Below are positions 1-64,000 of a DNA stretch of 64,000 nucleotides, one piece after another. This DNA is from Bdellovibrionales bacterium (GTDB lineage Bacteria > Bdellovibrionota > Bdellovibrionia > Bdellovibrionales > UBA1609): the NCBI GenBank assembly GCA_019695175.1, contig JAIBAM010000008.1, forward strand, positions 1-64,000, given 5' to 3'. Below the pieces are notes generated by a model. It saw nothing but the letters and a program-made list of their open reading frames with translations. It did not search any database and was not told where the DNA came from. Both the position numbers and the translations under genes were made by a program. Every line of letters begins with the position of its first letter. Position 1 is the stretch's first letter.

Positions 1-57
1 CTCTGTAGCTTCCTTTATAATTTGCTGCTTTTGAGCCTCTGTGTACTGTTTATTCAT
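1..57 (-). CDS. Partial transposase-like protein, N-terminus only
   Basis: Only the first 19 codons lie in the window, read leftward from an ATG at 55-57 behind a weak AAGGG Shine-Dalgarno sequence. The peptide begins MNKQYTEAQKQQIIKEATE, which has the look of the N-terminal helix-turn-helix of IS3/IS911-type OrfA transposases (Y-T-E-x-x-K ... E-A). The rest is outside the window, so an insertion-sequence identity is inference from a short stretch. A truncated gene fragment lies immediately to the right, which fits past insertion activity here. Confidence 0.35.
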   Translation of the reverse strand, partial: MNKQYTEAQKQQIIKEATE

Positions 58-115
58 CTTTTCTACCCTTTCTTTCTATATGGATGATCGAGCCAAATCT
101 GTCCACATCATATAG

Positions 116-379
116 GGGGTTGAAAAGGAATCAGGTTCGTTGGTAAAAACAGGTGTTTTTTCTTTATGTAGAAATCCAATTTATTTTGCAGGGATACTCA
201 TGTGCTTCGGCTGGAGTATTTCTTTTAAATCGCCCTTATCGCTATACAGTTCAATTTTTTTAATTTTTATTCTTTTATGGAAAGTCTCCTATGAGGAAGT
301 TGAATTATCCAAAAAATTTGGAGATGACTATCTCCGATACAAAGAATCCACTTCAAAACTAATACCTTTTATTTTTTAA
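116..379 (+). pseudogene. C-terminal fragment of an ICMT/PEMT-type membrane methyltransferase
   Basis: An in-frame TAG at 113-115 closes the frame upstream. The open part, with a TTG at 140 as the only nearby start-like codon, encodes the conserved C-terminal part of isoprenylcysteine or phospholipid methyltransferases: RNPIYFAGIL (family R-H/N-P-x-Y-x-G), a hydrophobic segment, then EE.ELSKKFGDDYLRYK. Residues before the TTG (about E-S-G-S-L-V-K-T-G) also look homologous, so the reading frame was once longer. Full family members are about 150-200 residues with further membrane helices, so this is a truncated remnant. Any activity is unlikely. Confidence 0.6.
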
Positions 380-391
380 TTTACCTCTTTT

Positions 392-568
392 CTATTGCCC
401 CATAAAATACTCTTGGCTTTTCATTAACTCCTGGTGGTCAGCAGTCATCTGCTCTCGGCTCAATTCTGGATATTTTTGTAAAGCTTCCTCAAGGGGCAAT
501 AGAAACAAGTCTTTTTCATAACTTGTTAGAAAATAATCCCATGGGAGAGGTTCGTGGTTATCGTCCAT
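392..568 (-). CDS. Small hypothetical protein, 58 aa, last gene of element operon
   Basis: A short leftward gene starts at ATG 566-568, overlapping the end of the preceding papain-like gene (stop at 558-560) by 11 bases and preceded by a good GGAG Shine-Dalgarno sequence, so it is probably translationally coupled. The product begins MDDNHEPLPWDYFLTSYEKD and ends near YFMGQ. It is acidic, with no membrane segment or recognisable motif. The tight overlap is the main evidence that it is real. Function unknown; it may be a partner of the upstream protein. Confidence 0.6.
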   Translation of the reverse strand: MDDNHEPLPWDYFLTSYEKDLFLLPLEEALQKYPELSREQMTADHQELMKSQEYFMGQ

Positions 569-1142
569 CTTGCTCTCCAGGATTAACCGAAAAAAATATC
601 AGGGTTGTCGGTCGGGAAAAATAAAAAGCTCGGAGCAAGAAGTTTAAGCCTACTTGCAAGCTATCAAAGTAAACTTCGTTGTCTTCGCTATGAACAAAAG
701 AAACATGATTGAGGGAGTTTGTGGCTGGATCGCCAGGCTTATCGGGAATCTCCATCATCGCCAAAACTAAATTGCTCTCGGCAAGTCTTCTTAAAAAGAT
801 TCGCAAGAAAACTTCTTCATCCATACCATTGGGATTCATCACCAACATTCGGCATGAGTTAAAAATCGGGTGCTTATCAACAAACTCCATCATTTTTTCA
901 GGCTGGACTGTGTTGTCGGCTTCTTGTGTTTGCTGTTGGATCCATTTCATTTCGTCAAAAGCAGTTCGCTCGTCATGGAGATTCAGTCGCTCTTTTAAAA
1001 TTAAAATCATATTGAGCAAGGCAAGGGTCGCACAACCACAGGCTCTGGGGTCGGCTTGTCCGATTTTTGTTTTGTCTATGATGGAATAAAAAGGGGCTTG
1101 ATGGGTTTCAATTTTAAGCTCGTTGACTTCAATAATTTTCAT
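558..1142 (-). CDS. Putative papain/C39-like cysteine-protease-fold protein, 194 aa
   Basis: I do not recognise a named family. The pattern fits a C39/papain-like fold: DPRACGCATLALLNM near residues 31-45 puts Cys35/Cys37 at the start of a helix, as in the Q-C-G-x-A motif of C39 peptidases. NHVSFVHSEDNEVYFDS near 145-161 supplies a His146 and Asp160 at spacing typical of the catalytic His and Asp. There is no signal peptide, so it is cytoplasmic. Its start overlaps the upstream stop in an ATGA, and the 58-aa gene overlaps its end. It may be element cargo or an accessory protein; the protease assignment is inference from motif spacing. Confidence 0.5.
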   Translation of the reverse strand: MKIIEVNELKIETHQAPFYSIIDKTKIGQADPRACGCATLALLNMILILKERLNLHDERTAFDEMKWIQQQTQEADNTVQPEKMMEFVDKHPIFNSCRMLVMNPNGMDEEVFLRIFLRRLAESNLVLAMMEIPDKPGDPATNSLNHVSFVHSEDNEVYFDSLQVGLNFLLRAFYFSRPTTLIFFSVNPGEQDGR

Positions 1143-1354
1143 GACTGCTCCTCTTGTGGTCTTGCAGAGAAAAATTGACTGAACTGATTTCGCAGTCCCT
1201 CCAGCTTTTCGCTAAAGGCAATGTCCTTTGCCTTTTTGGCTCGCTCATTTTCTGCAAACCTATTTGTTAATCGCTTTAGCTCTTGCATCTCCTCATCTTT
1301 CTTATTCTTCCAATTCAAGATTTGGTTCAGGATTTCTTTTTATGTAAAGCTCAT
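1139..1354 (-). pseudogene. Coiled-coil ORF with in-frame TAA at codon 5
   Basis: A very strong Shine-Dalgarno (GAGGAGGTGAGCC) precedes ATG at 1352-1354, which reads M-S-F-T then TAA (1340-1342). The same frame continues open for 66 further codons to a TGA at 1139-1141 overlapping the next gene's ATG. The continuation is charged and helical (KEILNQILNWKNKKDEEMQE onward), a probable coiled coil. Restoring codon 5, for example CAA to TAA, would give a normal 71-residue protein coupled at both ends. It is therefore either a nonsense-mutated gene or translated from an internal TTG or ATG. Sequencing error is also possible. Confidence 0.6.
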
Positions 1355-1371
1355 GGCTCACCTCCTCAAAT

Positions 1372-2142
1372 CTAAATGGAAGATTTCAAAAGTAGGTCGT
1401 GGATTTTTTTTGTGAGCTTTATTCTTTTCGTGGCTTGTTCAATGACCAGAGCCTTTAATTTTGTGAGGTCAATTTTATCGGCAATTTGCTCGGTGATTTC
1501 ACCACAGGCATCAGTTCCCAAAACTCTCAGCTCCAGGTTGATTAAATCTTCTGGCAATTCACTCAGCCCATAGCAGGTCAAAAACTTTTTAAAATAGTCG
1601 TTCCCTTTTTCTTTCTTCATCTGGGTGGTCTTTCCATAAGCCACCAGAGCAAATCGGGAGTTGTAGGCTTTGTGATAGACGATGGATTTTTTCTTTTTTA
1701 ACAAATACTGGGTAAGTCGCTTAAAATCGCATCGGTCTAATGCCTGATAAATATTGGACTGCTGGCTGATGAACGATATATCAAATCTGCTCACCAAAAA
1801 CTTGATGTTCCGCTCTTTCAAAAATTGAATCACCAGCTCCAGTTTTTCAATAGCATCGGGTCGTAGAAAAAAGAGTCCCTTGAATTGCAAGGACTTCTGG
1901 AATGGTCGGAACGATAAAAATATTTCTTTGCTCTCGCTTTGGTAAAGGACCCGTGAGTTCCAATTGGAACTGTGGCAGGGCATCTTCAGCAATGCAAAAA
2001 GCTCATAAGCCAGAGCATCGCTCACCATGAGGGTGGAACTGTAGGGCAACCCATCCTCGTCAGCCTGGGGAATAATAAGGGTTGTTTTTTGTTCGTCATA
2101 AATCTGTAAATCCAAATAATCCAATCGGGCAATCTGCTTCAT
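1372..2142 (-). CDS. Rep_trans/MobT-like rolling-circle initiator or relaxase
   Basis: The start is ATG 2140-2142, with GGAGG four bases upstream, in preference to an upstream in-frame codon; the product is 256 aa. Features match the replication initiation factor family (PF02486: pT181 RepC, RstA, Tn916 Orf20/MobT, ICEBs1 NicK). There is a basic first half, SRFDISF at about 118-124 (family V-x-R-x-D), then RFALVAYGK with Tyr169 in the position of the family's Y-D-K strand, followed by INLELRV at about 201-207. It directly follows the FtsK/TcpA-like gene, the order seen in Tn916 and ICEBs1. It probably nicks one strand at an origin or oriT to start replication or transfer. Assignment is by motif pattern only. 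Confidence 0.6.
   Translation of the reverse strand: MKQIARLDYLDLQIYDEQKTTLIIPQADEDGLPYSSTLMVSDALAYELFALLKMPCHSSNWNSRVLYQSESKEIFLSFRPFQKSLQFKGLFFLRPDAIEKLELVIQFLKERNIKFLVSRFDISFISQQSNIYQALDRCDFKRLTQYLLKKKKSIVYHKAYNSRFALVAYGKTTQMKKEKGNDYFKKFLTCYGLSELPEDLINLELRVLGTDACGEITEQIADKIDLTKLKALVIEQATKRIKLTKKIHDLLLKSSI
1373..1386 (-). repeat. Element junction motif, copy 3
   Basis: The minus strand reads AAATCTTCCATTTA. It overlaps the last codons of the Rep-like gene (K-S-S-I-stop) and lies upstream of the GAGGAGG ribosome-binding site of the coiled-coil frame. It is identical over 14 bases to copy 1. Because it is partly coding here, the match is less likely to be simple intergenic drift. Confidence 0.45.
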
Positions 2143-2157
2143 AGAACCTCCACCGCT

Positions 2158-2170
2158 TAAATGGAGATTT
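2158..2170 (-). repeat. Element junction motif, copy 2 (one base shorter)
   Basis: The minus strand reads AAATCTCCATTTA just after the FtsK-like stop codon and upstream of the Rep-like ribosome-binding site. It matches copies 1 and 3 except for one missing T. Confidence 0.45.
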
Positions 2171-3424
2171 TTAATTGTCGTCAGTGAGGAGAAATGGCAC
2201 CTGCACCTTAATGACTTGTCCATTGCCTAAGAAAATAAATCTTCCAGCTTTCAAGGTCGTGTCGGTTAAGGTTTTTTCATCGCCCACTAGCAATCGGCTC
2301 ATTTGGGCAGAGTTTCTTCCCAAAAGAAAATTAATGATATTGGTTCGCTGGAGGGTGAGTTCTTCCACCTTGAGAGTCTGGTTGCTTAAAATCACAAAAA
2401 CTCCAGAGCTTCGGAATAACTGTAAAATGGAGTTGATCAAGTTCGCCAGTTTTTCTTCAAGGTCATATTGTTCCTTGAGTTGGATTTGTTCTTCGCTGGA
2501 ATCTTTGTTGATTCGGATGCTCGGTCGTGGAGTCATGTATTGGCTTAATTCATCGCAAATGAGGAGCATAGGCTGGGGGATGGGTTTCAGGTTGGGGTAT
2601 TTATTTTTTATCTTAAGCCAGTGGGAAATGGTGATGCCATTGTCGGCTAGGTATTTTCGGTATTCATCAATTTCCTTTTTGTAGCTTTCCAGAACCGCAA
2701 CCGCTTCTCGCAGTTCATCCAAAAAAATAGGATTTAAAGATTTGGTGCCTGGATATTTTTTTATCAGCCCATGGAAGTCTGTGCCTTTCGCATCCAAAAT
2801 CAAGACCCTATAAAAATGAGAGCCAGTCGCCTGAATCCAGGTGTTTAAAAATGAACTTGCCACTGCCATGATGGAGTTGCCTTTGCCTCCACCAGCTAAA
2901 GAAAAGATGCCCAAAGAAAAATCACCCTTTCTTAAATCCAAAATCAAATCTTCGCCGATGGCAGTTTTTCCAATCCAATACTGCCCAGGTTCAAAGTTTT
3001 TCGGGCAATCAGTCATTGAGAGAGATTTCTTAAAGCTCTCGGTATATAAGATGATGGGGGCTTGTCGCCAAGGGATTTTAGATTTTCTTGATGAGATATG
3101 CTCAATCTTGATTCCTAAAATATGCTCCAAGTTCGGCTTGAGTCTTTCAAAGTCTGGAATCGCCATTGCTGGATTGTATTTGGTAAGGACGATATTGTTT
3201 TGCTCTTGATGAATCCCAAGAGTGGAAGAGATAACTTTTTCTCGGATGGCTTTGGTATTTTGGTCAGTGATTCGCTTTTCAAAGTAGATTCCAAGCTCTT
3301 TTAAGTGCTTCAGTCGGAATCGGAAATGTTTTTTAATTTTGCGATAGAAAAATACCAAAAGCCCTACTCCGATAAGCAGGGCAATCAGTATCACCAGAGG
3401 TTTAACGGTAGCGATAGAGGTCAT
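2171..3424 (-). CDS. Membrane-anchored FtsK/TcpA-like DNA-translocating ATPase
   Basis: The 417-aa product has one N-terminal membrane helix (about 9-26), a basic linker, and an FtsK/SpoIIIE-type motor. A nucleotide-binding loop FSLAGGGKGNS lies at about 174-184, RVLILDAKG at about 206-214, and a Walker B LLICDELSQ at about 287-295. FVILSNQTLK-type text near 350 matches the sensor strand of FtsK motors (A-T-Q). Conjugative coupling proteins of the Tn916 Orf21/ConQ type have this architecture and sit next to a Rep_trans relaxase, as here. The P-loop is odd: the residue after Lys is Gly rather than Ser/Thr. It likely pumps or couples element DNA at the membrane. It starts three bases after the preceding stop. 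Confidence 0.75.
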   Translation of the reverse strand: MTSIATVKPLVILIALLIGVGLLVFFYRKIKKHFRFRLKHLKELGIYFEKRITDQNTKAIREKVISSTLGIHQEQNNIVLTKYNPAMAIPDFERLKPNLEHILGIKIEHISSRKSKIPWRQAPIILYTESFKKSLSMTDCPKNFEPGQYWIGKTAIGEDLILDLRKGDFSLGIFSLAGGGKGNSIMAVASSFLNTWIQATGSHFYRVLILDAKGTDFHGLIKKYPGTKSLNPIFLDELREAVAVLESYKKEIDEYRKYLADNGITISHWLKIKNKYPNLKPIPQPMLLICDELSQYMTPRPSIRINKDSSEEQIQLKEQYDLEEKLANLINSILQLFRSSGVFVILSNQTLKVEELTLQRTNIINFLLGRNSAQMSRLLVGDEKTLTDTTLKAGRFIFLGNGQVIKVQVPFLLTDDN

Positions 3425-3426
3425 GA

Positions 3427-3705
3427 TTACTTGACCTCATGAACCTTTAAGATATGCACATAGCGGACGAGCCTTCCATTTTTATCAATGAATGCATCCT
3501 GCTTGATTTCCAAATAGTGCTGACCTGGCTTCAGTTCCACATAAGATTTAAAATCTGGAAATGTTGGAGCCTTTAGGTTTTTTCCAAAAGTTTTCTCGTC
3601 TTCAACCAAAACAACCCACTTCAAACCTTTTTCAATATCGTCTTTGTTGGTTGTGAGATTGCACTCCTTGACCTCTACCTTTAATAACTTAATTATTTTT
3701 GCCAT
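3427..3705 (-). CDS. Small element protein, 92 aa, possibly OB-fold
   Basis: The start is ATG 3703-3705, with AGGAG seven bases upstream; an upstream in-frame start lacks such a site. The protein (MAKIIKLLKVEVKECNL...) is rich in alternating hydrophobic residues, suggests several beta strands, has no signal peptide and ends ILKVHEVK. It is first in the leftward operon with the FtsK-like and Rep_trans-like genes. Small beta-rich proteins at this position in rolling-circle elements are often ssDNA-binding, but no diagnostic motif is visible, so that is only a guess. A repeated motif (3750-3763) lies upstream. Confidence 0.6.
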   Translation of the reverse strand: MAKIIKLLKVEVKECNLTTNKDDIEKGLKWVVLVEDEKTFGKNLKAPTFPDFKSYVELKPGQHYLEIKQDAFIDKNGRLVRYVHILKVHEVK

Positions 3706-3749
3706 TGTATTTCTCCTTGTTTTTGGAGGCACCATTGCCTCTGGAGAAA

Positions 3750-3763
3750 TAAATGGAAGATTT
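3750..3763 (-). repeat. Element junction motif, copy 1
   Basis: The minus strand reads AAATCTTCCATTTA, upstream of the 92-aa gene. Related copies occur at 2158-2170 (AAATCTCCATTTA, upstream of the Rep-like gene) and 1373-1386 (AAATCTTCCATTTA, upstream of the coiled-coil frame). All three lie at gene starts on the same strand. It may be an operator, an mRNA processing or regulatory site, or a duplicated intergenic segment. Confidence 0.5.
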
Positions 3764-3793
3764 TAAAAGTGGATTTTAAACATTCTTTTTAAA

Positions 3794-3830
3794 CCTTGTT
3801 TGGGGCTATTAGATATAGCCCCAAACAAGG
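3794..3830. other. Perfect 16-bp inverted repeat: candidate dso/oriT nick hairpin
   Basis: The arms 3794-3809 and 3815-3830 are perfectly complementary around a 5-base loop. On the minus strand the loop region reads GGCTATATCTAATAGCC. From memory, the nick site of pT181-family double-strand origins contains TCT/AATAGCC in the loop of a similar cruciform, and the element encodes a Rep_trans-family protein. It lies between the integrase stop (3837) and the operon with that protein. An alternative is an intrinsic terminator of the integrase transcript, but only a short TTTAAAAA follows it on that strand. Confidence 0.55.
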
Positions 3831-3836
3831 GAATCT

Positions 3837-5114
3837 TTAGGGTGCTTTTTTATAATTCTTTTTGGTGTAGGCGGTCTCATTAAATCGGATGCTTCGTTTG
3901 TCTTTGTAATGGTGCCAGGTTGTTTCAATGGATTTATGTCCTGCCCAAATACTTATTTGCTCAAGGCTTTGTTCTTTGCCCAATAGGAAATCAGTAAATC
4001 CCTTTCGTCCGCAGTAAAGGTCGTATTTAAAATTTGCATCGTAGGTCTTTCGGTCGTCCTTGCAAACCTTGTCCACCCATTTCGGCGATGGTCGTGTCGC
4101 TTGCTTCTTTTCAATCATCTTCAGGGCTTTGGCTTGTTCATCGCAGATAATCGGGATTCGCTTTTCCTTTTCGTCTTCATCCACCACAGTGAGCTTGCTT
4201 TGGTAAACTACGAGAGCTGGGACTCCTCCATGGATTTCAATTTTAGGACTTTTAATCGCTTCATCGCATTCTGATGGTCTTAGTCCAAAAACAAAACTGA
4301 TATAAAGCCAGTTGTATTTCTTAACCGCCTCTAAATCGCCATCCACTCTTAACTTTATTTTTTTAAGGAGTTCCTCGATCATCGGCTGGCTTTCTTTTCG
4401 CACCCCATCTTTGTCTTTGCGGGCGATGGAAATTGCATTCTGGGTCTTGATTCGGAGTTTTCCCACTGGCTCAAAAAATGTTTTGTGTTTTCGTGAATAG
4501 AAAACTCCCCATTTGTTCAAAACATAAAAAATATCTTTGCAGTAGGAAACAGAGTATTTTCGCTTTTCATCCTTCATATAGGCAACCATCAAATCCACAT
4601 TGGTGTTGTAATCATGTGGCTGGAGCTTCAGTTCTTTCGCCATCTCCATCGCAATTTTAAAATTGGTGATGAGGCGATTTTTAAATCGTGGTTTGCCATC
4701 ACTGCCAGCTTGCAGTCGCATCACAAACTCATCCACCAAATCATCGGGGAACAAAGTTTTATCAATGGCTTTTAATTCTTCAAGTCGTCTCAAGGCTCGC
4801 ACTTGAGAAGCAGAAACTTTTAAAGAGGATTTTCTTATCTTGTTATATTTTTTAATTTCGGTTCGGGCTTCAACCAAAGTCATTGCAGGAGTGAGTCCCA
4901 GCTCACCAAACATCGCCTTAGAAACTTGTGTCTGGGTTTTTTTTCCATCTTTCCAGGATTCAAACATCACTCGCCATTTGCCAGAGCCTTTGGGCTTTTC
5001 ACTCACATAGAAAAAGCCCTTGCTTCGCAAAGTTTTGGTCGGAGGATTCGCACTCGTGTTCACAACAACAGGAGCAGATTTTAATTTTTTGGATGATTTT
5101 GTTTTCGTCGCCAT
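3837..5114 (-). CDS. int: Tyrosine recombinase (phage/ICE-type integrase)
   Basis: The start is ATG 5112-5114, with GGAG six bases upstream, giving 425 aa; an upstream ATG is less well placed. The basic N-terminus and central SAM-like core-binding region precede a catalytic domain with FGLRPSE (first Arg, about 287), HKSIETTWHHY (box H and the nucleophile Tyr at about 403) and CGRKGFTDFLL (second Arg, about 368). The usual His of H-x-x-R is replaced by Tyr (Y-C-G-R), a variant needing confirmation. The gene points away from the tRNA-Asn 3' end 117 bases to the right, the classical arrangement for site-specific integration into a tRNA gene. It should catalyse element insertion and excision. 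Confidence 0.9.
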   Translation of the reverse strand: MATKTKSSKKLKSAPVVVNTSANPPTKTLRSKGFFYVSEKPKGSGKWRVMFESWKDGKKTQTQVSKAMFGELGLTPAMTLVEARTEIKKYNKIRKSSLKVSASQVRALRRLEELKAIDKTLFPDDLVDEFVMRLQAGSDGKPRFKNRLITNFKIAMEMAKELKLQPHDYNTNVDLMVAYMKDEKRKYSVSYCKDIFYVLNKWGVFYSRKHKTFFEPVGKLRIKTQNAISIARKDKDGVRKESQPMIEELLKKIKLRVDGDLEAVKKYNWLYISFVFGLRPSECDEAIKSPKIEIHGGVPALVVYQSKLTVVDEDEKEKRIPIICDEQAKALKMIEKKQATRPSPKWVDKVCKDDRKTYDANFKYDLYCGRKGFTDFLLGKEQSLEQISIWAGHKSIETTWHHYKDKRSIRFNETAYTKKNYKKAP

Positions 5115-5231
5115 CGTTTTCTCCATTGGGTAAATCGGAAAAAACGGATGAGTTCTTTAGAGGTGGCACCTACACCACCGACCCTAAAAACCCCGACCAA
5201 ATCTTGTAAGTTATTGAAATCATTAAAGAAT

Positions 5232-5307
5232 TGGCTCAGGCGGAGGGACTCGAACCCCCGACCAATTGGTTAACAGCCAACTGCTCTACCGACTGAGCTA
5301 CGCCTGA
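5232..5307 (-). tRNA. tRNA-Asn (GTT)
   Basis: The minus strand folds as a 76-base tRNA. The 7-bp acceptor stem TCAGGCG/CGCCTGA is followed by discriminator G and encoded CCA (5232-5234). The D arm holds AGCTCAGTCGGTAGAGC, the anticodon loop CTGTTAA has anticodon GTT, and the T loop holds GGTTCGAGTCC. Its 3' end faces the integrase gene, making it the likely attachment site of the element. No second copy of its 3' end was found to the left within the window. Confidence 0.95.
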
Positions 5308-5321
5308 ATGTGAAAGGTCTA

Positions 5322-5350
5322 TTGTTAAAAGGCACTCTCCGGGAAGTCAA
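5322..5350 (-). promoter_or_regulatory. Promoter of tRNA-Asn
   Basis: The minus strand shows -35 TTGACT (5345-5350), a 17-base spacer and -10 TAACAA (5322-5327), placing the transcription start a few bases before the tRNA 5' end. This is a good sigma-70-type match in the right position. Confidence 0.7.
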
Positions 5351-5792
5351 ATCCTTATTACAATTAAGGATCTGGGTTTCTAAAGTTTTTGCAAGGATGT
5401 GTCATAGTCTTGCAGACTTTTTTAACAGCCCCTCAGTCCTTGATATTTGGAGGACTCATTTTACAATTCAAGCTTTAAGAAGCTGGTAAAACTACCGTGC
5501 TTATTATGAAATTCATTCGAAAAATTTTTAACACCAGCAAATTTTGCACCTCAAACATTTAACTTAATAAATTTTGTATCCAGTAGTTGTAACTAACGCT
5601 TTCTCTTGGAAGAGTTTCTCAGACACACTCAAACAGAGAACTGATCTTCCTTCGAAAAAGTGGACACGAAAACTGAAGCACAGAGAGCTAATTTTTCGTA
5701 CTCTTCTGGACTCATGTACTCAAGACTTGAGTGACAGAGAAAGGACGGGCGTGAGGAAGGGGGGGGGGGAGCCGACCTCCACCAAATTCCTT
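5351..5792. other. Non-coding stretch with palindrome and poly-G tract
   Basis: No convincing gene is present in about 440 bases; short open frames here lack homology-like composition. It contains a 7-1-7 palindrome (ACTCAAG-A-CTTGAGT, 5718-5732) and a run of 11 G at 5759-5769 just beyond the stop of the antiporter gene. A GGAAGA/TCTTCC inverted pair lies at about 5608-5653. The stretch may be a remnant of earlier integrations beside the tRNA gene. Confidence 0.4.
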
Positions 5793-8027
5793 TCAGAGTT
5801 GCTTTAAAGTCTCCAGCCTAGCGAGTTTTTCTTGGTTGCCTACCACCCAAATAATATCTCCCACCTCAATATAAAGTTGGGATTCAGGATTTAGGATTCG
5901 ATAACCTTTTCTTTCAATGCCAACAACAAGACCATCAATTTTTTCTCGTAATCCAGAGTTACGAATGGATTTTCCAACTAACTCCATCCCAACTTGAACT
6001 TCAAATTGATGCAGACCATAGTTTTTAGGTTTTTTTTCTGCGTGCGAATTCACGTTTGAATGCAGATATTTACTAAATTGAGCAATCTGGTCATCAGTTC
6101 CAATAATGGAAATTCGGTCACCAGGGTAAATAACTTCTTCACCTCTGGGAGCAGGCAAAGAATACTCTCCCCGTTCAACTAAGGCCACAGTGATTCCCAT
6201 TTTTTCCCGTAAAGCCAACTGAGTCAGATTTTTTCCATTGAGTTGAGAATGAGCAGGAATTTTAAATTGGACTAAATGAGCGTCCCAGGGAGCCAATCGA
6301 GGGGTTTCTGAAGTCACCTCATGATTTTTTTCTCCCAATAAATTGTAGACAAATCGATGCTCAAACCAGGCGTATATTTTTTTGAGGTATTTGGATAATA
6401 TTACTAAGCCAATTAACATCAATATGACAATGAGGATGATGAACGTCTTAACTTCCACAAACTGAGAAGCCAAAGATAATAACAACACCAATCCTGTTAG
6501 ATACCTCAGTCCCTCAAAAACAAGGTAAAGCAGTTTGTAGTCTTGATTTTTTAATAAATGATAATCATTTTTGATCTTAATTCTTCGACTTACCAAAGCC
6601 CAAAAAAATGGAGCCGCTGCCATCAAAGTAGTTAGAAGAGAAATAAAGTTGATCAACGATGTACTACTGAGATAGCGAGTTAAAACCTTTGGCATCAGAT
6701 TGGATAAAAATAAAATAATTGCTGTAATAATCACACTGTTGGTAATAAGAATGGTTGCATAAAAGCGCACTCGACTGTGCCATTCTTTCTTACCAGAAAT
6801 TCTTTGTAAGGCCCCTTGGTATCGCAATAAAATATCTTTAACCCCTTCAGGCAATAAAGTCTCCATCCAAGTTTGAATTCTATCAGTAGAGCGAATCAAG
6901 TAAGGCGTTGAGAAAGTAGTTAAAACAGAAACTCCCACAGCAATCGGATATAAAAACTCACTGGTAACCTTTAGTTTTAATCCCAGGGTAGCGATAATAA
7001 ATGAAAATTCCCCTATTTGGGCCAAACTTAACCCAGCCTGCAAACTATGCCTCAAACTTCTTCCTGCAATCAAAGCCCCTAAGGATGTGGAAAAAATTTT
7101 GCCAAAAATAGTTATACAAGTAATGATGAGAACCTGGGGAGCATACTGAACTAATAGTTTGGGATTGATTAACATACCCACTGAGACAAAAAAAATCGCT
7201 GCGAAGAGATCTTTTACTGATTTTATGATGGATTCAATTCTTTCCGCTTCCTTTGTTTCGGCCAAAATGGAACCCATCATAAAGGCACCTAAAGCGGCGG
7301 AAAACCCTGAATTTGTTGCTAAGACTACTAATAAAAAACACAAACCTAGGGAAATGATAAGTAGGGCTTCATCATTCATATGACGTTGGACTGTACGAAA
7401 CAGGGTAGGCAATACAAAGATTCCAGAAAGAAACCAAATACAAATAAAAAATATTAATTGGATTGTGGATTGAATTAAATAAAATCCGTCTAGTTGTTGG
7501 CTCATAGCTAGTGAAGACAGAATAACTAAGAGTAAAATGGCCACGAGGTCTTCAATAATCAAAATGCCAAAGACCAATGAGACAAAACCCCTTCCTTTAA
7601 CGCCCACCTCCTCAAAGGCTCTTATGATGATCGTTGTTGAAGAAATGGAAAGAATTCCTCCCAAAAAAAGACTATCCATTGTCGACCATCCAAAAAACCG
7701 ACCCGTAAAGTAACCAATAATTATTGTTCCTAGGACTTCAATACTGGCCGTGACCGTGGCCGCCCCGCCCACTTTAACAACCTTTTTAAAACTAAATTCA
7801 AGACCAAGGGCAAATAACAAAAAAATAATGCCGATCTCAGCCCAAGTTTGAATGTTAGGAATATCAGAAATCGTAGGGAAGAAAGAAAAATTAGGACCAA
7901 TTAAAAAACCAGCGATGATATAACCTAAAACCACAGGTTGACCAATCATCTTAAAAAGCACTGTTACAACACTGGCTGTGATTAAAATAATGGATAGATC
8001 TTGAATTAAATGGGGTAAATGAGCCAT
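5793..8027 (-). CDS. CPA2-family cation:proton antiporter (KefB type)
   Basis: The 744-aa inner-membrane protein starts behind AAGGA. Residues 1-380 form a Na_H_Exchanger domain with about 12 helices, typical GQPVVLGYIIAGFLIGP near the start, and repeated G-rich helices. After a second small helical bundle (about 425-545), two RCK_C/TrkA-C domains follow. One covers about 590-660 (GKNLTQLALREKMGITV...PGDRISIIGT) and one about 670-744 (GKSIRNSGLREKIDGLVVGI...VGDIIWVVG). There is no Rossmann NAD-binding RCK_N domain, unlike E. coli KefB/KefC. It probably exchanges K+ or Na+ for protons under ligand control by the RCK_C domains. Divergently transcribed from the dus gene. Confidence 0.85.
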   Translation of the reverse strand: MAHLPHLIQDLSIILITASVVTVLFKMIGQPVVLGYIIAGFLIGPNFSFFPTISDIPNIQTWAEIGIIFLLFALGLEFSFKKVVKVGGAATVTASIEVLGTIIIGYFTGRFFGWSTMDSLFLGGILSISSTTIIIRAFEEVGVKGRGFVSLVFGILIIEDLVAILLLVILSSLAMSQQLDGFYLIQSTIQLIFFICIWFLSGIFVLPTLFRTVQRHMNDEALLIISLGLCFLLVVLATNSGFSAALGAFMMGSILAETKEAERIESIIKSVKDLFAAIFFVSVGMLINPKLLVQYAPQVLIITCITIFGKIFSTSLGALIAGRSLRHSLQAGLSLAQIGEFSFIIATLGLKLKVTSEFLYPIAVGVSVLTTFSTPYLIRSTDRIQTWMETLLPEGVKDILLRYQGALQRISGKKEWHSRVRFYATILITNSVIITAIILFLSNLMPKVLTRYLSSTSLINFISLLTTLMAAAPFFWALVSRRIKIKNDYHLLKNQDYKLLYLVFEGLRYLTGLVLLLSLASQFVEVKTFIILIVILMLIGLVILSKYLKKIYAWFEHRFVYNLLGEKNHEVTSETPRLAPWDAHLVQFKIPAHSQLNGKNLTQLALREKMGITVALVERGEYSLPAPRGEEVIYPGDRISIIGTDDQIAQFSKYLHSNVNSHAEKKPKNYGLHQFEVQVGMELVGKSIRNSGLREKIDGLVVGIERKGYRILNPESQLYIEVGDIIWVVGNQEKLARLETLKQL

Positions 8028-8067
8028 ATATTCCTTTTACTCGAGTCTCATTTTAAAGGCTAAATAA

Positions 8068-9087
8068 ATGAATCAGGAAGTACTATTAAATTTGCTTCAA
8101 CAAAATCCGTTCGCCTTAGCTCCCATGGCAGGGATCTCAGACCGTGCCTTTCGCACTTTTATGCGACAAATGGGGTGTGGAGTTGTTTTTACTGAATTGG
8201 TTTCAGCCACTGGGTTAAAGTTTTCCAGTGAAAAAACCCGTCGACTTATGGAATTCGATCCCCTTCAACATCCCGTGGGCATCCAACTCTTTGGTGAGGA
8301 TCTGGATCACTTGGCCGAGGCCGCAAAAATCGTTGAACAAATGGGTGCAGATTTGGTCGATTTAAATTTTGGCTGTCCGGTTCCTAAAGTGGTTAAAAAA
8401 GGGGGAGGTTCGGCCGTTCTGAAAGATCTGACACAAGTACAAAAAGTGTTTAGAAAAGTTCGAAAAGCTACGGCTATTCCTTTGACTGTGAAGATCAGAA
8501 CTGGATGGGATGAGTCCTCAAGAAATTCTAAGGAAGTGACGCAAGTGGCTTATGATGAAGGACTTACCTGGGTCACGATTCATGGACGAACAAGAGCCGC
8601 TGGTTATTCGGGTTCTGCGGATTGGGACTATATTACTGAAGTTAAAAACAATGCCCGTATTCCTATTATCGGGAATGGAGATCTGACCACAAGTTCCCTG
8701 GCAATCAAACGCCTTACTTCCAGCGGCTGTGAGGGAGTCATGATTGGTCGAGGATGTTTAAAAAATCCTTGGATATTTCAAGAAGCAAAAAATAAATTTT
8801 TGCACCAAAATCTTCCCATTGAAAGGGATTTTCTCAAAGTTTTTGAAAGCTTAGAAGAACACTATGGCAAATGTGTTTCTGAAAAAATTATCTTACTTCA
8901 ACTTAAGAAATTTGCCGCATGGTTTTCTTCTGGATATCCTGAGGCCTCTAACTTTCGAAAAAAAATATTTAATCTCCAAGACCTAACCTCACTAAAATTA
9001 TTTATTAAAGAGTTTTACACCCCGCTAAAAGACCAGGTTCCCCTAGACACATCCGGTGAATCCTTTTTAATGGGAGGTCACGGTTGA
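8068..9087 (+). CDS. dus: tRNA-dihydrouridine synthase
   Basis: This 339-aa FMN enzyme reduces uridines in the tRNA D loop. It shows the Dus signature: FALAPMAGISDRAFR near 15-29, ELVSATGL, VDLNFGCPVPKVVKKGGGSA with the catalytic Cys at about 104, KIRTGWD, TIHGRTRAAGYSG and IIGNGDL near the flavin-phosphate site, and GVMIGRGCLKNPWIF. Length and motifs are closest to the DusB/NifR3 group. It is divergent from the antiporter across 40 bases and followed 44 bases later by an ABC transporter. No fis gene accompanies it. Confidence 0.92.
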   Translation: MNQEVLLNLLQQNPFALAPMAGISDRAFRTFMRQMGCGVVFTELVSATGLKFSSEKTRRLMEFDPLQHPVGIQLFGEDLDHLAEAAKIVEQMGADLVDLNFGCPVPKVVKKGGGSAVLKDLTQVQKVFRKVRKATAIPLTVKIRTGWDESSRNSKEVTQVAYDEGLTWVTIHGRTRAAGYSGSADWDYITEVKNNARIPIIGNGDLTTSSLAIKRLTSSGCEGVMIGRGCLKNPWIFQEAKNKFLHQNLPIERDFLKVFESLEEHYGKCVSEKIILLQLKKFAAWFSSGYPEASNFRKKIFNLQDLTSLKLFIKEFYTPLKDQVPLDTSGESFLMGGHG

Positions 9088-9131
9088 CCTGGCCTTGCTC
9101 CTGAGTGACCATTTCTACATAATATATTTAT

Positions 9132-10046
9132 ATGGATTTGGGAATAGAAGTTCGAGGAGTTCAACATAAATTCAAATCCTCCAAAGGAATTCAACATTTG
9201 AATTTTAACCTGAGACAAGGTCAATGTTTAAGTGTTGTGGGCTCCTTTGGTTCAGGAAAATCCACGACACTTCGCCTGTTGGCAGGAAATCTAGCCCCCT
9301 CCACAGGGGAGATTTTTATACTTGGATTTAATAGTAAAATAAATGCCAAAGAAATTAAGTGTAGTGTGGGTTTTATGCCAGAGCAAAATGGTTTTGATTA
9401 TGAGCTTTCAGCCATGGATAATCTTGTTATCTACGGAAGTTACTTTAATTTTTCCCAGCCCCAAGTAAGAACCCGAGCTCGTCATCTATTAAGACTCTTA
9501 CAGCTTGATGAGTTTAATCATTCTCCAGTATCGATGCTTAGCGGTTCACAACAAAGGCGTTTGGCCTTGGCGTTAGCGCTTCTTATCGATCCTAAGGTTT
9601 TAATTTTGGACATGCCGACCCATGGACTTTCACTTTTTGAAAAAAAATGGTTATGGAAACTTATTGGGGAGCAAATTGGCAATCGTAGAATCACTATCAT
9701 TGCTTCGAATGATTTAAATGAAGTGGAAAAAATCAGCGATGAAGTCATTATTCTTCACAAAGGCAAAGTCGTTTCTCAAGGTTCTCCTCGCGAACTCATT
9801 CAAAATAGTGTGGGGAAAAAGGTGGTGGAGTACAATGTACCAGATCATGATTTAGAGTATCATCTGCGAGCTTTAGAAAAAAAATACCAATATCAAATCT
9901 TAGCACAAAAACTCAAAATTTTTATTCCAGAGCATGTCGATGCGATGACCACTTTACGTTGGGTACCTAGTGAAACAGTCGTCTATAGAGACGCATGCCT
10001 TAGTGATGTTTTCACTAAGGTTGTAGGTTATGATTTGGAAGATTAA
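9132..10046 (+). CDS. ABC transporter ATP-binding protein with degenerate catalytic residues
   Basis: This 304-aa ABC ATPase has Walker A GSFGSGKST (37-45), a Q-loop region VGFMPEQNGF, signature LSGSQQRR (136-143) and Walker B VLILD (156-160). The residue after the Walker B Asp is Met161 (LDMPTHG) instead of the catalytic Glu, and the H-loop reads ASNDLNEVEK with Asn193 where His is usual. The domain is otherwise intact and is followed by a CcmA/NodI-like C-terminal extension. It is paired with an ABC-2 permease two bases downstream. The pair should form an exporter, but hydrolysis is questionable. No strong ribosome-binding site precedes the ATG. Confidence 0.85.
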   Translation: MDLGIEVRGVQHKFKSSKGIQHLNFNLRQGQCLSVVGSFGSGKSTTLRLLAGNLAPSTGEIFILGFNSKINAKEIKCSVGFMPEQNGFDYELSAMDNLVIYGSYFNFSQPQVRTRARHLLRLLQLDEFNHSPVSMLSGSQQRRLALALALLIDPKVLILDMPTHGLSLFEKKWLWKLIGEQIGNRRITIIASNDLNEVEKISDEVIILHKGKVVSQGSPRELIQNSVGKKVVEYNVPDHDLEYHLRALEKKYQYQILAQKLKIFIPEHVDAMTTLRWVPSETVVYRDACLSDVFTKVVGYDLED

Positions 10047-10048
10047 CC

Positions 10049-10855
10049 ATGTATAAAATTTTAAAAAATAGTTGGACTCTTCTTTCCTTTCCGCAATTTG
10101 GTGAAGGTTCATTGAAAGTGATTCTTAGACATAAAACTATTTTTTTTTATCAACCCACAATAAATTTTGTTTTACTTGTTAGCGAACCTTTAATGGTTTG
10201 GGCTGCATTGGGTATAGGATTAGGTTTTTGGATCGGGAAGATTGAGAACCATTCGTACGCTCAGTTTTTAATTCCTGCTTTGGCAGGAATTGTCACTTGT
10301 CTTAATGCTTTTCAAGAGGTCGCATATAATATCAATTTACGATTTAAAGTCTCCCCTAACCATTGGAATATTCTCCAATCTCCTCTTAGAGCAGAGGACG
10401 TGGCTTCAGGAGAAATTCTTTGGGCCACAATAAAAGGAATTCTTTCTGGACTCCTGCTTTTATTTTTAGGCTGTCTCTTCAATGGGTTTAAATTTTCAGT
10501 ACTATACTCGGCTCTTTTAATTTTAATTCCTGGGGCCATTCTTTTTTCATCGACAGCATTGTTGATATTTCTCAATTTAAAAGGTAAAGAAAAAATAGGT
10601 TTAATTTATACTCTCGTTCTGATTCCTTTAGCATTTTTATCTCATTCCTTTTTTCCAACATTTGATCTTTTGGGAAGATTTAAAAATTTTTTATGGATAT
10701 CCCCGTTAGTTCATGTCACCTATCCTTTGCGTAATTTGTGCTGGGATCAGTTTAATTCAATAAACTATTTAAATTTAGCTCTCCTTTGGTTTTTTGCAGG
10801 TGTGTCTTATAACTTAGCACTCAGAAATTTCAATAATAAGATTAATTCGAATTAA
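10049..10855 (+). CDS. ABC-2 type transporter permease
   Basis: The 268-aa integral membrane protein has about six hydrophobic segments arranged as in NodJ/ABC-2 permeases: LVSEPLMVWAALGIGLGFWIG early, LIPALAGIVTCLNAFQEVAYN, GILSGLLLLFLGCLF, and a final HVTYPLRNLCW...LNLALLWFFAGV. It partners the ATPase encoded two bases upstream. Its TAA stop overlaps the stop of the convergent mtgA by two bases. Substrate cannot be told from sequence; NodIJ-like pairs export lipid-linked or small hydrophobic molecules. Confidence 0.8.
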   Translation: MYKILKNSWTLLSFPQFGEGSLKVILRHKTIFFYQPTINFVLLVSEPLMVWAALGIGLGFWIGKIENHSYAQFLIPALAGIVTCLNAFQEVAYNINLRFKVSPNHWNILQSPLRAEDVASGEILWATIKGILSGLLLLFLGCLFNGFKFSVLYSALLILIPGAILFSSTALLIFLNLKGKEKIGLIYTLVLIPLAFLSHSFFPTFDLLGRFKNFLWISPLVHVTYPLRNLCWDQFNSINYLNLALLWFFAGVSYNLALRNFNNKINSN

Positions 10856-11763
10856 AGAGTTTCTTCCTCAGTGGCTTCATCTGAAACGGCGGAATCTTCG
10901 TCTAGCTTGGTGGATTCTTCTTCATAAACCTTATCTAACTGTTCTTGAGTGGGCTCAAAGGGTGTGGACTCTTCATTCAAGGGTGTAGCTGCGACTTCTT
11001 GAAAATCAATTCCGGCCCATGGAAAAGCTCCCATGTATTTTAAAGCCAAAGCCTCTTGCTCTGCAGAGATCTTTTTAAAATTAACCAAGCGATGAACGAT
11101 GGTTTTGACTGCTTTTGTGGCAAAAGGTGACAAACTTTTTCGTATAAAATTTTTGTGATAGTCCTTTGGATTCGGCAGTAAAAAAGCTAAAAATGCACTT
11201 TCTAAAAAATTAAGTTGTGAGGGTTGTTTATTAAAGTAGTATCGCGCTGAATCCTTAATGCCAAAAATACCGGGACCCCACTCCACCACGTTTAAGTAAC
11301 GCTCCAATATTTCTTTTTTACTAAATTTTTTTTCAATTTGGTACGTAATCAAAGCCTCTTTAACTTTCCGCCAAAGGGACTTTTCTTTACTTAAAAAAAC
11401 ATTTTTGGCTAATTGTTGAGTAATGGTAGAGGCGCCACGCTTGTAACCACCTAGTTTGATATTTTGATCCACACTCTTTTTGATTTCATACCAGTCAAAT
11501 CCTTGATGTTGAAAAAAAGCTGCATCTTCGCTGGCAATGATGGCATCTATTAAAGCAGAAGAAATTTGATTGTACCTCACATATTTTGGACTTTGGGGAC
11601 AAAGATTTACTTGATACATCGTGGTGGTTATACACCCTCTCATTTGATCTACGTCCGGAAATCCTTTTAACAACAGTGCAGCTAAAACAAAAAAACACCC
11701 GATGGCGGAGAGCAGAAATAATATCAATACCAAACCAGTTTTAATAAAAATTGATTTTTTCAT
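10852..11763 (-). CDS. mtgA: Monofunctional peptidoglycan glycosyltransferase (GT51)
   Basis: This 303-aa inner-membrane enzyme polymerises glycan strands from lipid II. An N-terminal signal-anchor helix (about 8-32) precedes a GT51 domain with IASEDAAFFQHQGFDW (catalytic Glu-Asp pair, about 77-92), GASTITQQLAKNVFL, KEILERYLNVVEWGPGIFGI and LAFLLPNP. No transpeptidase domain follows. An unusual acidic tail of about 45 residues (rich in E, D, S, T) ends the protein. It begins four bases inside the upstream epimerase stop and was read from the ATG there. MtgA is a family-level call; other GT51 enzymes carry penicillin-binding domains. Confidence 0.9.
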   Translation of the reverse strand: MKKSIFIKTGLVLILFLLSAIGCFFVLAALLLKGFPDVDQMRGCITTTMYQVNLCPQSPKYVRYNQISSALIDAIIASEDAAFFQHQGFDWYEIKKSVDQNIKLGGYKRGASTITQQLAKNVFLSKEKSLWRKVKEALITYQIEKKFSKKEILERYLNVVEWGPGIFGIKDSARYYFNKQPSQLNFLESAFLAFLLPNPKDYHKNFIRKSLSPFATKAVKTIVHRLVNFKKISAEQEALALKYMGAFPWAGIDFQEVAATPLNEESTPFEPTQEQLDKVYEEESTKLDEDSAVSDEATEEETL

Positions 11764-12749
11764 TTAGACTCTAAATATCCATTTTCTTTAATCCAAGCCA
11801 CACTCTTACCTATGACCTCATCTGCATTTTGTGGTTTAAATCCCAATTCTCGACGAGCCTTTCCATGATCAAACCAATGATAAAGAATTGAAGCCCAAGC
11901 GTTTTCACTATTTAAGGGACCTTTTTTCCCATTACTTTCTAAAGTATCACCCACAACTCCTAAGGTTTTAACTACAAAATTAGGTAAATAAATCCATGGC
12001 TCTGAAACACCCGCATGCTTTGCTATAATTTCAAAAAGCCTACGAATGGTGATGTTTTCACCTGAAAGAATGTACCGTTCCCCAGTTCGCCCTTTCTGCC
12101 ATGCAGCTAAAGTTGCCTGGACCACATCTTCCACTCCGACGATGCTCACACCCCCGCTGGTGTAGAAAGGAAATCGACCTTGAGCCACTTTTAGTTGTGT
12201 CTTACGACTTCCCTTTTTAGCGTCACCAGCACCATAAATTGTGGAGGGGTTTACTATAACAGCGTCCACAACTCCATTTTTTGTAAATTCCATAACTCGT
12301 TTTTCAGCTTTCAACTTAGTTTCAAAATATCCCAAATCCAGGTGATGAAGATTGAAGACTGAATCTTCATTCAACGGATTTTTTCCATTAAAACTAGCTC
12401 CAACGGCAACAACAGAACTCATATGTACCAATCTTTTTATTTTTGCAGCTTTGCAAGCCTGAAGTACATTCTCTGTTCCCTTTACATTGACCTGCTCCAT
12501 AAGAGCTCGATCTGCCCTTGAATACCCCACATGTCCCGCCAGATGAAAAACAGAATGAACCCCTTGAAAAGCAGCAATCAAACTTTCGTAGGAGGTCACG
12601 TCCCCAACAACCACTTCTGGTCCAGAAGTCTCTGGCAATACCCCATAGTTTTTTCTTTGAAGAATACGAACGGAATGCCCCTGTTCTAACAGACGTTTTA
12701 CCAACCACCCACCAACAAATCCAGTGGCACCAGTGACCAGGACTTTCAT
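11760..12749 (-). CDS. NAD-dependent epimerase/dehydratase (extended SDR)
   Basis: The 329-aa protein has a Rossmann fold with MKVLVTGATGFVGGWLVKRLL (GxxGxxG at 7-13), VVVGDVTS, a catalytic Ser in MSSVVAVG (about 110-117) and YFETKLKAEK supplying the Tyr-x-x-x-Lys pair (about 142-146). A substrate domain follows (NPSTIYGAGD, GVSIVGVEDVVQATL). Its shape resembles HpnA-like and dihydroflavonol-reductase-like sugar or steroid epimerases. The product acts on an unknown substrate. It overlaps mtgA by four bases, suggesting co-transcription and perhaps an envelope role. Confidence 0.8.
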   Translation of the reverse strand: MKVLVTGATGFVGGWLVKRLLEQGHSVRILQRKNYGVLPETSGPEVVVGDVTSYESLIAAFQGVHSVFHLAGHVGYSRADRALMEQVNVKGTENVLQACKAAKIKRLVHMSSVVAVGASFNGKNPLNEDSVFNLHHLDLGYFETKLKAEKRVMEFTKNGVVDAVIVNPSTIYGAGDAKKGSRKTQLKVAQGRFPFYTSGGVSIVGVEDVVQATLAAWQKGRTGERYILSGENITIRRLFEIIAKHAGVSEPWIYLPNFVVKTLGVVGDTLESNGKKGPLNSENAWASILYHWFDHGKARRELGFKPQNADEVIGKSVAWIKENGYLESK

Positions 12750-12854
12750 CGATGATCCCTGTGTAAATATATTCTATTCATAAAATAACCCTCTCGTTGG
12801 AAATAATTATTATTTAATGTTATCCTAAAGGCATTCCATAAAGGGGGGCATTCT

Positions 12855-13322
12855 ATGGTGAATAAGAGTCTATTGCAAAATATTTACTTATTTAAAAAAA
12901 TGACAAATGAAGAAGTAGAAACCATAGCCTCTTTGAGCGAAATACAACTGTTTAATTTTGGAGAAGAAATTTTCGCTCAACAGGATAGGGCTTTCGCTCT
13001 TTACGTTATAAAATATGGTTCGGTGCGAATCTATCAAAAAAGCAGTTTCGGTGATCTGATCGAGGTGGCCAACTTGGGAACCGGTAGTCACTTTGGTGAA
13101 ATGGGACTGCTTGATAACGAACCTCGTTCTGCGTTTGCCACGTCACTGGAAAAATCTGAAATTGTGGTGATTCCCTATGAAACTTTGCGCAAAGTGCTGG
13201 AGAATCGCCCCGAAATAGCGGTTAAATTTTACCGGGAATTAGCCCTTTTTCTCTGTGGACGTTTACGCATGACTACTCATGATTTAAGTTTTTCCCGAGA
13301 AAAAAATCTGAGTCATTTTTAG
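12855..13322 (+). CDS. Cyclic-nucleotide-binding domain protein
   Basis: This 155-aa single-domain protein follows a strong AAGGGGGG ribosome-binding site. It carries a cNMP-binding beta roll with FGEEIFAQQD, YVIKYGSVRIY and the phosphate-binding cassette GSHFGEMGLLDNEPRSA (about 76-92), where Glu and Arg normally contact the nucleotide. There is no DNA-binding helix-turn-helix, so it is not a classical CRP regulator. It ends 24 bases before motA, suggesting an operon in which it could act as a local signal sensor. Ligand (cAMP or other) is unknown. Confidence 0.85.
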   Translation: MVNKSLLQNIYLFKKMTNEEVETIASLSEIQLFNFGEEIFAQQDRAFALYVIKYGSVRIYQKSSFGDLIEVANLGTGSHFGEMGLLDNEPRSAFATSLEKSEIVVIPYETLRKVLENRPEIAVKFYRELALFLCGRLRMTTHDLSFSREKNLSHF

Positions 13323-13346
13323 TCCCTTCTTTTTGATGAGGAAAAT

Positions 13347-14171
13347 ATGTCACCTACAACAATTTTGGGGTTGCTCCTTGGATTTGGTGGAATTTTAATT
13401 GGAAACATGTTGGAAGGAGGGCATGTCCAGGCACTTTTCCAGTTAGGTGCTGCTCTCGTCGTGCTTGGCGGTACGTGGGGTGCTGTTCTCATCTCCAATA
13501 GAAGTCAGGATATTAGAGCTGGATTTCAATTGCTTGGAAAAATAACTGCCGAAAGAAAAAATACGACATACAATTCTACGGCTCAGGAAATAATTGATTC
13601 AGCTCAAATTGTGCGTAAAGAATCCCTTCTTTCCCTAGAAAATAGAATTCCCCTTTTACCCAACCCATTCATGAAAAATGTTTTTCGCTTTCTCATTGAT
13701 GGCGTCGACGGAGAGACCTTACAACAGATTTTTCAAAATCAAGTTGCCTTAGAGCAAAGAAAACAACTAGACGCCTGTCGTATTTGGTCCGACGCAGGTG
13801 GGTTCTCACCCACCATTGGAATTATCGGAGCGGTTTTAGGTTTAATCCATGTATTAGCCAATCTCACCGACACTACTTCTCTCGGTCATGGAATTGCAAT
13901 GGCTTTTGTCGCCACAATTTATGGAGTGGCGTTTGCCAATCTATTATATTTGCCTCTAGCCAACAAATTGCAAAGACTCATTAAAGAGGAAAGTCAATAC
14001 AAGATGATGATTATTGAAGGAGCCGTGGCCATAGCTAAGGGATTGAATCCTTATTTAGTGCAGGAAAAAATGTTTTCCTACATTCATCGCTCCTCGCTCA
14101 AATCTCCCGTTCCAAATCTCAATTTCGTTAAAAAGAATATGGAATCCAAAGTACAAGCCAATGTAACTTAA
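13347..14171 (+). CDS. motA: MotA/ExbB-type stator subunit
   Basis: The 274-aa membrane protein starts behind GAGGAAA. It has two N-terminal helices (TTILGLLLGFGGILIGNMLEGG; FQLGAALVVLGGTWGAVLI), a cytoplasmic region typical of MotA (GFQLLGKITAERKNT onward, Arg/Glu rich, about 60-150), then two more helices with FSPTIGIIGAVLGLIHVLANL and GIAMAFVATIYGVAFANLLYLPLANKL. With the next gene it should form a proton- or sodium-driven stator that torques the flagellar motor or another rotary machine. Length matches MotA rather than TolQ/ExbB. Operon with the cNMP-binding gene. Confidence 0.9.
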   Translation: MSPTTILGLLLGFGGILIGNMLEGGHVQALFQLGAALVVLGGTWGAVLISNRSQDIRAGFQLLGKITAERKNTTYNSTAQEIIDSAQIVRKESLLSLENRIPLLPNPFMKNVFRFLIDGVDGETLQQIFQNQVALEQRKQLDACRIWSDAGGFSPTIGIIGAVLGLIHVLANLTDTTSLGHGIAMAFVATIYGVAFANLLYLPLANKLQRLIKEESQYKMMIIEGAVAIAKGLNPYLVQEKMFSYIHRSSLKSPVPNLNFVKKNMESKVQANVT

Positions 14172-14182
14172 ATTTTTTATTT

Positions 14183-14956
14183 ATGAATAAAAACGAATTG
14201 AAAACAATTGAAGATGAAAATCTATCCCACGAAGAGTCTCTCACCACCACAGATCGTTGGTTGGTTTCTTATGCTGATTTTATAACTCTTTTATTTGCTC
14301 TTTTTGTCGTTCTTTACGCCACTTCAAACCGTGACCAAGAAAAAACCAAAAAACTTCAAGAGTCTATTAAAAAGTACCTAATTAAGATGGGTTCATCCAC
14401 TGGTTCCAATGGGTCAAAAGTTTCTGTAAATCAAGCTCCTCAATTTGATTCCATCTTAGAGAGCCCTATTAAAAACTTTAATAAAGAAAAAAATGTTCGC
14501 GCAGATTTTTTTGATGAAGTGGAAAAAGTTTTGGATGAATCCCTGACTCCTCAAGAACGGGAAAAATATATTGTCGACCAAGAGCAAGAAGCCATCGGGA
14601 TGAGAATTATCTTATCCAGTGAATCTATTTATGCACAAAATTCAATTAAATTTAATAAACAGGCTGTGCCTTTTATAAAAAAACTAGGTGCAATCATTAC
14701 AAAATTGCAGAGGAAAATTATGATTGAATCCCACGCTTACCAGATGTCCCATATCTCAAAAATGACCTTTCCCTCTTTATGGGAGTTTACTAGTGCCAGG
14801 GCTTCCAATATGGTTCGTTTTTTAATTCAGAATAAAAATACATCTCCTTCTTTATTAGCTCCGGTTGGCCTGGGTGATAGCCGTCCTATCCCAGGTTCTC
14901 AACGACAAAATGAGCGTATTGAACTCGTCGTTCTTGCAGAGGATTTACTTATCTAA
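14183..14956 (+). CDS. motB: MotB-type stator subunit with OmpA peptidoglycan-binding domain
   Basis: The 257-aa protein has a short cytoplasmic N-terminus, one membrane helix with the MotB signature WLVSYADFITLLFALFVVLYA, where the Asp of Y-A-D is the ion-carrying residue (about 32), a linker, and a C-terminal OmpA-like domain (about 140-255). The end of that domain (TSARASNMVRFL...GLGDSRPIPGSQRQNERIELVV) matches the peptidoglycan-binding motif. It lies 11 bases after motA. It anchors the stator to the wall. It converges on the cyclophilin gene. Confidence 0.9.
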   Translation: MNKNELKTIEDENLSHEESLTTTDRWLVSYADFITLLFALFVVLYATSNRDQEKTKKLQESIKKYLIKMGSSTGSNGSKVSVNQAPQFDSILESPIKNFNKEKNVRADFFDEVEKVLDESLTPQEREKYIVDQEQEAIGMRIILSSESIYAQNSIKFNKQAVPFIKKLGAIITKLQRKIMIESHAYQMSHISKMTFPSLWEFTSARASNMVRFLIQNKNTSPSLLAPVGLGDSRPIPGSQRQNERIELVVLAEDLLI

Positions 14957-14976
14957 TATTTTTTATCTAAAAACTT

Positions 14977-15843
14977 TTACTTTAAATATTCACGAATGAT
15001 TTTTACTGATTTCATTACTACAGGCTCCAAGGGCCTTTCGGTTGTAGGGTCTCTCTTTACTTTGGCAATTTTATTGACCACTTCCATTCCTTTAACGACT
15101 TTACCAAAAACACTATAGCTACCATCTAATTTTGGTGTCTCTTTGAGTGTGATGAAAAATTGACTGCCTGCAGAGTCTTTTTGACCTGTATTAGCCATAG
15201 ATACTATACCAGGACTGTCATGGTGGAGTTCAGAGTTAACTTCATCTTGAATGGTGTATCCTGGTCCACCTCTTCCTGATCCAAAAGGGCACCCACCTTG
15301 AATGACATAACCAGGGCTAATGCGATGGAAGGTTAGTCCATCATAAAAAGGTCGAACTACTTTTTTTCCTTTTGTCGTACCTTCTCTATATTCAGTAAAT
15401 TCTTTTCTTCCTTCAGCTAAATCGACGAAATTATCCACAGTTCTTGGGGCTTTATCTGTAAAAAGTAAAATAGTAATAGTTCCAAGAGATATCTGGCCAT
15501 GGATCACCGAAATTTCAGCAAGGATACGTTTTAATTTCCTCCCCAAAGCTTTACTTTGGACTACTGGAGAAACCTGCTCTTTGGTTTCCTTTTTTGGTTC
15601 AGTATTTTTTGTATTTTCTGTGGACTTTAAATCAGTTGTCGGATTTTGGATCGCGGTTTCAGAGGTCGATTGAATCGGTTTTGTTTGAGCCTCCACATAG
15701 GGATTTGAAACCAACAAGAAACAGAGGGCTATAAATGTCAACATAAAATAAAAACTCAGAATCCTTTTTCTTAGAAATGACTTCACCAAAATACTTTTCA
15801 AAAAAAATTCTATTTGAATTTTTTCTATTTTTTTTCTTGTCAT
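14977..15843 (-). CDS. Cyclophilin-type peptidyl-prolyl isomerase, membrane-anchored
   Basis: The start ATG 15841-15843 has GGGAGG behind it and lies two bases after the tolB stop. The 288-aa product has a basic N-terminus, a signal-anchor helix (about 28-47), a Thr/Lys/Glu-rich linker (about 50-95) and a cyclophilin domain: [78 protein letters not shown]. It isomerises prolyl bonds in the periplasm, presumably helping outer-membrane proteins fold. It occupies the position where pal normally follows tolB. Confidence 0.9.
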
Positions 15844-15845
15844 AA

Positions 15846-17252
15846 TTACCTCCCCACAGACCATTTTGGTTGTTCCCAGTTGTAATTATCATTGGTCATT
15901 CTTCTCTCATTGTCACCTTCTATATCAATGAAAAATATTTGGCTATTTTCATGACGATTGCTGGTAAATACAATTTGAGATCCATCGGGAGAGAAAGAGG
16001 GGTCTCTATTGTCAGCTAGCTTACCATTGGTTCGCCTTGCTGTAGTTAATCTTTTTAACCCGGACCCATCTACATTGATTCTAAATAAATCAAAATGATT
16101 CTTTTCATAGCCGGAGAACACAATGTATTTTCCGTCAGGTGACCAACAAGGGGATGAATTGTAGTGACCAGCAAAAGTTAAACGCTTTACCATCGATCCA
16201 TCTAAATTCATGGTGTAGATCATAGGCTCTCCACTTCGATCCGAAGAAAAGGCTATGGTTTGACCGTCGGGTGAAATTGCTGGCTCCACATTCATGGCTT
16301 TATTAGGTCCATTGGTTATCGGTCTCAAATTAGTTCCATCTGAGTTCACGCGATAAATGTCTGGATTTCCATTTTTAGAAATAGTGATTAAAAGTTCCTT
16401 ACCATTTGGTAAAAAGTTTGCGCCGGAATTAATTCCTTTTTGATATGAAACAAGCCATCTTTTTCCTGTTAGGAAATCAAAAATGAATAGATCAGCATTT
16501 CGACTATTTATATTCTTATGGTAGGCGAAAGAGGTGTAAGCAATTTTATCACCTTGTGGCGACCAAGAGGGGGATATGGAAATTGATTTGTGTTGGGTGA
16601 TTGGCTTTATTCGGGCACCATCCCAGTCCATCACATAAATTTCTTTATGATTTTTAATCCCCTCCCTTCTTGTAGCCACAATTTTTGAAAGAAAAAAACC
16701 TGATTTACCAGTTAACTCTTTAATAAGATCATTGGAAAAAGTGTGGGCTAGCTCCCTGACACTCTCCATTTTTCCTGTATAAATCTTGCCTAAGATTTGT
16801 CGTGTTTGCTTAACATGGTAAACATAGACTTCAAATTCAAGGGTCTCTTTGACCATTTTAAAACCACCCCGCACCAAAAGGTCGGCACCAAGAGTTTGCC
16901 AGTTTTTAAAATCAAAACCATTATTGTCAGTAGGAAGGGGTCTTAAGCCCTTTTTTAAGGGGTTTTCTAAATAAGCGGCAGGATCAATAAAACTGAAATA
17001 ATTCGAAACAAGTAAGTCATTATAAATAATGGCAAATAATTCCTGGCCAAAATCTATCATTTTTTTATTTTGTGGATCAGCTCCAAAATAAATAAAAGGT
17101 GTTAAACCAATCAAACTTTTTTTGGTTTTAGCCTGACCAACGGTAATAAAGGGTTGATCTACGGCATTGGAATAAGAACCTAAAAATAAAAAAAGAGACG
17201 AAGCAACTAAAAATAAAGTGAGAAACGGCTTAATAATTCCATTTTTTATCAT
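15846..17252 (-). CDS. tolB: TolB periplasmic beta-propeller
   Basis: The 468-aa product has a signal peptide (about 1-30, hydrophobic [17 protein letters not shown], cleavage near S-N-A). A TolB N-terminal domain (about 35-190) is followed by WD40-like PD40 repeats with the hallmark [49 protein letters not shown] and [16 protein letters not shown]. TolB links the inner-membrane Tol motor to Pal and peptidoglycan during outer-membrane constriction. It lies 15 bases after the TolA-like gene in the operon. Slightly longer than E. coli TolB (430 aa). Confidence 0.93.
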
Positions 17253-17267
17253 TTGGACCCCTTGTTT

Positions 17268-18011
17268 CTAATCTGGAAACTTAAAAACAACTCCCTTATT
17301 GGCCAACAATTGACTTAAATCCCCTGGCGGGGGAAATGGCCCAGACTCTTCAACTGCTCGTAAAGCATAATCATCAAAATCTCTATTCCCCGAGGAAACA
17401 CTAATTTTTTTTTCAAGAATAACTCCTGAAGAATCTACGAACACAAGCACCTGCGCTTTTAACGCTGAGTTTGAAAGCCAACTGGGTAAATTCCAGTTTT
17501 GTTTTACTTTCTTTTCAAGAATCGACAGATAACGATTGTACTCCAATTGAGTTAACCCTGTTAATGAATTTCCTTTTGAAAGATGATTCCCTTTCACATT
17601 GGAAGAGGGTTCAGGCTTTGAATTATCACTGGTATTATTTTGAAGTTCATTTTTAATTTTATCGATAGCAGAAAGAGCTTTTTTTCTTTCTATATCATAT
17701 TGGTTTTTAATTTTTTCTGACTTGCTTTCCTTTATTTGAACCTCGGGCTCAGGGGGCGGGACATGAGTTGATTCAATTTTTTTTTGATTCGCTTCCTTAG
17801 GCGGAGTCAAATTTTCTGGATCGATTTTATTAACTTTTTCAGGTAATCCCACGAGGTCCACTTTAAGAGATTGTTGTAGTTCAAGCCCTTCATTTCCTAT
17901 CCAATAACTGCGGACATTAAAAAATAAAACAAATAAAAAATGTATAAAAATAGAAGTCCATAAAGGTCGAGAAAAATTCGAATCATAGGGCGAATACCTG
18001 AGAGAACTCAT
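17268..18011 (-). CDS. tolA: TolA/TonB-type energy transducer
   Basis: The 247-aa protein has one N-terminal membrane helix (about 17-35), a Pro/Lys/Glu-rich periplasmic stretch with a PPPEPEV segment and a helical part (about 55-145), then a C-terminal TonB/TolA-like domain. The domain reads LEYNRYLSILEKKVKQNWNLP...LVFVDSSGVILEKKISVSSGNRDFDDYALRAVEESGPFPPP. It overlaps tolR by four bases and precedes tolB, so TolA is the natural call although the C-terminal domain is TonB-like. It couples the TolQ-TolR motor to envelope partners. Confidence 0.85.
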   Translation of the reverse strand: MSSLRYSPYDSNFSRPLWTSIFIHFLFVLFFNVRSYWIGNEGLELQQSLKVDLVGLPEKVNKIDPENLTPPKEANQKKIESTHVPPPEPEVQIKESKSEKIKNQYDIERKKALSAIDKIKNELQNNTSDNSKPEPSSNVKGNHLSKGNSLTGLTQLEYNRYLSILEKKVKQNWNLPSWLSNSALKAQVLVFVDSSGVILEKKISVSSGNRDFDDYALRAVEESGPFPPPGDLSQLLANKGVVFKFPD

Positions 18012-18430
18012 AAGCTTGATTTGGGGTTGGTAACAAGTCCAATTTGATAAATGCCAGCGGCTCGGATTTCCCCCATCACTTCGGCGACAAATCCATAATC
18101 CACTTTTTTGTCAGCTTTTAAATACACCTGTTTGTTTTTTCTTGTTGAAAAGATCACTTTTAATTTCTTTTGTAAACCGTGAAGGGGGAGTTGCGTAGAT
18201 CCGACCATGATTTCTTTATCGCGTCGAACCACCAAGACAAAGGGATCCTCTGAAGCTTTAACTCCAGAGTGGGCTGTTTTGGGTAAGTCAATTTCAAGTC
18301 CCTGTTGCATCATGGGTGCCGTTACCATAAAAATGACTAGCAATACCATCATCACATCTACAAAGGGCGTTACATTAATTTCACTTAAAACAACACGGGA
18401 ACGTCTGCCACCGGATGAAATTAATGCCAT
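18008..18430 (-). CDS. tolR: TolR/ExbD-type biopolymer transport protein
   Basis: The 140-aa protein has one helix after a short basic N-terminus: SEINVTPFVDVMMVLLVIFMVTAP, with the key Asp of F-V-D (about 25) that carries protons in TolR/ExbD. The periplasmic domain ends with VDYGFVAEVMGEIRAAGIYQIGLVT, the standard ExbD terminus. It sits between tolQ and tolA (four-base overlap with tolA). It forms the force-generating complex with TolQ. Confidence 0.93.
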   Translation of the reverse strand: MALISSGGRRSRVVLSEINVTPFVDVMMVLLVIFMVTAPMMQQGLEIDLPKTAHSGVKASEDPFVLVVRRDKEIMVGSTQLPLHGLQKKLKVIFSTRKNKQVYLKADKKVDYGFVAEVMGEIRAAGIYQIGLVTNPKSSL

Positions 18431-18500
18431 GAATTTATCCCTCTTGATTTAGCCTCTCCGAACAAACACTCAGAATTTAAATTTTTGTTTTGCAAACGAA

Positions 18501-19229
18501 CTATCGAAAAAAATTACGTTTAGCAATATTCAAAAAATCTGCAGAAAAATTATTTAGTCGGAGTTCATACTTTTTAATTTCACTTATAAAATAATTGTAA
18601 GCCACCGTAGCGGGAATCGCGGCAAGTAAACCTACTGCAGTAGCAATGAGAGCTTCAGATAACCCGGGCGCAACCACTGCCAAGGAGGCAGAACCTGTGG
18701 CTCCAATTTTTTGAAAGGAACTCATGATTCCCCAGACAGTGCCAAAGAGACCAATAAAAGGGCCTGTGCTTCCTGTTGTTGCCAGCCAATTTAATCGACT
18801 CTCCACTAAATCCACTTCAATATCGATGGCTTTATTAAGTGCCCGTTGTAAATTGTCCATTCCGTTTAACAGAGGTCGTGTGGTTTCTAAATTGGGCTCA
18901 GCCAAATTAGAATCGGCAATTTTTCTTAACTCCAAATAACCTGCACGAAATACATTAGCGAGCCCACTTTCAGGGTGATTTTTTAGATTCTCATAAATAT
19001 CATCCATTGAGTTCGCTTTCCAAAAGGCGTCCTCAAAAGGTAAATTTGCATTTTGCATTGCGCTGAGTTGTTTTCTTTTAGCGAAGATAATGGCCCAGCA
19101 AACCACAGAAAGACAAACCAAAGCTAAAAGTACAATTTGCACCACAAGATTGGCGGAAATTATGGCGTGCCAAGCGCCAAGGTTAATAGATGAAACAGAT
19201 GAATTGGTTTGTGCCCATGCAAAGTTCAT
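18501..19229 (-). CDS. tolQ: TolQ/ExbB-type proton channel protein
   Basis: The 242-aa membrane protein has a first helix about 29-50 and two further helices in the MotA_ExbB domain: LNWLATTGSTGPFIGLFGTVWGIMSSFQKIGATGSASLAVVAPGLSEALIATAVGLLAAIPATVAYNYF. The conserved GLFGTVWGIM and the SEALIATAVGL stretches are diagnostic. It forms the proton-driven TolQ-TolR motor. A 70-base gap separates it from tolR; upstream 38 bases away is a GDPD-like gene in the same direction. Confidence 0.93.
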   Translation of the reverse strand: MNFAWAQTNSSVSSINLGAWHAIISANLVVQIVLLALVCLSVVCWAIIFAKRKQLSAMQNANLPFEDAFWKANSMDDIYENLKNHPESGLANVFRAGYLELRKIADSNLAEPNLETTRPLLNGMDNLQRALNKAIDIEVDLVESRLNWLATTGSTGPFIGLFGTVWGIMSSFQKIGATGSASLAVVAPGLSEALIATAVGLLAAIPATVAYNYFISEIKKYELRLNNFSADFLNIAKRNFFR

Positions 19230-19267
19230 TGTTAATAAGATTAATGGAAAAAAACTATAAATTGCAA

Positions 19268-20203
19268 CTACTTTGATTTTTCTGACCAGGACTCAAAAAA
19301 CTTAAGCGCAGCGCGTGGGTGATGAGTTAAAACTCCCTGAGGCGGGGTTGTTTCCTCCCAGGCAAAAGGGGGTTCTCCTTGTAAAAGAAGCGGAATTTTT
19401 CTCCATCGTAACTCTTCACTGATTCGAGAGTCGATTGGGGAATGATTTGAAATTAACATCCAGTCAAATTCTTGAGGAGCGAAAGGTAATAAAAATAGGG
19501 AGGCATAGACTTTCCATTGGGCAAAGAGCGTGGAAGTTGAAACAAAAGACCATTCAGGTTTTCTTCGTCGCAATTCCCTCCAAACATGGTGATTGGGTGC
19601 AATGATGTAGACTGAGGCTTTTTCATCTAAAGGTAGCGTACTTAAAAAATGAGCTACTGACGCCACTTCCTTAGAATGTAAAATAATTCCCAGTTGTTTC
19701 AGTGGATATTTTTTCAAATAATCCGCGAGCAAAAAAACTTTCCCGCTTTGAGGGGATAAATTTTTTGTGACCTTGCGAAATTCCCGATCACTTTTGAGGG
19801 AAGGTTTTAAATTTAATTTATTTATTTTATCCCATTGAAAAATTTCGACGGAACCCTTTCCATCAAGGGTATAAGAATTTAAATCCTGCTCTCCTAAAAC
19901 CACCCATTTTAAGTCCTGAGTGGGTCGAACATCGAATGTGGGAATTACGTTGTTTCCTAATGAATTCAATGAAATAAAACTTTCTTCACTGAACCCAAAC
20001 TCTAGACTCTCATCTCCTCTAGCAAAAACAAGGGGAATAGGCCTTTCTTGATTTGCATGGGGGTTTAATTCGACGTTATTTCTATTTTGCATTACTGCAA
20101 AGCGCATCAGAATTAGGAGTGATAACATTCCCAGTACTGAGATTAAGGAAATCAATATAACTCTGGCTGTGGCTTTTAAAAAATCCATCATTCGTGGGCT
20201 CAT
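19268..20203 (-). CDS. Membrane-anchored GDPD-fold protein lacking catalytic residues
   Basis: The 311-aa protein has one N-terminal membrane helix (about 12-37) and a periplasmic domain whose pattern follows glycerophosphodiester phosphodiesterases. The expected H-R-G is A-R-G (61-63), P-E-N-S is S-E-E-S (72-75), E-x-D-V is T-F-D-V (89-92), and the H-D after V-V-L is G-E-Q-D (104-107). The end (IPLLLQGEPPFAW...GVLTHHPRAALKFF) mirrors the GDPD tail (G-I-x-T-D-x-P). The catalytic His and metal ligands are missing, so it is probably a binding pseudoenzyme. It heads the Tol operon by position, suggesting an envelope role. The fold assignment is by eye. Confidence 0.55.
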   Translation of the reverse strand: MSPRMMDFLKATARVILISLISVLGMLSLLILMRFAVMQNRNNVELNPHANQERPIPLVFARGDESLEFGFSEESFISLNSLGNNVIPTFDVRPTQDLKWVVLGEQDLNSYTLDGKGSVEIFQWDKINKLNLKPSLKSDREFRKVTKNLSPQSGKVFLLADYLKKYPLKQLGIILHSKEVASVAHFLSTLPLDEKASVYIIAPNHHVWRELRRRKPEWSFVSTSTLFAQWKVYASLFLLPFAPQEFDWMLISNHSPIDSRISEELRWRKIPLLLQGEPPFAWEETTPPQGVLTHHPRAALKFFESWSEKSK

Positions 20204-20529
20204 TTTTGCTTAAGACGCAATTCTCCAAGCTGGATTCTACAAACTATTCGGAAAACTTGCGCATCTGACAGCTTGCTTTAGAGAAGTTAAATACGACATA
20301 TTTTGTCGTATTTTCAATTGTCTTTCAATAAAAAATCAGTTAATTTGCATCTGAATGTAGTGCAGTCGGAGCAACCTGCAGTATTTAATTCTATTTGTCA
20401 AAGTTTACTAAGAGTCTGCTCGGATTTACTGCGTCTTCGAACAGCTCTCAGCGAGTCAAACTCTAAAAGTTCTTTGTAAACGAAAAAAACCTCTTGCTGA
20501 TTTCGTTTGAGGTTTAGGGAGCGAGTTTA
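20204..20529. promoter_or_regulatory. Intergenic control region of the rrf2-suf operon
   Basis: This 326-base divergent region separates the GDPD-like gene from the Rrf2 regulator. Its clearest structure is the inverted repeat at 20289-20313 (separate entry), followed by an A/T-rich stretch. I see no unambiguous -10/-35 pair and no small gene. The long leader (about 200 bases after the repeat) may hold the suf promoter and further regulatory sequence. Confidence 0.4.
20289..20313. promoter_or_regulatory. Inverted repeat, candidate operator upstream of rrf2-suf
   Basis: Arms AAATACGAC (20289-20297) and GTCGTATTT (20305-20313) are perfect 9-bp complements around a 7-base A/T spacer. The centre-to-centre dyad of 16 bases fits a dimeric regulator. 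It could bind the Rrf2 protein encoded downstream or an iron/redox regulator; a weak hairpin terminator is less likely because it is poor in G/C. Confidence 0.45.
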
Positions 20530-20985
20530 ATGGTTCGAATCAATCGAAAATTGGAATATGCTCTTATGGTTCTAAAGTATATGAGTGCGAAAGCCCCAAG
20601 TGAATTGACCACGGCTAAAGAAGTGGCTGATTTTATTAAGGGACCCTTTGATACCATTGCAAAAGTAATGCAGCAAATGGTCCATTCCGAATTACTTCGT
20701 TCTGAACAAGGGGTTCAAGGGGGATATTTCCTTGCAACAAATTTAAATAAACTTAACCTATTTAAACTAAACGAGGTTGTTTCAGGCCCCATGGAATTGG
20801 TAAAATGTTTCGATGAAGATCACCACTGTGAGTTATCCTCCCACTGTAATATTCAATCCCCTTTAGTGACACTCAATCGAAAGCTTATAGATTTTTTTCA
20901 AGAGCTTTCCATTTCTGAGCTCCTTAGAATCAAGTCGCCACTTTCCGCTAAGTCTCAGTCAGTTAAAAAAGAGGTGGCCGGATGA
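20530..20985 (+). CDS. Rrf2-family Fe-S-responsive regulator of SUF genes
   Basis: The 151-aa protein has an Rrf2 winged helix ([49 protein letters not shown]). Three cysteines, [15 protein letters not shown] at about 98-112, sit where IscR binds a [2Fe-2S] cluster. The spacing here is six then five residues between cysteines. It overlaps sufB by four bases (ATGA), so it is the first gene of the SUF operon and likely regulates it according to cluster status, like IscR/SufR-type proteins. Confidence 0.88.
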
Positions 20986-22418
20986 GTGAACAAAACATTC
21001 TTGAGAAAGAGTACAAATATGGATTTGAAACTCTCATTGAAGCCGATACCTTTGGAAAAGGTTTAAATGAAGAAGTCATAACTGCTATTTCAACAAAAAA
21101 AATGGAACCGCAATGGTTGTTGAATTATCGAATCAAAGCTTTTCGTCACTGGCTCACCCTGAAAGAACCCCATTGGGCCCATCTCAGCTACGAACCTATT
21201 GACTATCAGAATATTCGTTATTTTTCAGCGCCAAAATCTGCGGAAAAAAAGGAAAATCGATCTTTAGACGATTTGGATCCAGAACTTTTAAAAACTTTTG
21301 AAAAATTGGGAATCCCCCTTGCGGAACAAAAAAGAATTTCTGGGGTGGCAGTGGATGCAGTTTTTGATAGCGTTTCCTTGGGAACAACACACCAAGAAAC
21401 GTTGGCAAAGCACGGGGTTATTTTTTGTTCCATCTCTGAAGCTCTGCAAAAGCATCCTCAGTTGGTGGAACGATATTTGGGTACTGTGGTTCCCTATGTG
21501 GATAATTTTTTTGCCGCTTTAAACGCAGCTGTCTTTACTGATGGTTCTTTTGTTTATATACCAAAGGGAGTTAAATGCCCCCTCGATTTATCAACTTACT
21601 TTAGGATTAATGCCAAAGAAACGGGTCAGTTTGAAAGAACCCTGGTGGTAGCCGATGTAGACAGTCAGGTTAATTATCTTGAGGGCTGTACCGCACCCAT
21701 GAGGGATGAAAACCAGCTCCATGCTGCTGTTGTGGAATTGGTGGCACTTGAAAATGCAGACATTAGATATTCCACGGTTCAAAACTGGTATGGTGGGGAT
21801 TCCAAGGGACGAGGAGGCATCTACAACTTTGTTACTAAAAGAGGCAAATGTTTAGGAAAAAATTCAAAAATTTCTTGGACGCAAGTAGAAGCTGGATCAG
21901 CCATTACTTGGAAATATCCCAGTTGTATTTTGCAAGGGGAAAATTCCTCAGGATCCTTTTACTCTGTTGCTCTAACCCACGATCATATGCAGGCCGACAC
22001 TGGAACCAAAATGATTCATGTGGGTAAAAACACGACAAGCACTATTCTATCAAAAGGGATTTCCACAGGTCGTTCCACTAACAGTTATCGTGGTCAAGTC
22101 AGGGTTATGCCTTCGGCTACAGGATCCAGAAACTTTTCCCAATGTGACTCTATGTTAGTGGGGGATCTCTCAGGCGCGAGCACTTTTCCTTACATTGAGG
22201 TCAAAAATAACACCTCAGTAGTTGAACATGAGGCCTCCACCTCACGACTGAGTGAAGAACAAATTTTTTATCTCCAATCCCGTGGTTTAGATAAAGAACA
22301 AGCCATTGCCATTTTGGTTAACGGATTCTGTAAAGATGTATTTAAACACTTGCCTCTGGAGTTTTCAGTGGAAGCAGTGAAATTAATTGAAATGAAACTG
22401 GAAAATAGTATTGGTTGA
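20982..22418 (+). CDS. sufB: SufB, Fe-S cluster scaffold subunit
   Basis: The 478-aa product matches SufB throughout: [138 protein letters not shown]. It forms the SufBC2D scaffold that assembles clusters in the cytoplasm. It is coupled to the regulator upstream and followed by sufC. Confidence 0.97.
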
Positions 22419-22450
22419 GGCCTCTCTTAAAAGTTTTAAAGGAAGATTCG

Positions 22451-23212
22451 ATGTTAAAGATTCAAAATTTACACGCTTCTGTGGATAATGTGTCTGTTTT
22501 AAAAGGAATTAATCTTGATATAAATCCTGGAGAAATCCATGCCATTATGGGCCCTAACGGTTCAGGAAAAAGCACTCTTTCAAAAATTTTAGCAGGACAC
22601 CCCGCCTATAAAGTCACTCAAGGTGATATTCTTTATGAAATTAATTTTAACTATAAAAGTTTGTTGGATTTAACTCCTGATGAACGAGCCCGAGAAGGAA
22701 TCTTTTTGGCGTTTCAGTATCCTGTCGAAGTTCCTGGAGTTTCAAATTTACATTTTTTGAGAGCCTCATTCAATGCTATTTGTAAACATCATGGTATTTC
22801 AGAAATGTCAGAAGCCGAGTTCCAACAATTAGTGGAAAAAAAAAATAAGTTAGTAGAATTGGAGGAATCTTTTTTAAAAAGGAACCTTAATGAAGGGTTT
22901 TCTGGTGGTGAAAAAAAGCGCAACGAAATTTTACAACTGGCTTTGCTTAACCCTAGATTGTCCATTCTGGATGAAATGGATTCAGGTCTTGATATTGATT
23001 CTTTAAAAATTGTTTCCCAAGCAGTAAATAAATTAAAAAGATCAGACAACGCCTTTTTGTTAATCACGCATTATCAAAGGCTTTTGTCTTATATTCAACC
23101 CGACTATGTTCATGTTTTAAAAGAAGGACAAATTGTGGCCTCTGGGGACAAAACCCTTGCGTTGAAATTGGAAAGCCAAGGTTATGATTGGTTAAATCAT
23201 GCTGCACACTAA
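22451..23212 (+). CDS. sufC: SufC, ATPase of the SUF complex
   Basis: ATG 22451, behind GGAAG, gives 253 aa beginning [13 protein letters not shown]; an earlier in-frame start would add a non-homologous tail. The ABC-ATPase motifs are complete: GPNGSGKST (Walker A, about 34-42), [13 protein letters not shown] (Q loop), [17 protein letters not shown] (signature), [12 protein letters not shown] (Walker B with catalytic Glu) and [10 protein letters not shown] (H loop). Its energy drives cluster assembly on SufB-SufD. Confidence 0.97.
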
Positions 23213-24617
23213 TTCCAAGATTAATATTAACAGTTTACAAATCAATTCAAGCGACTTGTTTTCACCTTTTGAAAACGAGTTTAACGAAACCACACGTCAA
23301 TTAAACGAAGACTTCCTAAAGCCCTCTTTGAATTCAAGTGCATCTGCTTTAGAGGATATTACAGTCTTTCGCAAACAAGAAAAGAGCGAGTTTATAAAAT
23401 TAGGTTGGCCCAAAAGACAAATGGAGTCCTGGCATTACACTGATCTAGAATCCTGGCTCAAAATGACTCCAAATCTTGCGACAGAAAATAATGACAAATC
23501 TATATTAAATGAATTGAGTCACCTCCATAAGAACCTGTTTGTGATTCGTTTTGAAGACGGTAAATTAGTTTCTGATTTAAGCCAATTACCCCAAGGGGTC
23601 GCTTTCACTCCCTTTCCAAATTATTGCACCGATTTACACTCTCCTTGGGGTGATACAAAAAAAACTCTGGAAAAATTTTCCCAGCTCACCACACAATTGG
23701 AAAAAGAGCATGGGGGTATTATCCATCTTCATCAGGCCTTGTCGTCGAAGGGTTTTTTATTGTCGGTAACGGCTGGCGCCAAAATCTCAGTTCCCATAAT
23801 TATAGAACATCACCTAACCTCTCAAACCACACTTCCCTTACATACATTTAATCAGTGGGTGGTTTTGGGCGAAGACTCTTCTCTAGATCTTTATGAGATT
23901 CAATGCAATAAGGCCCCCTTTCTTTCTTCTTTTTGGAATCATTTTGAATTGCATAAATCTGCAAATTTGAATCTATTGCGAGCTCAGGATCCTTTAGAAA
24001 GAAGGCAATTTAATTTACTCTCTTTTGCTCAAGAACAAGAGAGTCAAATTAATTCAATTAACTTCATTAGTGGTTCCGGGTTAATCAGGGAAAGTTGGGT
24101 TTTTGATCAAATTGGTGAAAATGCATCCCTCCTTTGGGAAGGGTTAAACTTTGCTAAAAATAAAGATCACATCGATGTTCGTACTGTGATAAATCACCGC
24201 TCGCCCATGGGAAAAAGTGAGCAACTGTCGCGAAACATTTTGGCCCATCAAAGTCGAAGTATTTTTAATGGGAAAATACTTATTGCCCGTGGAGCTCAAC
24301 AAGTTCAGACCAGGCAATTATCACAAAATTTGGTCCTGGACCCTCAAGCTGAAGCCAATACCAAACCGGAACTGGAAGTGTATGCGGATAATGTGAAAGC
24401 CACCCATGGAGCTACAGTGGGGCAATTAGATCAAGAACAGCTTTACTACCTCATGAGTCGCGGACTCACTGTTCACAAAGCAAAAGAACTTTTGTTGGAG
24501 GGCTTTTGTCTTTCCACACTTAAGTTAGTTCCTCAAAAGCTGCAATCTTTTTTTCATAAATGGATTTTGTTGCAACTTAAAAATTTAACTTCTAAGAACA
24601 GGGGGTCCTCATTATGA
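23199..24617 (+). CDS. sufD: SufD, Fe-S assembly subunit
   Basis: The 472-aa product overlaps the end of sufC by 14 bases. It shows the SUF_FeS core in its second half ([91 protein letters not shown]), with the conserved His of the C-terminal helix region. The N-terminal half includes [12 protein letters not shown], typical of SufD. It pairs with SufB. Confidence 0.93.
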
Positions 24618-25834
24618 ACAATGACATTGATGACCTTCGCCAGCAGTTTCCTCAACTCAAAAGAACCATTCGGGGACAGCCACTGCTTTATTTAGATAAT
24701 GCAGCCACAACATTAAAGCCTTTGGATATGATTCAGGCCTTGAACTCTTATTATTCAAACGATGTGGCTAACATTCATCGTGGTGCGCACTACTTAGGAG
24801 ACCAGGGAACTTCTTTTTATGAAAGTTCCCGTGAAACTGTACGCAGTTTTATAAACGCTGAAAGCCGTGATGAAATTGTGTTCACCCGAGGAACGACGGA
24901 AGGACTGAACCTATTAGCAAATACATTCAGTTCTTTTCCGTGGAATTCTGAGGATGAAATTTTAATCTCTGCCATGGAACACCACTCAAACATTGTTCCA
25001 TGGCAATTATTAGCTCAAAAAAGAAATCTTAAACTCAAAGCTATTCCCGTCACAGATCGAGGGGAATTAGATTTGGATGGTTTAAGAAAAAAGCTTAATC
25101 ATAAAGTTCGAGTTTTGAGTTTAACCCAAGTAAGTAATGCTTTGGGTACAATAAATCCTGTAGAGGAAATTATTCAGATCTGTAAACAGTGGAACATTGT
25201 CACCGTCATAGATGCAGCTCAAAGTATCGCATTGGGGCTTGTGGATGTGCAGAAAATGGATTGTGATTTTTTGGTTTTTTCTGGACATAAAATTTTTGCT
25301 CCCAACGGTGTTGGTGTGCTCTATGGTAAGAAAAAACTTTTTAGTCAATTACCGCCATTTCAGGGGGGCGGTTCCATGATCCGAAATGTTACCATAGAAG
25401 AATCCTCTTACCTTGATCTTCCCCATCGTTTTGAAGCTGGAACTCCTCCTATTGCCGAGGTCATTGGATTGGGTTGTGCTTTAGAGTTTTTAAAGAAACA
25501 AAATTTAGTAAAAATTCACGAGAATGAAAAAAAATTAACCCAAATTGTTTTAGATTTTATTCGTTCACAAAAAAACTTTCGTTTGGTGGGCCAAACTAAT
25601 CAAAGAGCCCCCATCGTATCTTTCTTAATTTCAGGTACTCATCCAAACGACGTAGGTCACCTTCTCGATCAACAAGGAATTGCGGTTCGTACCGGTCACC
25701 ATTGTTGCCAACCGCTTATGAACCGTTTCGGAATCACTGGCACCGTAAGAGTGTCTTTTTCTATTTATAACACTGAGCATGAAGCCCACTCCTTTTTAAA
25801 AGCACTGGATAAAGTGCAAAGGTTGCTCCTATGA
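24614..25834 (+). CDS. sufS: Cysteine desulfurase SufS
   Basis: The 406-aa PLP enzyme removes sulfur from cysteine for cluster assembly. Motifs: YLDNAATTLKP, NIHRGAHYLGDQGTSFYE, EIVFTRGTTEGLNLLAN, MEHHSNIVPWQ, VIDAAQS, FSGHKIFAPNGVGVLYGKK with the PLP lysine (about 226), and RTGHHCCQPLMNRFG containing the persulfide cysteine. It overlaps sufD by four bases. The class II length and motif arrangement indicate SufS rather than IscS. No sufE or sufU is adjacent. Confidence 0.96.
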   Translation: MNNDIDDLRQQFPQLKRTIRGQPLLYLDNAATTLKPLDMIQALNSYYSNDVANIHRGAHYLGDQGTSFYESSRETVRSFINAESRDEIVFTRGTTEGLNLLANTFSSFPWNSEDEILISAMEHHSNIVPWQLLAQKRNLKLKAIPVTDRGELDLDGLRKKLNHKVRVLSLTQVSNALGTINPVEEIIQICKQWNIVTVIDAAQSIALGLVDVQKMDCDFLVFSGHKIFAPNGVGVLYGKKKLFSQLPPFQGGGSMIRNVTIEESSYLDLPHRFEAGTPPIAEVIGLGCALEFLKKQNLVKIHENEKKLTQIVLDFIRSQKNFRLVGQTNQRAPIVSFLISGTHPNDVGHLLDQQGIAVRTGHHCCQPLMNRFGITGTVRVSFSIYNTEHEAHSFLKALDKVQRLLL

Positions 25835-26424
25835 ATTTACCTATAAAACCCGAAGATATTTTAATTAAAACTCAACCAACACCCAACCCTTATGCAGTTA
25901 AGTTTATCGTTAATCAACCTCTCAAACAAGATGGTAAAGCCACTTTTGCTTCTCCCCATGAAGCCGAGAATTTACCCTTAGTATACGATCTGTTTTTAAT
26001 TGATGGAGTAAGACAAATTTATTTATTTGAAAACACTATGACCATCACGCATACTGGGGAATTGGAAATCGGAGATCTAGCGGAGCAAGTTATTGCTGTG
26101 GTTCGCACAAGGTTGCCCATCCACAATGTGAACTTTACCGCCCCTGATAGTTCGGATCTTAATAAAGTTAAAAAGGCGGACCGATCCCATTTGGATCCGA
26201 AGCTGCAAGAAATTGAAGAGATTTTGGATAGAACCATTCGCCCCGGTCTTCAAGCAGATGGGGGAGACCTGGAGGTTCTCGGCTTAGAGGGGAATTTACT
26301 TCGGGTTTACTATCAAGGCGCATGTGGGGGGTGTCCCAGTTCTATGACTGGAACTCTCGATGCCATAGAAGGAATCCTTCGCCAAGAACTTAATAACGAT
26401 TCATTACAAGTTTCCATTGGCTAA
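25831..26424 (+). CDS. nfu: NFU-type Fe-S carrier
   Basis: The 197-aa protein overlaps sufS by four bases. It has an Nfu_N domain (about 12-95: IKTQPTPNPYAVKFI, with VYDLFLIDGVRQIYLFENTMTITH) and a NifU-like C-terminal domain (about 125-197) with RPGLQADGGDLEVLGLEG and the cluster-binding CGGCPSS. It carries assembled clusters to target enzymes; the lipoyl synthase encoded elsewhere in this window is a typical client of NFU proteins. Confidence 0.92.
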   Translation: MNLPIKPEDILIKTQPTPNPYAVKFIVNQPLKQDGKATFASPHEAENLPLVYDLFLIDGVRQIYLFENTMTITHTGELEIGDLAEQVIAVVRTRLPIHNVNFTAPDSSDLNKVKKADRSHLDPKLQEIEEILDRTIRPGLQADGGDLEVLGLEGNLLRVYYQGACGGCPSSMTGTLDAIEGILRQELNNDSLQVSIG

Positions 26425-26482
26425 AAAGTTCGGCAACACATTTTTTAAAAAGAGATAACAACATAAAAAAGGTTTACTACAA

Positions 26483-28795
26483 ATGATTCACAACCAATTA
26501 CAACAGATGCTGCAATCTCTAAACCCTCAACAACAAGATGCGGTGCATACTCTTAATGGTCCTTTACTTATACTTGCTGGCGCTGGCTCTGGAAAAACCA
26601 AAGTGCTCACCTGCCGTATAGCCCATTTAATTTCATCGGGTGAAGCCAGTGCGCCACAAATACTTGCCGTAACCTTTACCAACAAAGCCGCTCGTGAAAT
26701 GGGTGAAAGAGTGAGTCATCTACTTAAAGCCATGAATATTCCCATTTATGAACCTCTATGGGTGAGCACCTTTCATTCGCTCTGTGTGCGCTTGTTACGC
26801 AATGAAATCCATTTACTCAATTATCAACCCTTTTTTAGTATTTACGACTCTGATGAACAACTCAGCCTCATAAAGAAAATCGTTTATTCACTAAATTTAA
26901 ATGACAAAATGTATGCTCCTAAAATGTTTCAAGCTAAAATAAGTGAAGCCAAAAGACAGGGCCTTGGCCCCTCCGAATTAAAAAAGCGACCCCGCTTTTT
27001 TATGGATGAAAAAATTATCTCCGTTTTTGAAAAATATGAAGAGGCTATGAAAAATGCCAACGCATTGGATTTTGATGACTTGTTACTCAAAGTTTATCAA
27101 TTATTCACAAAATTTCCAGAAGTGTTGAAACGCTATCAAGATCAATTTCAGTATATTTTGGTGGATGAGTATCAAGACACCAATCATATTCAGTACCTTT
27201 TGGTTCATCTTTTGGCCAAAGAACACGGGAATCTCTGTGTTGTTGGTGATGAGGATCAGTCCATTTATAGTTGGCGTGGAGCTGATATTGGAAATATCCT
27301 TAGTTTCGAAAAAGATTTTCCTAATTGTAAAATCATTAAGCTTGAACAAAATTACCGTTCCACGCAAACCATCGTCAATGCTGCTTCTGCTGTGATTAAA
27401 AACAACACTCAGCGAAAGCATAAAACCCTTTTTACTAAAAATGAAGAGGGGGTTAAGATCGTCGTGCGAGAAGAGGCCAATGAATATGAAGAAGCTAGGT
27501 TTGTTGTCAGCAGAATAGAAAAGCTCATGGAAGGTCGGGAATTTTCTTTGAGTGACTTCGCTATATTTTACCGCACCAATGCCCAATCCCGAGTTTTCGA
27601 GGATTTACTACGCGGTCATACTTTGCGCTATAGGTTGGTTGGTGGTGTCGGTTTTTATGAACGCATGGAAATCAAAAATATTTTAGCTTACTTTAAAGTT
27701 TTGGCAAATCCTGAGGATGAAGTGGCTTGTAAACGTGTTATTAACACTCCCACTCGAGGAATTGGCAAAACCACAATTGAAACCATTGAACAATATTCCA
27801 CAGGAAATGGTCTCCCCTTCTATACTTCCATTTTAAAAGTATGTGATGAAAAATTAGTTAATTCAAGTGTCATAAAAAAATTAAATTTATTTACAGAGAT
27901 TATTGAGGATCTCAAAGAAAAATCCAAAACCCTTTCTTTAGGCCAACTATATTTATTAGTTTTGGATAAAACAGAATATGTTTCTCGACTCAAACAGGAA
28001 GCCACTCCGGAGGCAGAAAGTCGAATTGAAAACTTAGAAGAATTAAAAAATGCCATCAGTCAGTTTGAACAGGAACGGGGGGACGAGGCCACCTTGACAA
28101 CATTTCTTGAAGAGATCGCTTTGGTTTCTGATCTTCATTCAGGGGAAGACTCTCAACCTGGCGTCACTTTGATGACTTTGCATATATCCAAAGGCTTGGA
28201 ATTTCCTGTGGTTTTTATTGTTGGATGCGAGGAAGGTCTTTTTCCCTCAAGTCGTGCTATTGCGGACAGTGACAGTTTTGCTTTGGAAGAAGAGCGTCGC
28301 ATCGCTTATGTTGGGATGACGAGAGCGCGAAAGTTATTACATATGACCCATGCCAGAACTCGACAAATATGGGGTCAGGAACAAAGTTTAGCCCCAAGCC
28401 GATTTCTTAATGAAATTCCTGAGGAGTATGTGGATACCTCTAGCAAAATAAAACGACCCAGCTTTATGAGTCGACACTCACAATTATCCGAAAAAACTTT
28501 CCCAAGAAGTCACTATCCCGACAAAAACCCCCGTAAACCCTTCAGCCCATTTCAAAAGCAAAAAGCTTCATCGCTTCATTTTGATACGGTTCCAGAATAT
28601 GAGAACTTTAGTGATGAAATTTCTTCCTCAACCTTTACCCAAGGGATGAAAGTTCGTCATCCCACATTTGGAGTGGGATCCATCTTTCAAATTGAGGGTG
28701 AAGGAGACAACCAAAAAATCAGTGTGGTTTTTTCAGATCACAGTTTTAAAAAGTTTGTCGCGAAATACGCTCGACTTGAACGAATAAGTAAATAA
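26483..28795 (+). CDS. UvrD/PcrA/Rep-type superfamily 1 DNA helicase
   Basis: The 770-aa 3'-5' helicase shows motif I LAGAGSGKTKVL (about 32-43), Ia VTFTNKAAREM, II VDEYQDTNHIQ, III VVGDEDQSIYSWRGAD, IV LEQNYRST, V TLMTLHISKGLEFPVVFIVGCEEGLFP and VI EEERRIAYVGMTRAR. A C-terminal PcrA/UvrD tudor-like region (GMKVRHPTFGVGSIFQIEG...SFKKFVAKYARLE) suggests interaction with RNA polymerase as in PcrA/UvrD. It acts in nucleotide excision repair and clearing of DNA roadblocks. It starts 58 bases after nfu and may be transcribed with it. Confidence 0.93.
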   Translation: MIHNQLQQMLQSLNPQQQDAVHTLNGPLLILAGAGSGKTKVLTCRIAHLISSGEASAPQILAVTFTNKAAREMGERVSHLLKAMNIPIYEPLWVSTFHSLCVRLLRNEIHLLNYQPFFSIYDSDEQLSLIKKIVYSLNLNDKMYAPKMFQAKISEAKRQGLGPSELKKRPRFFMDEKIISVFEKYEEAMKNANALDFDDLLLKVYQLFTKFPEVLKRYQDQFQYILVDEYQDTNHIQYLLVHLLAKEHGNLCVVGDEDQSIYSWRGADIGNILSFEKDFPNCKIIKLEQNYRSTQTIVNAASAVIKNNTQRKHKTLFTKNEEGVKIVVREEANEYEEARFVVSRIEKLMEGREFSLSDFAIFYRTNAQSRVFEDLLRGHTLRYRLVGGVGFYERMEIKNILAYFKVLANPEDEVACKRVINTPTRGIGKTTIETIEQYSTGNGLPFYTSILKVCDEKLVNSSVIKKLNLFTEIIEDLKEKSKTLSLGQLYLLVLDKTEYVSRLKQEATPEAESRIENLEELKNAISQFEQERGDEATLTTFLEEIALVSDLHSGEDSQPGVTLMTLHISKGLEFPVVFIVGCEEGLFPSSRAIADSDSFALEEERRIAYVGMTRARKLLHMTHARTRQIWGQEQSLAPSRFLNEIPEEYVDTSSKIKRPSFMSRHSQLSEKTFPRSHYPDKNPRKPFSPFQKQKASSLHFDTVPEYENFSDEISSSTFTQGMKVRHPTFGVGSIFQIEGEGDNQKISVVFSDHSFKKFVAKYARLERISK

Positions 28796-28914
28796 AAAAT
28801 ATTGTTCTTTAGTTTTTACAAAGACGATTTCTTCAAATATTAAGAAAAATCGCTTTTGCTTACCTCAAAAGCTAAACTTATTTAAATAATTATTATTTTG
28901 AAGATTAACAACAA

Positions 28915-28938
28915 GAAGGCGGGCGAACCCCCACCTTC
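28915..28938 (-). terminator. Intrinsic terminator after rpsI
   Basis: The minus strand downstream of the rpsI stop forms GAAGG-T-GGG / CCC-G-CCTTC around GTTCG (GAAGGTGGGGGTTCGCCCGC then CTTC), followed by TTGTTGTT. Stem position and the moderate T-rich tail fit termination of the rplM-rpsI transcript. Confidence 0.6.
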
Positions 28939-28955
28939 CATGCAACGAAGATAAA

Positions 28956-29354
28956 TTATCGTTTAGAGAACTGTGTGCTACGACGGGCTTTATGTTTTCC
29001 GTATTTCTTTCTCTCCACCATACGAGAGTCTCGGGTCAATAAACCGGCTTTTTTTAGAACAGGCCGATACTGATCGTCCACAGCTAAAAGTGCACGAGCA
29101 ATTCCCAAACGAATGGCTTCAGCTTGTCCTGTGGAACCACCGCCTAAAACAGTGATACGAGCATCAAACTTATTATGCGTTTCTGTTATATTGAATGGGA
29201 CTAGTATGGTCATTTTACCAGTTGCAGTGGTAAGATACTTGTTGGCTTCCACTCCATTAATGGAAATTTTCCCGGTACCAGACTTTAAGAAAACCCGAGC
29301 GGCACTCGTTTTTCTTCTTCCTGTTGCGTAATACACTTTTTTTTCAGCTGCCAT
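28956..29354 (-). CDS. rpsI: Ribosomal protein S9 (uS9)
   Basis: The 132-aa product has all uS9 hallmarks: YYATGRRKTSAARVFLKSGTG, ITVLGGGSTGQAEAIRLGIARAL, LLTRDSRMVERKKYGKHKARRSTQFSKR, ending in the conserved basic S-K-R tail that reaches the P site. It follows rplM by 29 bases, the near-universal rplM-rpsI operon. Confidence 0.98.
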   Translation of the reverse strand: MAAEKKVYYATGRRKTSAARVFLKSGTGKISINGVEANKYLTTATGKMTILVPFNITETHNKFDARITVLGGGSTGQAEAIRLGIARALLAVDDQYRPVLKKAGLLTRDSRMVERKKYGKHKARRSTQFSKR

Positions 29355-29383
29355 TTTAACCTCGCGTCCTATTTTCTTAAAAT

Positions 29384-29812
29384 CTAAACATTTAATGCTT
29401 CAGGTTTTTGTGCCTGATGGGGATGATCTGCACCTTTGTAGGCTTTTAACTTGGTGATAAGTTGTCGACCCAATTTGGTTTTAGGTAACATTCCCGCAAC
29501 GGCTTCACGAATAATAAACGTTGGATCTTTTTCCAACATCTGTTGAGCGGTAAGCTCTTTCAAAGATCCAAAATAACGGGAGTGTCTGTAATACTTTTCT
29601 TGGAGCCATTTGTTCCCAGTCATTTTAACTTTTTCACTATTTATAACCACGATGAAGTCACCTGTATCCACATGGGGAGTGAATTGAGGCTTATTTTTTC
29701 CACGTATCACACGGGCCAATTCTGTCGCCATCCGACCCAAGGTCTTATCAGTTGCATCAACCAACCACCATTTGCGCTCAACTTCACCAGGCTTTGCATT
29801 CCACGTCGTCAT
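29384..29812 (-). CDS. rplM: Ribosomal protein L13 (uL13)
   Basis: The 142-aa product shows uL13 motifs: WWLVDATDKTLGRMATELARVIRGKNKPQFTPHVDTGDFIVVINSEKVKMTGNKW, YYRHSRYFGSL, IIREAVAGMLPKTKLGRQLITKLKAYKGADHPHQAQKPE. First gene of the rplM-rpsI operon, 77 bases after truA on the same strand. An A/G-rich leader with AAGGAAA precedes the ATG. Confidence 0.98.
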   Translation of the reverse strand: MTTWNAKPGEVERKWWLVDATDKTLGRMATELARVIRGKNKPQFTPHVDTGDFIVVINSEKVKMTGNKWLQEKYYRHSRYFGSLKELTAQQMLEKDPTFIIREAVAGMLPKTKLGRQLITKLKAYKGADHPHQAQKPEALNV

Positions 29813-29889
29813 TTTCTATTTTCCTTAATTCTTTATTTTCTTAATTAAATACGATTAGAAATCTTCTTCTTTTTATGAAGTCGCCAACC

Positions 29890-30750
29890 TTAAAGTTTTA
29901 GATACTTATTGTCAAGTTTCTGTGGATAATTCACTTTCATTAAGTACAACCCCTGGGGTGCAGCTGTTTGGCGCGCCGCCTGACGGTCACGTTTTTTGAG
30001 TATTTCAACCAGTATATCAATAGGTTCTTGACGATAGTGAATATCCAGCATGGTTCCTACTAAATTTCGCACCATTTGTTTTAAAAAACCATTTCCTGTG
30101 ATGGAAAATTCAACTCTATTGGAACTAGTCCTCTTCCAAAGGGCATGATCAATACGTCGTACTGTTGTTCCCACGTAAGATCCCTTGGTCTGAAAGCTCT
30201 TAAAGTCGAATTGTCCCACAATGACCTGGGCCAATTGATTTAAAAATTCCAAATGGAGAGGCTCTCGCACCCATGTGGTTCTTTGATAAAAAAAAGGATG
30301 TTTAAATTGGTGATTGTGGATCAAATAGCGATAGGTTTTACATTGAGCTGAGGCTATGGCGTGAAAACTATCTGGCACTTTTACGAGCTTTCGAACCCGA
30401 ACTCCTTCCGGGCACATGGAATTTAAGGCATGTAATAGATTTAGTTTTTTAGGAACATGGGGCACTTTAAAGTGAGCCACTTGTCCCCAAGCATGAACAC
30501 CGGCATCGGTACGACTGGCTCCAACCACTTGAATGGGTGTGGAAAAAATTCGACTTAAAATATCTTCAAAAGTACCCTGAAGAGTTGGTTTTTGGCAGAC
30601 TTTTTGTTTCTGCCATCCCCCAAAATTTGTTCCATCATAGGCTATAACCATAGCCCACTTTCCATTCGAAAGTGATTCCAGCGGTTCTTCATTATTTTTT
30701 GATGAAATCTCTTGAGATTGCGGCTTATTTTGAGGTGTAAACTGTCGCAT
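29890..30750 (-). CDS. truA: tRNA pseudouridine(38-40) synthase TruA
   Basis: The 286-aa enzyme isomerises uridines 38-40 of the tRNA anticodon arm. Motifs: VIAYDGTNFGGWQKQ, ASRTDAGVHAWGQVAHF with the catalytic Asp (about 96), FHAIASAQCKTYRYLI, DFKSFQTKGS, ITGNGFLKQMVRNLVGTMLDI. About 33 extra residues (Ser/Asn/Gln-rich) precede the conserved start near KWAMVIAYDG, so the true start may be further in. It lies upstream of rplM-rpsI. Confidence 0.95.
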   Translation of the reverse strand: MRQFTPQNKPQSQEISSKNNEEPLESLSNGKWAMVIAYDGTNFGGWQKQKVCQKPTLQGTFEDILSRIFSTPIQVVGASRTDAGVHAWGQVAHFKVPHVPKKLNLLHALNSMCPEGVRVRKLVKVPDSFHAIASAQCKTYRYLIHNHQFKHPFFYQRTTWVREPLHLEFLNQLAQVIVGQFDFKSFQTKGSYVGTTVRRIDHALWKRTSSNRVEFSITGNGFLKQMVRNLVGTMLDIHYRQEPIDILVEILKKRDRQAARQTAAPQGLYLMKVNYPQKLDNKYLKL

Positions 30751-30787
30751 AAAAATTCAGCACCTAAACCAAATGGTTCCATCTAAA

Positions 30788-31747
30788 CTAGAACTCAACA
30801 GTTGCTCCCCCATTGATCTGTTGTGAAGAAAAATCAAACCGACCAAAACCAAGGGCGGCACGAAACTCTGCAAAGAGGTAAACTGCATTGATACTGTAGT
30901 CTCGGTCCAGCAAAATCATGGATTGGGGGTCTAAAAAATTCATTTTAAAAGCCATTCCCGCCACATAATAGGTTGCCAAAGCTCCGCCAAATTTGGGCCT
31001 TTTACCATCATCACGTAACTCCGCAAATCCCAAGCCAATACCCCCACCCTCTATATAAGGAACAAGAAATTGTTTTTCCCAATATTGAAAGCGATAAATC
31101 AGACCTGCAGAATTTGGAACCACTAAGAAAGTAAATTTTTCTAAAGGCTGTAAGTTTCCGTTGAAATCATTTTCAAATTGACCGCTACCATAGGTCATTG
31201 CCAAACCTGTCCCTAATTTAAATCCCATTTTTCCCAGTCTCTGAAAAAATTGCCACTCATAATCATATAGAAGCATGGGATTTTGGTGGGGATAGAATTC
31301 ATCCATGGACCGACCCGTTTCAGGGTTTTGCAATCGTGTGGGTTGAAAAAAACCAAGATGCAGAGATGAGGCACGTTTCTGATCCGAAACTTTTGTTTTA
31401 TAAATATACACTTTATCTTTTGTAATCTTAACTAAACCTTGGGCCGCATTTGGGTGTTGGATAAAATGTGAACCATCGCCATTGGGAAGTTCAATAGGTT
31501 CCCTTTTCCGCCTTAGTAAAGGCATAGGTTCGTCCACAGAAAGCTCTTCAGTATCGGAAGAATCGTCAGTCCCATCTTGGCTAAAATCCATTTCTTGAGC
31601 TTGAGTCGGTTGGGATGAATTTTTTTGCTTTTCTGTTGCTGCAAAGCCAGGTTCTTTTCCCAGAGCCATCACAAAGATAAAAATCCAAGGCCCACTCTTT
31701 GCCAAATAAGCCCCATCTTTTTTAAATATCCTCAAACATTTTTCCAA
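30788..31747 (-). CDS. Secreted beta-barrel-like protein, unknown function
   Basis: The 319-aa protein has an N-terminal signal peptide (SGPWIFIFVMALGKEPGFAA, cleavage near A-T-E) and a low-complexity acidic region (about 40-75, S/T/D/E rich). The body is of amphipathic strands rich in Gly, Tyr and Phe (YDYEWQFFQRLGKMGFKLGTGLAMTYGSGQF; LVPYIEGGGIGLGFAELRDDG) ending INGGATVEF, with a C-terminal Phe as in outer-membrane barrels. Its start overlaps the end of the CFI-motif protein by 16 bases. I recognise no named family; outer-membrane location is inferred. Confidence 0.7.
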   Translation of the reverse strand: MEKCLRIFKKDGAYLAKSGPWIFIFVMALGKEPGFAATEKQKNSSQPTQAQEMDFSQDGTDDSSDTEELSVDEPMPLLRRKREPIELPNGDGSHFIQHPNAAQGLVKITKDKVYIYKTKVSDQKRASSLHLGFFQPTRLQNPETGRSMDEFYPHQNPMLLYDYEWQFFQRLGKMGFKLGTGLAMTYGSGQFENDFNGNLQPLEKFTFLVVPNSAGLIYRFQYWEKQFLVPYIEGGGIGLGFAELRDDGKRPKFGGALATYYVAGMAFKMNFLDPQSMILLDRDYSINAVYLFAEFRAALGFGRFDFSSQQINGGATVEF

Positions 31748-33165
31748 AATTTAACCCTAATTTGTAAAACAACAATTCCCAGAAGAACCATTAACAATGT
31801 GATGGGCCAGTTCAACACAGCAAGGCTGCTGATCCAAATAGGAACTAAAAGAGACTGAATCATAGGTTTCCATTGGGGATGTTTTTTTAGCCACCATGCC
31901 GCTTTGGGACTCCAGCTGTAATACCAATTTATAAATTTTCTTCCCATTTTAAAGGGCAGTAAAAAATGATTTCTAAAGGTACGCAAGTCAGTGACTAGTG
32001 GATGAAAAGGAGAGTCATAGGCGGCCGTTGCAATAAAACAATTTAAATCCTTTGATAACAACCCCACAACCGCATCTGGAGAAGCTGCCAATGTACAGGC
32101 ATCATTCCCGGCAGAACCATCGAAAGGTCGAGTGGGGCTCATACTTCCACAAATATTATTAATGGCGGAATTACTAGTAAAGTACATTTCATTTCCAGCT
32201 TCATCGACTGAGCCCACTCTAAAATAGTAATTTTCTCCATTGGTGAGACCATCAATTATGGGATCCACAATGGTAAAACTGTCGCTTCCATCTGATACCT
32301 CAATAGGAATGTCGGCCATATCACCATCAGATGGTTTGGTAACAAATCCACTGGTTGAGAAATAAAACCTTAGGCTCTTAATCGTAGAGTTGCTGAGAAT
32401 TGGAAACCCACTTCCAACAGAATTAGTGTCCATTTGGATGAAAACTTTTTCATCTCCGGGGTAGGCTATAAATGAACACACTCCTGGTTTGTTATCACCA
32501 TTGGTATTTGTAGTGCAATCCTCTATTGAATCGTATTCCCCAGCCGAGTTTTCAGGATTGGACACTGTGATGGTCAAGGGAGATGATAAAACATCATCTC
32601 CAGACGAAAACTGTCCTGCAACTTTGGTAATTCCCAATTTAAAATTATTTGAAAGTGTCCCTGCTGCGCTACAGTTACTGTCTGATCCGCTTATATTGCT
32701 GCATAGAGTGCTCCAAGAAACTGCCAGTGTTGCAGTATTGCCTTTTCCCACCGATATAGAACTGGAAGCAACCATTGTATTTGATGAATCATTGAGTGCT
32801 AGGGCTGGATATCCATCTATATTGTCTGACTGAAATGAAATTTGTAAGGACAATGAAGAGCTAATTCGACGACGATTGCATAAAAAAAACCCTGAGGCTG
32901 TTTCGCATCCGTCGCAAGTTGATGAACCTGTAACAACACAATCTGTGCCATTTGATGAATTTCCAACCACACTCCCAAAAATTTTAGGATTTGTATTTCC
33001 AATGTTGGCAAAATTGTCATTAGAGGCTCCATTTACGCCAATGAGCTTAATTGTTGCAAAAGAGGGTTCTGATAACGATGCTCCAATCCCACACACCAAA
33101 ACAAAAAGTGTCGTCATCCAACGAGATTGCTTTAGGATACTTATTAAACCTATGCTTGGTCCCAT
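31732..33165 (-). CDS. Secreted protein with C-terminal CFIATAAY (CFI-box type) domain
   Basis: Starting at ATG 33163-33165 gives 477 aa with a signal peptide (hydrophobic TTLFVLVCGIGASL, then P-S-F-A). The body contains Ser/Asn/Thr-rich beta domains, the first with several cysteines, and a fibronectin-like segment (GDEKVFIQMD...GLTNGENYYFRVGSVDEAGNE). Near residue 375 it has NCFIATAAYDSPFHPLVTDLRTFRNHFLLP, the pattern of so-called CFI-box C-terminal domains, followed by a hydrophobic helix and basic end (about 440-477). It is presumably exported and retained at the envelope. Start choice is uncertain, as no good ribosome-binding site is visible. Confidence 0.65.
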   Translation of the reverse strand: MGPSIGLISILKQSRWMTTLFVLVCGIGASLSEPSFATIKLIGVNGASNDNFANIGNTNPKIFGSVVGNSSNGTDCVVTGSSTCDGCETASGFFLCNRRRISSSLSLQISFQSDNIDGYPALALNDSSNTMVASSSISVGKGNTATLAVSWSTLCSNISGSDSNCSAAGTLSNNFKLGITKVAGQFSSGDDVLSSPLTITVSNPENSAGEYDSIEDCTTNTNGDNKPGVCSFIAYPGDEKVFIQMDTNSVGSGFPILSNSTIKSLRFYFSTSGFVTKPSDGDMADIPIEVSDGSDSFTIVDPIIDGLTNGENYYFRVGSVDEAGNEMYFTSNSAINNICGSMSPTRPFDGSAGNDACTLAASPDAVVGLLSKDLNCFIATAAYDSPFHPLVTDLRTFRNHFLLPFKMGRKFINWYYSWSPKAAWWLKKHPQWKPMIQSLLVPIWISSLAVLNWPITLLMVLLGIVVLQIRVKFWKNV

Positions 33166-33349
33166 CTCTATATGACAGCACGTATTATGGCCGCTGTCAA
33201 AATAGGGGCCAAACAAAGCACAACTCATCGTAACTATTAAGGAAACATATTAAAACTGGAAGTATTTGGATTTAAAGAACTAAACTTCTCTCTGCAAAGG
33301 TACCTTCTATAAATGCATAGGATTCGATCTTCGATAACGATGGCTCCGA

Positions 33350-33374
33350 CGGCAATTGCCTATTGCAACTGCCG
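33350..33374. other. Hairpin between two secreted-protein genes
   Basis: CGGCAATTGC and GCAACTGCCG pair over 10 positions with one G-U-type mismatch around a CTATT loop. No T-run follows on either strand, so it is not a typical terminator. It lies in the 288-base gap between the 525-aa and CFI-motif genes and may be an mRNA processing or stability element. Nothing else is evident in this gap. Confidence 0.4.
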
Positions 33375-33453
33375 ATCCGTTGAACAATTCCAGGTAACAA
33401 TTGAAAGTTACTTACGGCTGTTTTTTCATAACCAAGGTCGGAGCAATAGATCA

Positions 33454-35031
33454 TTACTCCCCTATCCCATCCAAGGCTTGGGTCTTGAATATTACCTTAA
33501 TACGATCCCAAATATTTTTAAAAATACGAACCATATCTGCTCTGGACAGTCTGCTCAAATCCTTAAAATATGGACCATAATACCCTTTATAAATTTGTTC
33601 TATCTGAACAATTTGTTCAACAGTAGCATCCCTCAAGGCGTAATTAAAAAATGGGAAGTTCCCCAGGGCATAATCACTTATAAAAAGCAAGTTAAACACA
33701 AGTAAATCAAATGCCATTTGATGAGTATATGGTTCTGCTTCATTACCCAATTGCGCCCTTACAACGGCTAACCTATCCGTAATGGCTCCCCAGGAACCCA
33801 TTTTTTGAACTAAAATATTGTAACCATATGTAACCCGTCTGCCCGACACACTATCGGGTAATGTGTCGCCGGCTAATAAACCACTAATATCAGCACTGAA
33901 AAAAAGCTGAAAATAAAGTTCCAATGGCAAGAAAGCAAACTTTTCGTGAAAGTTTAATCTTGACATAACACCAGCTACGGCATCATCAGTTAAATTTCCG
34001 AGAGATTTCAGGGCTAAAAAACGGTTTATTTGGGCTTGAGGGTTATGAGTTACTCCATAAAGAGCAACCAGAGCCAAAGGTCCGCACCGCGGTAAAACAC
34101 ATGGGAATTTTAAATCTTGAGTAGGATCTGTACGGATGGGTAAAGGATGAATTCCTGCCAACATCAACCTCACCATAGAGAAAGCATCCACTGGACCAAA
34201 TATGGGAAATGCCAACATAGTCCATTCCCCCCGCCGAGTTAACATTTGTACCCATTGAGTTTCACTAATATTTGGCATTTCCAATGGGCTGACACCAGAA
34301 ATTAACCAAAAACTTAGCCTTAATGGCAAACTTTCTAATTCTAATCCCAAACTACTCCAGTCCTTATTCCTGAAGTATGGGGCCACTGAGAATACTCTTT
34401 GAAATTCAGGTTGATATCCTTTAAGAGCACCAACCAAAGTATATGCGACATCAACAAGTACAGCATATTCGAAGGTAAGTCTGATAAACTGAGCATAAGG
34501 TACATCGTTTTGGATCACTTGGTCTGCTCGAGTAAGGACATTTCTTAAAGCCGTTATTAAAGTAGTTTTAAAACCCATGGAATTATCAGCTGACTCAAAA
34601 ATGGAAAGTAAAGCTTGCAGTTGACCCTTGAGTCCTTGCACAGTCGGAAGTGCGGATTGAATTTTTAAATTTCCAACTGTTCTTATTTGACCTCCAGAAA
34701 GAATCTGGGAAGGACCTTTGGCATAAAATTGTTCTGTTAAACTAGCAGGATTCCCAATCACAGTTGTTTGAAATCTCATCAAACCCCCCACAGCATCTGG
34801 ATCCGGACTAACCTTAGGACCATTTAACCAAGCAAGGATCTGGGCTCTCATATCTGTACCAGTATCTGTATTATCACCGCCTTGAACCAATTTTTGACAA
34901 GAAACTTCAGTCCCCCCACGTTGGCTTGTTGCATTAATATAAGATGGCGTCAGCCAGCCGCATATTAATGACATAATAGTAAGCCCGACAAAATTTGCTT
35001 TTGTTCTTTCGAACCCTTGTTTTCTTTTCAT
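33454..35031 (-). CDS. Large secreted protein of unknown function, 525 aa
   Basis: A basic N-terminus and hydrophobic stretch (NFVGLTIMSLICGWLTPSYINA) form a signal peptide. The rest is mostly helical and hydrophobic, with no motif I can name; conspicuous segments include FEYAVLVDVAYTLVGALKGY, PLPIRTDPTQDLKFPCVLPRCG and LPLELYFQLFFSADISGLLAGD. It belongs to a leftward run of exported-protein genes. No catalytic signature is visible. It may be periplasmic or outer-membrane associated. Confidence 0.7.
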   Translation of the reverse strand: MKRKQGFERTKANFVGLTIMSLICGWLTPSYINATSQRGGTEVSCQKLVQGGDNTDTGTDMRAQILAWLNGPKVSPDPDAVGGLMRFQTTVIGNPASLTEQFYAKGPSQILSGGQIRTVGNLKIQSALPTVQGLKGQLQALLSIFESADNSMGFKTTLITALRNVLTRADQVIQNDVPYAQFIRLTFEYAVLVDVAYTLVGALKGYQPEFQRVFSVAPYFRNKDWSSLGLELESLPLRLSFWLISGVSPLEMPNISETQWVQMLTRRGEWTMLAFPIFGPVDAFSMVRLMLAGIHPLPIRTDPTQDLKFPCVLPRCGPLALVALYGVTHNPQAQINRFLALKSLGNLTDDAVAGVMSRLNFHEKFAFLPLELYFQLFFSADISGLLAGDTLPDSVSGRRVTYGYNILVQKMGSWGAITDRLAVVRAQLGNEAEPYTHQMAFDLLVFNLLFISDYALGNFPFFNYALRDATVEQIVQIEQIYKGYYGPYFKDLSRLSRADMVRIFKNIWDRIKVIFKTQALDGIGE

Positions 35032-35412
35032 TTATAGAACCTATTTTTCAAAGTGATTGGTTTTAATCTGCTAATTTTCTGTTTGTTTTTCTAAATAAAT
35101 CTAAATAAATCTAAATAAATTTTTATAAACAAATTCGTTATTAATTGATTGGCGACTTCTAAACAATTTTATGATATAGATCAAGCAATTTTTATAAATT
35201 TATTTAGTTTAGATAGAAGGGTTGTTCTTCGGCGATCTTTTTGGATAGGTTTAGAGTGAGTCCTCAAAGCGGGGATGGATGAAAAACACTTGGGTTGAGG
35301 AAAATGCAGTTGTCATGCCGGCGGACGGCGACGACTTAAGGCTTATACAGCCAATTGTAACAAACATAGCATCTAACAATAGGCTTTAAGCTCGCCACTG
35401 ATGACGAGCGGA
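35032..35412. other. Intergenic region: AT-rich inverted repeat and structured GC-richer part
   Basis: There is no gene in 381 bases. The right-of-gene half (35032-35210) is very AT-rich and holds three CTAAATAAAT tandem copies plus an inverted copy (35197-35206). The segment 35221-35410 is GC-richer. It can form a 12-bp plus-strand RNA stem with two G-U pairs (35335-35346 with 35379-35390) and a GCTCG/CGAGC hairpin (35390-35409). The latter could terminate asd transcription from the right, though no T-run follows. A small RNA is possible but unproven. Confidence 0.4.
35091..35120. repeat. Three tandem copies of CTAAATAAAT
   Basis: The 10-base unit is repeated perfectly three times. An inverted copy, ATTTATTTAG, lies at 35197-35206, and the flanks extend the complementarity to about 17 bp with a two-base bulge, so 35111-35206 can form a large hairpin. 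Confidence 0.85.
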
Positions 35413-36420
35413 TTAAGATAAAATCTTTTCGGCGATTTGTATTCCGTTTAAAGCGGCACCTTTTCTTAAGTTATCACTCACAATCCAGAGCAACCAAGTT
35501 TTGGGATCATCTAGATCTTGATGAATTCGACTTACATAAACTGGATCTGTTTTTGAAGCCTGAAGGGCTGTTGCATATTGGTCTAGAGACTCCACAAGAG
35601 TGATTCCCGGCAGGGATTTTAGCGCGTTCACAAACTCCCCTCGGGAGACTTCCTTTTTTAGAGTAATCCATGCTGCTTCGCTATGACTATTGAGAGCCGG
35701 AATTCGAACTGTCCAAGCACTAATTTGCAACTGGGGAATATTTAAAATTTTTCTGGATTCTAAACGAATTTTTCTTTCTTCCGAACAAAACCCGTCCTCA
35801 GAGAAGGAACCAATTTGAGGGATACAATTAAAGGCAATAGGTTGGGGGAATACTTTTGCCTGAACACTATTGGATTGACTGGACTTATGCAGGTTCAATT
35901 GTTCCTGAAGTTCTTCTGTGCCAGCCTTACCAGCTCCGCTAACAGCCTGATAGGTTGCTACCCGGACTTGATTTAACCCAAAACTTTTCTGTAGGGGGGC
36001 TAACACCATGACAAGTTGAATAGTGGAACAGTTTGGATTAGCTATCAAACAGGGACCCTGGTTGGTTTTTAATAAATCTCCGTTCACTTCAGGGACAATT
36101 AAAGGAGTGTTTGGATCCATACGAAAAGCTGCGGAGTTATCTACGGCATAGGCCCCAGACCGTACAGCCTGAGGTGCCCACTCTTTGCTAATATCATCAC
36201 CGGAAGAAAAGAACACCAAATCTAAACCATCAAAACAGTTCTTATTTAATGCTTGTACTGATATGGATTTACCAAAAAGGGTTCGAATCTGTCCCACACT
36301 GCGATCTGAAGCAAACAATCGAAGCTCTGAGAAATGGAACCTTCGCTGTTCCATAAGGTCTAAAAATTCTTCGCCGACAACGCCTGTAGCACCAACAACA
36401 CCTAATTTGTAATCTTTCAT
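35413..36420 (-). CDS. asd: Aspartate-semialdehyde dehydrogenase
   Basis: The 335-aa NADP-dependent enzyme of the lysine/diaminopimelate, threonine and methionine pathways. Motifs: LGVVGATGVVGEEFLDLM (GxxGxxG), FFSSGDDISKEWAP, VDNSAAFRMD, LIVPEVNGD, IANPNCSTIQLVM with the catalytic Cys (about 131), and VSGAGKAGTEEL. The C-terminal SHSEAAW contains the active-site His region. It precedes nothing in operon to its left within 380 bases; pssA lies 21 bases upstream. Confidence 0.96.
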   Translation of the reverse strand: MKDYKLGVVGATGVVGEEFLDLMEQRRFHFSELRLFASDRSVGQIRTLFGKSISVQALNKNCFDGLDLVFFSSGDDISKEWAPQAVRSGAYAVDNSAAFRMDPNTPLIVPEVNGDLLKTNQGPCLIANPNCSTIQLVMVLAPLQKSFGLNQVRVATYQAVSGAGKAGTEELQEQLNLHKSSQSNSVQAKVFPQPIAFNCIPQIGSFSEDGFCSEERKIRLESRKILNIPQLQISAWTVRIPALNSHSEAAWITLKKEVSRGEFVNALKSLPGITLVESLDQYATALQASKTDPVYVSRIHQDLDDPKTWLLWIVSDNLRKGAALNGIQIAEKILS

Positions 36421-36441
36421 AGAATTTTTTCTTTTAAAAAT

Positions 36442-37308
36442 TTATAGTTTTTTGGGTTCATGATTTTCCTCGACTTCCTCGTGGAGATCATCACCACCTT
36501 CCAATACGATAGCCTGAGGGGGTCTTGTCAACCGTCCCAAACGAAGAATCCCAAAGAGGGCGCCCAAAATAGCATAAGTTAGAAATAAAACAAACAACAT
36601 CACTTCAGGTCGAATGGCGACCAAGGCAAAAATGAAAACTCCAGCCACCAAATAACGGAAGGGCAATCTATGCCGTAGATCTAGATCTTTAAACGAACGG
36701 TATCTAAATGTGCTCACCATCACAAATCCCAGTAAAAGAGTCATGGCTAAAAGGGCCCAAGAACGTGAAGCATCCAGTTGCAAATCATTGAACGCCAAAA
36801 CGGAACTCGCCACTATTCCAGCCGCCATCGGACTGGGTAAACCTTGAAAATAAGCTTTTTCAATCACACCACTTTGTACATTAAATCGGGCGAGTCTTAG
36901 TGCTGTACAAGCTACATAGAAAAAACTTGCCAACCAACCCAGACGGCCAAAAGGCTCTAAAGCAGACAAAAAAAGTATGAGGGCCGGGGCCATTCCAAAA
37001 CTAATCAAATCAGACAGGGAGTCATATTCCATCCCAAATCGACTGGTGGAATTTGTTAAGCGAGCCACTCTTCCATCTAACAAATCAAAAACAGCAGCAG
37101 CTACAATAGCGTAAGCCGCCCATAAGAAGTTGCCATTGATTGAATAAATAATGGCAAAAAAACCTGAAAACATATTGGCCGTGGTCAACAAATTAGGAAG
37201 AACATAGATATGAACCCCCACCCGTCGTTTTAAACGAATCGACGTGGAGCTAAAGCTAGTTTTATTTTTCAATAAATTTTCATTGTGTGTTTCTCGAGAT
37301 AGAATCAA
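36442..37308 (-). CDS. pssA: CDP-diacylglycerol-serine O-phosphatidyltransferase
   Basis: TTG at 37306-37308 is preceded by GGAGG with six bases spacing and overlaps the upstream TGA (TTGA), so I prefer it to the ATG at 37341; the product is 288 aa. The CDP-alcohol phosphatidyltransferase signature is complete: DGRVARLTNSTSRFGMEYDS then LSD (D-G-x2-A-R-x8-G-x3-D-x3-D). About eight membrane helices follow, and an acidic C-terminal tail (EEVEENHEP). It makes phosphatidylserine for phosphatidylethanolamine synthesis in the inner membrane. The preceding gene encodes a lipid kinase-like protein, so the pair forms a phospholipid operon. Confidence 0.9.
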   Translation of the reverse strand: MILSRETHNENLLKNKTSFSSTSIRLKRRVGVHIYVLPNLLTTANMFSGFFAIIYSINGNFLWAAYAIVAAAVFDLLDGRVARLTNSTSRFGMEYDSLSDLISFGMAPALILFLSALEPFGRLGWLASFFYVACTALRLARFNVQSGVIEKAYFQGLPSPMAAGIVASSVLAFNDLQLDASRSWALLAMTLLLGFVMVSTFRYRSFKDLDLRHRLPFRYLVAGVFIFALVAIRPEVMLFVLFLTYAILGALFGILRLGRLTRPPQAIVLEGGDDLHEEVEENHEPKKL

Positions 37309-37976
37309 CTCAATCCTCCAAAGGCGAAAAATAGCCCCCACAAAAAGGTTGCATTAACCACTGGAAAGGTAAGATTGTCGTCCAATTTTCCCAGAGGAAT
37401 GAGCTCACTTAGTGCGCCTCCAAGGCCAGCAATCAAACTGACAATAAGGAGCCTTTCTGTTAAAATACCATTAAAATACAAATAAAAACCCGCGATGAGA
37501 GAACAAGTAGCAAAGGCGGCAAAAGTTCCTTGTAAACTTTTGCTACCAATAAGTTTGTCTCTCCCATATCGAATGCCAAAATAGCTTGCTATGGGGTCAG
37601 CTAGAGCCAAAAATAAAAGAGTTAAAAGAACGACCGGTCTTGGGAAAACCCAAACTAAAATAAATACTCCTAAAATAAGATAAGTTGTACCGGCCCAACT
37701 TTCTCTTTCATGTTCGCGCATAATGAAACCAAAAAACTTAAGTGCAAAACGATTTAACCTCGCGAACTTTTGTCGTAAAAAATCAAATGCCACCATAAAA
37801 AAAGCAGCAGCAGCAATGGCTCTGAGGGCTTGCTGATGGGATATCCAGGTATAAATAATAGCGAGAGTCAACACCCCCAATGCGTGCCAAATCTTTCTTG
37901 CCATATGAAGATCGTGGCGCCTTTTGAGTGGGCGCGGATCAAATATCAATGTGGGACTCCCTTGTTGCATTGCCAT
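37305..37976 (-). CDS. DGK1/SEC59-like CTP-dependent lipid kinase
   Basis: ATG 37974-37976 gives 223 aa beginning MAMQQGSPTLIF, matching the usual size; longer in-frame extensions look non-homologous. The protein has about seven membrane helices, RKIWHALGVL near the start, and in the middle LADPIASYFGIRYGRDKLIGSKSLQGTFAAF, typical of the dolichol/phytol/diacylglycerol kinase family (D-P-x-A-x-x-x-G-x-x-x-G, K-S-x-x-G-x-x). It ends LDDNLTFPVVNATFLWGL. It probably phosphorylates diacylglycerol or a polyprenol. Coupled to pssA. Confidence 0.75.
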   Translation of the reverse strand: MAMQQGSPTLIFDPRPLKRRHDLHMARKIWHALGVLTLAIIYTWISHQQALRAIAAAAFFMVAFDFLRQKFARLNRFALKFFGFIMREHERESWAGTTYLILGVFILVWVFPRPVVLLTLLFLALADPIASYFGIRYGRDKLIGSKSLQGTFAAFATCSLIAGFYLYFNGILTERLLIVSLIAGLGGALSELIPLGKLDDNLTFPVVNATFLWGLFFAFGGLS

Positions 37977-38190
37977 CGAGCTTAATGGACCTTCTCTGAC
38001 ACTGCAACGGTCATTTGCTTTACATTTTAAGTATTTGAAATTACACATGAAATTTTCATAATGCAATGCCGCCAGAAAAACTCTTCCGATTCCAAATCTC
38101 GTAGAATTCACAGTAACTTGATCCTTGATTTTACTTGTTCTTAATCGGAACAGCTCTTGCATCTTAATCAAATAAGTGAAGGTAAAAGTC

Positions 38191-39090
38191 ATGGGCAACT
38201 ATACAGATATTCTTGTTCAAGCAACTGTGATCCTCGTAAAGGTAGGGGCTGGGTTGATATTTCTTTTTCCACAAATAGTGCTTGCAGAGGGCGACTCTAA
38301 TTCAGCCCACCTTGGGACAAGTTTTGGATATAGGCCGGGTTATTTAGAATCGGTCAAAAATGAAAGACGAGCCAAACCCATTGAAATGGTTCTTATTCCA
38401 CCAAAAGTAGAAACAGAGCCTCTTACTTTTTTTGGAAGCCCACTTTTAGATGATAAATTAACCAAAGAATTACAAACAAGATATGAGCAGGATTTTGGAA
38501 GAAATGACACGGAAAGAAACTACCACGATATATCAAAATACACTTTTTTAGATAGTCCCGGCGCCAAATCTGAATCCATCCAAAACTATAATGACCGACA
38601 AAGAAGTTTTGGATCTTTCATGATAAAAAAAATTCTTGAACATCATGTGGATTTATTTTTGAAATCAAGAAAAGAGGTTCGACCGGTCTATCAATTAAAA
38701 GATCGACTTTCTAATATAAATCTCACGGTAAAAAAGGGATATAAAATCCATGTGCGCTATTCCCTTAGTGGAAACTCCTTGGAAACGAGGCTCGATAATC
38801 CTTATGAGATAACAACAAAGTTAACTTTACAAATGGGGTCGGGTTTTGGTCCCAGTAAAATTGAGCGAAGTATTTTTTCCTTGGAATACCCTTGGTCTAA
38901 AACAATGACTTACACATTTTATCAAGATTTAACGGCGCCTCAGACCACTACTTTTATAGCGCGAAAAAAACTCACTCGAATTCTCTCTGCATTAACTTCG
39001 TTTACTAAATCTTCTCCAGTAGATCGGGCAAATATAAATAATACACCTCTAGAAAACATGCTTTTGGTTGGTTTGGCTTGGACAGAGTAA
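38191..39090 (+). CDS. Secreted protein of unknown function, 299 aa
   Basis: ATG 38191 has GAAGG eight bases upstream and gives MGNYTDILVQATVILVKVGAG, a signal peptide with cleavage near V-L-A-E-G (about 32-36). The mature part is charged, with KSRKEVRPVYQLKDRLSNINLTVKKGYKIHVRYSLSGN suggesting beta strands, and a C-terminal stretch ending LVGLAWTE. No known motif. Divergent from the lipid kinase gene. Possibly an outer-membrane barrel or periplasmic protein; low certainty. Confidence 0.6.
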   Translation: MGNYTDILVQATVILVKVGAGLIFLFPQIVLAEGDSNSAHLGTSFGYRPGYLESVKNERRAKPIEMVLIPPKVETEPLTFFGSPLLDDKLTKELQTRYEQDFGRNDTERNYHDISKYTFLDSPGAKSESIQNYNDRQRSFGSFMIKKILEHHVDLFLKSRKEVRPVYQLKDRLSNINLTVKKGYKIHVRYSLSGNSLETRLDNPYEITTKLTLQMGSGFGPSKIERSIFSLEYPWSKTMTYTFYQDLTAPQTTTFIARKKLTRILSALTSFTKSSPVDRANINNTPLENMLLVGLAWTE

Positions 39091-39135
39091 GCTTGCAGGT
39101 AAGATGAGCCTTGCCTGACAGTACCTTAATAGGCA

Positions 39136-39675
39136 TCATTTTCGAACCGACTCTGAAAGCTCATCCCGACGTGAAATCTTTAAAGTGTAATTTTTGGTTT
39201 TACCGTTTTTCATTAAATAACTAATTTCCAAAGTGTTTTCACCTTCAATTAAATAAATATAATCTGAAGAAAATACGCCTGTTCTTTCACTAAAGATAGT
39301 CGCACTTAGGCCTGTGGTTAGATTTTTTACCGTGGCTTGTTGAGCCGTTTCTTGACTGGGACTCTTACAAAAATGACCCGCCACTCTTACTTGTCGAATT
39401 TGATGGTCTAGCAATGTAATTGAAGGAGGAAAACAATCGAATTGTAAAAAACTTGTTCTCTCTAGAAAGTTATTGGAAAGGTTGTTTTGATTTGAGACAG
39501 TCAATGCCATGCCCACTATATTAGCTGGAGCCCGAGCTAAAGCGTTTAAGGATGGGGCGTTTTTTTGGGGATCGATTGAAAGAATACTTAAGGCAACCAA
39601 ACCACTTAATAAAAGTGAAGTGCCCCCAATTAATTTAATGAGGTTTTTGTCGTTGTTTTCCACAGTGATTCCCAT
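39136..39675 (-). CDS. Membrane-anchored periplasmic protein of unknown function, 179 aa
   Basis: The protein has an N-terminal membrane helix (LIKLIGGTSLLLSGLVALSIL, about 12-32) and a periplasmic beta-rich domain. The domain has two cysteines (FDCFPPSITLLDHQIRQVRVAGHFCK, about 81-104) that may form a disulfide, and ends with a strand-rich segment (YLIEGENTLEISYLMKNGKTKNYTLKI). The shape suggests an immunoglobulin-like or similar domain. No family recognised. Confidence 0.6.
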   Translation of the reverse strand: MGITVENNDKNLIKLIGGTSLLLSGLVALSILSIDPQKNAPSLNALARAPANIVGMALTVSNQNNLSNNFLERTSFLQFDCFPPSITLLDHQIRQVRVAGHFCKSPSQETAQQATVKNLTTGLSATIFSERTGVFSSDYIYLIEGENTLEISYLMKNGKTKNYTLKISRRDELSESVRK

Positions 39676-39816
39676 CGGCTGAAACCCTATGGGACTGAAT
39701 CACAAAGTCATATTTCTATTTAAAAAATGAGAGAAAAAGCATTAAAGAGTAAAGGCCTTAAAATGATCTCATTAATAAGTCTCTTAGACACACTAAAATT
39801 CTCTTAAGATCGAACA

Positions 39817-40608
39817 TTACTTTCCAGAAATTCCTTTCGTTTTGAGAATTTTTTCAGCTCTCTCGGAAGGTGAAACCAAACGAAACATACTTCTTAATTT
39901 CAATTCTTTGCGAACCGTATCAGGGATTTTAATTTTAGCTTCACTGATTTTTTTAAAAATTTTGAGAAGATCTTCGGTGCTATTTACTTCAGGTTTTAGT
40001 TCACTTAAAATATTTTCTAAAACTATAAGGTAGGTGGCTTGTTCTACAGCAGGTATTGTCTTGTTTTGTAATCCGTAGATGGATTCATCAGTAAGGCTAT
40101 CAAGAGAGTCTGTAAAAATGTGGATTGCATCCATCTCTTTTCTCAATTCCGGCAAAATTTTAGCTAACATGTTGTCTTGATTGGGGCGGGCCAATAAGAG
40201 GTGCAGTGCTTTTCTTAATTCCTCCCGAGCCTCCGCTGGCACTTCTGCGGGGTCATTTTCCCCTGGTTCCTCTGATTCGTTACTAGCAGTATGGGGTGAG
40301 GCCTCTTTTTTCTGGGCATAATAACGTTTAATATAACCCCTGATAAGACTTAGCATCTGATCGTAGTCTTTAATCTGTAGCTCACTATATTTGATTTTTC
40401 CTGGAATAGGTTCTGGGGGAGTCTCGGCCACAGGTTGCACAGAGGTGACTTTAGTTTTTTGGATCATTTTTTTAGAAACCTTAGAAACTATTTTAGATCC
40501 ATCAGTTGCGTAAGATCTAGGTAACGATATCCATAAAATTCCGACAAATAGCCCTAAAGTTAATATCAGTGCCTTTTGACTCAGAAATTGGAAAAAAAAA
40601 TTTTTCAT
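39817..40608 (-). CDS. Helical exported protein of unknown function, 263 aa
   Basis: A signal peptide (ALILTLGLFVGILWISLPRSYAT, cleavage near Y-A-T) precedes a charged helical protein with a Glu/Pro/Ala-rich low-complexity region (about 97-128). The helices after it contain LLLARPNQDNMLAKILPELRKEMD and IPDTVRKELKLRSMFRL. No catalytic or binding motif is seen. It may be a periplasmic structural or chaperone-like protein. Confidence 0.6.
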   Translation of the reverse strand: MKNFFFQFLSQKALILTLGLFVGILWISLPRSYATDGSKIVSKVSKKMIQKTKVTSVQPVAETPPEPIPGKIKYSELQIKDYDQMLSLIRGYIKRYYAQKKEASPHTASNESEEPGENDPAEVPAEAREELRKALHLLLARPNQDNMLAKILPELRKEMDAIHIFTDSLDSLTDESIYGLQNKTIPAVEQATYLIVLENILSELKPEVNSTEDLLKIFKKISEAKIKIPDTVRKELKLRSMFRLVSPSERAEKILKTKGISGK

Positions 40609-40838
40609 TGCTAACTAATTTAATCGGATTGGGAAATATTGTCATGATTTTTGACGCGCCAGAACTTTCGTCGGGTTTTTTAGTTTCTTTTATTTTTTAT
40701 TCAGTGATGGGAGCTTGTTGGGAGAATTAAATTTAAAGTTTTATGCGAAAGATTAAATTTTTTTCTACATGATACTGATCATTTATGCCAGAATCTTCCT
40801 GTTTACCCCCTTAATAACCTATTAACAGGAGAATTCCC

Positions 40839-41612
40839 TTGAAAACACTAGGAAGATTTGGTCTTGCGCTTGCCTGCATTAATTTGATTGGTTGCGCGGC
40901 TATTGTTGAAAAAACTATAGAGCAAAATCCAGACATCGTATTAAACGTTATAAAGAAAAACCCCAAAAAATTTATGGAAGTCGTCAGTGAGGCTGCTAAA
41001 TCAGCTCAAGAAGAAGCTAGAAAACAAGAAGATGATAATGAAAGAGCACGTTTAGAAGATGAAATGAAAAACCCCAAAAAACCAAGTATCGATGAAGATC
41101 GAACTATTTTTGGAAATAAAGAGGCTAAGATAACAATTGTTGAATATTCTGATTTTGAATGCCCCTACTGCTCTAAGGGTTATGACAATCTAAAAGAAGT
41201 TCGAAAACAGTATGGCGACAAAGTTCGAGTGGTTTTTAAACACTTACCTTTAGAGTTCCACCCCATGGCAATGCCTGCCGCTAAGTATTTTGAAGCTGTT
41301 GCTCAGCAGAGCCACGAAATGGCAGAAAAATTTCATGATGCTATTTTTTCAAATCAATCCGCATTAAAAGAGAAAAAAGAACAGTTTTTAAAAGACACAG
41401 CTAAAAAACTTGGTGCCAATATGACAAAACTTATGAGTGATCTTAACTCAGAAAAAGTTAAAAATCGTATTGCCAAAGATATGGATGAAGCTAAAGAGTT
41501 TGGATTTAGTGGAACTCCTGGATTTTTAATCAATGGGGTTTCTCTTCGTGGAGCTTATCCGCCCCCTTACTTTCAAAAAATTATTGATCGACAGCTAGGG
41601 GAAACCAAGTAA
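40839..41612 (+). CDS. DsbA-like thioredoxin-fold lipoprotein
   Basis: TTG 40839 follows AGGAG with good spacing. The N-terminus is a lipoprotein signal ending L-I-G-C (Cys about 19). A helical region rich in Lys/Glu (about 30-75) leads to a DsbA/thioredoxin domain with EYSDFECPYCSKGYDNLKEV (CPYC active site, about 104-107). [17 protein letters not shown] follows, with the cis-Pro loop FSGTPGFLINGVSLRGAYP near the end. It catalyses thiol-disulfide exchange at the envelope. Similar proteins are annotated as DsbA-family or disulfide isomerases; redox direction is not evident. Confidence 0.88.
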   Translation: MKTLGRFGLALACINLIGCAAIVEKTIEQNPDIVLNVIKKNPKKFMEVVSEAAKSAQEEARKQEDDNERARLEDEMKNPKKPSIDEDRTIFGNKEAKITIVEYSDFECPYCSKGYDNLKEVRKQYGDKVRVVFKHLPLEFHPMAMPAAKYFEAVAQQSHEMAEKFHDAIFSNQSALKEKKEQFLKDTAKKLGANMTKLMSDLNSEKVKNRIAKDMDEAKEFGFSGTPGFLINGVSLRGAYPPPYFQKIIDRQLGETK

Positions 41613-41631
41613 TTTTACCATTTGTTGCCCG

Positions 41632-41661
41632 AGAGCCTGTTCGTTTTTTTGAGCAGGCTCT
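41632..41661. other. Stem-loop downstream of the DsbA-like gene
   Basis: AGAGCCTG and CAGGCTCT pair perfectly over 8 bases around a 14-base T-rich loop. It follows the DsbA-like stop by 19 bases, where a terminator is expected, but no T-run follows the stem on either strand. It may be a Rho-assisted terminator or an mRNA 3' stability hairpin. Confidence 0.45.
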
Positions 41662-41750
41662 TGAATTCGTACAAGGCCTTTACAAGACCCAAGAGTTTGT
41701 AGAGGGGGGGACTGTGTCTACTAGTCTTTTTGTATAAGGATTATTTTTAA

Positions 41751-42509
41751 TTAGATATCAAGGCCAAGTGGGCTTTCCTTCATCTCTATGCTTTGAGAGT
41801 TTAACTCACAAGAGTAAGCCGAAACTTTAACCCCAGACTTAACTGCTTTGCGCAATAACTTACCGTACTCCGGGTCAATAGTGTCTGCGGGAGCAAACAT
41901 GCGACAATCGGATCTTTGCACCACAAAACATACTTCCGCAGAATGTCCCTGGGTTTTAAGATCCATTAAATCATTTAAATGCTTTTGCCCACGAACGGTG
42001 ACTGCATCAGGGAACATAGCCAGACCATTTTCTGCAAAGGTCACATTTTTAATTTCTACAAAATGAAACTTTTGGTGTTGAAGGTGGCTGGTATTAAATT
42101 TTGTAGTCCGTGGCATTTTTGAGTTGGACTTCCAAAAGGCCATATCAATGCGTGATTGGGAATGGATTTTAACTTCCTTTTGACCTGAATCAAACTTACG
42201 CCATGGAGGAATTCTGCCCTCCTGAAATGCCTCCCAAGCCAAAGCATTTGCCAAAGAAGTATTCACCCCAATCCAAACATCGCACAATCGAACCATTTGC
42301 AAAGTGTAGGGGAGTTTTCTTTGGGGATCATTGGCAGGCAAAAAAAGACAGGGGATATTTTCTTTAAGACAACCTTTTAAACTTCCAGTATTAGGCAAAT
42401 GAGCTGTAATAACAGCACCGTTGTATTCAATTTCAGCAAAAAATCGCTGATACCTGCGTTTAAAGACACCTTCTAGGAGAGGTTCGTTGAATTTCATTGA
42501 TTGACTCAC
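41751..42509 (-). CDS. sfsA: SfsA family protein
   Basis: The 252-aa product matches SfsA: LLEGVFKRRYQRFFAEIEYNG, AHLPNTGSLKGCL, WIGVNTSLANALAWEAF, FVEIKNVTFAENGLAMFPDAVTVRGQKHLNDLMDL, CFVVQRSDCRMFAPADTIDPEYGKLLRKAVKSGVKVSAYSCEL. The second half carries residues typical of a PD-(D/E)XK nuclease-like fold (E-I-K). Originally linked to sugar fermentation in E. coli; DNA binding has been proposed. Divergent from lipA across 147 bases. Confidence 0.94.
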   Translation of the reverse strand: MSQSMKFNEPLLEGVFKRRYQRFFAEIEYNGAVITAHLPNTGSLKGCLKENIPCLFLPANDPQRKLPYTLQMVRLCDVWIGVNTSLANALAWEAFQEGRIPPWRKFDSGQKEVKIHSQSRIDMAFWKSNSKMPRTTKFNTSHLQHQKFHFVEIKNVTFAENGLAMFPDAVTVRGQKHLNDLMDLKTQGHSAEVCFVVQRSDCRMFAPADTIDPEYGKLLRKAVKSGVKVSAYSCELNSQSIEMKESPLGLDI

Positions 42510-42656
42510 ATTGTACTTGTTTTACATTCTGGCCCAGACTTATACCCAATTAATAGTTTAAAGGCTTGGAATTTTTTTAACTTGTTGATTTGGGTTTGGG
42601 AAAGAGACAATAAAAACCCGAATCAACGTAAATTGAATGATAAGGATTTTCCCCCC

Positions 42657-43673
42657 ATGGCTACGACAAACCCGCTCCCAATACACGAACCGACAGTTGA
42701 CAGTTTGCTCAGCGAAGATAATTCTTCTTTGAGGCCCGATGAGATAAAGAAAGCTCCAAATTCTACAAAAAAATCCACCAAAAGACTCCCCAAACCCAGT
42801 TGGATTAAAATTCGTCCAGCTAGTGGAAATCGTTATTTAGAGTTAAAGGAACTTTTTAGGACATTAAATTTGGCAACCGTGTGTCAAGAAGCCCAATGTC
42901 CCAACATTGGTGAGTGTTGGAGTGGTGGTACTGCGACCATTATGCTTATGGGTGAAGTGTGCACTCGAGGATGCCGTTTTTGTAATGTAAAAACGGGAAA
43001 TCCCAAAGGCAAACTGGATTTAGAGGAACCGCAGAAAGTGGCCCACGCCATTTCTAAAATGGATTTGGATTACGTTGTTCTTACCAGTGTGGATAGGGAC
43101 GATTTACCTGATGAGGGGAGTGGACATTTTGCTTCCACAGTTAAGTTGTTAAAACAACTTTCCCCAAATCTTATCATTGAAGTTTTAACTCCTGACTTTA
43201 AAGGGCAACCGCTTTTTATTAATAAAATTGTTGATGCTAAACCTGATGTTTTTGCCCACAATGTGGAGACTGTGGAACGTTTAAGTGCTCGCGTTCGAGA
43301 CCCGAGGGCCTCATATCAGCAGTCCTTATCCGTTTTAGCGCATGTTAAAAAATATGACTCGAGTAGGTACACTAAAACATCCCTCATGTTGGGTTTGGGT
43401 GAAACCGAGGAAGAAGTTCGACAAACTCTAAGAGATCTTCGAGGAGTAGATTGTGATGTGGTTACTTTTGGACAGTACTTACAGCCTCAAAAACGTCATT
43501 TGCCAGTGGAGGAATTTATAACTCCTGAAAGATTTGCCCAATGGCAAACAGAGGCGGAAAATATGGGTTTTTTATATGTTGCAAGTGGTCCTCTTGTGCG
43601 GAGCTCGTACCGTGCGGGAGAATTTTTTATGCGTGGGATGATTGAAAAAAATAAAGGAAAGGAAATTTTATGA
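42657..43673 (+). CDS. lipA: Lipoyl synthase
   Basis: ATG 42657 gives 338 aa; AAGGA lies about 11 bases upstream. This radical-SAM enzyme inserts two sulfurs into octanoyl groups. It has the auxiliary cluster cysteines in CQEAQCPNIGECW and the radical-SAM CTRGCRFCNV (C-x3-C-x2-C), then LTSVDRDDLPDEGSGHFA, LTPDFKG, DVFAHNVETVERL, GLGETEEEV, TFGQYLQPQKRHLPV and ASGPLVRSSYRAGE with the final cluster ligand Ser. It overlaps the E2 gene by four bases. Confidence 0.96.
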   Translation: MATTNPLPIHEPTVDSLLSEDNSSLRPDEIKKAPNSTKKSTKRLPKPSWIKIRPASGNRYLELKELFRTLNLATVCQEAQCPNIGECWSGGTATIMLMGEVCTRGCRFCNVKTGNPKGKLDLEEPQKVAHAISKMDLDYVVLTSVDRDDLPDEGSGHFASTVKLLKQLSPNLIIEVLTPDFKGQPLFINKIVDAKPDVFAHNVETVERLSARVRDPRASYQQSLSVLAHVKKYDSSRYTKTSLMLGLGETEEEVRQTLRDLRGVDCDVVTFGQYLQPQKRHLPVEEFITPERFAQWQTEAENMGFLYVASGPLVRSSYRAGEFFMRGMIEKNKGKEIL

Positions 43674-44983
43674 TGAATGCTGAAACTCAAGAAGTGAGAC
43701 TTCCAGATATTGGTGAAGGTGTTGTCGAGGGTGAATTGGTGCGATGGCTGGTTAAAATTGGAGATAAAGTCCTTGCGGATCAGGCCGTGGCAGAAGTCAT
43801 GACAGACAAGGCCACGGTTGAAGTTCCGAGCCCCATTGCCGGGACTGTCAAAGAATTGAAAGTGAAAGAGGGGGACACTGTACCGATCGAAACAGTGATG
43901 CTTTTAGTTCAGAAGGAATTAGGACAGAGTACAAAACCTCAAAGTCCTGAAACTAAATCTGTACAAACAAAACCTATAGAACCACAAGAAAAAAAGATTG
44001 TCGCTACAGCAGCGCCAGTAGCTTCTGAAATTAATCCACCCGTAGCTGACACAAAGGTTTTAGCCACACCATCCACCCGTCGCTTGGCGAGAGAAATGGG
44101 AATTGATATCAATCAAGTCAATGGCACAGGTCTTGTGGGCAGAGTGACCCGTGAAGATGTTCTAAAAAATAATCTAATCAAAGAGGTTATCTCACATCCT
44201 AAAAGTGCTATGGAATCAAAAATTCCACCTTCAAATACAACTTCTTTTGTTTATAAAAATCAAAACTTTGGCTCATCCCTAGTCGAAGAAAAGGTTCCTT
44301 TAAGAGGAGTGAGGAAAAAAATTGCTGAAAACATGCAGAACTCCAAACATACTATTCCTCACTTTACTTTGGTGGAAGAAGCTCAAGTGACAGAGTTGGT
44401 CAAATTACGAGCTCAAGCAAAAGAACAAGCTGAAAAACGTGGTGTCAAGATAACCTATTTACCTTTTGTTATTAAGGCTTTGCTTGCAACGGTTCGTGAA
44501 TTCCCCATGTTCAATGCAAGCATAGATGATTCGGCCGCCGAGATTATTTACAAAAAATATTACCATGTGGGTTTTGCGGCAGATACTCCCAACGGCCTTA
44601 TGGTTCCGGTCATCAAATTTGCAGACCAAAAGACACTTTTAGAACTAAGCCACGAAATCCAGGAGTTGGCTCAAAAGGCCCGTGCAGGAAAATTGGCCCT
44701 CGATGAAATGCGAGGGGCCACAATAACTGTAACCAATATTGGCAGTGTTGCAGGTCTCTACGCCACACCCATTATTAATCATCCTGAAGTTGCTATTTTA
44801 GGGATGTACAAAATTCAAGATCGGCCGGTATGGAAAGAAAATTCTTTTGTCAGAGCTCAAGTAATGAATTTCAGTATGACATGTGATCACAGACTCATTG
44901 ATGGTGCTGTGGCTGCAAACTTTATGAAAGCCTTTGTCAATCGATTGGAGAATCCCAGTGTCCTGATGTTAGACATGATTTGA
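43670..44983 (+). CDS. Dihydrolipoamide acyltransferase (E2) of a 2-oxoacid dehydrogenase
   Basis: The 437-aa protein has a lipoyl domain (about 1-80) with lipoylated Lys in VMTDKATVEVP, a Lys/Pro/Glu linker, and a peripheral-subunit-binding domain (about 125-160: ATPSTRRLAREMGIDINQVNGTGLVGRVTREDVL). The catalytic acyltransferase domain follows (about 205-437), ending with the active-site DHRLIDG. It transfers acyl groups to CoA. The sequence suits either pyruvate or branched-chain oxoacid dehydrogenase. No E1 genes are adjacent, so substrate specificity is open. Confidence 0.93.
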   Translation: MMNAETQEVRLPDIGEGVVEGELVRWLVKIGDKVLADQAVAEVMTDKATVEVPSPIAGTVKELKVKEGDTVPIETVMLLVQKELGQSTKPQSPETKSVQTKPIEPQEKKIVATAAPVASEINPPVADTKVLATPSTRRLAREMGIDINQVNGTGLVGRVTREDVLKNNLIKEVISHPKSAMESKIPPSNTTSFVYKNQNFGSSLVEEKVPLRGVRKKIAENMQNSKHTIPHFTLVEEAQVTELVKLRAQAKEQAEKRGVKITYLPFVIKALLATVREFPMFNASIDDSAAEIIYKKYYHVGFAADTPNGLMVPVIKFADQKTLLELSHEIQELAQKARAGKLALDEMRGATITVTNIGSVAGLYATPIINHPEVAILGMYKIQDRPVWKENSFVRAQVMNFSMTCDHRLIDGAVAANFMKAFVNRLENPSVLMLDMI

Positions 44984-45052
44984 ATTTGGACATAATTTAA
45001 ATAGATTTTTTAATGTTCTACAAACAGATGTACGACCTTAGAGGAGATTTTC

Positions 45053-46492
45053 ATGGAGTTTGATGTTTGTGTTATTGGCGCCGGTCCTGGTGGCTATGTA
45101 GCTGCCATCCGAGCGGCACAGTTGGGAAAAAAGACCGTTATTGTTGAAAGGGAGTCCCTTGGTGGGGTGTGCCTCAATGTGGGTTGCATCCCATCAAAAG
45201 CCCTCATTGTAGCCTCACATTTTTATTCGCGCATGCAACATGATGCTGCGGTTATGGGATTTGAAATTAAAGCCCCAGTCAAAATCAACGCTGAAAAACT
45301 TCAGTCTTGGAAACAGTCTGTTGTTGAAAAAATGACTGGTGGGATCGCGCAGTTACTGAAAGCTAATGGGGTCACTGTGATTGCGGGCGAAGCGCAATTC
45401 ACGACTCCAACCCAATTGGAAGTAAAAACAACTGTTTCGCATTCGACTCCAGCCAAAACCGAAATCATCAAGGCAAAAAACTATATTGTTGCGACAGGAT
45501 CTCGGCCTATTGAAATACCAGGTTTCAAAATTGATGAAACCCAAGTTCTCTCCTCCTCTGGAGCTCTAGCCTTAAAAAAACTCCCTAAAAAAATAATTGT
45601 GGTGGGCGGGGGTTATATTGGTTTAGAAATTGGAACTTTGATGGCCAAACTGGGTGTTGAAATTGAGGTTGTAGAAGCTGGGAACCAATTGCTTTCCGGA
45701 GTGGCCGACCCTGATTGTGTTCAAGTGGTCACAAAAAATCTCAATAAGTTAGGTGTAAAAATTCATTACAACGCAAAAGCAGTTGAATATAAAAAAACAT
45801 CAAATGGTTTGGAAGTTTCCATACAAATAAATAATCAGGTCCAAAAAATATCTGGAGAAAAAATCCTACTCACTGTAGGAAGGCGACCCAACTCTGATGG
45901 ACTAAACCTTAAGAATATTGGGGTCCAACTCGATGAAAAGGGTTTTGTTAAAGTAAATCCTCAAAGAAAAACCAATTTGCAGGGAATCTACGCCATTGGC
46001 GATATTGCTTGCCAACCGATGCTGGCACACAAAGCCAGTTATGAAGGAATTCTAGCTGCAGAGGTGATAGCAGGAAAAAATCGGGTTTACGATCCAAAAA
46101 CGGTACCAGCAGTGATTTTTGTTGATCCAGAAATTGCCTCTGCGGGATGGACCGAAGCTGAGTGTAAATTGCATGGTCATACCGATCTTAAGGTGGGTAA
46201 ATTCCCCTTTGCTGCAAACGGAAGAGCCGTTTCTCTTATGGAAACAAATGGCTTGGTTAAAATCATTGCTGATGCCAAAACAAATATTGTTTTGGGTGTT
46301 CACATCGCTGGACCTGAAGCCAGTCAATTGATTTCTGAAGCTGTTTTAGGTATTGAAATGGGGGCCCGGTTGGAAGATCTTGCCGGCTCCATTCATCCCC
46401 ATCCCACATTAAGCGAGACACTTATGGAAGCCGCAGAAGCTACGCTAGGGCATGCAATTCACATCTATCAAAAGCCAAGGAGTCACGCATAG
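45053..46492 (+). CDS. lpd: Dihydrolipoyl dehydrogenase (E3)
   Basis: The 479-aa FAD enzyme starts behind GAGGAG. It has an FAD motif VCVIGAGPGGYVAAIRAAQLG, redox pair GGVCLNVGCIPSKALI (CxxxxC, about 39-44), NAD motif VVGGGYIGLEIGTLMAKLG, GRRPNSDGL, YAIGDIACQPMLAHKASYEG and C-terminal HPHPTLSE with the catalytic His-Glu. It reoxidises lipoyl groups for 2-oxoacid dehydrogenases and glycine cleavage. The lipB frame begins within its last codons. Confidence 0.96.
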   Translation: MEFDVCVIGAGPGGYVAAIRAAQLGKKTVIVERESLGGVCLNVGCIPSKALIVASHFYSRMQHDAAVMGFEIKAPVKINAEKLQSWKQSVVEKMTGGIAQLLKANGVTVIAGEAQFTTPTQLEVKTTVSHSTPAKTEIIKAKNYIVATGSRPIEIPGFKIDETQVLSSSGALALKKLPKKIIVVGGGYIGLEIGTLMAKLGVEIEVVEAGNQLLSGVADPDCVQVVTKNLNKLGVKIHYNAKAVEYKKTSNGLEVSIQINNQVQKISGEKILLTVGRRPNSDGLNLKNIGVQLDEKGFVKVNPQRKTNLQGIYAIGDIACQPMLAHKASYEGILAAEVIAGKNRVYDPKTVPAVIFVDPEIASAGWTEAECKLHGHTDLKVGKFPFAANGRAVSLMETNGLVKIIADAKTNIVLGVHIAGPEASQLISEAVLGIEMGARLEDLAGSIHPHPTLSETLMEAAEATLGHAIHIYQKPRSHA

Positions 46493-47148
46493 AGTTTCCT
46501 TGGCACGACTGGGGACTTATAAGCTACCAAGAAGCCCTCACTCAACAAGAACAGTTAGTGACCCAAATAGCCCACGGAGGGGAACCGGATACTTTGGTCT
46601 TTTGCTCTCACCATCCTATTGTCACCTTAGGAAGATCCACACCGATTCGTGATTGGAAACATTGGCAAGGACCGACGATGGAAGTTTCTCGAGGGGGAAG
46701 AGCTACTTACCACGGTCCCAACCAAATTGTGGTTTACCCACTTTTGAATTTAAATAAAAAAAATCGCAAAAAACTTCGTTATCACGATGTTCACCAGTAC
46801 ATTGCTCTATTGGGTTTTGCGGTAGAAACTGCTTTAAATAAATTTAATTTACAATGTCAATTTCTTCAGGGTGAGGATTTGGACGAAGACGGGAATAAAA
46901 GACAGCGTTCAGGAATTTGGGTTGGCGGAAAAAAATTAGCTTCTCTTGGGATTGGGGTTAAAAAGTGGGTTACATTTCACGGTGTGGCAATAAATGTAGA
47001 GCCTGACCCCAGCGGTTTTTCTAAAATAAACCCTTGTGGTTTTACGCCTCAGACTATGATCTCCCTAGGAGAAATACTTAAAAATCCTCCCTCAAGACAG
47101 GAAATTAGATTCGAACTGATTCGAGCACTCAATACAGAATTGTTATAA
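46489..47148 (+). CDS. lipB: Octanoyltransferase LipB, probable AUA start
   Basis: The conserved N-terminus (EFPWHDWGLISYQEALTQQE) reads in frame from codon ATA 46489-46491, preceded by AAGGAG and six bases. No ATG, GTG or TTG lies in frame between there and a GTG at 46558, which would remove about 23 residues including GLISYQEAL. From ATA the product is 219 aa, normal for LipB. Other motifs: HHPIVTLGRSTP, SRGGRATYHGPNQIVVYPLLNL, and RSGIWVGGKKLASLGIGVKKWVTFHGVAINV with the catalytic Lys. CGFTPQTMISL holds the catalytic Cys. It transfers octanoyl from ACP to lipoyl domains, upstream of LipA. Confidence 0.9.
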   Translation: MEFPWHDWGLISYQEALTQQEQLVTQIAHGGEPDTLVFCSHHPIVTLGRSTPIRDWKHWQGPTMEVSRGGRATYHGPNQIVVYPLLNLNKKNRKKLRYHDVHQYIALLGFAVETALNKFNLQCQFLQGEDLDEDGNKRQRSGIWVGGKKLASLGIGVKKWVTFHGVAINVEPDPSGFSKINPCGFTPQTMISLGEILKNPPSRQEIRFELIRALNTELL

Positions 47149-47278
47149 ATAAATTAAATATATTTCCTTGATTGTAAACAAAGAACTAGATTCAAAACGA
47201 GCCGGTTTTCCTGGTCAAGGAATTATTAAGTCTGTTGTCTAGGAACTAAAAACGTGTTTAAATTTTCAAATAGAAAAC

Positions 47279-47608
47279 TTACTTTTTTTCAGTGAGAACC
47301 CTTAATAAAAAAACATAAGCCCTCACTTGTTCGGGATGAAGATCTTGAGTTCCATTGGCTTCTGGATTTTCGGCGATACATAACCTTGGAAAAACTTTCT
47401 CGCCTTTACGTTCCCCCGTTAATACAAAAAACGGGCTATAATTTCTGTTTCCTTTTGGCAAATTCCATCCATGCATTGGATTCCATCCATGCATTGGAAA
47501 AGTATAGCCTGATCCGTGGATGTGTCCATTAAGATATTTCATCAGTGTTTGTGTTAACTTGTTATTTCCTTTTTGGGAAAGTATTGAAAGGACCATTGTC
47601 AAAGTCAT
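47279..47608 (-). CDS. Small hypothetical protein with tandem MHGWNP repeat
   Basis: The 109-aa open frame has no signal peptide and no motif I recognise. Its middle contains MHGWNP twice in tandem from an 18-base DNA duplication, then NLPKGNRNYSPFFVLTGERKGEKVFPRLCIAENPEANG, which reads like genuine protein. Neighbours are lipB (convergent) and the hybrid kinase. Start is uncertain. It might be a fragment of a larger gene. Confidence 0.45.
   Translation of the reverse strand: MTLTMVLSILSQKGNNKLTQTLMKYLNGHIHGSGYTFPMHGWNPMHGWNLPKGNRNYSPFFVLTGERKGEKVFPRLCIAENPEANGTQDLHPEQVRAYVFLLRVLTEKK
47462..47497. repeat. Perfect 18-base tandem duplication
   Basis: ATTCCATCCATGCATTGG occurs twice head to tail inside the 109-aa frame, adding six residues without shifting it. 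It looks like a recent slippage duplication. Confidence 0.9.
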
Positions 47609-47836
47609 AGCTTGATCATAGCTAGCCTGTTAATCCTAAGATCGGTCTCAGTTTTAGGGTTCGTATTAGCTGGCGGACGCCAATGTTCGTTAGTCAAACC
47701 CACCAGTGTGACAATTGAAATTGCGCTCTGATTTTTCGATAGCCCTAAATAAAAGACTTAATAATAACGAGCCCAGGAAAACCTGCTCGCTTAGGGAATA
47801 CTGAGATCAACCTCCATAAAAAAATGATTCAATAAC

Positions 47837-50437
47837 TCACTTTGAGGTCAAAATAATCCCATCAATTTTTTCAAAAAGAACAGAGCGTTTTATTGGTTTT
47901 GACAGAAAATGAACATTTTTATAGTTCCATGTTTTATCAGCAGTCACATCAATCAAATCCGCTGTCGCTAAAATCACTGGGATAGAATCAATACCCTTCA
48001 ATTCCTCATTTTCTCTTACTTTTTTAATCAATTCAAAACCATCCATTATAGGCATTCTTACATCGACAATCATGAGTTGTGGCGGACTTAAATCATAAAG
48101 CTCCCACGCCTCCCGACCATGATAGGCGTATCTAACACTCCAATTATTTTTTTCAAAATAGGCCTTGTACAACTCAATATTTCCCAGGTCGTCATCAGCA
48201 ACTATAATATCGAGATCCCTATTCATCAGTAACTGGGAACTTTTTTCTTCCTTAAAATAACTTTCTGTTTTCAATTGATTTCGGTCTTTTGATCTGGAAG
48301 AAAACCCAATTGGATTCAAAATTTCGTGAGCTAAAAGAGGAATTCTTTCAATGTATTTAATTATTGAACCATCACTAACATTCCAATTCTTTGTCTCCAA
48401 ACTCACAGGTAAAAGATAGGGGTTCGCTTTCAAACCCATGAGTTTTGATAAATAATGCTCTTGCTTTAATAAATCGATAATAATAAAAATATTTTCCTCA
48501 CTAAAACGATCCAAAGGCCAATCCGATTCATTTGAACCAACTAGTGGGAACAGTTGAACGAGGGGGTGTGTTCCCAAAACAGAAAAGGTTTTTTGAAAAA
48601 GAGGATCTGCTGAAATTATAAATAATTTTTTTTGTACAGGATTTTTTAATTTATAGGCATCCACCCAGTAATGAGCATTTTGAACTTCAAAATCCAAATC
48701 CACTTGGAATTCACTTCCGGACTTCGGATCTGAATGGACAAAAATCTGTCCATTCATTTTTTTAACAATCTCTTTAACAATGGAAAGACCTAAGCCAACA
48801 CCCCCTTCGGCAAAGGTGGATGGGTTTTCCACCTGAAAGAAAGCATCAAAAATTTTGTTCAACTTATCTGACTGAATTCCAATCCCTGTATCTTTAACTT
48901 CAAACCGAATGCTGGACGTATTGATATTAGAATTTCTAAGAAAAACATTTAATTCTATATGTCCTTCATTGGTGTACTTGAAGGCATTTCTCAACAAATT
49001 TAACAAAACCTGTCTTAATCTGTTAGGATCGCAAACAATGACTTGAGGTAACTTCGGATCAAAGTAGGTGTAAATTAAAAGGTTTTTAGAACGACACTCA
49101 AAAGCAATTAGTTTTACAATGTCAGTTAAAAATTGAACAAGATTTGTTTTTTTTCTTTCAAAAGAAAATGAATCCGCTTCTGATTTGGAAAGCTCGAGTA
49201 GGTCATCGATCATATTCAAAAGATGATCTCCTGAGGATTTCATACTTTTTAAGTAGTTTTGTAATTTTTGATCCATGTCATTTTCGGAACACAAATCAAT
49301 CATTCCCAATATTAAATTAAGCGGAGTGCGAATTTCATGACTTACCTTGCCTAAAAACTTACTTTTAGTGTCTAAAGCAATCTGTAAGTCGTGAGCTGTT
49401 TTTTCCAAATCGACAGCTTTTTTGATAATCAAACGATTGGCATTACGATTTGATGCAATCAGCACATAAAATAAATAAGAAATAATGATTGTGAGTACAA
49501 AAGAAAGAGTCGCTACGATTCGAGCCGATGTTATAATCGGAATGGACTGTTGATTATATAAAAATCTAAGACCCAAACTCAAACCTGACTGGGGTAACCC
49601 TTTGTCAAAATTAAACTCAAATTCATCATGGCTAGAAACACTTTTGTTATTTGAAATCCTACTTATGTACTTTTCTTCACCTTTTTGCATGATCATCCAT
49701 TGATTATTTTTTTCTAAATCATAAACAATAATTTTTGATAAATTATCAAAATTAAATTTTTTAAAAATAGAAAGTAAAGGAGTTGAAAACAAGAAGTAAA
49801 CTTCTTTTCTAAATTTTGAATGCATTAAAATTGCAAATCGAATTTCGTTTTTAGATTCAAAAATCAGCGCATGATGATAGGAAGAACTTCTTATTAAATT
49901 TTGAATGGCTTCAAACAATTCCGGCGAAGAAATATAATCATTTTTAATTGTTTCTGTTGACGTAACATCTTGTTTATTAATTCTGAGAATTAATTTAAAT
50001 CCATTCTTCACCTTAGATTTTGTGTCATACTTAAAAATCGATAAGCGGTGAAAAATTGTATATTCTAGAGTTTGTGAAATATAGGCTTTGCTAATTCTAT
50101 AATTTTTTTCGTATCCACCTATGGACTCTTCATAGGTCTGGGCTCGAAGTAGGCTATTGGATAATTGTAAATCAACTTGATTCACGGTCTCTGTAGCCTG
50201 CTGAAGAGCCGCTTGTTTTCTTGATTCAAATTCTAGATTTTGCAGATGATTATACACGGAAACACTAATCAAAAAACCCACGACTAAAGTTAAAATTGGA
50301 ATCCAAAACAAAATTCTTCTTAGTTGACTCAACCACCTCCACTTTTTTTTAATATACATTTTTAAACGTTTTTTCATAGAAAGATGGTAAATATTTCTCA
50401 TTGAACTGACAATAAAACTATGTGAAGACTTCTTCAA
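47837..50437 (-). CDS. Hybrid sensor histidine kinase with receiver domain
   Basis: The protein is up to 866 aa (start uncertain: a TTG here or ATGs 14 or 21 codons in). Two membrane helices (about 43-61 and 300-330) flank a periplasmic sensor region. A coiled linker leads to HisKA with KFLGKVSHEIRTPLNLILGM (phospho-His about 367) and HATPase_c (LRQVLLNLLRNAFKYTNEG; FEVKDTGIGI; GVGLGLSIVKEIV). After a degenerate spacer comes a receiver domain (about 745-866) with DIIVADDD, LMIVDVRMPIMDG (phospho-Asp) and LSKPIKR. It would pass phosphate to the divergent Hpt protein. Input signal unknown. Confidence 0.92.
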   Translation of the reverse strand: MKKSSHSFIVSSMRNIYHLSMKKRLKMYIKKKWRWLSQLRRILFWIPILTLVVGFLISVSVYNHLQNLEFESRKQAALQQATETVNQVDLQLSNSLLRAQTYEESIGGYEKNYRISKAYISQTLEYTIFHRLSIFKYDTKSKVKNGFKLILRINKQDVTSTETIKNDYISSPELFEAIQNLIRSSSYHHALIFESKNEIRFAILMHSKFRKEVYFLFSTPLLSIFKKFNFDNLSKIIVYDLEKNNQWMIMQKGEEKYISRISNNKSVSSHDEFEFNFDKGLPQSGLSLGLRFLYNQQSIPIITSARIVATLSFVLTIIISYLFYVLIASNRNANRLIIKKAVDLEKTAHDLQIALDTKSKFLGKVSHEIRTPLNLILGMIDLCSENDMDQKLQNYLKSMKSSGDHLLNMIDDLLELSKSEADSFSFERKKTNLVQFLTDIVKLIAFECRSKNLLIYTYFDPKLPQVIVCDPNRLRQVLLNLLRNAFKYTNEGHIELNVFLRNSNINTSSIRFEVKDTGIGIQSDKLNKIFDAFFQVENPSTFAEGGVGLGLSIVKEIVKKMNGQIFVHSDPKSGSEFQVDLDFEVQNAHYWVDAYKLKNPVQKKLFIISADPLFQKTFSVLGTHPLVQLFPLVGSNESDWPLDRFSEENIFIIIDLLKQEHYLSKLMGLKANPYLLPVSLETKNWNVSDGSIIKYIERIPLLAHEILNPIGFSSRSKDRNQLKTESYFKEEKSSQLLMNRDLDIIVADDDLGNIELYKAYFEKNNWSVRYAYHGREAWELYDLSPPQLMIVDVRMPIMDGFELIKKVRENEELKGIDSIPVILATADLIDVTADKTWNYKNVHFLSKPIKRSVLFEKIDGIILTSK

Positions 50438-50502
50438 ATCCTTTTAATATAACGACACAATATTTGTGCTGTAATTACAGTGTTAGACAAAGGGAGGGTC
50501 GC

Positions 50503-50916
50503 TTGAACTCGATCGCTAAAGATTATGAACTAATTTGTAATAAACTCAAATCATCCAACGAATTTAATATTTCAACTTTTGAAAGACTGAAAAATGATAC
50601 CAGCGAATTAGTTGCGCTTAAAATTCTTGCCAAGTTTTTAGTCACTTTTAAAGAATGTCTGCGGGTCATCGAATCTGGCAAAGATATCGACTTTGAAAAA
50701 GAAAATATATGGAAGGCTCTACACAAAATTTCTGGAACTTCTGAATTGATCGGATTAAATAATATTGGCCGTAGGTCGCGCCAACTCAGTCACATAATAA
50801 AGAATTCCGTCGAGAAAGGCTTTTATTCCGATGATTTGAATCTCTACATCCGACAGGCTAAAAGCATTGAGCTTGAGTTAAAAATTCTTGATCACGAAAT
50901 CACATACTATTTATGA
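50503..50916 (+). CDS. Histidine phosphotransfer (Hpt) protein
   Basis: TTG 50503 is preceded by GGGAGGGTCGC; the product is 137 aa beginning MNSIAKDYELIC. It is all helical, with WKALHKISGTSELIGLNNIGRRSRQLSHII near 75-105 matching the Hpt motif H-x-x-x-G-(S/T)-x-x-x-x-G, where the His of ALHKISG would carry phosphate. It likely shuttles phosphate between the adjacent hybrid kinase receiver and the OmpR-type regulator. Its 3' end overlaps that regulator's 3' end by 17 bases. Confidence 0.8.
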   Translation: MNSIAKDYELICNKLKSSNEFNISTFERLKNDTSELVALKILAKFLVTFKECLRVIESGKDIDFEKENIWKALHKISGTSELIGLNNIGRRSRQLSHIIKNSVEKGFYSDDLNLYIRQAKSIELELKILDHEITYYL

Positions 50917-51604
50917 CAGAAATTTTGTAACCTATGCTCAATACGGTTTCAATTTTTACATTGCTCTTAATTATTTTTTTTCTAAGATGACTCATGTGTG
51001 CATCCACAGTCCGCTGCGTGATGTACTTAGAAATGCCCCAGACTTCATCAATCAATTGATCTCTTGAGAAAACCTGTCCGGGTCTCAAAGATAGTTTTTT
51101 AAGAAGCTTAAATTCAGATGGAGTCAGATCCACCGAAAGGGATTTTCCGTTAAGTAAATGTATTTGAACCATCATTCTGTCTGAATTAATAGATAAATTT
51201 CCAATCTCAATTTGATCTGAAATTTTTTGTTCTGTCTGATGACTTCTAAGTCTTGCTGCTATTCTTGCTTTGAGTTCATCAGTATTAGGTGGCTTTAAAA
51301 TGTAATCATCGGCTCCAATTCCAAAAGCTGCAACTTTGCTGATAACATCTCCATCGGAGGATATTACAATAATCGGTATTAATTTTGTAGAAAATGAATC
51401 CTTAAGAGCACCAATGGATTTAATTCCATTGCCATCAGGCAAAGAAACATCCAATAAAATTAGATCGAATGAGTTTCGACCATTCTGAATTATTTTAAAA
51501 GCATCATTTAGATTGGTGACGTGAGTCAAGTCATGCTCTTTAAGAACAGTTTTAAGGTAAAGAAAAAACTCTTGACTGTCTTCGATGCATAGCAATTTCG
51601 CCAT
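50900..51604 (-). CDS. OmpR/PhoB-family response regulator
   Basis: The 234-aa protein has a receiver domain (about 1-120) with LLCIEDSQEF acidic pocket, DLILLDVSLPDGNG (phospho-Asp about 53), VISSDGD and ILKPPNTDEL (conserved Lys). A C-terminal winged helix follows (about 135-230: LTPSEFKLLKKLSLRPGQVFSRDQLIDEVWG, RTVDAHMSHLRKKI). It regulates transcription when phosphorylated, probably by the adjacent phosphorelay. Convergent with the Hpt gene; upstream lies a 261-base divergent region. Confidence 0.93.
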   Translation of the reverse strand: MAKLLCIEDSQEFFLYLKTVLKEHDLTHVTNLNDAFKIIQNGRNSFDLILLDVSLPDGNGIKSIGALKDSFSTKLIPIIVISSDGDVISKVAAFGIGADDYILKPPNTDELKARIAARLRSHQTEQKISDQIEIGNLSINSDRMMVQIHLLNGKSLSVDLTPSEFKLLKKLSLRPGQVFSRDQLIDEVWGISKYITQRTVDAHMSHLRKKIIKSNVKIETVLSIGYKISVINSM

Positions 51605-51865
51605 ATTATCCGTAGCCTATCGTCATGTTGCGAAATTTTCAAATCATTTTTATCCCCTTACAACATGAAAAATCGATCCTAAGCAAAATACGATCACAGA
51701 ACGCAACAATAAAACGAAAGGGGGTCCATTCATCTAATAAACAAAATATATGTCATTATTTTTAATGGTCTCTTTAAAACTCATAATAAATTACTTACAA
51801 CGAATTTTTTTCAGATTTTAAAAGGTTTTGGAATTAATTATTTAACATCAACTAAGGAAGAAAAA

Positions 51866-52168
51866 ATGAACAAAATTAATATACTAAAAAGTAAATTTCT
51901 TTCATTAGACCAGTATCAAGAATTGATGAGCTTTTGTAGTTCAAATTTGGAAAGAATTTCTAATTTAGCTCCGTCAGATAATGATATTAATATTTTTATT
52001 GAAAGAACTAAGAACAATAAATTTAAAGCCATATTTAAAATGGCTTCAATTAATTTATCCTTCAAACTGCAATCCTTATCCATGAATCCATTCATGGCCG
52101 TCGATATGGCTACCAGTCAAGCATTAAATCTTGTTAAAAAATGGTCAGCAAACAAACAAATTTTGTAA
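51866..52168 (+). CDS. HPF/RaiA-like small protein, first of two
   Basis: The 100-aa protein starts behind AAGGAAG. The secondary-structure pattern follows ribosome hibernation factors. A helix (LDQYQELMSFCSSNLERISNL) is followed by strands (DINIFIERTKN; KFKAIFKMASINLSFKLQSLS) and a final helix with FMAVDMATSQALNLVKKW, close to the family's Y-A-A-I-D-x-A-x-x-x-L-x-x-Q-L. Such proteins bind the 30S subunit and stall ribosomes. Assignment is by pattern; it is about the short-HPF size. The next gene encodes a related protein. Confidence 0.55.
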   Translation: MNKINILKSKFLSLDQYQELMSFCSSNLERISNLAPSDNDINIFIERTKNNKFKAIFKMASINLSFKLQSLSMNPFMAVDMATSQALNLVKKWSANKQIL

Positions 52169-52177
52169 GGAGATTAT

Positions 52178-52558
52178 ATGATAACTAATCTAAATTTTTC
52201 TCATATGCAAATGCCCCAGTACCTTAGAGATCAAGTCGGTGATCTTATTGAAAAACAACTTGCGGATTTGAATGATTTAATTAAATTAGATTTATTTTTT
52301 AATAAACAGTCCTCTCATTCTAAGTCGCCACAGACAAAATTCAAATGTTATATGGGATTACAAATTTATGGAATTCGTAAGCGTTTTAAAGTTTCTGAGT
52401 CAGGCGAGGATTGCTGGAACCTACTTAATAAATGTTTGAGAAAAATTCGGCATCAAGTTCTAACCAACAAAAGAAAATTTCTGTCTGCGCGCAATCAAAA
52501 ATTACCTACAGGTAAATCCTCAATGCAGACCCCATTGCAGGAGTTATCTGCATCGTAA
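52178..52558 (+). CDS. HPF/RaiA-like small protein, second of two
   Basis: The 126-aa protein begins nine bases after the first. It has a strand (TNLNFSHMQM), helix (PQYLRDQVGDLIEKQLADLN), strands (IKLDLFFNKQ; KFKCYMGLQIYG; KRFKVSESGED) and a final helix (CWNLLNKCLRKIRHQVLTNKRKF), the beta-alpha-beta-beta-beta-alpha order of HPF/RaiA. The basic tail could contact rRNA. With its neighbour and the following receiver gene it likely forms an operon for translational shut-down or a stress response. Inference from fold pattern. Confidence 0.55.
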   Translation: MITNLNFSHMQMPQYLRDQVGDLIEKQLADLNDLIKLDLFFNKQSSHSKSPQTKFKCYMGLQIYGIRKRFKVSESGEDCWNLLNKCLRKIRHQVLTNKRKFLSARNQKLPTGKSSMQTPLQELSAS

Positions 52559-52573
52559 CGATAAGGAAGTTTT

Positions 52574-52954
52574 ATGGATCAAATATTAATTGTTGAAGAT
52601 GATTTGTCATTAAAACCACTTTGGCAAATGATCGCAAAAAGACACCATAAAAAACCCTGTGTTCAGTGGGCTGTGAGCTCTGAAATTGCTAAGAAATACT
52701 TTTATGAATCCATAAAAAAACATAGCCCATTTCTTTTTGTTGTCATTGACTTGTTTTTATCGGGTTCGGAGACAGGAATGGATTTTATTTATTTTGCCAG
52801 AAGTTATGATTTGAACACACCTTTACTCATTACATCCACTGCAGAGGACGTAATGAATCACAGACTCTTTCAAAAAAAAGATAGCAACATTACGGTTTTG
52901 AGCAAGCCTTTAAATCTCCCTTTTTGCGAAAAAATTATCGAAAACATAATTTAA
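52574..52954 (+). CDS. Stand-alone response-regulator receiver protein
   Basis: The 126-aa receiver domain has ILIVEDDLSLKP acidic residues, FVVIDLFLSGSETG with the phospho-Asp (about 59), LLITSTAED (Thr/Ser switch) and VLSKPLNLPF (Lys). No output domain. It follows the HPF-like pair by 15 bases and precedes an SDR gene by 22, so it may act by protein contact, possibly in the nearby phosphorelay. Confidence 0.88.
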   Translation: MDQILIVEDDLSLKPLWQMIAKRHHKKPCVQWAVSSEIAKKYFYESIKKHSPFLFVVIDLFLSGSETGMDFIYFARSYDLNTPLLITSTAEDVMNHRLFQKKDSNITVLSKPLNLPFCEKIIENII

Positions 52955-52976
52955 ATATAAATGAGGGTGAAAGTTT

Positions 52977-53897
52977 ATGGGATCCACGATATTAAAAAAA
53001 GTTATTTTGATAACAGGATGCAGTTCTGGACTGGGTTTTGCTTTGGCTCAACAACTTGTTGGAAATAAAAAATACCGTTTGATTATTACTTGCCGGGAAA
53101 ATTCTTTTAAAAGAATCTCAGAAGCTTTTACTGAAACAGAAGAAGTAATCTTAAGAAAACTAGATGTGACGCTCGACTTAAATATTAATGAAATTGTAGA
53201 TGAAGTCTGCAAAAGATGGGGACGAATTGATGTGCTAATAAATAATGCGGGGGTTTGTTTTCGATCCGTTGTTGAACATATGGATTTTGAATCAGAAATG
53301 ATTCAACTTAAGACAAACTATTTAGGTCCGATGTCTCTAACAAGATCTATTCTTCCCATCATGAGGGAACAAAAAGGAGGATATATTATTAATATATCCT
53401 CTGTAAGCGGAATGGTTTCTATGCCCACAATGGCCTCTTACAGCGCTTCAAAGCATGCTCTTGAAGGAGCAACGGAATCCCTTTGGTATGAAACAAAGCC
53501 CTATGGTATTAAGGTCACCCTGGTCGAACCCGGTTTTATAAATTCAGACTCCTTTAAAAGGGTTCTCTTTTCAAAAAAAGCACAACTCAGTCATGAGTTA
53601 CGGGGCCCTCACTCTGAATATTACTATTCCATGTCACCATTTATAGAAAAACTAATGAACTTTAGTTTTTCTAAACCCACAACCATAGCTCGAAAAATTA
53701 TCAAAATTCTAGAGAAGGAAAATCCACCCTTGAGGCTTAGAGTTACATTCGATGCGATTATTTTTGGATTTTTAAAAAAGATTTTACCAGTAAACCTCTT
53801 TCACAAAATCATGTTTTCACTGCTGCCAGGAACAAAGAAATGGGGTTTTATCAATTTGAAATCCACACATCATCGTGAACAAAGAATGATTTCTTAG
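52977..53897 (+). CDS. Short-chain dehydrogenase/reductase
   Basis: The 306-aa classical SDR has an NAD(P) motif ITGCSSGLGFALAQQL (T-G-x3-G-x-G, about 13-20), INNAGVCF (N-N-A-G), INISSVSGM (catalytic Ser) and YSASKHALEG (Tyr-x-x-x-Lys, about 158-162), then VEPGFINSD. The C-terminal segment is hydrophobic and basic (RVTFDAIIFGFLKKILPVNLFHKIM), suggesting membrane association. Substrate unknown. A second SDR (58084-58962) has a similar layout. Confidence 0.85.
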   Translation: MGSTILKKVILITGCSSGLGFALAQQLVGNKKYRLIITCRENSFKRISEAFTETEEVILRKLDVTLDLNINEIVDEVCKRWGRIDVLINNAGVCFRSVVEHMDFESEMIQLKTNYLGPMSLTRSILPIMREQKGGYIINISSVSGMVSMPTMASYSASKHALEGATESLWYETKPYGIKVTLVEPGFINSDSFKRVLFSKKAQLSHELRGPHSEYYYSMSPFIEKLMNFSFSKPTTIARKIIKILEKENPPLRLRVTFDAIIFGFLKKILPVNLFHKIMFSLLPGTKKWGFINLKSTHHREQRMIS

Positions 53898-53916
53898 ATT
53901 CTATTCAAAGGCGGTA

Positions 53917-54297
53917 TTAAATTTTATGGGCAAAATAGGCAAAAAACATTCCTACAGTAAAAAATCCTAAACTTAAAAAGTAGGCTAATTTCCCAAGATG
54001 TTGTTGCTTTGCACAAATATTTTTTTGTTCGAGATTTGTTGGGCATTCTTTTTTGTTCCCAAACCAAATCTCATACCCATTCCATAATAAAATCAAAGAG
54101 CAAAATAAAAAAATCCAATCCTTATATTCAGATAAAGCAACGATTCCAGGAAAGGCACTCACAATTCCTAATAAGCTTGCACCAAATCCTAAGCCAACAA
54201 AAAGGGCAGGAAGTGCGCAACAAAAGAGAGTGGAAAGGGAGCTAAATAGAGAGAGATAAAGCATTAAATTTTTATTAATTTTAAAAGTTGGGCTCAT
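53917..54297 (-). CDS. MerT-like membrane protein
   Basis: The 126-aa protein has about three or four helices. The first ends LSTLFCCALPALFVGLGFGASLLG with a vicinal Cys pair (26-27), as in MerT. A loop has Cys85 and Cys95 (KKECPTNLEQKNICAK), also MerT-like. Mercuric transporters pass Hg2+ from a periplasmic HMA protein through such pairs. It overlaps the end of the HMA-domain gene by 17 bases, so the pair works together. No merA or merR is nearby; the metal may not be mercury. Confidence 0.6.
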   Translation of the reverse strand: MSPTFKINKNLMLYLSLFSSLSTLFCCALPALFVGLGFGASLLGIVSAFPGIVALSEYKDWIFLFCSLILLWNGYEIWFGNKKECPTNLEQKNICAKQQHLGKLAYFLSLGFFTVGMFFAYFAHKI

Positions 54298-54622
54298 AAC
54301 CTGATTCTTTCAAAAGTGAACTAATTTTTATGTTTGTAAGTCGTTGCCCTGGCTTAAAAGTTATGGTGATTTTTTTATTTTCTAAACTTACTAGTATCGC
54401 CTGAACTTCTTTTTGTTGCATAAATTTTTTTTCAATTCCTTGGGCACAGAATGCACAGACCATCCCTTTAACGCCGACCTCAAGAATATTAGATTTCTCT
54501 TTACTTGAATCAAACTTTTGACCAATCGGTTTATCTTCAGCTTTTTTAATAGTTGTCGCAGCATCTGAAACAAAACCCATGAATCCTATAAAAATCGTGA
54601 AATATAAACTAACTGTTTTCAT
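54281..54622 (-). CDS. Periplasmic heavy-metal-associated (HMA) domain protein, MerP-like
   Basis: The 113-aa protein has a signal peptide (SLYFTIFIGFMGFVSDAAT) and an HMA domain (about 46-113): VGVKGMVCAFCAQGIEKKFMQ with metal-binding Cys56-x-x-Cys59, then VSLENKKITITFKPGQ and SSLLKESGYEPNF. A charged linker precedes the domain. It should bind a soft metal ion in the periplasm and hand it to the MerT-like protein encoded next. The CxxC motif here is CAFC. Confidence 0.85.
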   Translation of the reverse strand: MKTVSLYFTIFIGFMGFVSDAATTIKKAEDKPIGQKFDSSKEKSNILEVGVKGMVCAFCAQGIEKKFMQQKEVQAILVSLENKKITITFKPGQRLTNIKISSLLKESGYEPNF

Positions 54623-54685
54623 AAGGATACATCCTCTCGTTTGAGAACCTATATTCGCAGAAGTAGCACCAACTGTGAACAGATT

Positions 54686-55324
54686 CTAAAGGTGAATCAT
54701 AAAATTAAATTGAAACGAGCCCTGAAAACTGGCGCCTATCTCCCAAAGCACATTTTTTCGATAAAATCGCAATAATTGTGTCGTGTGGACAGCCTTGTCA
54801 TGAGTATTACCATCAAATTGAGTGATAAACCAAATATTAAGATCCTCATAATCTGCAAGAAAAGGGGCCATTCCCAAACGAATTTTACCATGACCAAAAA
54901 CTTGATGGGGCATATCTATGTTTAATCCATTATCTCGTTGGAGTATGAGCCCTTCAAAGGAACTATAATACTTACGACTTTCCCAATCTAAAACAATTTC
55001 CGCCAAATGAGCCCCGAACACTTGTTTCTTAAATTTTTCAAATCCACTTCCAAGACTTAAATAAACATTGGCTTGAGAAGAAATCTGATTCCATCGTTTA
55101 AGTAAAAAATTTGCTCTTGGAATAAAAAATTCTGATTTGTATTCCAAAAGGTAAGTATGAGCCACAGCAAATTTATGATTTATGGAATAGGTAAGTAACA
55201 ACTCATTCCTATTAGAGGAATTATATGACATAATGCCAAAAGCGTCTTTATAACTTACAGGGTGGGCAAAAGCCCTACACTCAAACCAAAATAATAAGAA
55301 TAAAAGAAGACTGAATCTATGCAT
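54686..55324 (-). CDS. Secreted or outer-membrane protein of unknown function, 212 aa
   Basis: ATG 55322-55324 follows GAGGG with six bases spacing and gives MHRFSLLLFLLFWFECRAFAH, a signal peptide cleaved near A-F-A. The mature protein (HPVSYKDAFGIMSYNSSNRNE...) is rich in aromatic strands (LLLTYSINHKFAVAHTYLLEY; NVLWEIGASFQGSFQFNFMIHL), suggesting an outer-membrane barrel. It lies 63 bases upstream of the HMA/MerT-like pair on the same strand, so it may function with them in metal handling. No family named. Confidence 0.6.
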   Translation of the reverse strand: MHRFSLLLFLLFWFECRAFAHPVSYKDAFGIMSYNSSNRNELLLTYSINHKFAVAHTYLLEYKSEFFIPRANFLLKRWNQISSQANVYLSLGSGFEKFKKQVFGAHLAEIVLDWESRKYYSSFEGLILQRDNGLNIDMPHQVFGHGKIRLGMAPFLADYEDLNIWFITQFDGNTHDKAVHTTQLLRFYRKNVLWEIGASFQGSFQFNFMIHL

Positions 55325-55463
55325 AGATTCCCTCACCACGATGAATTCCGCCCTGGATTAAGTTTAAAATTTTATTAATTCATTACCTAAATCTTATGAT
55401 TGAAAAATTAAATGCTTATTGTAGCCTAATCAATTCTAACCCTTAATCAAAAAAGGAAGTTGC

Positions 55464-56540
55464 TTGTTTGTTTCTCTAAAACCTCATTTAAGTCGTATTC
55501 TAATACTTTTTTGTTGGTTTGGGGTTTTTTATATATCCAGAGCCCAAGGAGTTTCAGTGGAAGAAAAACCTCATTTTGATGGTCGTAAGTTTTTTAATCC
55601 TGGCAAGGATCTCAATAAAAATATTTGGCAGCTGCTCAAATGGCAATTGTTCAATAAAAAAACACCCTGGCCCAAATGGCGTGAAAATAAAATAAGGGTC
55701 AAATTACCAAAAAAAATACATAAGGATGAGTTTTATACCACTTATATTAACCACGCCACCCATCTCATTCAATTTAATAAACAAAATTTAATTACAGACC
55801 CTGTTTTTTCAGAGAGAGTCAGTCCAGTTACTTGGGCTGGCCCCAAAAGACATCGCCCTCCGGCTCTTGCCATCTCCCAGTTACCTCCCATTCACATTGC
55901 TCTTATTAGTCACAATCACTACGACCACATGGATAAAACTACCATATTCATGTTGGCTCAGAAATTTGAGACTACTTTTATTGTCCCCCTAGGAAATAAA
56001 AAACTACTTGAATCTTTTGGTGCAAAAAAAATTATAGAACTCGACTGGTGGCAAGAAACTAAAGTAGGTGATTTGTCTATTACTTTGACAGAAGTACAAC
56101 ATTGGTCCGCACGAACTTTAATGGATCGAAATAAATCTCTTTGGGGTGGATTTATAATTAGATCTCCTACCCATCAAATATTTTTTTCTGGTGACACAGG
56201 GTATGGTCCCTTTTTTTCTAAAATAAAAACTCATTTTGGTCCTATGGATTTAAGTATACTACCAATAGGTGCCTACGAGCCCCGTTGGTTTATGAAAGAA
56301 CAACATATGAATCCAGATGAAGCTGTTAAAGCGCATTTTGCTTTGAGTTCAAAAACTTCCCTGGCCACTCACTTTGGGACTTTTCAACTTACAAATGAGG
56401 GGATTGATGAGCCTATTGAGGCACTCAAGAAAGCCTGCAAAGAACGATTTGTTGCAGAAAAGGATTTTATAATCCCAGATATTGGTGAGACACATCGGTT
56501 TCAAAAAACAAACCCTGAGCACGAGTTCAAAGACTTTTAG
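55464..56540 (+). CDS. NAPE-PLD/UlaG-type metallo-beta-lactamase-fold hydrolase
   Basis: The 358-aa protein has a possible signal anchor (about 8-28). The MBL-fold hydrolase shows THLIQFNKQNLITDPVF, the metal motif ALISHNHYDHMDK (H-x-H-x-D-H, about 148-158), EVQHWSARTL, FFSGDTGYGP (Asp) and LATHFGTFQL (final His). The W/H pattern and NHATHLIQF start match the N-acylphosphatidylethanolamine phospholipase D-like group. Substrate is probably a phospho-lipid or phosphodiester at the envelope. Isolated gene. Confidence 0.85.
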   Translation: MFVSLKPHLSRILILFCWFGVFYISRAQGVSVEEKPHFDGRKFFNPGKDLNKNIWQLLKWQLFNKKTPWPKWRENKIRVKLPKKIHKDEFYTTYINHATHLIQFNKQNLITDPVFSERVSPVTWAGPKRHRPPALAISQLPPIHIALISHNHYDHMDKTTIFMLAQKFETTFIVPLGNKKLLESFGAKKIIELDWWQETKVGDLSITLTEVQHWSARTLMDRNKSLWGGFIIRSPTHQIFFSGDTGYGPFFSKIKTHFGPMDLSILPIGAYEPRWFMKEQHMNPDEAVKAHFALSSKTSLATHFGTFQLTNEGIDEPIEALKKACKERFVAEKDFIIPDIGETHRFQKTNPEHEFKDF

Positions 56541-56577
56541 TCGGGGATTTTTATGGGAATCTCCACCCTAAAAATAC

Positions 56578-56610
56578 TTTAGGATTCTTCAGAAATTAAA
56601 GAATCCTAAA
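56578..56610. other. 12-bp perfect stem-loop after the MBL gene
   Basis: TTTAGGATTCTT (56578-56589) and AAGAATCCTAAA (56599-56610) pair perfectly around a 9-base loop, 38 bases past the MBL stop. There is no T-run after it on the plus strand. It may be a termination or mRNA-end hairpin. Confidence 0.5.
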
Positions 56611-56744
56611 GCATGGAATTGGAAAGTAATTCGGTGTAAGTCCAAAAAGAACAAGAAACTTTCTACATCCGTTATGAATAAGAAACTTTAACAAAAAACT
56701 CCATAAAAAAATTAGTTATTTCCTCGAAAAAACACTAACATCAT

Positions 56745-57557
56745 TTAATCAATCTTTAGACTATTAAAAAGCCCATCGAATCCGTTGTCTGCAAGAACAC
56801 TCAACCTCTGATCTAAAATTTGAATGAATAACGAAGCCTTGTTAATCTCAGCTTCATCTTTTTCTATTAAACGCGTAAGACCTTTAATTAAATCCTGCTC
56901 ATTTTTTTGATCGGAATCATTCAAAGTTATCCTGGCCTGAAACGTTAAAGTTTCTTGTGACAAATTCACCCCAAATTCAAAAGATGTAAACAAGACCTGG
57001 CCGGTCTCAATCTGTTTTGGGAGTTTCGTTATATCAATTCCCACAGAACCTTTAGCCACGTATACTGGCTTATTAGAATCATCCAATTCATTTTTATCGG
57101 TAAGGCTGCACGTTACAGCATTACTATATCCTGAAAAAAGACCGCAACCATCTTTTTCCTGATAAAATTGTTTTTTTAACTGTTGAATGTATTTGATAAT
57201 AACATTCGTATTAAAATCATTAAGATTGTTTGCCTGTAATGAGGCGTTGAAATCTACCACTAGATTGGATTTATCAGCATTCAAGTTATCTGGAATTGAA
57301 AATAAAAAAAGTTTAGGTACCGAAAATTTAATTTCACCCAACTTTCCCGTTTTAGAGGCTTCAATTCTTAATCCCAATGTAGAAATTTTCTTCTCATTAT
57401 AGGAAAGTTCCTCAAATTTAATATCATAAGATGTGACTCCATTTCTAAAAGGTTTTAGTAACTCAAATAATACTCTGTTGAGGCTTTCAATATCTGAACC
57501 TGCAAATGCTGTTGCTATTGACAAAAATAATCCTATAAAGGCTAATTTTAATTTCAT
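56745..57557 (-). CDS. Secreted protein of unknown function, 270 aa
   Basis: ATG 57555-57557 has AGGAG seven bases upstream and gives MKLKLAFIGLFLSIATAFAG, a clear signal peptide cleaved after A-F-A. The mature protein is beta-rich (SYNEKKISTLGLRIEASKTGKLGEIKFSVPKLFLF; NLVVDFNASLQANN; FGVNLSQETLTFQARITL), with one Cys pair (GCGLFSGYSNAVTCS). No motif recognised. Probably periplasmic. Confidence 0.65.
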   Translation of the reverse strand: MKLKLAFIGLFLSIATAFAGSDIESLNRVLFELLKPFRNGVTSYDIKFEELSYNEKKISTLGLRIEASKTGKLGEIKFSVPKLFLFSIPDNLNADKSNLVVDFNASLQANNLNDFNTNVIIKYIQQLKKQFYQEKDGCGLFSGYSNAVTCSLTDKNELDDSNKPVYVAKGSVGIDITKLPKQIETGQVLFTSFEFGVNLSQETLTFQARITLNDSDQKNEQDLIKGLTRLIEKDEAEINKASLFIQILDQRLSVLADNGFDGLFNSLKID

Positions 57558-57688
57558 ACACTCTCCTTTATATTCACATGCTATATCAAACACACTAATA
57601 CATACGAATTTGTGGAATGTTGATGTTGTTTAAAGGATTGTATTTTTTTTAATTTGAACTTAACTAAAGATCCATTTAATCTTCAGAC

Positions 57689-58000
57689 ATGAAGAATTTT
57701 TCTTTCAAGCTAAAAAAAATGCTTTTTACTCCACCTTTAATCATTATAATGTCTGGCTGTTCCTCCATGTCTCCTTTACCAGAATCAACCAATGTTAGAA
57801 TTTCTCGTGAAGATGCAGATCCCAATTGTAGATTTTTAAGCAAAGTTGAAGGTCGTGTCGCTTCGATCAAAGGCACTCGCGATGAGGCTTTAAAAGACCT
57901 GCAACAAGAAGCTGCTAATAAGGGGGCTAACTTTTTAATTGTAAAGGAATTCTCGGGATCAGGTTCTGTCGTCACGGGTTTAGCTTATTTTTGCCCTTAA
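57689..58000 (+). CDS. Small lipoprotein, DUF4156-like
   Basis: The 103-aa protein has a lipoprotein signal ending I-M-S-G-C (Cys about 24). The mature part has VRISREDADPNCRFLSKVEGR, TRDEALKDLQQEAANKGANFLIVKEFSG and GLAYFCP, the pattern of DUF4156 lipoproteins (two Cys likely disulfide-bonded, N-K-G-A-N core). An alternative ATG 11 codons in is possible. Envelope location; function unknown. Confidence 0.8.
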   Translation: MKNFSFKLKKMLFTPPLIIIMSGCSSMSPLPESTNVRISREDADPNCRFLSKVEGRVASIKGTRDEALKDLQQEAANKGANFLIVKEFSGSGSVVTGLAYFCP

Positions 58001-58083
58001 AGACTGTGCCGATGTTCTAAGTTTGTTAAGCCCTAACCATAAAGCACTCGTTTTTTTTCAATTTATTCCAAATAAGAAAAAAT

Positions 58084-58962
58084 TCATAGGTCACTCTTAA
58101 AAATCCACTTGTTGTAAAACCAGTTTTGCAATCTGACTAAAAAATTCGTTGGTAATAATTTTCTAAAAAACCAGTTCATTTTTGCATCTTGACCCAATCG
58201 AACCTGAATCGGCACATACTGTGCTTCACAAAGTGAAGCCACTTTGTGAACCACAACTTGAGGATCTTTTTCAAATTTATTTTTTACTAGCTGAATAAAT
58301 TTAGCAAAAGCTAAAGTTTTTTTCTGATAATAATGACTGTTTTGTCCTGTATCGGCTATTTGCACCGAATTATTAAAATTGGTTTTAAAAGCACCGGGTT
58401 GAACGGAACAAACTTTAATCTCAAATTCTATAAGATCATAATAAAGACTTTCAGTTAAGATGTCTAAAGCATGTTTGGTTGCAGAATAGGTTCCAAAAAA
58501 GGGAAATGTAGTAAAAGCTGCCATGCTAGTGATATTGATAATGCGCCCCTTCGCCACTCTGAGGAAAGGCAAAAAAACTTGAATCATTTGCACGGGACCA
58601 AAAAAATTCACCTCGAATTGATTTCTTAACTGTTGTATCGTTTGCAACTCTAAAGGTCCCACAACACCAACACCTGCATTGTTTATAAGTACATCTAATT
58701 TTTTTCCTACAATTTTTTCCACCTGTGTCACAGAGGCTTTAATGCTATTTTCATCGAGAAGATCCAAGTCCACAAAGTGGAGTTTCGGATGATTGGGTAA
58801 ATGAGAAAAAATTTCTTTGCCTCTAGACTCACCCCCTCTAAGAGCCGCGAAAACAATATGATTATTTTCAATTAATTTTTCTGTAATTAATTTACCAAAA
58901 CCACTTGAGGCACCCGTGATTAAAATACATTTGCTTTCTGTGTTTTTCATTTCCCCAGACAC
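58084..58962 (-). CDS. Short-chain dehydrogenase/reductase
   Basis: The 292-aa SDR has ITGASSGFGKLITEKLIENN (T-G-x3-G-x-G, about 15-22), INNAGVGVVG, INITSMAAF (catalytic Ser region) and YSATKHALDILTESLYYDL (Tyr-x-x-x-Lys), then VQPGAFKTNF. A basic C-terminal end follows (NWFYNKWIFKSDL). Similar in layout to the SDR at 52977-53897. It follows the Gcr-type gene by 11 bases, same strand. Substrate unknown. Confidence 0.85.
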   Translation of the reverse strand: MSGEMKNTESKCILITGASSGFGKLITEKLIENNHIVFAALRGGESRGKEIFSHLPNHPKLHFVDLDLLDENSIKASVTQVEKIVGKKLDVLINNAGVGVVGPLELQTIQQLRNQFEVNFFGPVQMIQVFLPFLRVAKGRIINITSMAAFTTFPFFGTYSATKHALDILTESLYYDLIEFEIKVCSVQPGAFKTNFNNSVQIADTGQNSHYYQKKTLAFAKFIQLVKNKFEKDPQVVVHKVASLCEAQYVPIQVRLGQDAKMNWFFRKLLPTNFLVRLQNWFYNKWIFKSDL

Positions 58963-58973
58963 TCCTAAATTGT

Positions 58974-61061
58974 TTATTCAATCTTAATTGGAAAAAAGAA
59001 ATCTAACGGTCGATAAAGGAAGCGAAGCCAAACGGCCTGAGTCAATTGTTTAATCCAAGTACGATGCACCTGACGAGCTCGAAGAGCTACAAAAAGTGCA
59101 AAAATAAAGCTTATCGAGAAATTGCAAAGACCTATAATAATAATTCCCAAAATAGCTAACACAATAGGGGCTAATTCTATGGAATCAAGGGGAAGGGTAT
59201 AAAGGGCAAAGGTGAGCGAACCTGTGGATAAAGTCACATGTCTTACATCCAAAGGAAGGCCAAAAAAATTTCCCATGATAGGAACAAAAGCCAGTAAAAA
59301 ACCCAAACTAATACAACCAGAAACCCCGGAAATATTTTGTTTTAGCCAATGACTGATATGTTGAGAATTTCTTGAACCAAATAAAAACATCACTGCGGGT
59401 GATTGGGAAAGCATTTCAGGCAACTTACGGTAAACAAACCAATTTTCAAACCAGCCAGAAATAAGACTAGATAAAAACAATAAAAATCCAGTTCCTATGG
59501 CGTAGAAAATACTCAAGCTCTTAAGTGGGTCCAATGAAGCTATAATCTTGCGAGCATAAACCTCTGAAATAATTTGATGCCCAAATATATTTTGTATCAC
59601 AAAACAAAATATTAAAGATCCTGGAATCACAGCTCCTAAATTTCCCACGGCAGCTATAAACTGCGAACGAGTTATTTTGGCCACTTCATCCACAAAGACC
59701 TGAACTTGATCCCGTGACTTAATTTCTTTTAGTTTTGCTGCCAGAGCGGGAGCTGTCATAGACGGTTGTTTTGTCGCTAATGTAAACTGTAGTAAATACA
59801 TGGTTAGAAAACTTCCAGAATAATTTAACCAAAAAGAGAGTCCTTCAAAAAATGGAGCTAGGTGAAGATGGGAAGTGACAAATTTAAACCAAGTCGTCCA
59901 CACAGTTAAAAATCCTCCTCCCGCTGCGGATTTTAACATCATTAAATACTCTCTCTTGGTCTGGGTAATATAGTGTTCTCCAGATTTTCCAGCCCGTTCT
60001 ACAATTCTTCTTGAAAGCAAGTGGGTATTATTTTTAATCAGTTCTGCAAATTGAGTTGTTTTGTAGATATGACGTAACAACTCCACAATAAAAACACTCC
60101 ATTTTTGCACTTTTACTTTTTCTTCACAAAACAATAAATCAGAAATAAATAAAATACGTTCTAATAAATGATCCACTGTTTCTAATTTAAAAACTAAATT
60201 AAGACTCACTCCTTCATTTTCCAAATTTTTTAAGATGTTGGCGGTTTCTGTTTTACAGAGCTGCACCGACATTTGAAATTGTTTTAAAAATTCTTCATTG
60301 CGGTCCTTTGTTTTCCCACTAGAAATTCCGTCAAGACCATCATTCTCTAAAATTGGATCTACTTCTATATGTTCTTGAGCTTTAAAAACTAAAGCTCTGA
60401 GTTGATAAAAGGCAGAGTCATAAAGATCACCCACTTGTGATCTCAGTCTCATTTCTGATGAAAACCCAAGGGTTTCAATTTGTGACGACAATAGCGTCAA
60501 TGACTCAAGCAACACTATGTCGAAGTGTTTTTTTAAATGGGTCACTCTTTCCGATTGAACAGAAAAAACCATTTTTTTTAATTTAATAATAGAATTTTCA
60601 TTGAGTTGATCAATAAAATCGGAACTATTATAGTGATTTAAGATCCGAGTAGTAAAATGGGAGAGGTCCTTATCATTTCTAATCTGAGGCAGGTACTTAA
60701 CGAAAAGTCTTTCAATAGCTTCACTGATAAAATTTGGTTCACGACAAAAGCCAATATGAGTGAATAGGCTTAAAGCATCCGTTTGCTCAAGAACTGAAAG
60801 TACTAATGACTCGAATGGGTCTTGCAATTTAGGATTGGTTAAAAGGTATTGTTCAAAAGTTAAAGCCTTTACGCCACCAGGGTCTTTGGTTGGATTTAGC
60901 CAATGTAATAAATTTTCAATCCAAGTGAGACGACTTGAAAGGTCTTGGGCCAACAACATCTTGTCAAAAAAAAGACCCAACTGGGTAAATGCCTTTGAAT
61001 CAAGAGTGGGTTGTGGGGACTCTCTATTCATTAAAAAAATAACCTTTCCTGAATGAGACAA
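58974..61061 (-). CDS. Gcr-type membrane protein (family named site-specific recombinase)
   Basis: The 695-aa protein has a long helical N-terminal half (about 1-400) and a C-terminal half with about seven membrane helices. It contains FFEGLSFWLNYSGSFLTMYLLQFTLATKQPSMTAPALAAKL, the hallmark of the SpecificRecomb/Gcr family (L-N-Y ... T-L-A-T-K-Q-P-x-M-T-A). Although the family was named for recombination, the topology is that of an inner-membrane protein and no recombinase catalytic motif is visible. Function is uncertain. Confidence 0.75.
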   Translation of the reverse strand: MSHSGKVIFLMNRESPQPTLDSKAFTQLGLFFDKMLLAQDLSSRLTWIENLLHWLNPTKDPGGVKALTFEQYLLTNPKLQDPFESLVLSVLEQTDALSLFTHIGFCREPNFISEAIERLFVKYLPQIRNDKDLSHFTTRILNHYNSSDFIDQLNENSIIKLKKMVFSVQSERVTHLKKHFDIVLLESLTLLSSQIETLGFSSEMRLRSQVGDLYDSAFYQLRALVFKAQEHIEVDPILENDGLDGISSGKTKDRNEEFLKQFQMSVQLCKTETANILKNLENEGVSLNLVFKLETVDHLLERILFISDLLFCEEKVKVQKWSVFIVELLRHIYKTTQFAELIKNNTHLLSRRIVERAGKSGEHYITQTKREYLMMLKSAAGGGFLTVWTTWFKFVTSHLHLAPFFEGLSFWLNYSGSFLTMYLLQFTLATKQPSMTAPALAAKLKEIKSRDQVQVFVDEVAKITRSQFIAAVGNLGAVIPGSLIFCFVIQNIFGHQIISEVYARKIIASLDPLKSLSIFYAIGTGFLLFLSSLISGWFENWFVYRKLPEMLSQSPAVMFLFGSRNSQHISHWLKQNISGVSGCISLGFLLAFVPIMGNFFGLPLDVRHVTLSTGSLTFALYTLPLDSIELAPIVLAILGIIIIGLCNFSISFIFALFVALRARQVHRTWIKQLTQAVWLRFLYRPLDFFFPIKIE

Positions 61062-61108
61062 AGTCTATAGAATTCATTATTAAACAATAACCAATAAATT
61101 GTTAAAAT

Positions 61109-61702
61109 TTATTTTGTAATGAGCTGTGAAAGTTTTTTTATTGTTTGCGCCCGATGGGAAAACTGATTTTTATATGCAACCCCAAGCTCTGCAAATGTTT
61201 TCGTTTCACCCTGGGGAATAAATACTGGATCATATCCAAATCCGTATTGACCACGCAATTTCTCTGCAATTGTGCCTTGAATCACTCCCTCAATGACCTC
61301 TTCTTGGCCTCCTGATGGTGGTAACACCACCAAGACACATCTCATAAGTGCTTTTCGGTTTTGTGGAGATCGTAGTTGCATCATTTTTAATAACTTAGCC
61401 ATGTTTTCTTGATCAGAGGCATGCTCACCTGCATAACGAGCGGAATGAATTCCTGGAAGACCACCAAGCCCTTCCACCTCCAATCCGCTGTCATCTGCAA
61501 CCACCCAACATTGAGGTTTGACAGCCTTTAAATACCGCACCTTGATCCTTGCATTTTCTAAAAAGGTAACCCCGGTCTCTTTTGGATGGGAAAAAACACT
61601 TAACTCCGAACTGGAATGGACTTCAATTCCTTTACCATTAAGCAAACTTTTAAACTCATTAAGCTTCCCTTGATTTGAGGTCGCTATCCATAATTGAATC
61701 AC
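61109..61702 (-). CDS. rdgB: dITP/XTP pyrophosphatase (RdgB/HAM1)
   Basis: The 197-aa enzyme removes non-canonical purine nucleotides. Motifs: IATSNQGKLNEFKSLL, ETGVTFLENARIKVRYL, VADDSGLEVEGLGGLPGIHSARYAGEHA (catalytic Asp and substrate loop), EGVIQGTIAEKLRGQYGFGYDPVFIPQGETKTFAEL and SHRAQTIKKL. It overlaps rph by four bases, the common rph-rdgB pair. Confidence 0.96.
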   Translation of the reverse strand: MIQLWIATSNQGKLNEFKSLLNGKGIEVHSSSELSVFSHPKETGVTFLENARIKVRYLKAVKPQCWVVADDSGLEVEGLGGLPGIHSARYAGEHASDQENMAKLLKMMQLRSPQNRKALMRCVLVVLPPSGGQEEVIEGVIQGTIAEKLRGQYGFGYDPVFIPQGETKTFAELGVAYKNQFSHRAQTIKKLSQLITK

Positions 61703-62460
61703 TGGGCTTCGCCTCTTCCGGATTCATGAGTAAAATAGGTCCTAGGATATAATTTTTTTAACACCTTTTCTTGAGCAAGAAAAATCTCTTCACATCCCTT
61801 AAAAGCCAGTTTCGCCATTTGCTCCATCTGAGTTTGAGTAAAACTAGAACCTTCTCCTGTTCCTTGAATTTCCACAAAACGTTGGTGGTTGGTAATAACA
61901 AAATTCATATCTGTTCCACAGGAAGAGTCTTCGTCGTAATTCAAATCAAGCAAAGGAATTTCCCGAACCAGTCCCACACTTACTGCAGCAACATAACATC
62001 GGAGAGGAAGCTCTTTTAAATCTCCACGATTTTTCAAAAATTGCAAAGCTAAAGCCAAAGCCACAAAACCACCACTGATGGCAGCTGTTCTGGTCCCACC
62101 ATCAGCCTCAATGACATCACAATCTACAGTTATTTGACGTTCCCCTAATTCCTTAAGATCAATAGAGGCCCTTAAGCTTCTTCCGATCAATCTTGAAATT
62201 TCCTGGGAACGACCTCCATTCAGAGATTTTTCCCTTTGAATTCTGGTGTGTGTTGATCGAGGCAACATCCCATATTCAGCTGTTACCCATCCTTGACCTG
62301 AGTTTTGTAACCATTTGGGTAAATTATTTTCAACCGTTGCGGTACAAATAAGTCGAGTTTTCCCAAAATGAATCTCGGCGCTGCCTTCAGCATGCCGTAT
62401 TACTTCAGGATAGATTTTAATTTCACGAATCTGTTCAGGTTTTCTTCCATCTATACGCAT
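61699..62460 (-). CDS. rph: Ribonuclease PH
   Basis: The 253-aa phosphorolytic exoribonuclease trims tRNA 3' ends. Motifs: MRIDGRKPEQIREIKI, AEGSAEIHFGKTRLICTATV, GWVTAEYGMLPRSTHTR, RSQEISRLIGRSLRASIDL, TVDCDVIEADGGTRTAAISGGFVAL, DLNYDEDSSCGTDMNFV and EIQGTGEGSSFTQTQM. It is 25 bases after the amidase gene and coupled to rdgB. Confidence 0.97.
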   Translation of the reverse strand: MRIDGRKPEQIREIKIYPEVIRHAEGSAEIHFGKTRLICTATVENNLPKWLQNSGQGWVTAEYGMLPRSTHTRIQREKSLNGGRSQEISRLIGRSLRASIDLKELGERQITVDCDVIEADGGTRTAAISGGFVALALALQFLKNRGDLKELPLRCYVAAVSVGLVREIPLLDLNYDEDSSCGTDMNFVITNHQRFVEIQGTGEGSSFTQTQMEQMAKLAFKGCEEIFLAQEKVLKKLYPRTYFTHESGRGEAQ

Positions 62461-62485
62461 TAATGTAATTTAGGCGGGCTTTGGG

Positions 62486-63310
62486 TCATTTGTCCATTAT
62501 TTCATTTTCGTAATAATGAATGATCCCATCGAAAAGGTTTTTGGCAACTCTTTTCTGATAAGAGGGGGAAGTCAGCAACTTAAACTCCTCCGTATGGGAA
62601 AGAAATCCAACTTCCACTAGAACACTTGGAATTTCAGGGTAACTCACCACAATAAAGGGAAGTTGCCGAATGGACCGAACCGGTGATTGGCCCTGCCAAT
62701 TTTTCTTTAGAGCTATTGCCAATCGACTACTTTGATAAAGTTGCTGATTTTTAAAAAGGTCTCCAATAATGGCCCTGACCTCAGTAGATACAACTGTCGG
62801 CAACAAATTGGCAGAGGGTAAATTATGGTTTTCAACACCTTTATGACCCAGTTCACTTTCTCTATGGGCTAAATAAAGTGAATCTTGATCTGGAGGTAAT
62901 TGATTTTGGAAATAAATCTCCATTCCCTTTGCGGTTAAATCTTTGGACCAATTCACATGGATACTTATTAAAATATCCGCCTTAAACTTCTGAGCTCTTT
63001 GTAAGCGCTGTTCAGGGGCAACATATTCATTTTCTGCATGGGAAATTTGTGTGGAAACTGACACCGAACCTTTCGATAACAATGTCACCAGCTCTTGAGC
63101 AATATCGAAGGTTATATCCGATTCCTTTATAGTTTGAGAAGTCGCCCCCGCATCCACACCACCGTGACCAGGATCTACAAACACACGAAAATTTCTTTTT
63201 TTACTCGCCAAGTCCTTAGAGAACTTAGTTCTTTCCGCAATAGACGCCTCAGTACTTACAGAAATGAAAGGGACAATAATTAAAGCTGAGTAAATGAAGA
63301 CGAGAAACAT
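62486..63310 (-). CDS. N-acetylmuramoyl-L-alanine amidase (AmiC type)
   Basis: The 274-aa exported amidase has a signal peptide (LVFIYSALIIVPFISVSTEAS) and an Amidase_3 domain: VFVDPGHGGVDAGATS (Zn-binding His, about 48), SDITFDIAQELVTLL, YVAPEQRLQRAQKFKADILISIHVNWSKD (second His) and VPSVLVEVGFLSHTEE (catalytic Glu, seen as IPSVLVEVGFLS). It cleaves the peptide stem from glycan during division or remodelling. No AMIN domain. A terminator lies upstream (63403-63444). Confidence 0.93.
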   Translation of the reverse strand: MFLVFIYSALIIVPFISVSTEASIAERTKFSKDLASKKRNFRVFVDPGHGGVDAGATSQTIKESDITFDIAQELVTLLSKGSVSVSTQISHAENEYVAPEQRLQRAQKFKADILISIHVNWSKDLTAKGMEIYFQNQLPPDQDSLYLAHRESELGHKGVENHNLPSANLLPTVVSTEVRAIIGDLFKNQQLYQSSRLAIALKKNWQGQSPVRSIRQLPFIVVSYPEIPSVLVEVGFLSHTEEFKLLTSPSYQKRVAKNLFDGIIHYYENEIMDK

Positions 63311-63852
63311 TCTGCTATTTTAAAAAAATAACCGCCATCTTAACAGCCAAGTTATACATTCCCTGCCATAGTCGATAAAAGGTCTTGAAAAGCCCGGATT
63401 ATAAAAAAAAAGCGACCTGGAGGTAAGGGGGGTACCAGGTCGCTAAGGGGGGGATATACCTAATTACATAAGCAACTTACATGCCAACCCCGGAAGGACT
63501 TTAACCACTTACATTGCTGGAGTACAGCACTCTACCGGAACAAAATTTGTAATAATTACAGCCAATTTTTGTCACTGACTGAAAAGTTCTTCCCTTAGGG
63601 AAGTACTTCTTCTTAAAAAGTTTTTAATGCGGCTCATTAAGAAATTGATTTTATTAGATAAATTATATCCACTTACAACAAGTCCCAATCTCTAACCAAC
63701 AGACTAAATTTTACAATTAACGCACAATATAAAATGTATAGTGATGCGGCAAAGGCATAAAATGATTCTATGCATTAGTAAACTAGACTTAAGTTCAGCC
63801 GATAAGTCATGAGCTCCCAATTTGATTGACGCTATTGTTTGGAGGAACTGCA
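63311..63852. other. Intergenic region with leftward terminator; possible small RNA
   Basis: 542 bases lie between the amidase and a rightward secreted-protein gene. It holds a strong minus-strand terminator (63403-63444) and, to its right, a GC-richer stretch (about 63445-63545) with short pairing segments such as GAGT/ACTC. Because the terminator lies upstream of the amidase, it must end a transcript that starts further right: either a small RNA or an attenuated leader of the amidase operon. The remainder (63546-63852) is AT-rich and likely holds the promoter of the rightward gene. Confidence 0.45.
63403..63444 (-). terminator. Strong intrinsic terminator on the minus strand
   Basis: AGCGACCTGG (63411-63420) and CCAGGTCGCT (63435-63444) pair perfectly over 10 bases with a 14-base loop. 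On the minus strand the stem is followed by nine T (63403-63411). This is a textbook intrinsic terminator, but no protein-coding gene on that strand ends just upstream of it. Confidence 0.85.
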
Positions 63853-64000
63853 ATGTCAAAAATCTTACAAAGTAAGGCCCGACATCAAATAAAAGCATCG
63901 ATTAAACTACTAATCCAATCCGTTTTGCTGACTTCATTAAGCTTTGGAGGAGGATGGTTTAACGTTGCCTTTGCTAAGCAAAGCTCTTGGCGTGAAAAAG
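63853..64000 (+). CDS. Start of a secreted protein, truncated by the window
   Basis: ATG 63853 has GGAGGA six bases upstream. The 49 codons visible encode a long signal peptide: a basic MSKILQSKARHQIKASIK, a hydrophobic LLIQSVLLTSLSFGGGWFNVAF and a likely cleavage at A-F-A, then KQSSWREK. The frame continues beyond the window, so function cannot be told. Divergent from the amidase operon. Confidence 0.75.
   Translation, partial: MSKILQSKARHQIKASIKLLIQSVLLTSLSFGGGWFNVAFAKQSSWREK

Follow-up and report, generated by a model that had tools for sequence, protein, structure and literature searches.

A probable integrative mobilizable element at tRNA-Asn in a Bdellovibrionales bacterium and its relatives across Bdellovibrionota

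The left end of the window (the whole 64,000-nucleotide stretch analysed, from a Bdellovibrionales bacterium) carries an operon beside tRNA-Asn that recalls the DNA-processing modules of Tn916 and ICEBs1, which raises the question of what this element is and how it could move in a Gram-negative host. An integrative mobile element with such a core had been proposed in an earlier note, and its gene order, its catalytic residues and a CT'AA hairpin bore this out. The locus is a member of a Bdellovibrionota family of integrative elements; it probably excises and replicates by rolling circle, and may be mobilised via a borrowed type IV secretion system.

The features are collected in Table 1. The genes, in the order int, 92-aa, FtsK, Rep, 59-aa, 194-aa and 58-aa, are all on the minus strand with short gaps or overlaps. 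The leftward, tightly packed operon described in the earlier note was confirmed, its open reading frames and the tRNA being found at the expected positions and its order recurring in a genome of another family (G102). In tetranucleotide composition, the element block was the most deviant of the 4.8-kb stretches tested in the window. The 194-aa protein gave zero Pfam or PADLOC matches and no NCBIfam or PHROG placement; a defence-system reading of the element was rejected, with zero PADLOC matches.

Table 1. Features at the left end of the window
Feature	Position	Strand	Evidence
tRNA-Asn (GTT), attachment-site gene	5232..5307	-	ARAGORN; 3' end (5232) abuts element
Putative divergent tyrosine recombinase (integrase), 429 aa	3837..5126	-	motif pattern and place
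Candidate nic/double-strand-origin hairpin	3794..3830	-	perfect 16-bp stem
Leader of 92-aa gene	3706..3790	-	RNA folding and motif scan
92-aa protein, HelP position	3427..3705	-	kept in all full-core elements
FtsK/TcpA-type ATPase, 417 aa	2171..3424	-	PHROG and PDB profile matches
Rep_trans-like nuclease (rolling-circle initiator/relaxase), 256 aa	1372..2142	-	conserved residues, RepC profile comparison
59-aa gene (start codon TTG), flanked by rep and the 194-aa gene	1139..1318	-	conserved position
194-aa protein, invariant Gly-Cys and His	558..1142	-	core member in most relatives
58-aa gene	392..568	-	conserved in G102 and G054
Phospholipid-methyltransferase-like gene fragment	140..379	+	PF04191 E=3e-10
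End of repeated IS-like sequence at contig end	1..127		common to C37 end and C6

Window position 1 is the contig end and lies inside an IS-like repeat common to the end of contig C37. As the contig starts in this repeat, the left boundary of the element was not located, and the second copy of the tRNA-Asn 3' end (attL), proposed earlier as a check, was not found in the own assembly, where the contig ends first. The repeat also cuts the phospholipid-methyltransferase-like gene, which is either cargo or chromosomal flank, and the window copy, interrupted on its left, may no longer be complete. Among the relatives, the G102 element has a 19/20-bp copy of the tRNA-Asn 3' end on its far side, the ends of the L054 element match at 22/25 bp and those of the L052 and L053 elements are copies of CCTCCACCA. 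An empty-site test through the gene to the right of the tRNA was unusable, as its best KefB-like matches lie in relatives that have no tRNA-Asn next to it.

Judged from sequence, the element occupies the 3' end of tRNA-Asn and its core recurs at other sites, with other integrases and on a plasmid. The search for the same gene order in other Bdellovibrionota suggested by the earlier note thus revealed a family. G102 carries the whole block plus tRNA-Asn in the same order at 80-83% DNA identity, and G090 shows the same arrangement at tRNA-Asn with a 44%-identical integrase. The core is also present with a serine recombinase at tRNA-Leu (G054 and G295). At tmRNA and tRNA-Gln it is accompanied by tyrosine integrases, and it is found as well on the small Bdellovibrio plasmid pBdHAGR3, typed as non-mobilizable; the integrases are unrelated among sites. 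Two genomes of different genera (G130 and G053) have a 6.3-kb element at tmRNA in common at 98.6% identity, bounded by copies of CCTCCACCA, whereas outside it no similarity was detectable and the host tmRNAs are only 71% identical. By this comparison, related copies have moved between genera recently. When GTDB and IMG/VR were scanned with patterns from FtsK alignments, nothing turned up beyond the MAGs BroJett040 and MAG-402, and no description of the family was found in the open-access full-text literature; as far as found, an element family across the Bdellovibrio phylum was previously unrecognised.

The tyrosine integrase of the earlier note held in its motif pattern (putative catalytic residues R283, R374, H397 and Y407) and in its place next to tRNA-Asn, but not by family assignment, as no significant match to Phage_integrase (PF00589) and no NCBIfam or PHROG placement were obtained. 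The pattern is invariant in three tRNA-Asn-linked homologues, and Arm-DNA-bind_3 gave sub-threshold matches (E 0.0016, and E 0.0009 for the G102 homologue). The protein is therefore regarded as a putative divergent tyrosine recombinase.

A similar situation was found for the proposed Rep_trans/MobT-like protein. Pfam Rep_trans (PF02486) did not match it in searches of eight homologues and the own genome, PHROG and NCBIfam gave no significant placement, and Phage_CRI (filamentous-phage G2P) matched only weakly (E 0.013-0.065). In contrast, its conserved residues (D8, R119-D121, Y169-x-K171 and E204) coincide with the known Rep_trans/MOBT catalytic positions, proven as active-site residues in RelSt3 and RepD (PMC6499999), and profile comparison with pT181-type RepC (hhalign) gave a modest match (E=6.6e-5, prob. 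64), against 0.5-0.6 for control profiles. On the basis of these positions, the RepC match and the CT'AA hairpin, Rep is placed with Rep_trans by function. Its AlphaFold model was too poor (pLDDT 48) for a meaningful fold search.

The hairpin, CCTTGTTTGGGGCTAT-ATCTA-ATAGCCCCAAACAAGG on the minus strand, shows the nick motif CT'AA in its loop region (TATATCT'AATA), in agreement with the MOBT nic rule (PMC9371924), in which the motif sits in a GC-rich hairpin, although CT'AT or GT'AA takes its place in some relatives. A hairpin with [CG]TA[AT][AT]A was detected upstream in 9 of 10 elements, including that of the window, compared to 0-1 per 1000 shuffles for each, and in three relatives every stem pair that differed, 14 in total, was compensated. 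It is a candidate nic/double-strand origin; it may also terminate transcription, whereas a mere int terminator is less likely, as the loop is conserved while the neighbouring upstream gene varies among elements. Downstream of it, the leader is predicted by RNA folding in eight elements to mask the translation start of the 92-aa gene, ribosome-binding site as well as start codon, and its box TAAATGGA(A)GATTT (read on the plus strand) recurs at 1373 and 2158 in a motif scan.

The FtsK/TcpA-like ATPase of the earlier note was upheld as an FtsK-family protein, with matches to PHROG 1358 (E=5e-18) and to a solved FtsK profile in the PDB (E=2e-7), TcpA itself being weaker (E=0.03). It has an N-terminal membrane helix, a P-loop variant AGGGKGNS and a Walker B DE at 291-292. 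A Macrococcus FtsK match was dismissed as a generic 806-aa protein. The 92-aa protein, for which an alternative upstream start would give 102 aa, had no Pfam, PHROG, NCBIfam or PDB match and no match to the HelP profile, and with an AlphaFold pLDDT of 44 no link to the HelP OB-fold was found by sequence or fold. Small protein, FtsK and Rep are contiguous in all FtsK-bearing members; several relatives have Rep without FtsK, so not every member depends on coupling.

In the mechanism that we propose, the recombinase would excise the element as a circle and Rep would nick the hairpin at CT'AATA through Tyr169, starting rolling-circle replication with help from the 92-aa protein. The membrane ATPase would act as coupling protein and pass the strand with its bound Rep on to the type IV secretion system of another element. 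As in an integrative mobilizable element, the block is integrated and carries an integrase, Rep and a nick site but no pore genes. The absence of a VirB-type pore noted earlier thus stood, and VirB4 was not found in the own genome either.

Compared to ICEBs1, Tn916 and ICESt3, the same order was observed, a small protein followed by an FtsK-type coupling ATPase and a Rep_trans/MOBT-type nuclease (consecutive helP-conQ-nicK; PMC3542172), with CT'AA in a hairpin loop and the Asp/Asp/Tyr-x-Lys/Glu active-site pattern. In contrast, the present hosts are Bdellovibrionota, the hairpin precedes the small-protein gene, HelP homology is not demonstrable and Rep has no N-terminal HTH; the element lacks secretion genes and does not match the defining profiles, which places it outside the Tn916/ICEBs1 superfamily as defined. 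Streptococcal MobT+TcpA elements (e.g. IME_SsuBM407_tRNAleu; PMC5704250) are likewise tRNA-integrated, with relaxase and FtsK/TcpA-type protein but no pore, and TcpA is gained and lost between relatives, but they belong to another phylum, whereas here serine and tyrosine integrases are swapped around the core and a plasmid form is known. The pT181-family plasmids have similar catalytic motifs and hairpin (GGCTACTCT'AATAGCC vs. GGGGCTATATCT'AATAGCCCC; pT181 comparison sequence CTACTCTAATAG), but no FtsK or integrase, and only distant protein similarity.

Counting against mobilisation through a borrowed system are the absence of attL, carriers without VirB4, the unmatched PF02486 and HelP profiles, the relatives that have Rep without FtsK and the integrase without a significant family match. 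In its favour, VirB4 was found in 6 of 10 carrier genomes, but not in searches of the own genome, G053, G058 and G068 (one of these last three a complete chromosome), and no type IV secretion genes were seen in the complete relatives L052/L053 or L014. These carriers, and the typing of pBdHAGR3, would suit an integrating plasmid-like replicon that conjugation does not mobilise: Rep and hairpin would only replicate the excised circle, FtsK would work in maintenance or segregation, and DNA uptake (e.g. from prey or lysed cells) or phage would account for the spread. Rep_trans proteins are indeed classical plasmid initiators. However, a membrane-anchored FtsK beside Rep, ordered as in helP-conQ-nicK, is the layout of conjugative systems (PMC3542172), and recent transfer between genera requires some efficient route, so that this reading is unlikely.

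Transfer of double-stranded DNA by FtsK alone, raised in the earlier note, found no support. Integrase, Rep and FtsK without pore genes are the minimal content of actinobacterial AICEs (Rep, TraB/FtsK, Int), and some carriers do have no VirB4, but the FtsK proteins here are small (336-433 aa, one short N-terminal membrane segment), unlike TraB in anatomy and with no TraB-type C-terminal domain demonstrated, the closest signatures (CT'AA hairpin, Rep_trans residues) belong to single-strand systems, and mycelial actinobacteria are the only hosts for which transfer of the TraB type has been described (PMC5704250); an AICE-like element is thus very improbable. Minimal conjugative elements specific to Bdellovibrionota, in which FtsK exports Rep-bound DNA without type IV secretion or via predation-specific machinery, are also improbable. 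A phage satellite or filamentous-phage-like provirus, to which the G2P match, the tRNA integration and the PHROG label on the ATPase could point, is largely refuted and hardly credible, as coat, assembly and packaging genes are absent from every member and no match was obtained in 50,697 phage records or in the IMG/VR scans.

These results suggest that Rep_trans/MOBT-FtsK DNA handling, described from Firmicutes, also occurs in a Gram-negative predatory phylum, with the core as a compact exchangeable cassette moving among tRNA, tmRNA and plasmid settings. In relatives of Bdellovibrio, the family accounts for many 'hypothetical' genes that lacked annotation, and its elements could serve as small native vehicles for predator genetics. 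Nick site and active-site tyrosine are now precisely predicted and testable. The passage of pore-less elements between genera among bacteria that eat bacteria becomes directly testable.

The block of genes that ends at tRNA-Asn is a mobile element, with the layout listed in the table. Its left end lies beyond the assembled contig (C43 of G000, whose positions 1-64000 make up the window), because the contig starts inside a repeat (positions 1-127) that is also found at the end of contig C37 and in C6 and that, by reading, appears to be the end of an IS3-like element. By tetranucleotide profile, the 4.84-kb block was the most deviant part of the window (0.253 vs. a maximum of 0.247 among 108 other stretches). 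To the right of the tRNA, short repeats (5484-5524 and 5642-5733) are present elsewhere in the genome, three copies being near contig ends.

Features of the tRNA-Asn element (window positions) and of a gene found in relatives (locus positions)
Feature	Position	Strand	Remark
tRNA-Asn	5232-5307	-	attachment-site gene, 3' end facing element
int	3837-5126	-	first gene leftward from tRNA-Asn 3' end
92-aa gene	3427-3705	-	left of int
FtsK-like gene	2171-3424	-	left of 92-aa gene
rep	1372-2142	-	left of FtsK-like gene
59-aa gene	1139-1318	-	left of rep
194-aa gene	558-1142	-	left of 59-aa gene
58-aa gene	392-568	-	leftmost of the minus-strand series
60-aa opposite-strand gene	L015 5882-6187; L016 1190-1453; L021 11972-12160		also in L029, L030, L052, L053

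Rep was detected in only three further genomes among the 291 related genomes searched, with close copies in two of the three. In G102, from another family of the same order, the whole block is kept at 80-83% DNA identity and ends at tRNA-Asn, the tRNA 3' end being copied at 19/20 bp, 7.1 kb off. Its cargo includes a cupin-acetyltransferase and, by reading, a membrane protein and a further acetyltransferase. The same tRNA-Asn-like site in G102 is also where a gene for a serine recombinase (L014 5951-7579) ends, which suggests that the tRNA holds two elements in tandem. An integrase 44% identical to that of the window lies at tRNA-Asn in G090. In G054, the same operon lacks a window-type integrase and adjoins a serine recombinase that extends at its end into tRNA-Leu; this arrangement recurs at tRNA-Leu in G295, from another family in the phylum (ends 22/25 bp). 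In G058 there are two copies, whose integrases are of a third kind; they lie at tmRNA and at tRNA-Gln, and the tRNA-Gln copy carries an ABC-F-type ATPase gene as cargo (L030 4290-5774). The same five-gene core is borne by pBdHAGR3, a plasmid of Bdellovibrio sp. HAGR004; the plasmid also encodes a fusion of a tyrosine recombinase with a Dam-type DNA methyltransferase (L021 19-1386).

Across the phylum, Rep matches were found in 15 of 369 genomes, and FtsK adjoins Rep in eight cases from nine genomes (G000, the window's own, G102, G054, G058, G056, G090, G130/G053 and G295). Rep relatives without a nearby FtsK gene are found at L057 (2937-4803, beside an integrase at tmRNA), L058 (5550-7439, sharing a genome with the G053 element), L055 and L056. 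In G056, rep is split by a frameshift and an in-frame stop (L031, on contig C5, 1951-2876), either decay or an assembly error. On the strand opposite to the core, most relatives also carry a conserved gene of 60 aa (FVPFHKVRKTKNG..LVYLNSGSAIS), none being seen in the tRNA-Asn elements.

The clearest example is given by G130 (MAG BroJett040) and G053, which share 6.3 kb at 98.6% identity, from the tmRNA 3' end to a CCTCCACCATTTA copy, whereas identity between their tmRNA genes is 71% and nothing similar was detected outside the 6.3 kb. Therefore, this element moved recently between genera, and it defines a complete member of the family, with a small upstream gene, integrase, cargo, a small opposite-strand gene, an 88-aa protein, FtsK, Rep and a 65-aa gene, no secretion genes being seen in it.

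The earlier note had expected an FtsK/TcpA-type ATPase and a PF02486 domain in Rep. The former was borne out, as the ATPase matched PHROG 1358 (E=5e-18) and its family profile matched solved FtsK motors (E=2e-7; E=0.03 vs. TcpA). Walker B and an FtsK-type C-terminal block are kept across homologues, the P-loop being AGGGKGNS in the window clade and GSGKS or GTGKT in most others. PF02486 was not matched in Pfam searches by any of eight Rep homologues or in the window's own genome. Filamentous-phage G2P matched only weakly. The Rep profile aligned with that of five pT181-type RepC proteins across motifs I, III and IV (E=6.6e-5, probability 64; control profiles, E 0.5-0.6), lending modest independent support to a Rep_trans placement. 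Invariant or nearly invariant columns in ten diverged homologues include D8, R119, D121, Y169, K171 and E204-L-R, the L052 clade (G130/G053 type) deviating at the arginine and the aspartate of motif I. Mutagenesis of the MOBT relaxase RelSt3 showed that the acidic residues of motifs N', I and IV matter, as does the Tyr-x-Lys of motif III, and its active-site positions have equivalents in the Rep_trans protein RepD; D8, R119, D121, Y169, K171 and E204 correspond to these positions (PMC6499999). The window integrase matched neither Phage_integrase nor the sister integrases significantly; its C-terminal pattern, GLRPSE...GRKGF...GHKSIETTWHHY, which varies little among three tRNA-Asn-linked copies, makes it very probably a tyrosine recombinase.

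For MOBT relaxases as for Rep_trans initiators, the cut falls at CT'AA within the loop of a GC-rich hairpin (PMC9371924); pT181 has CTACTCTAATAG, contained in AACCGGCTACTCTAATAGCCGGTT. The sole hairpin of this kind in the window element, at 3794-3830 on the operon strand (CCTTGTTTGGGGCTATATCTAATAGCCCCAAACAAGG), has a perfect 16-bp stem and CT'AATA. In nine of ten elements, the window included, a hairpin with [CG]TA[AT][AT]A precedes the start of the small-protein gene by 88-188 nt; that of the tenth (L031) is imperfect. Shuffled upstream regions reached such a hairpin in 0-1 of 1000 cases per region, figures that are somewhat optimistic because the regular expression was picked after the hairpins had been seen. 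Independent of this expression are the fit to the published nic rule and stem compensation, all 14 differing pairs in L014, L015 and L021 being altered on both sides with pairing kept. A hairpin near rep is also present in the more distant L055, L056 and L057, and none was found in L058.

In the operon leader (3706-3790), the ribosome-binding site and start codon are predicted to pair with an upstream box, and similar folds were obtained in all eight elements folded. The box at 3750 appears again before rep (2158) and before the 59-aa gene (1373), an apparent case of operon control at the RNA level. The 92-aa protein corresponds in place and size to the OB-fold helicase processivity factor HelP (PMC3542172, PMC12614216), although homology could not be demonstrated by Pfam and PDB searches and the predicted structure was too poor. 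In the 194-aa protein, which matched no family, a Gly-Cys and a His are invariant.

Taking together the site, the modular core, the recent movement of a relative, the conserved hairpin and the active-site pattern, all read from sequence, the element would be excised, nicked at CT'AATA through Tyr169 of Rep, replicated by rolling circle and mobilised via a secretion system that it borrows, the FtsK protein acting as coupling factor. Six of the ten carrier genomes have VirB4, which was not found in the window's own genome or the complete chromosome G053. The helper would need to be present in the donor when transfer happens, or another transfer route would be used. The closest functional parallel is found in streptococcal elements with MobT and TcpA and no pore (PMC5704250). 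The element apparently works like the DNA-processing part of Tn916/ICEBs1, and it falls outside that superfamily as defined. No report of such processing in the Bdellovibrio phylum was found in open-access full text, and the element may represent a variant on the known Tn916/ICEBs1-type DNA processing.
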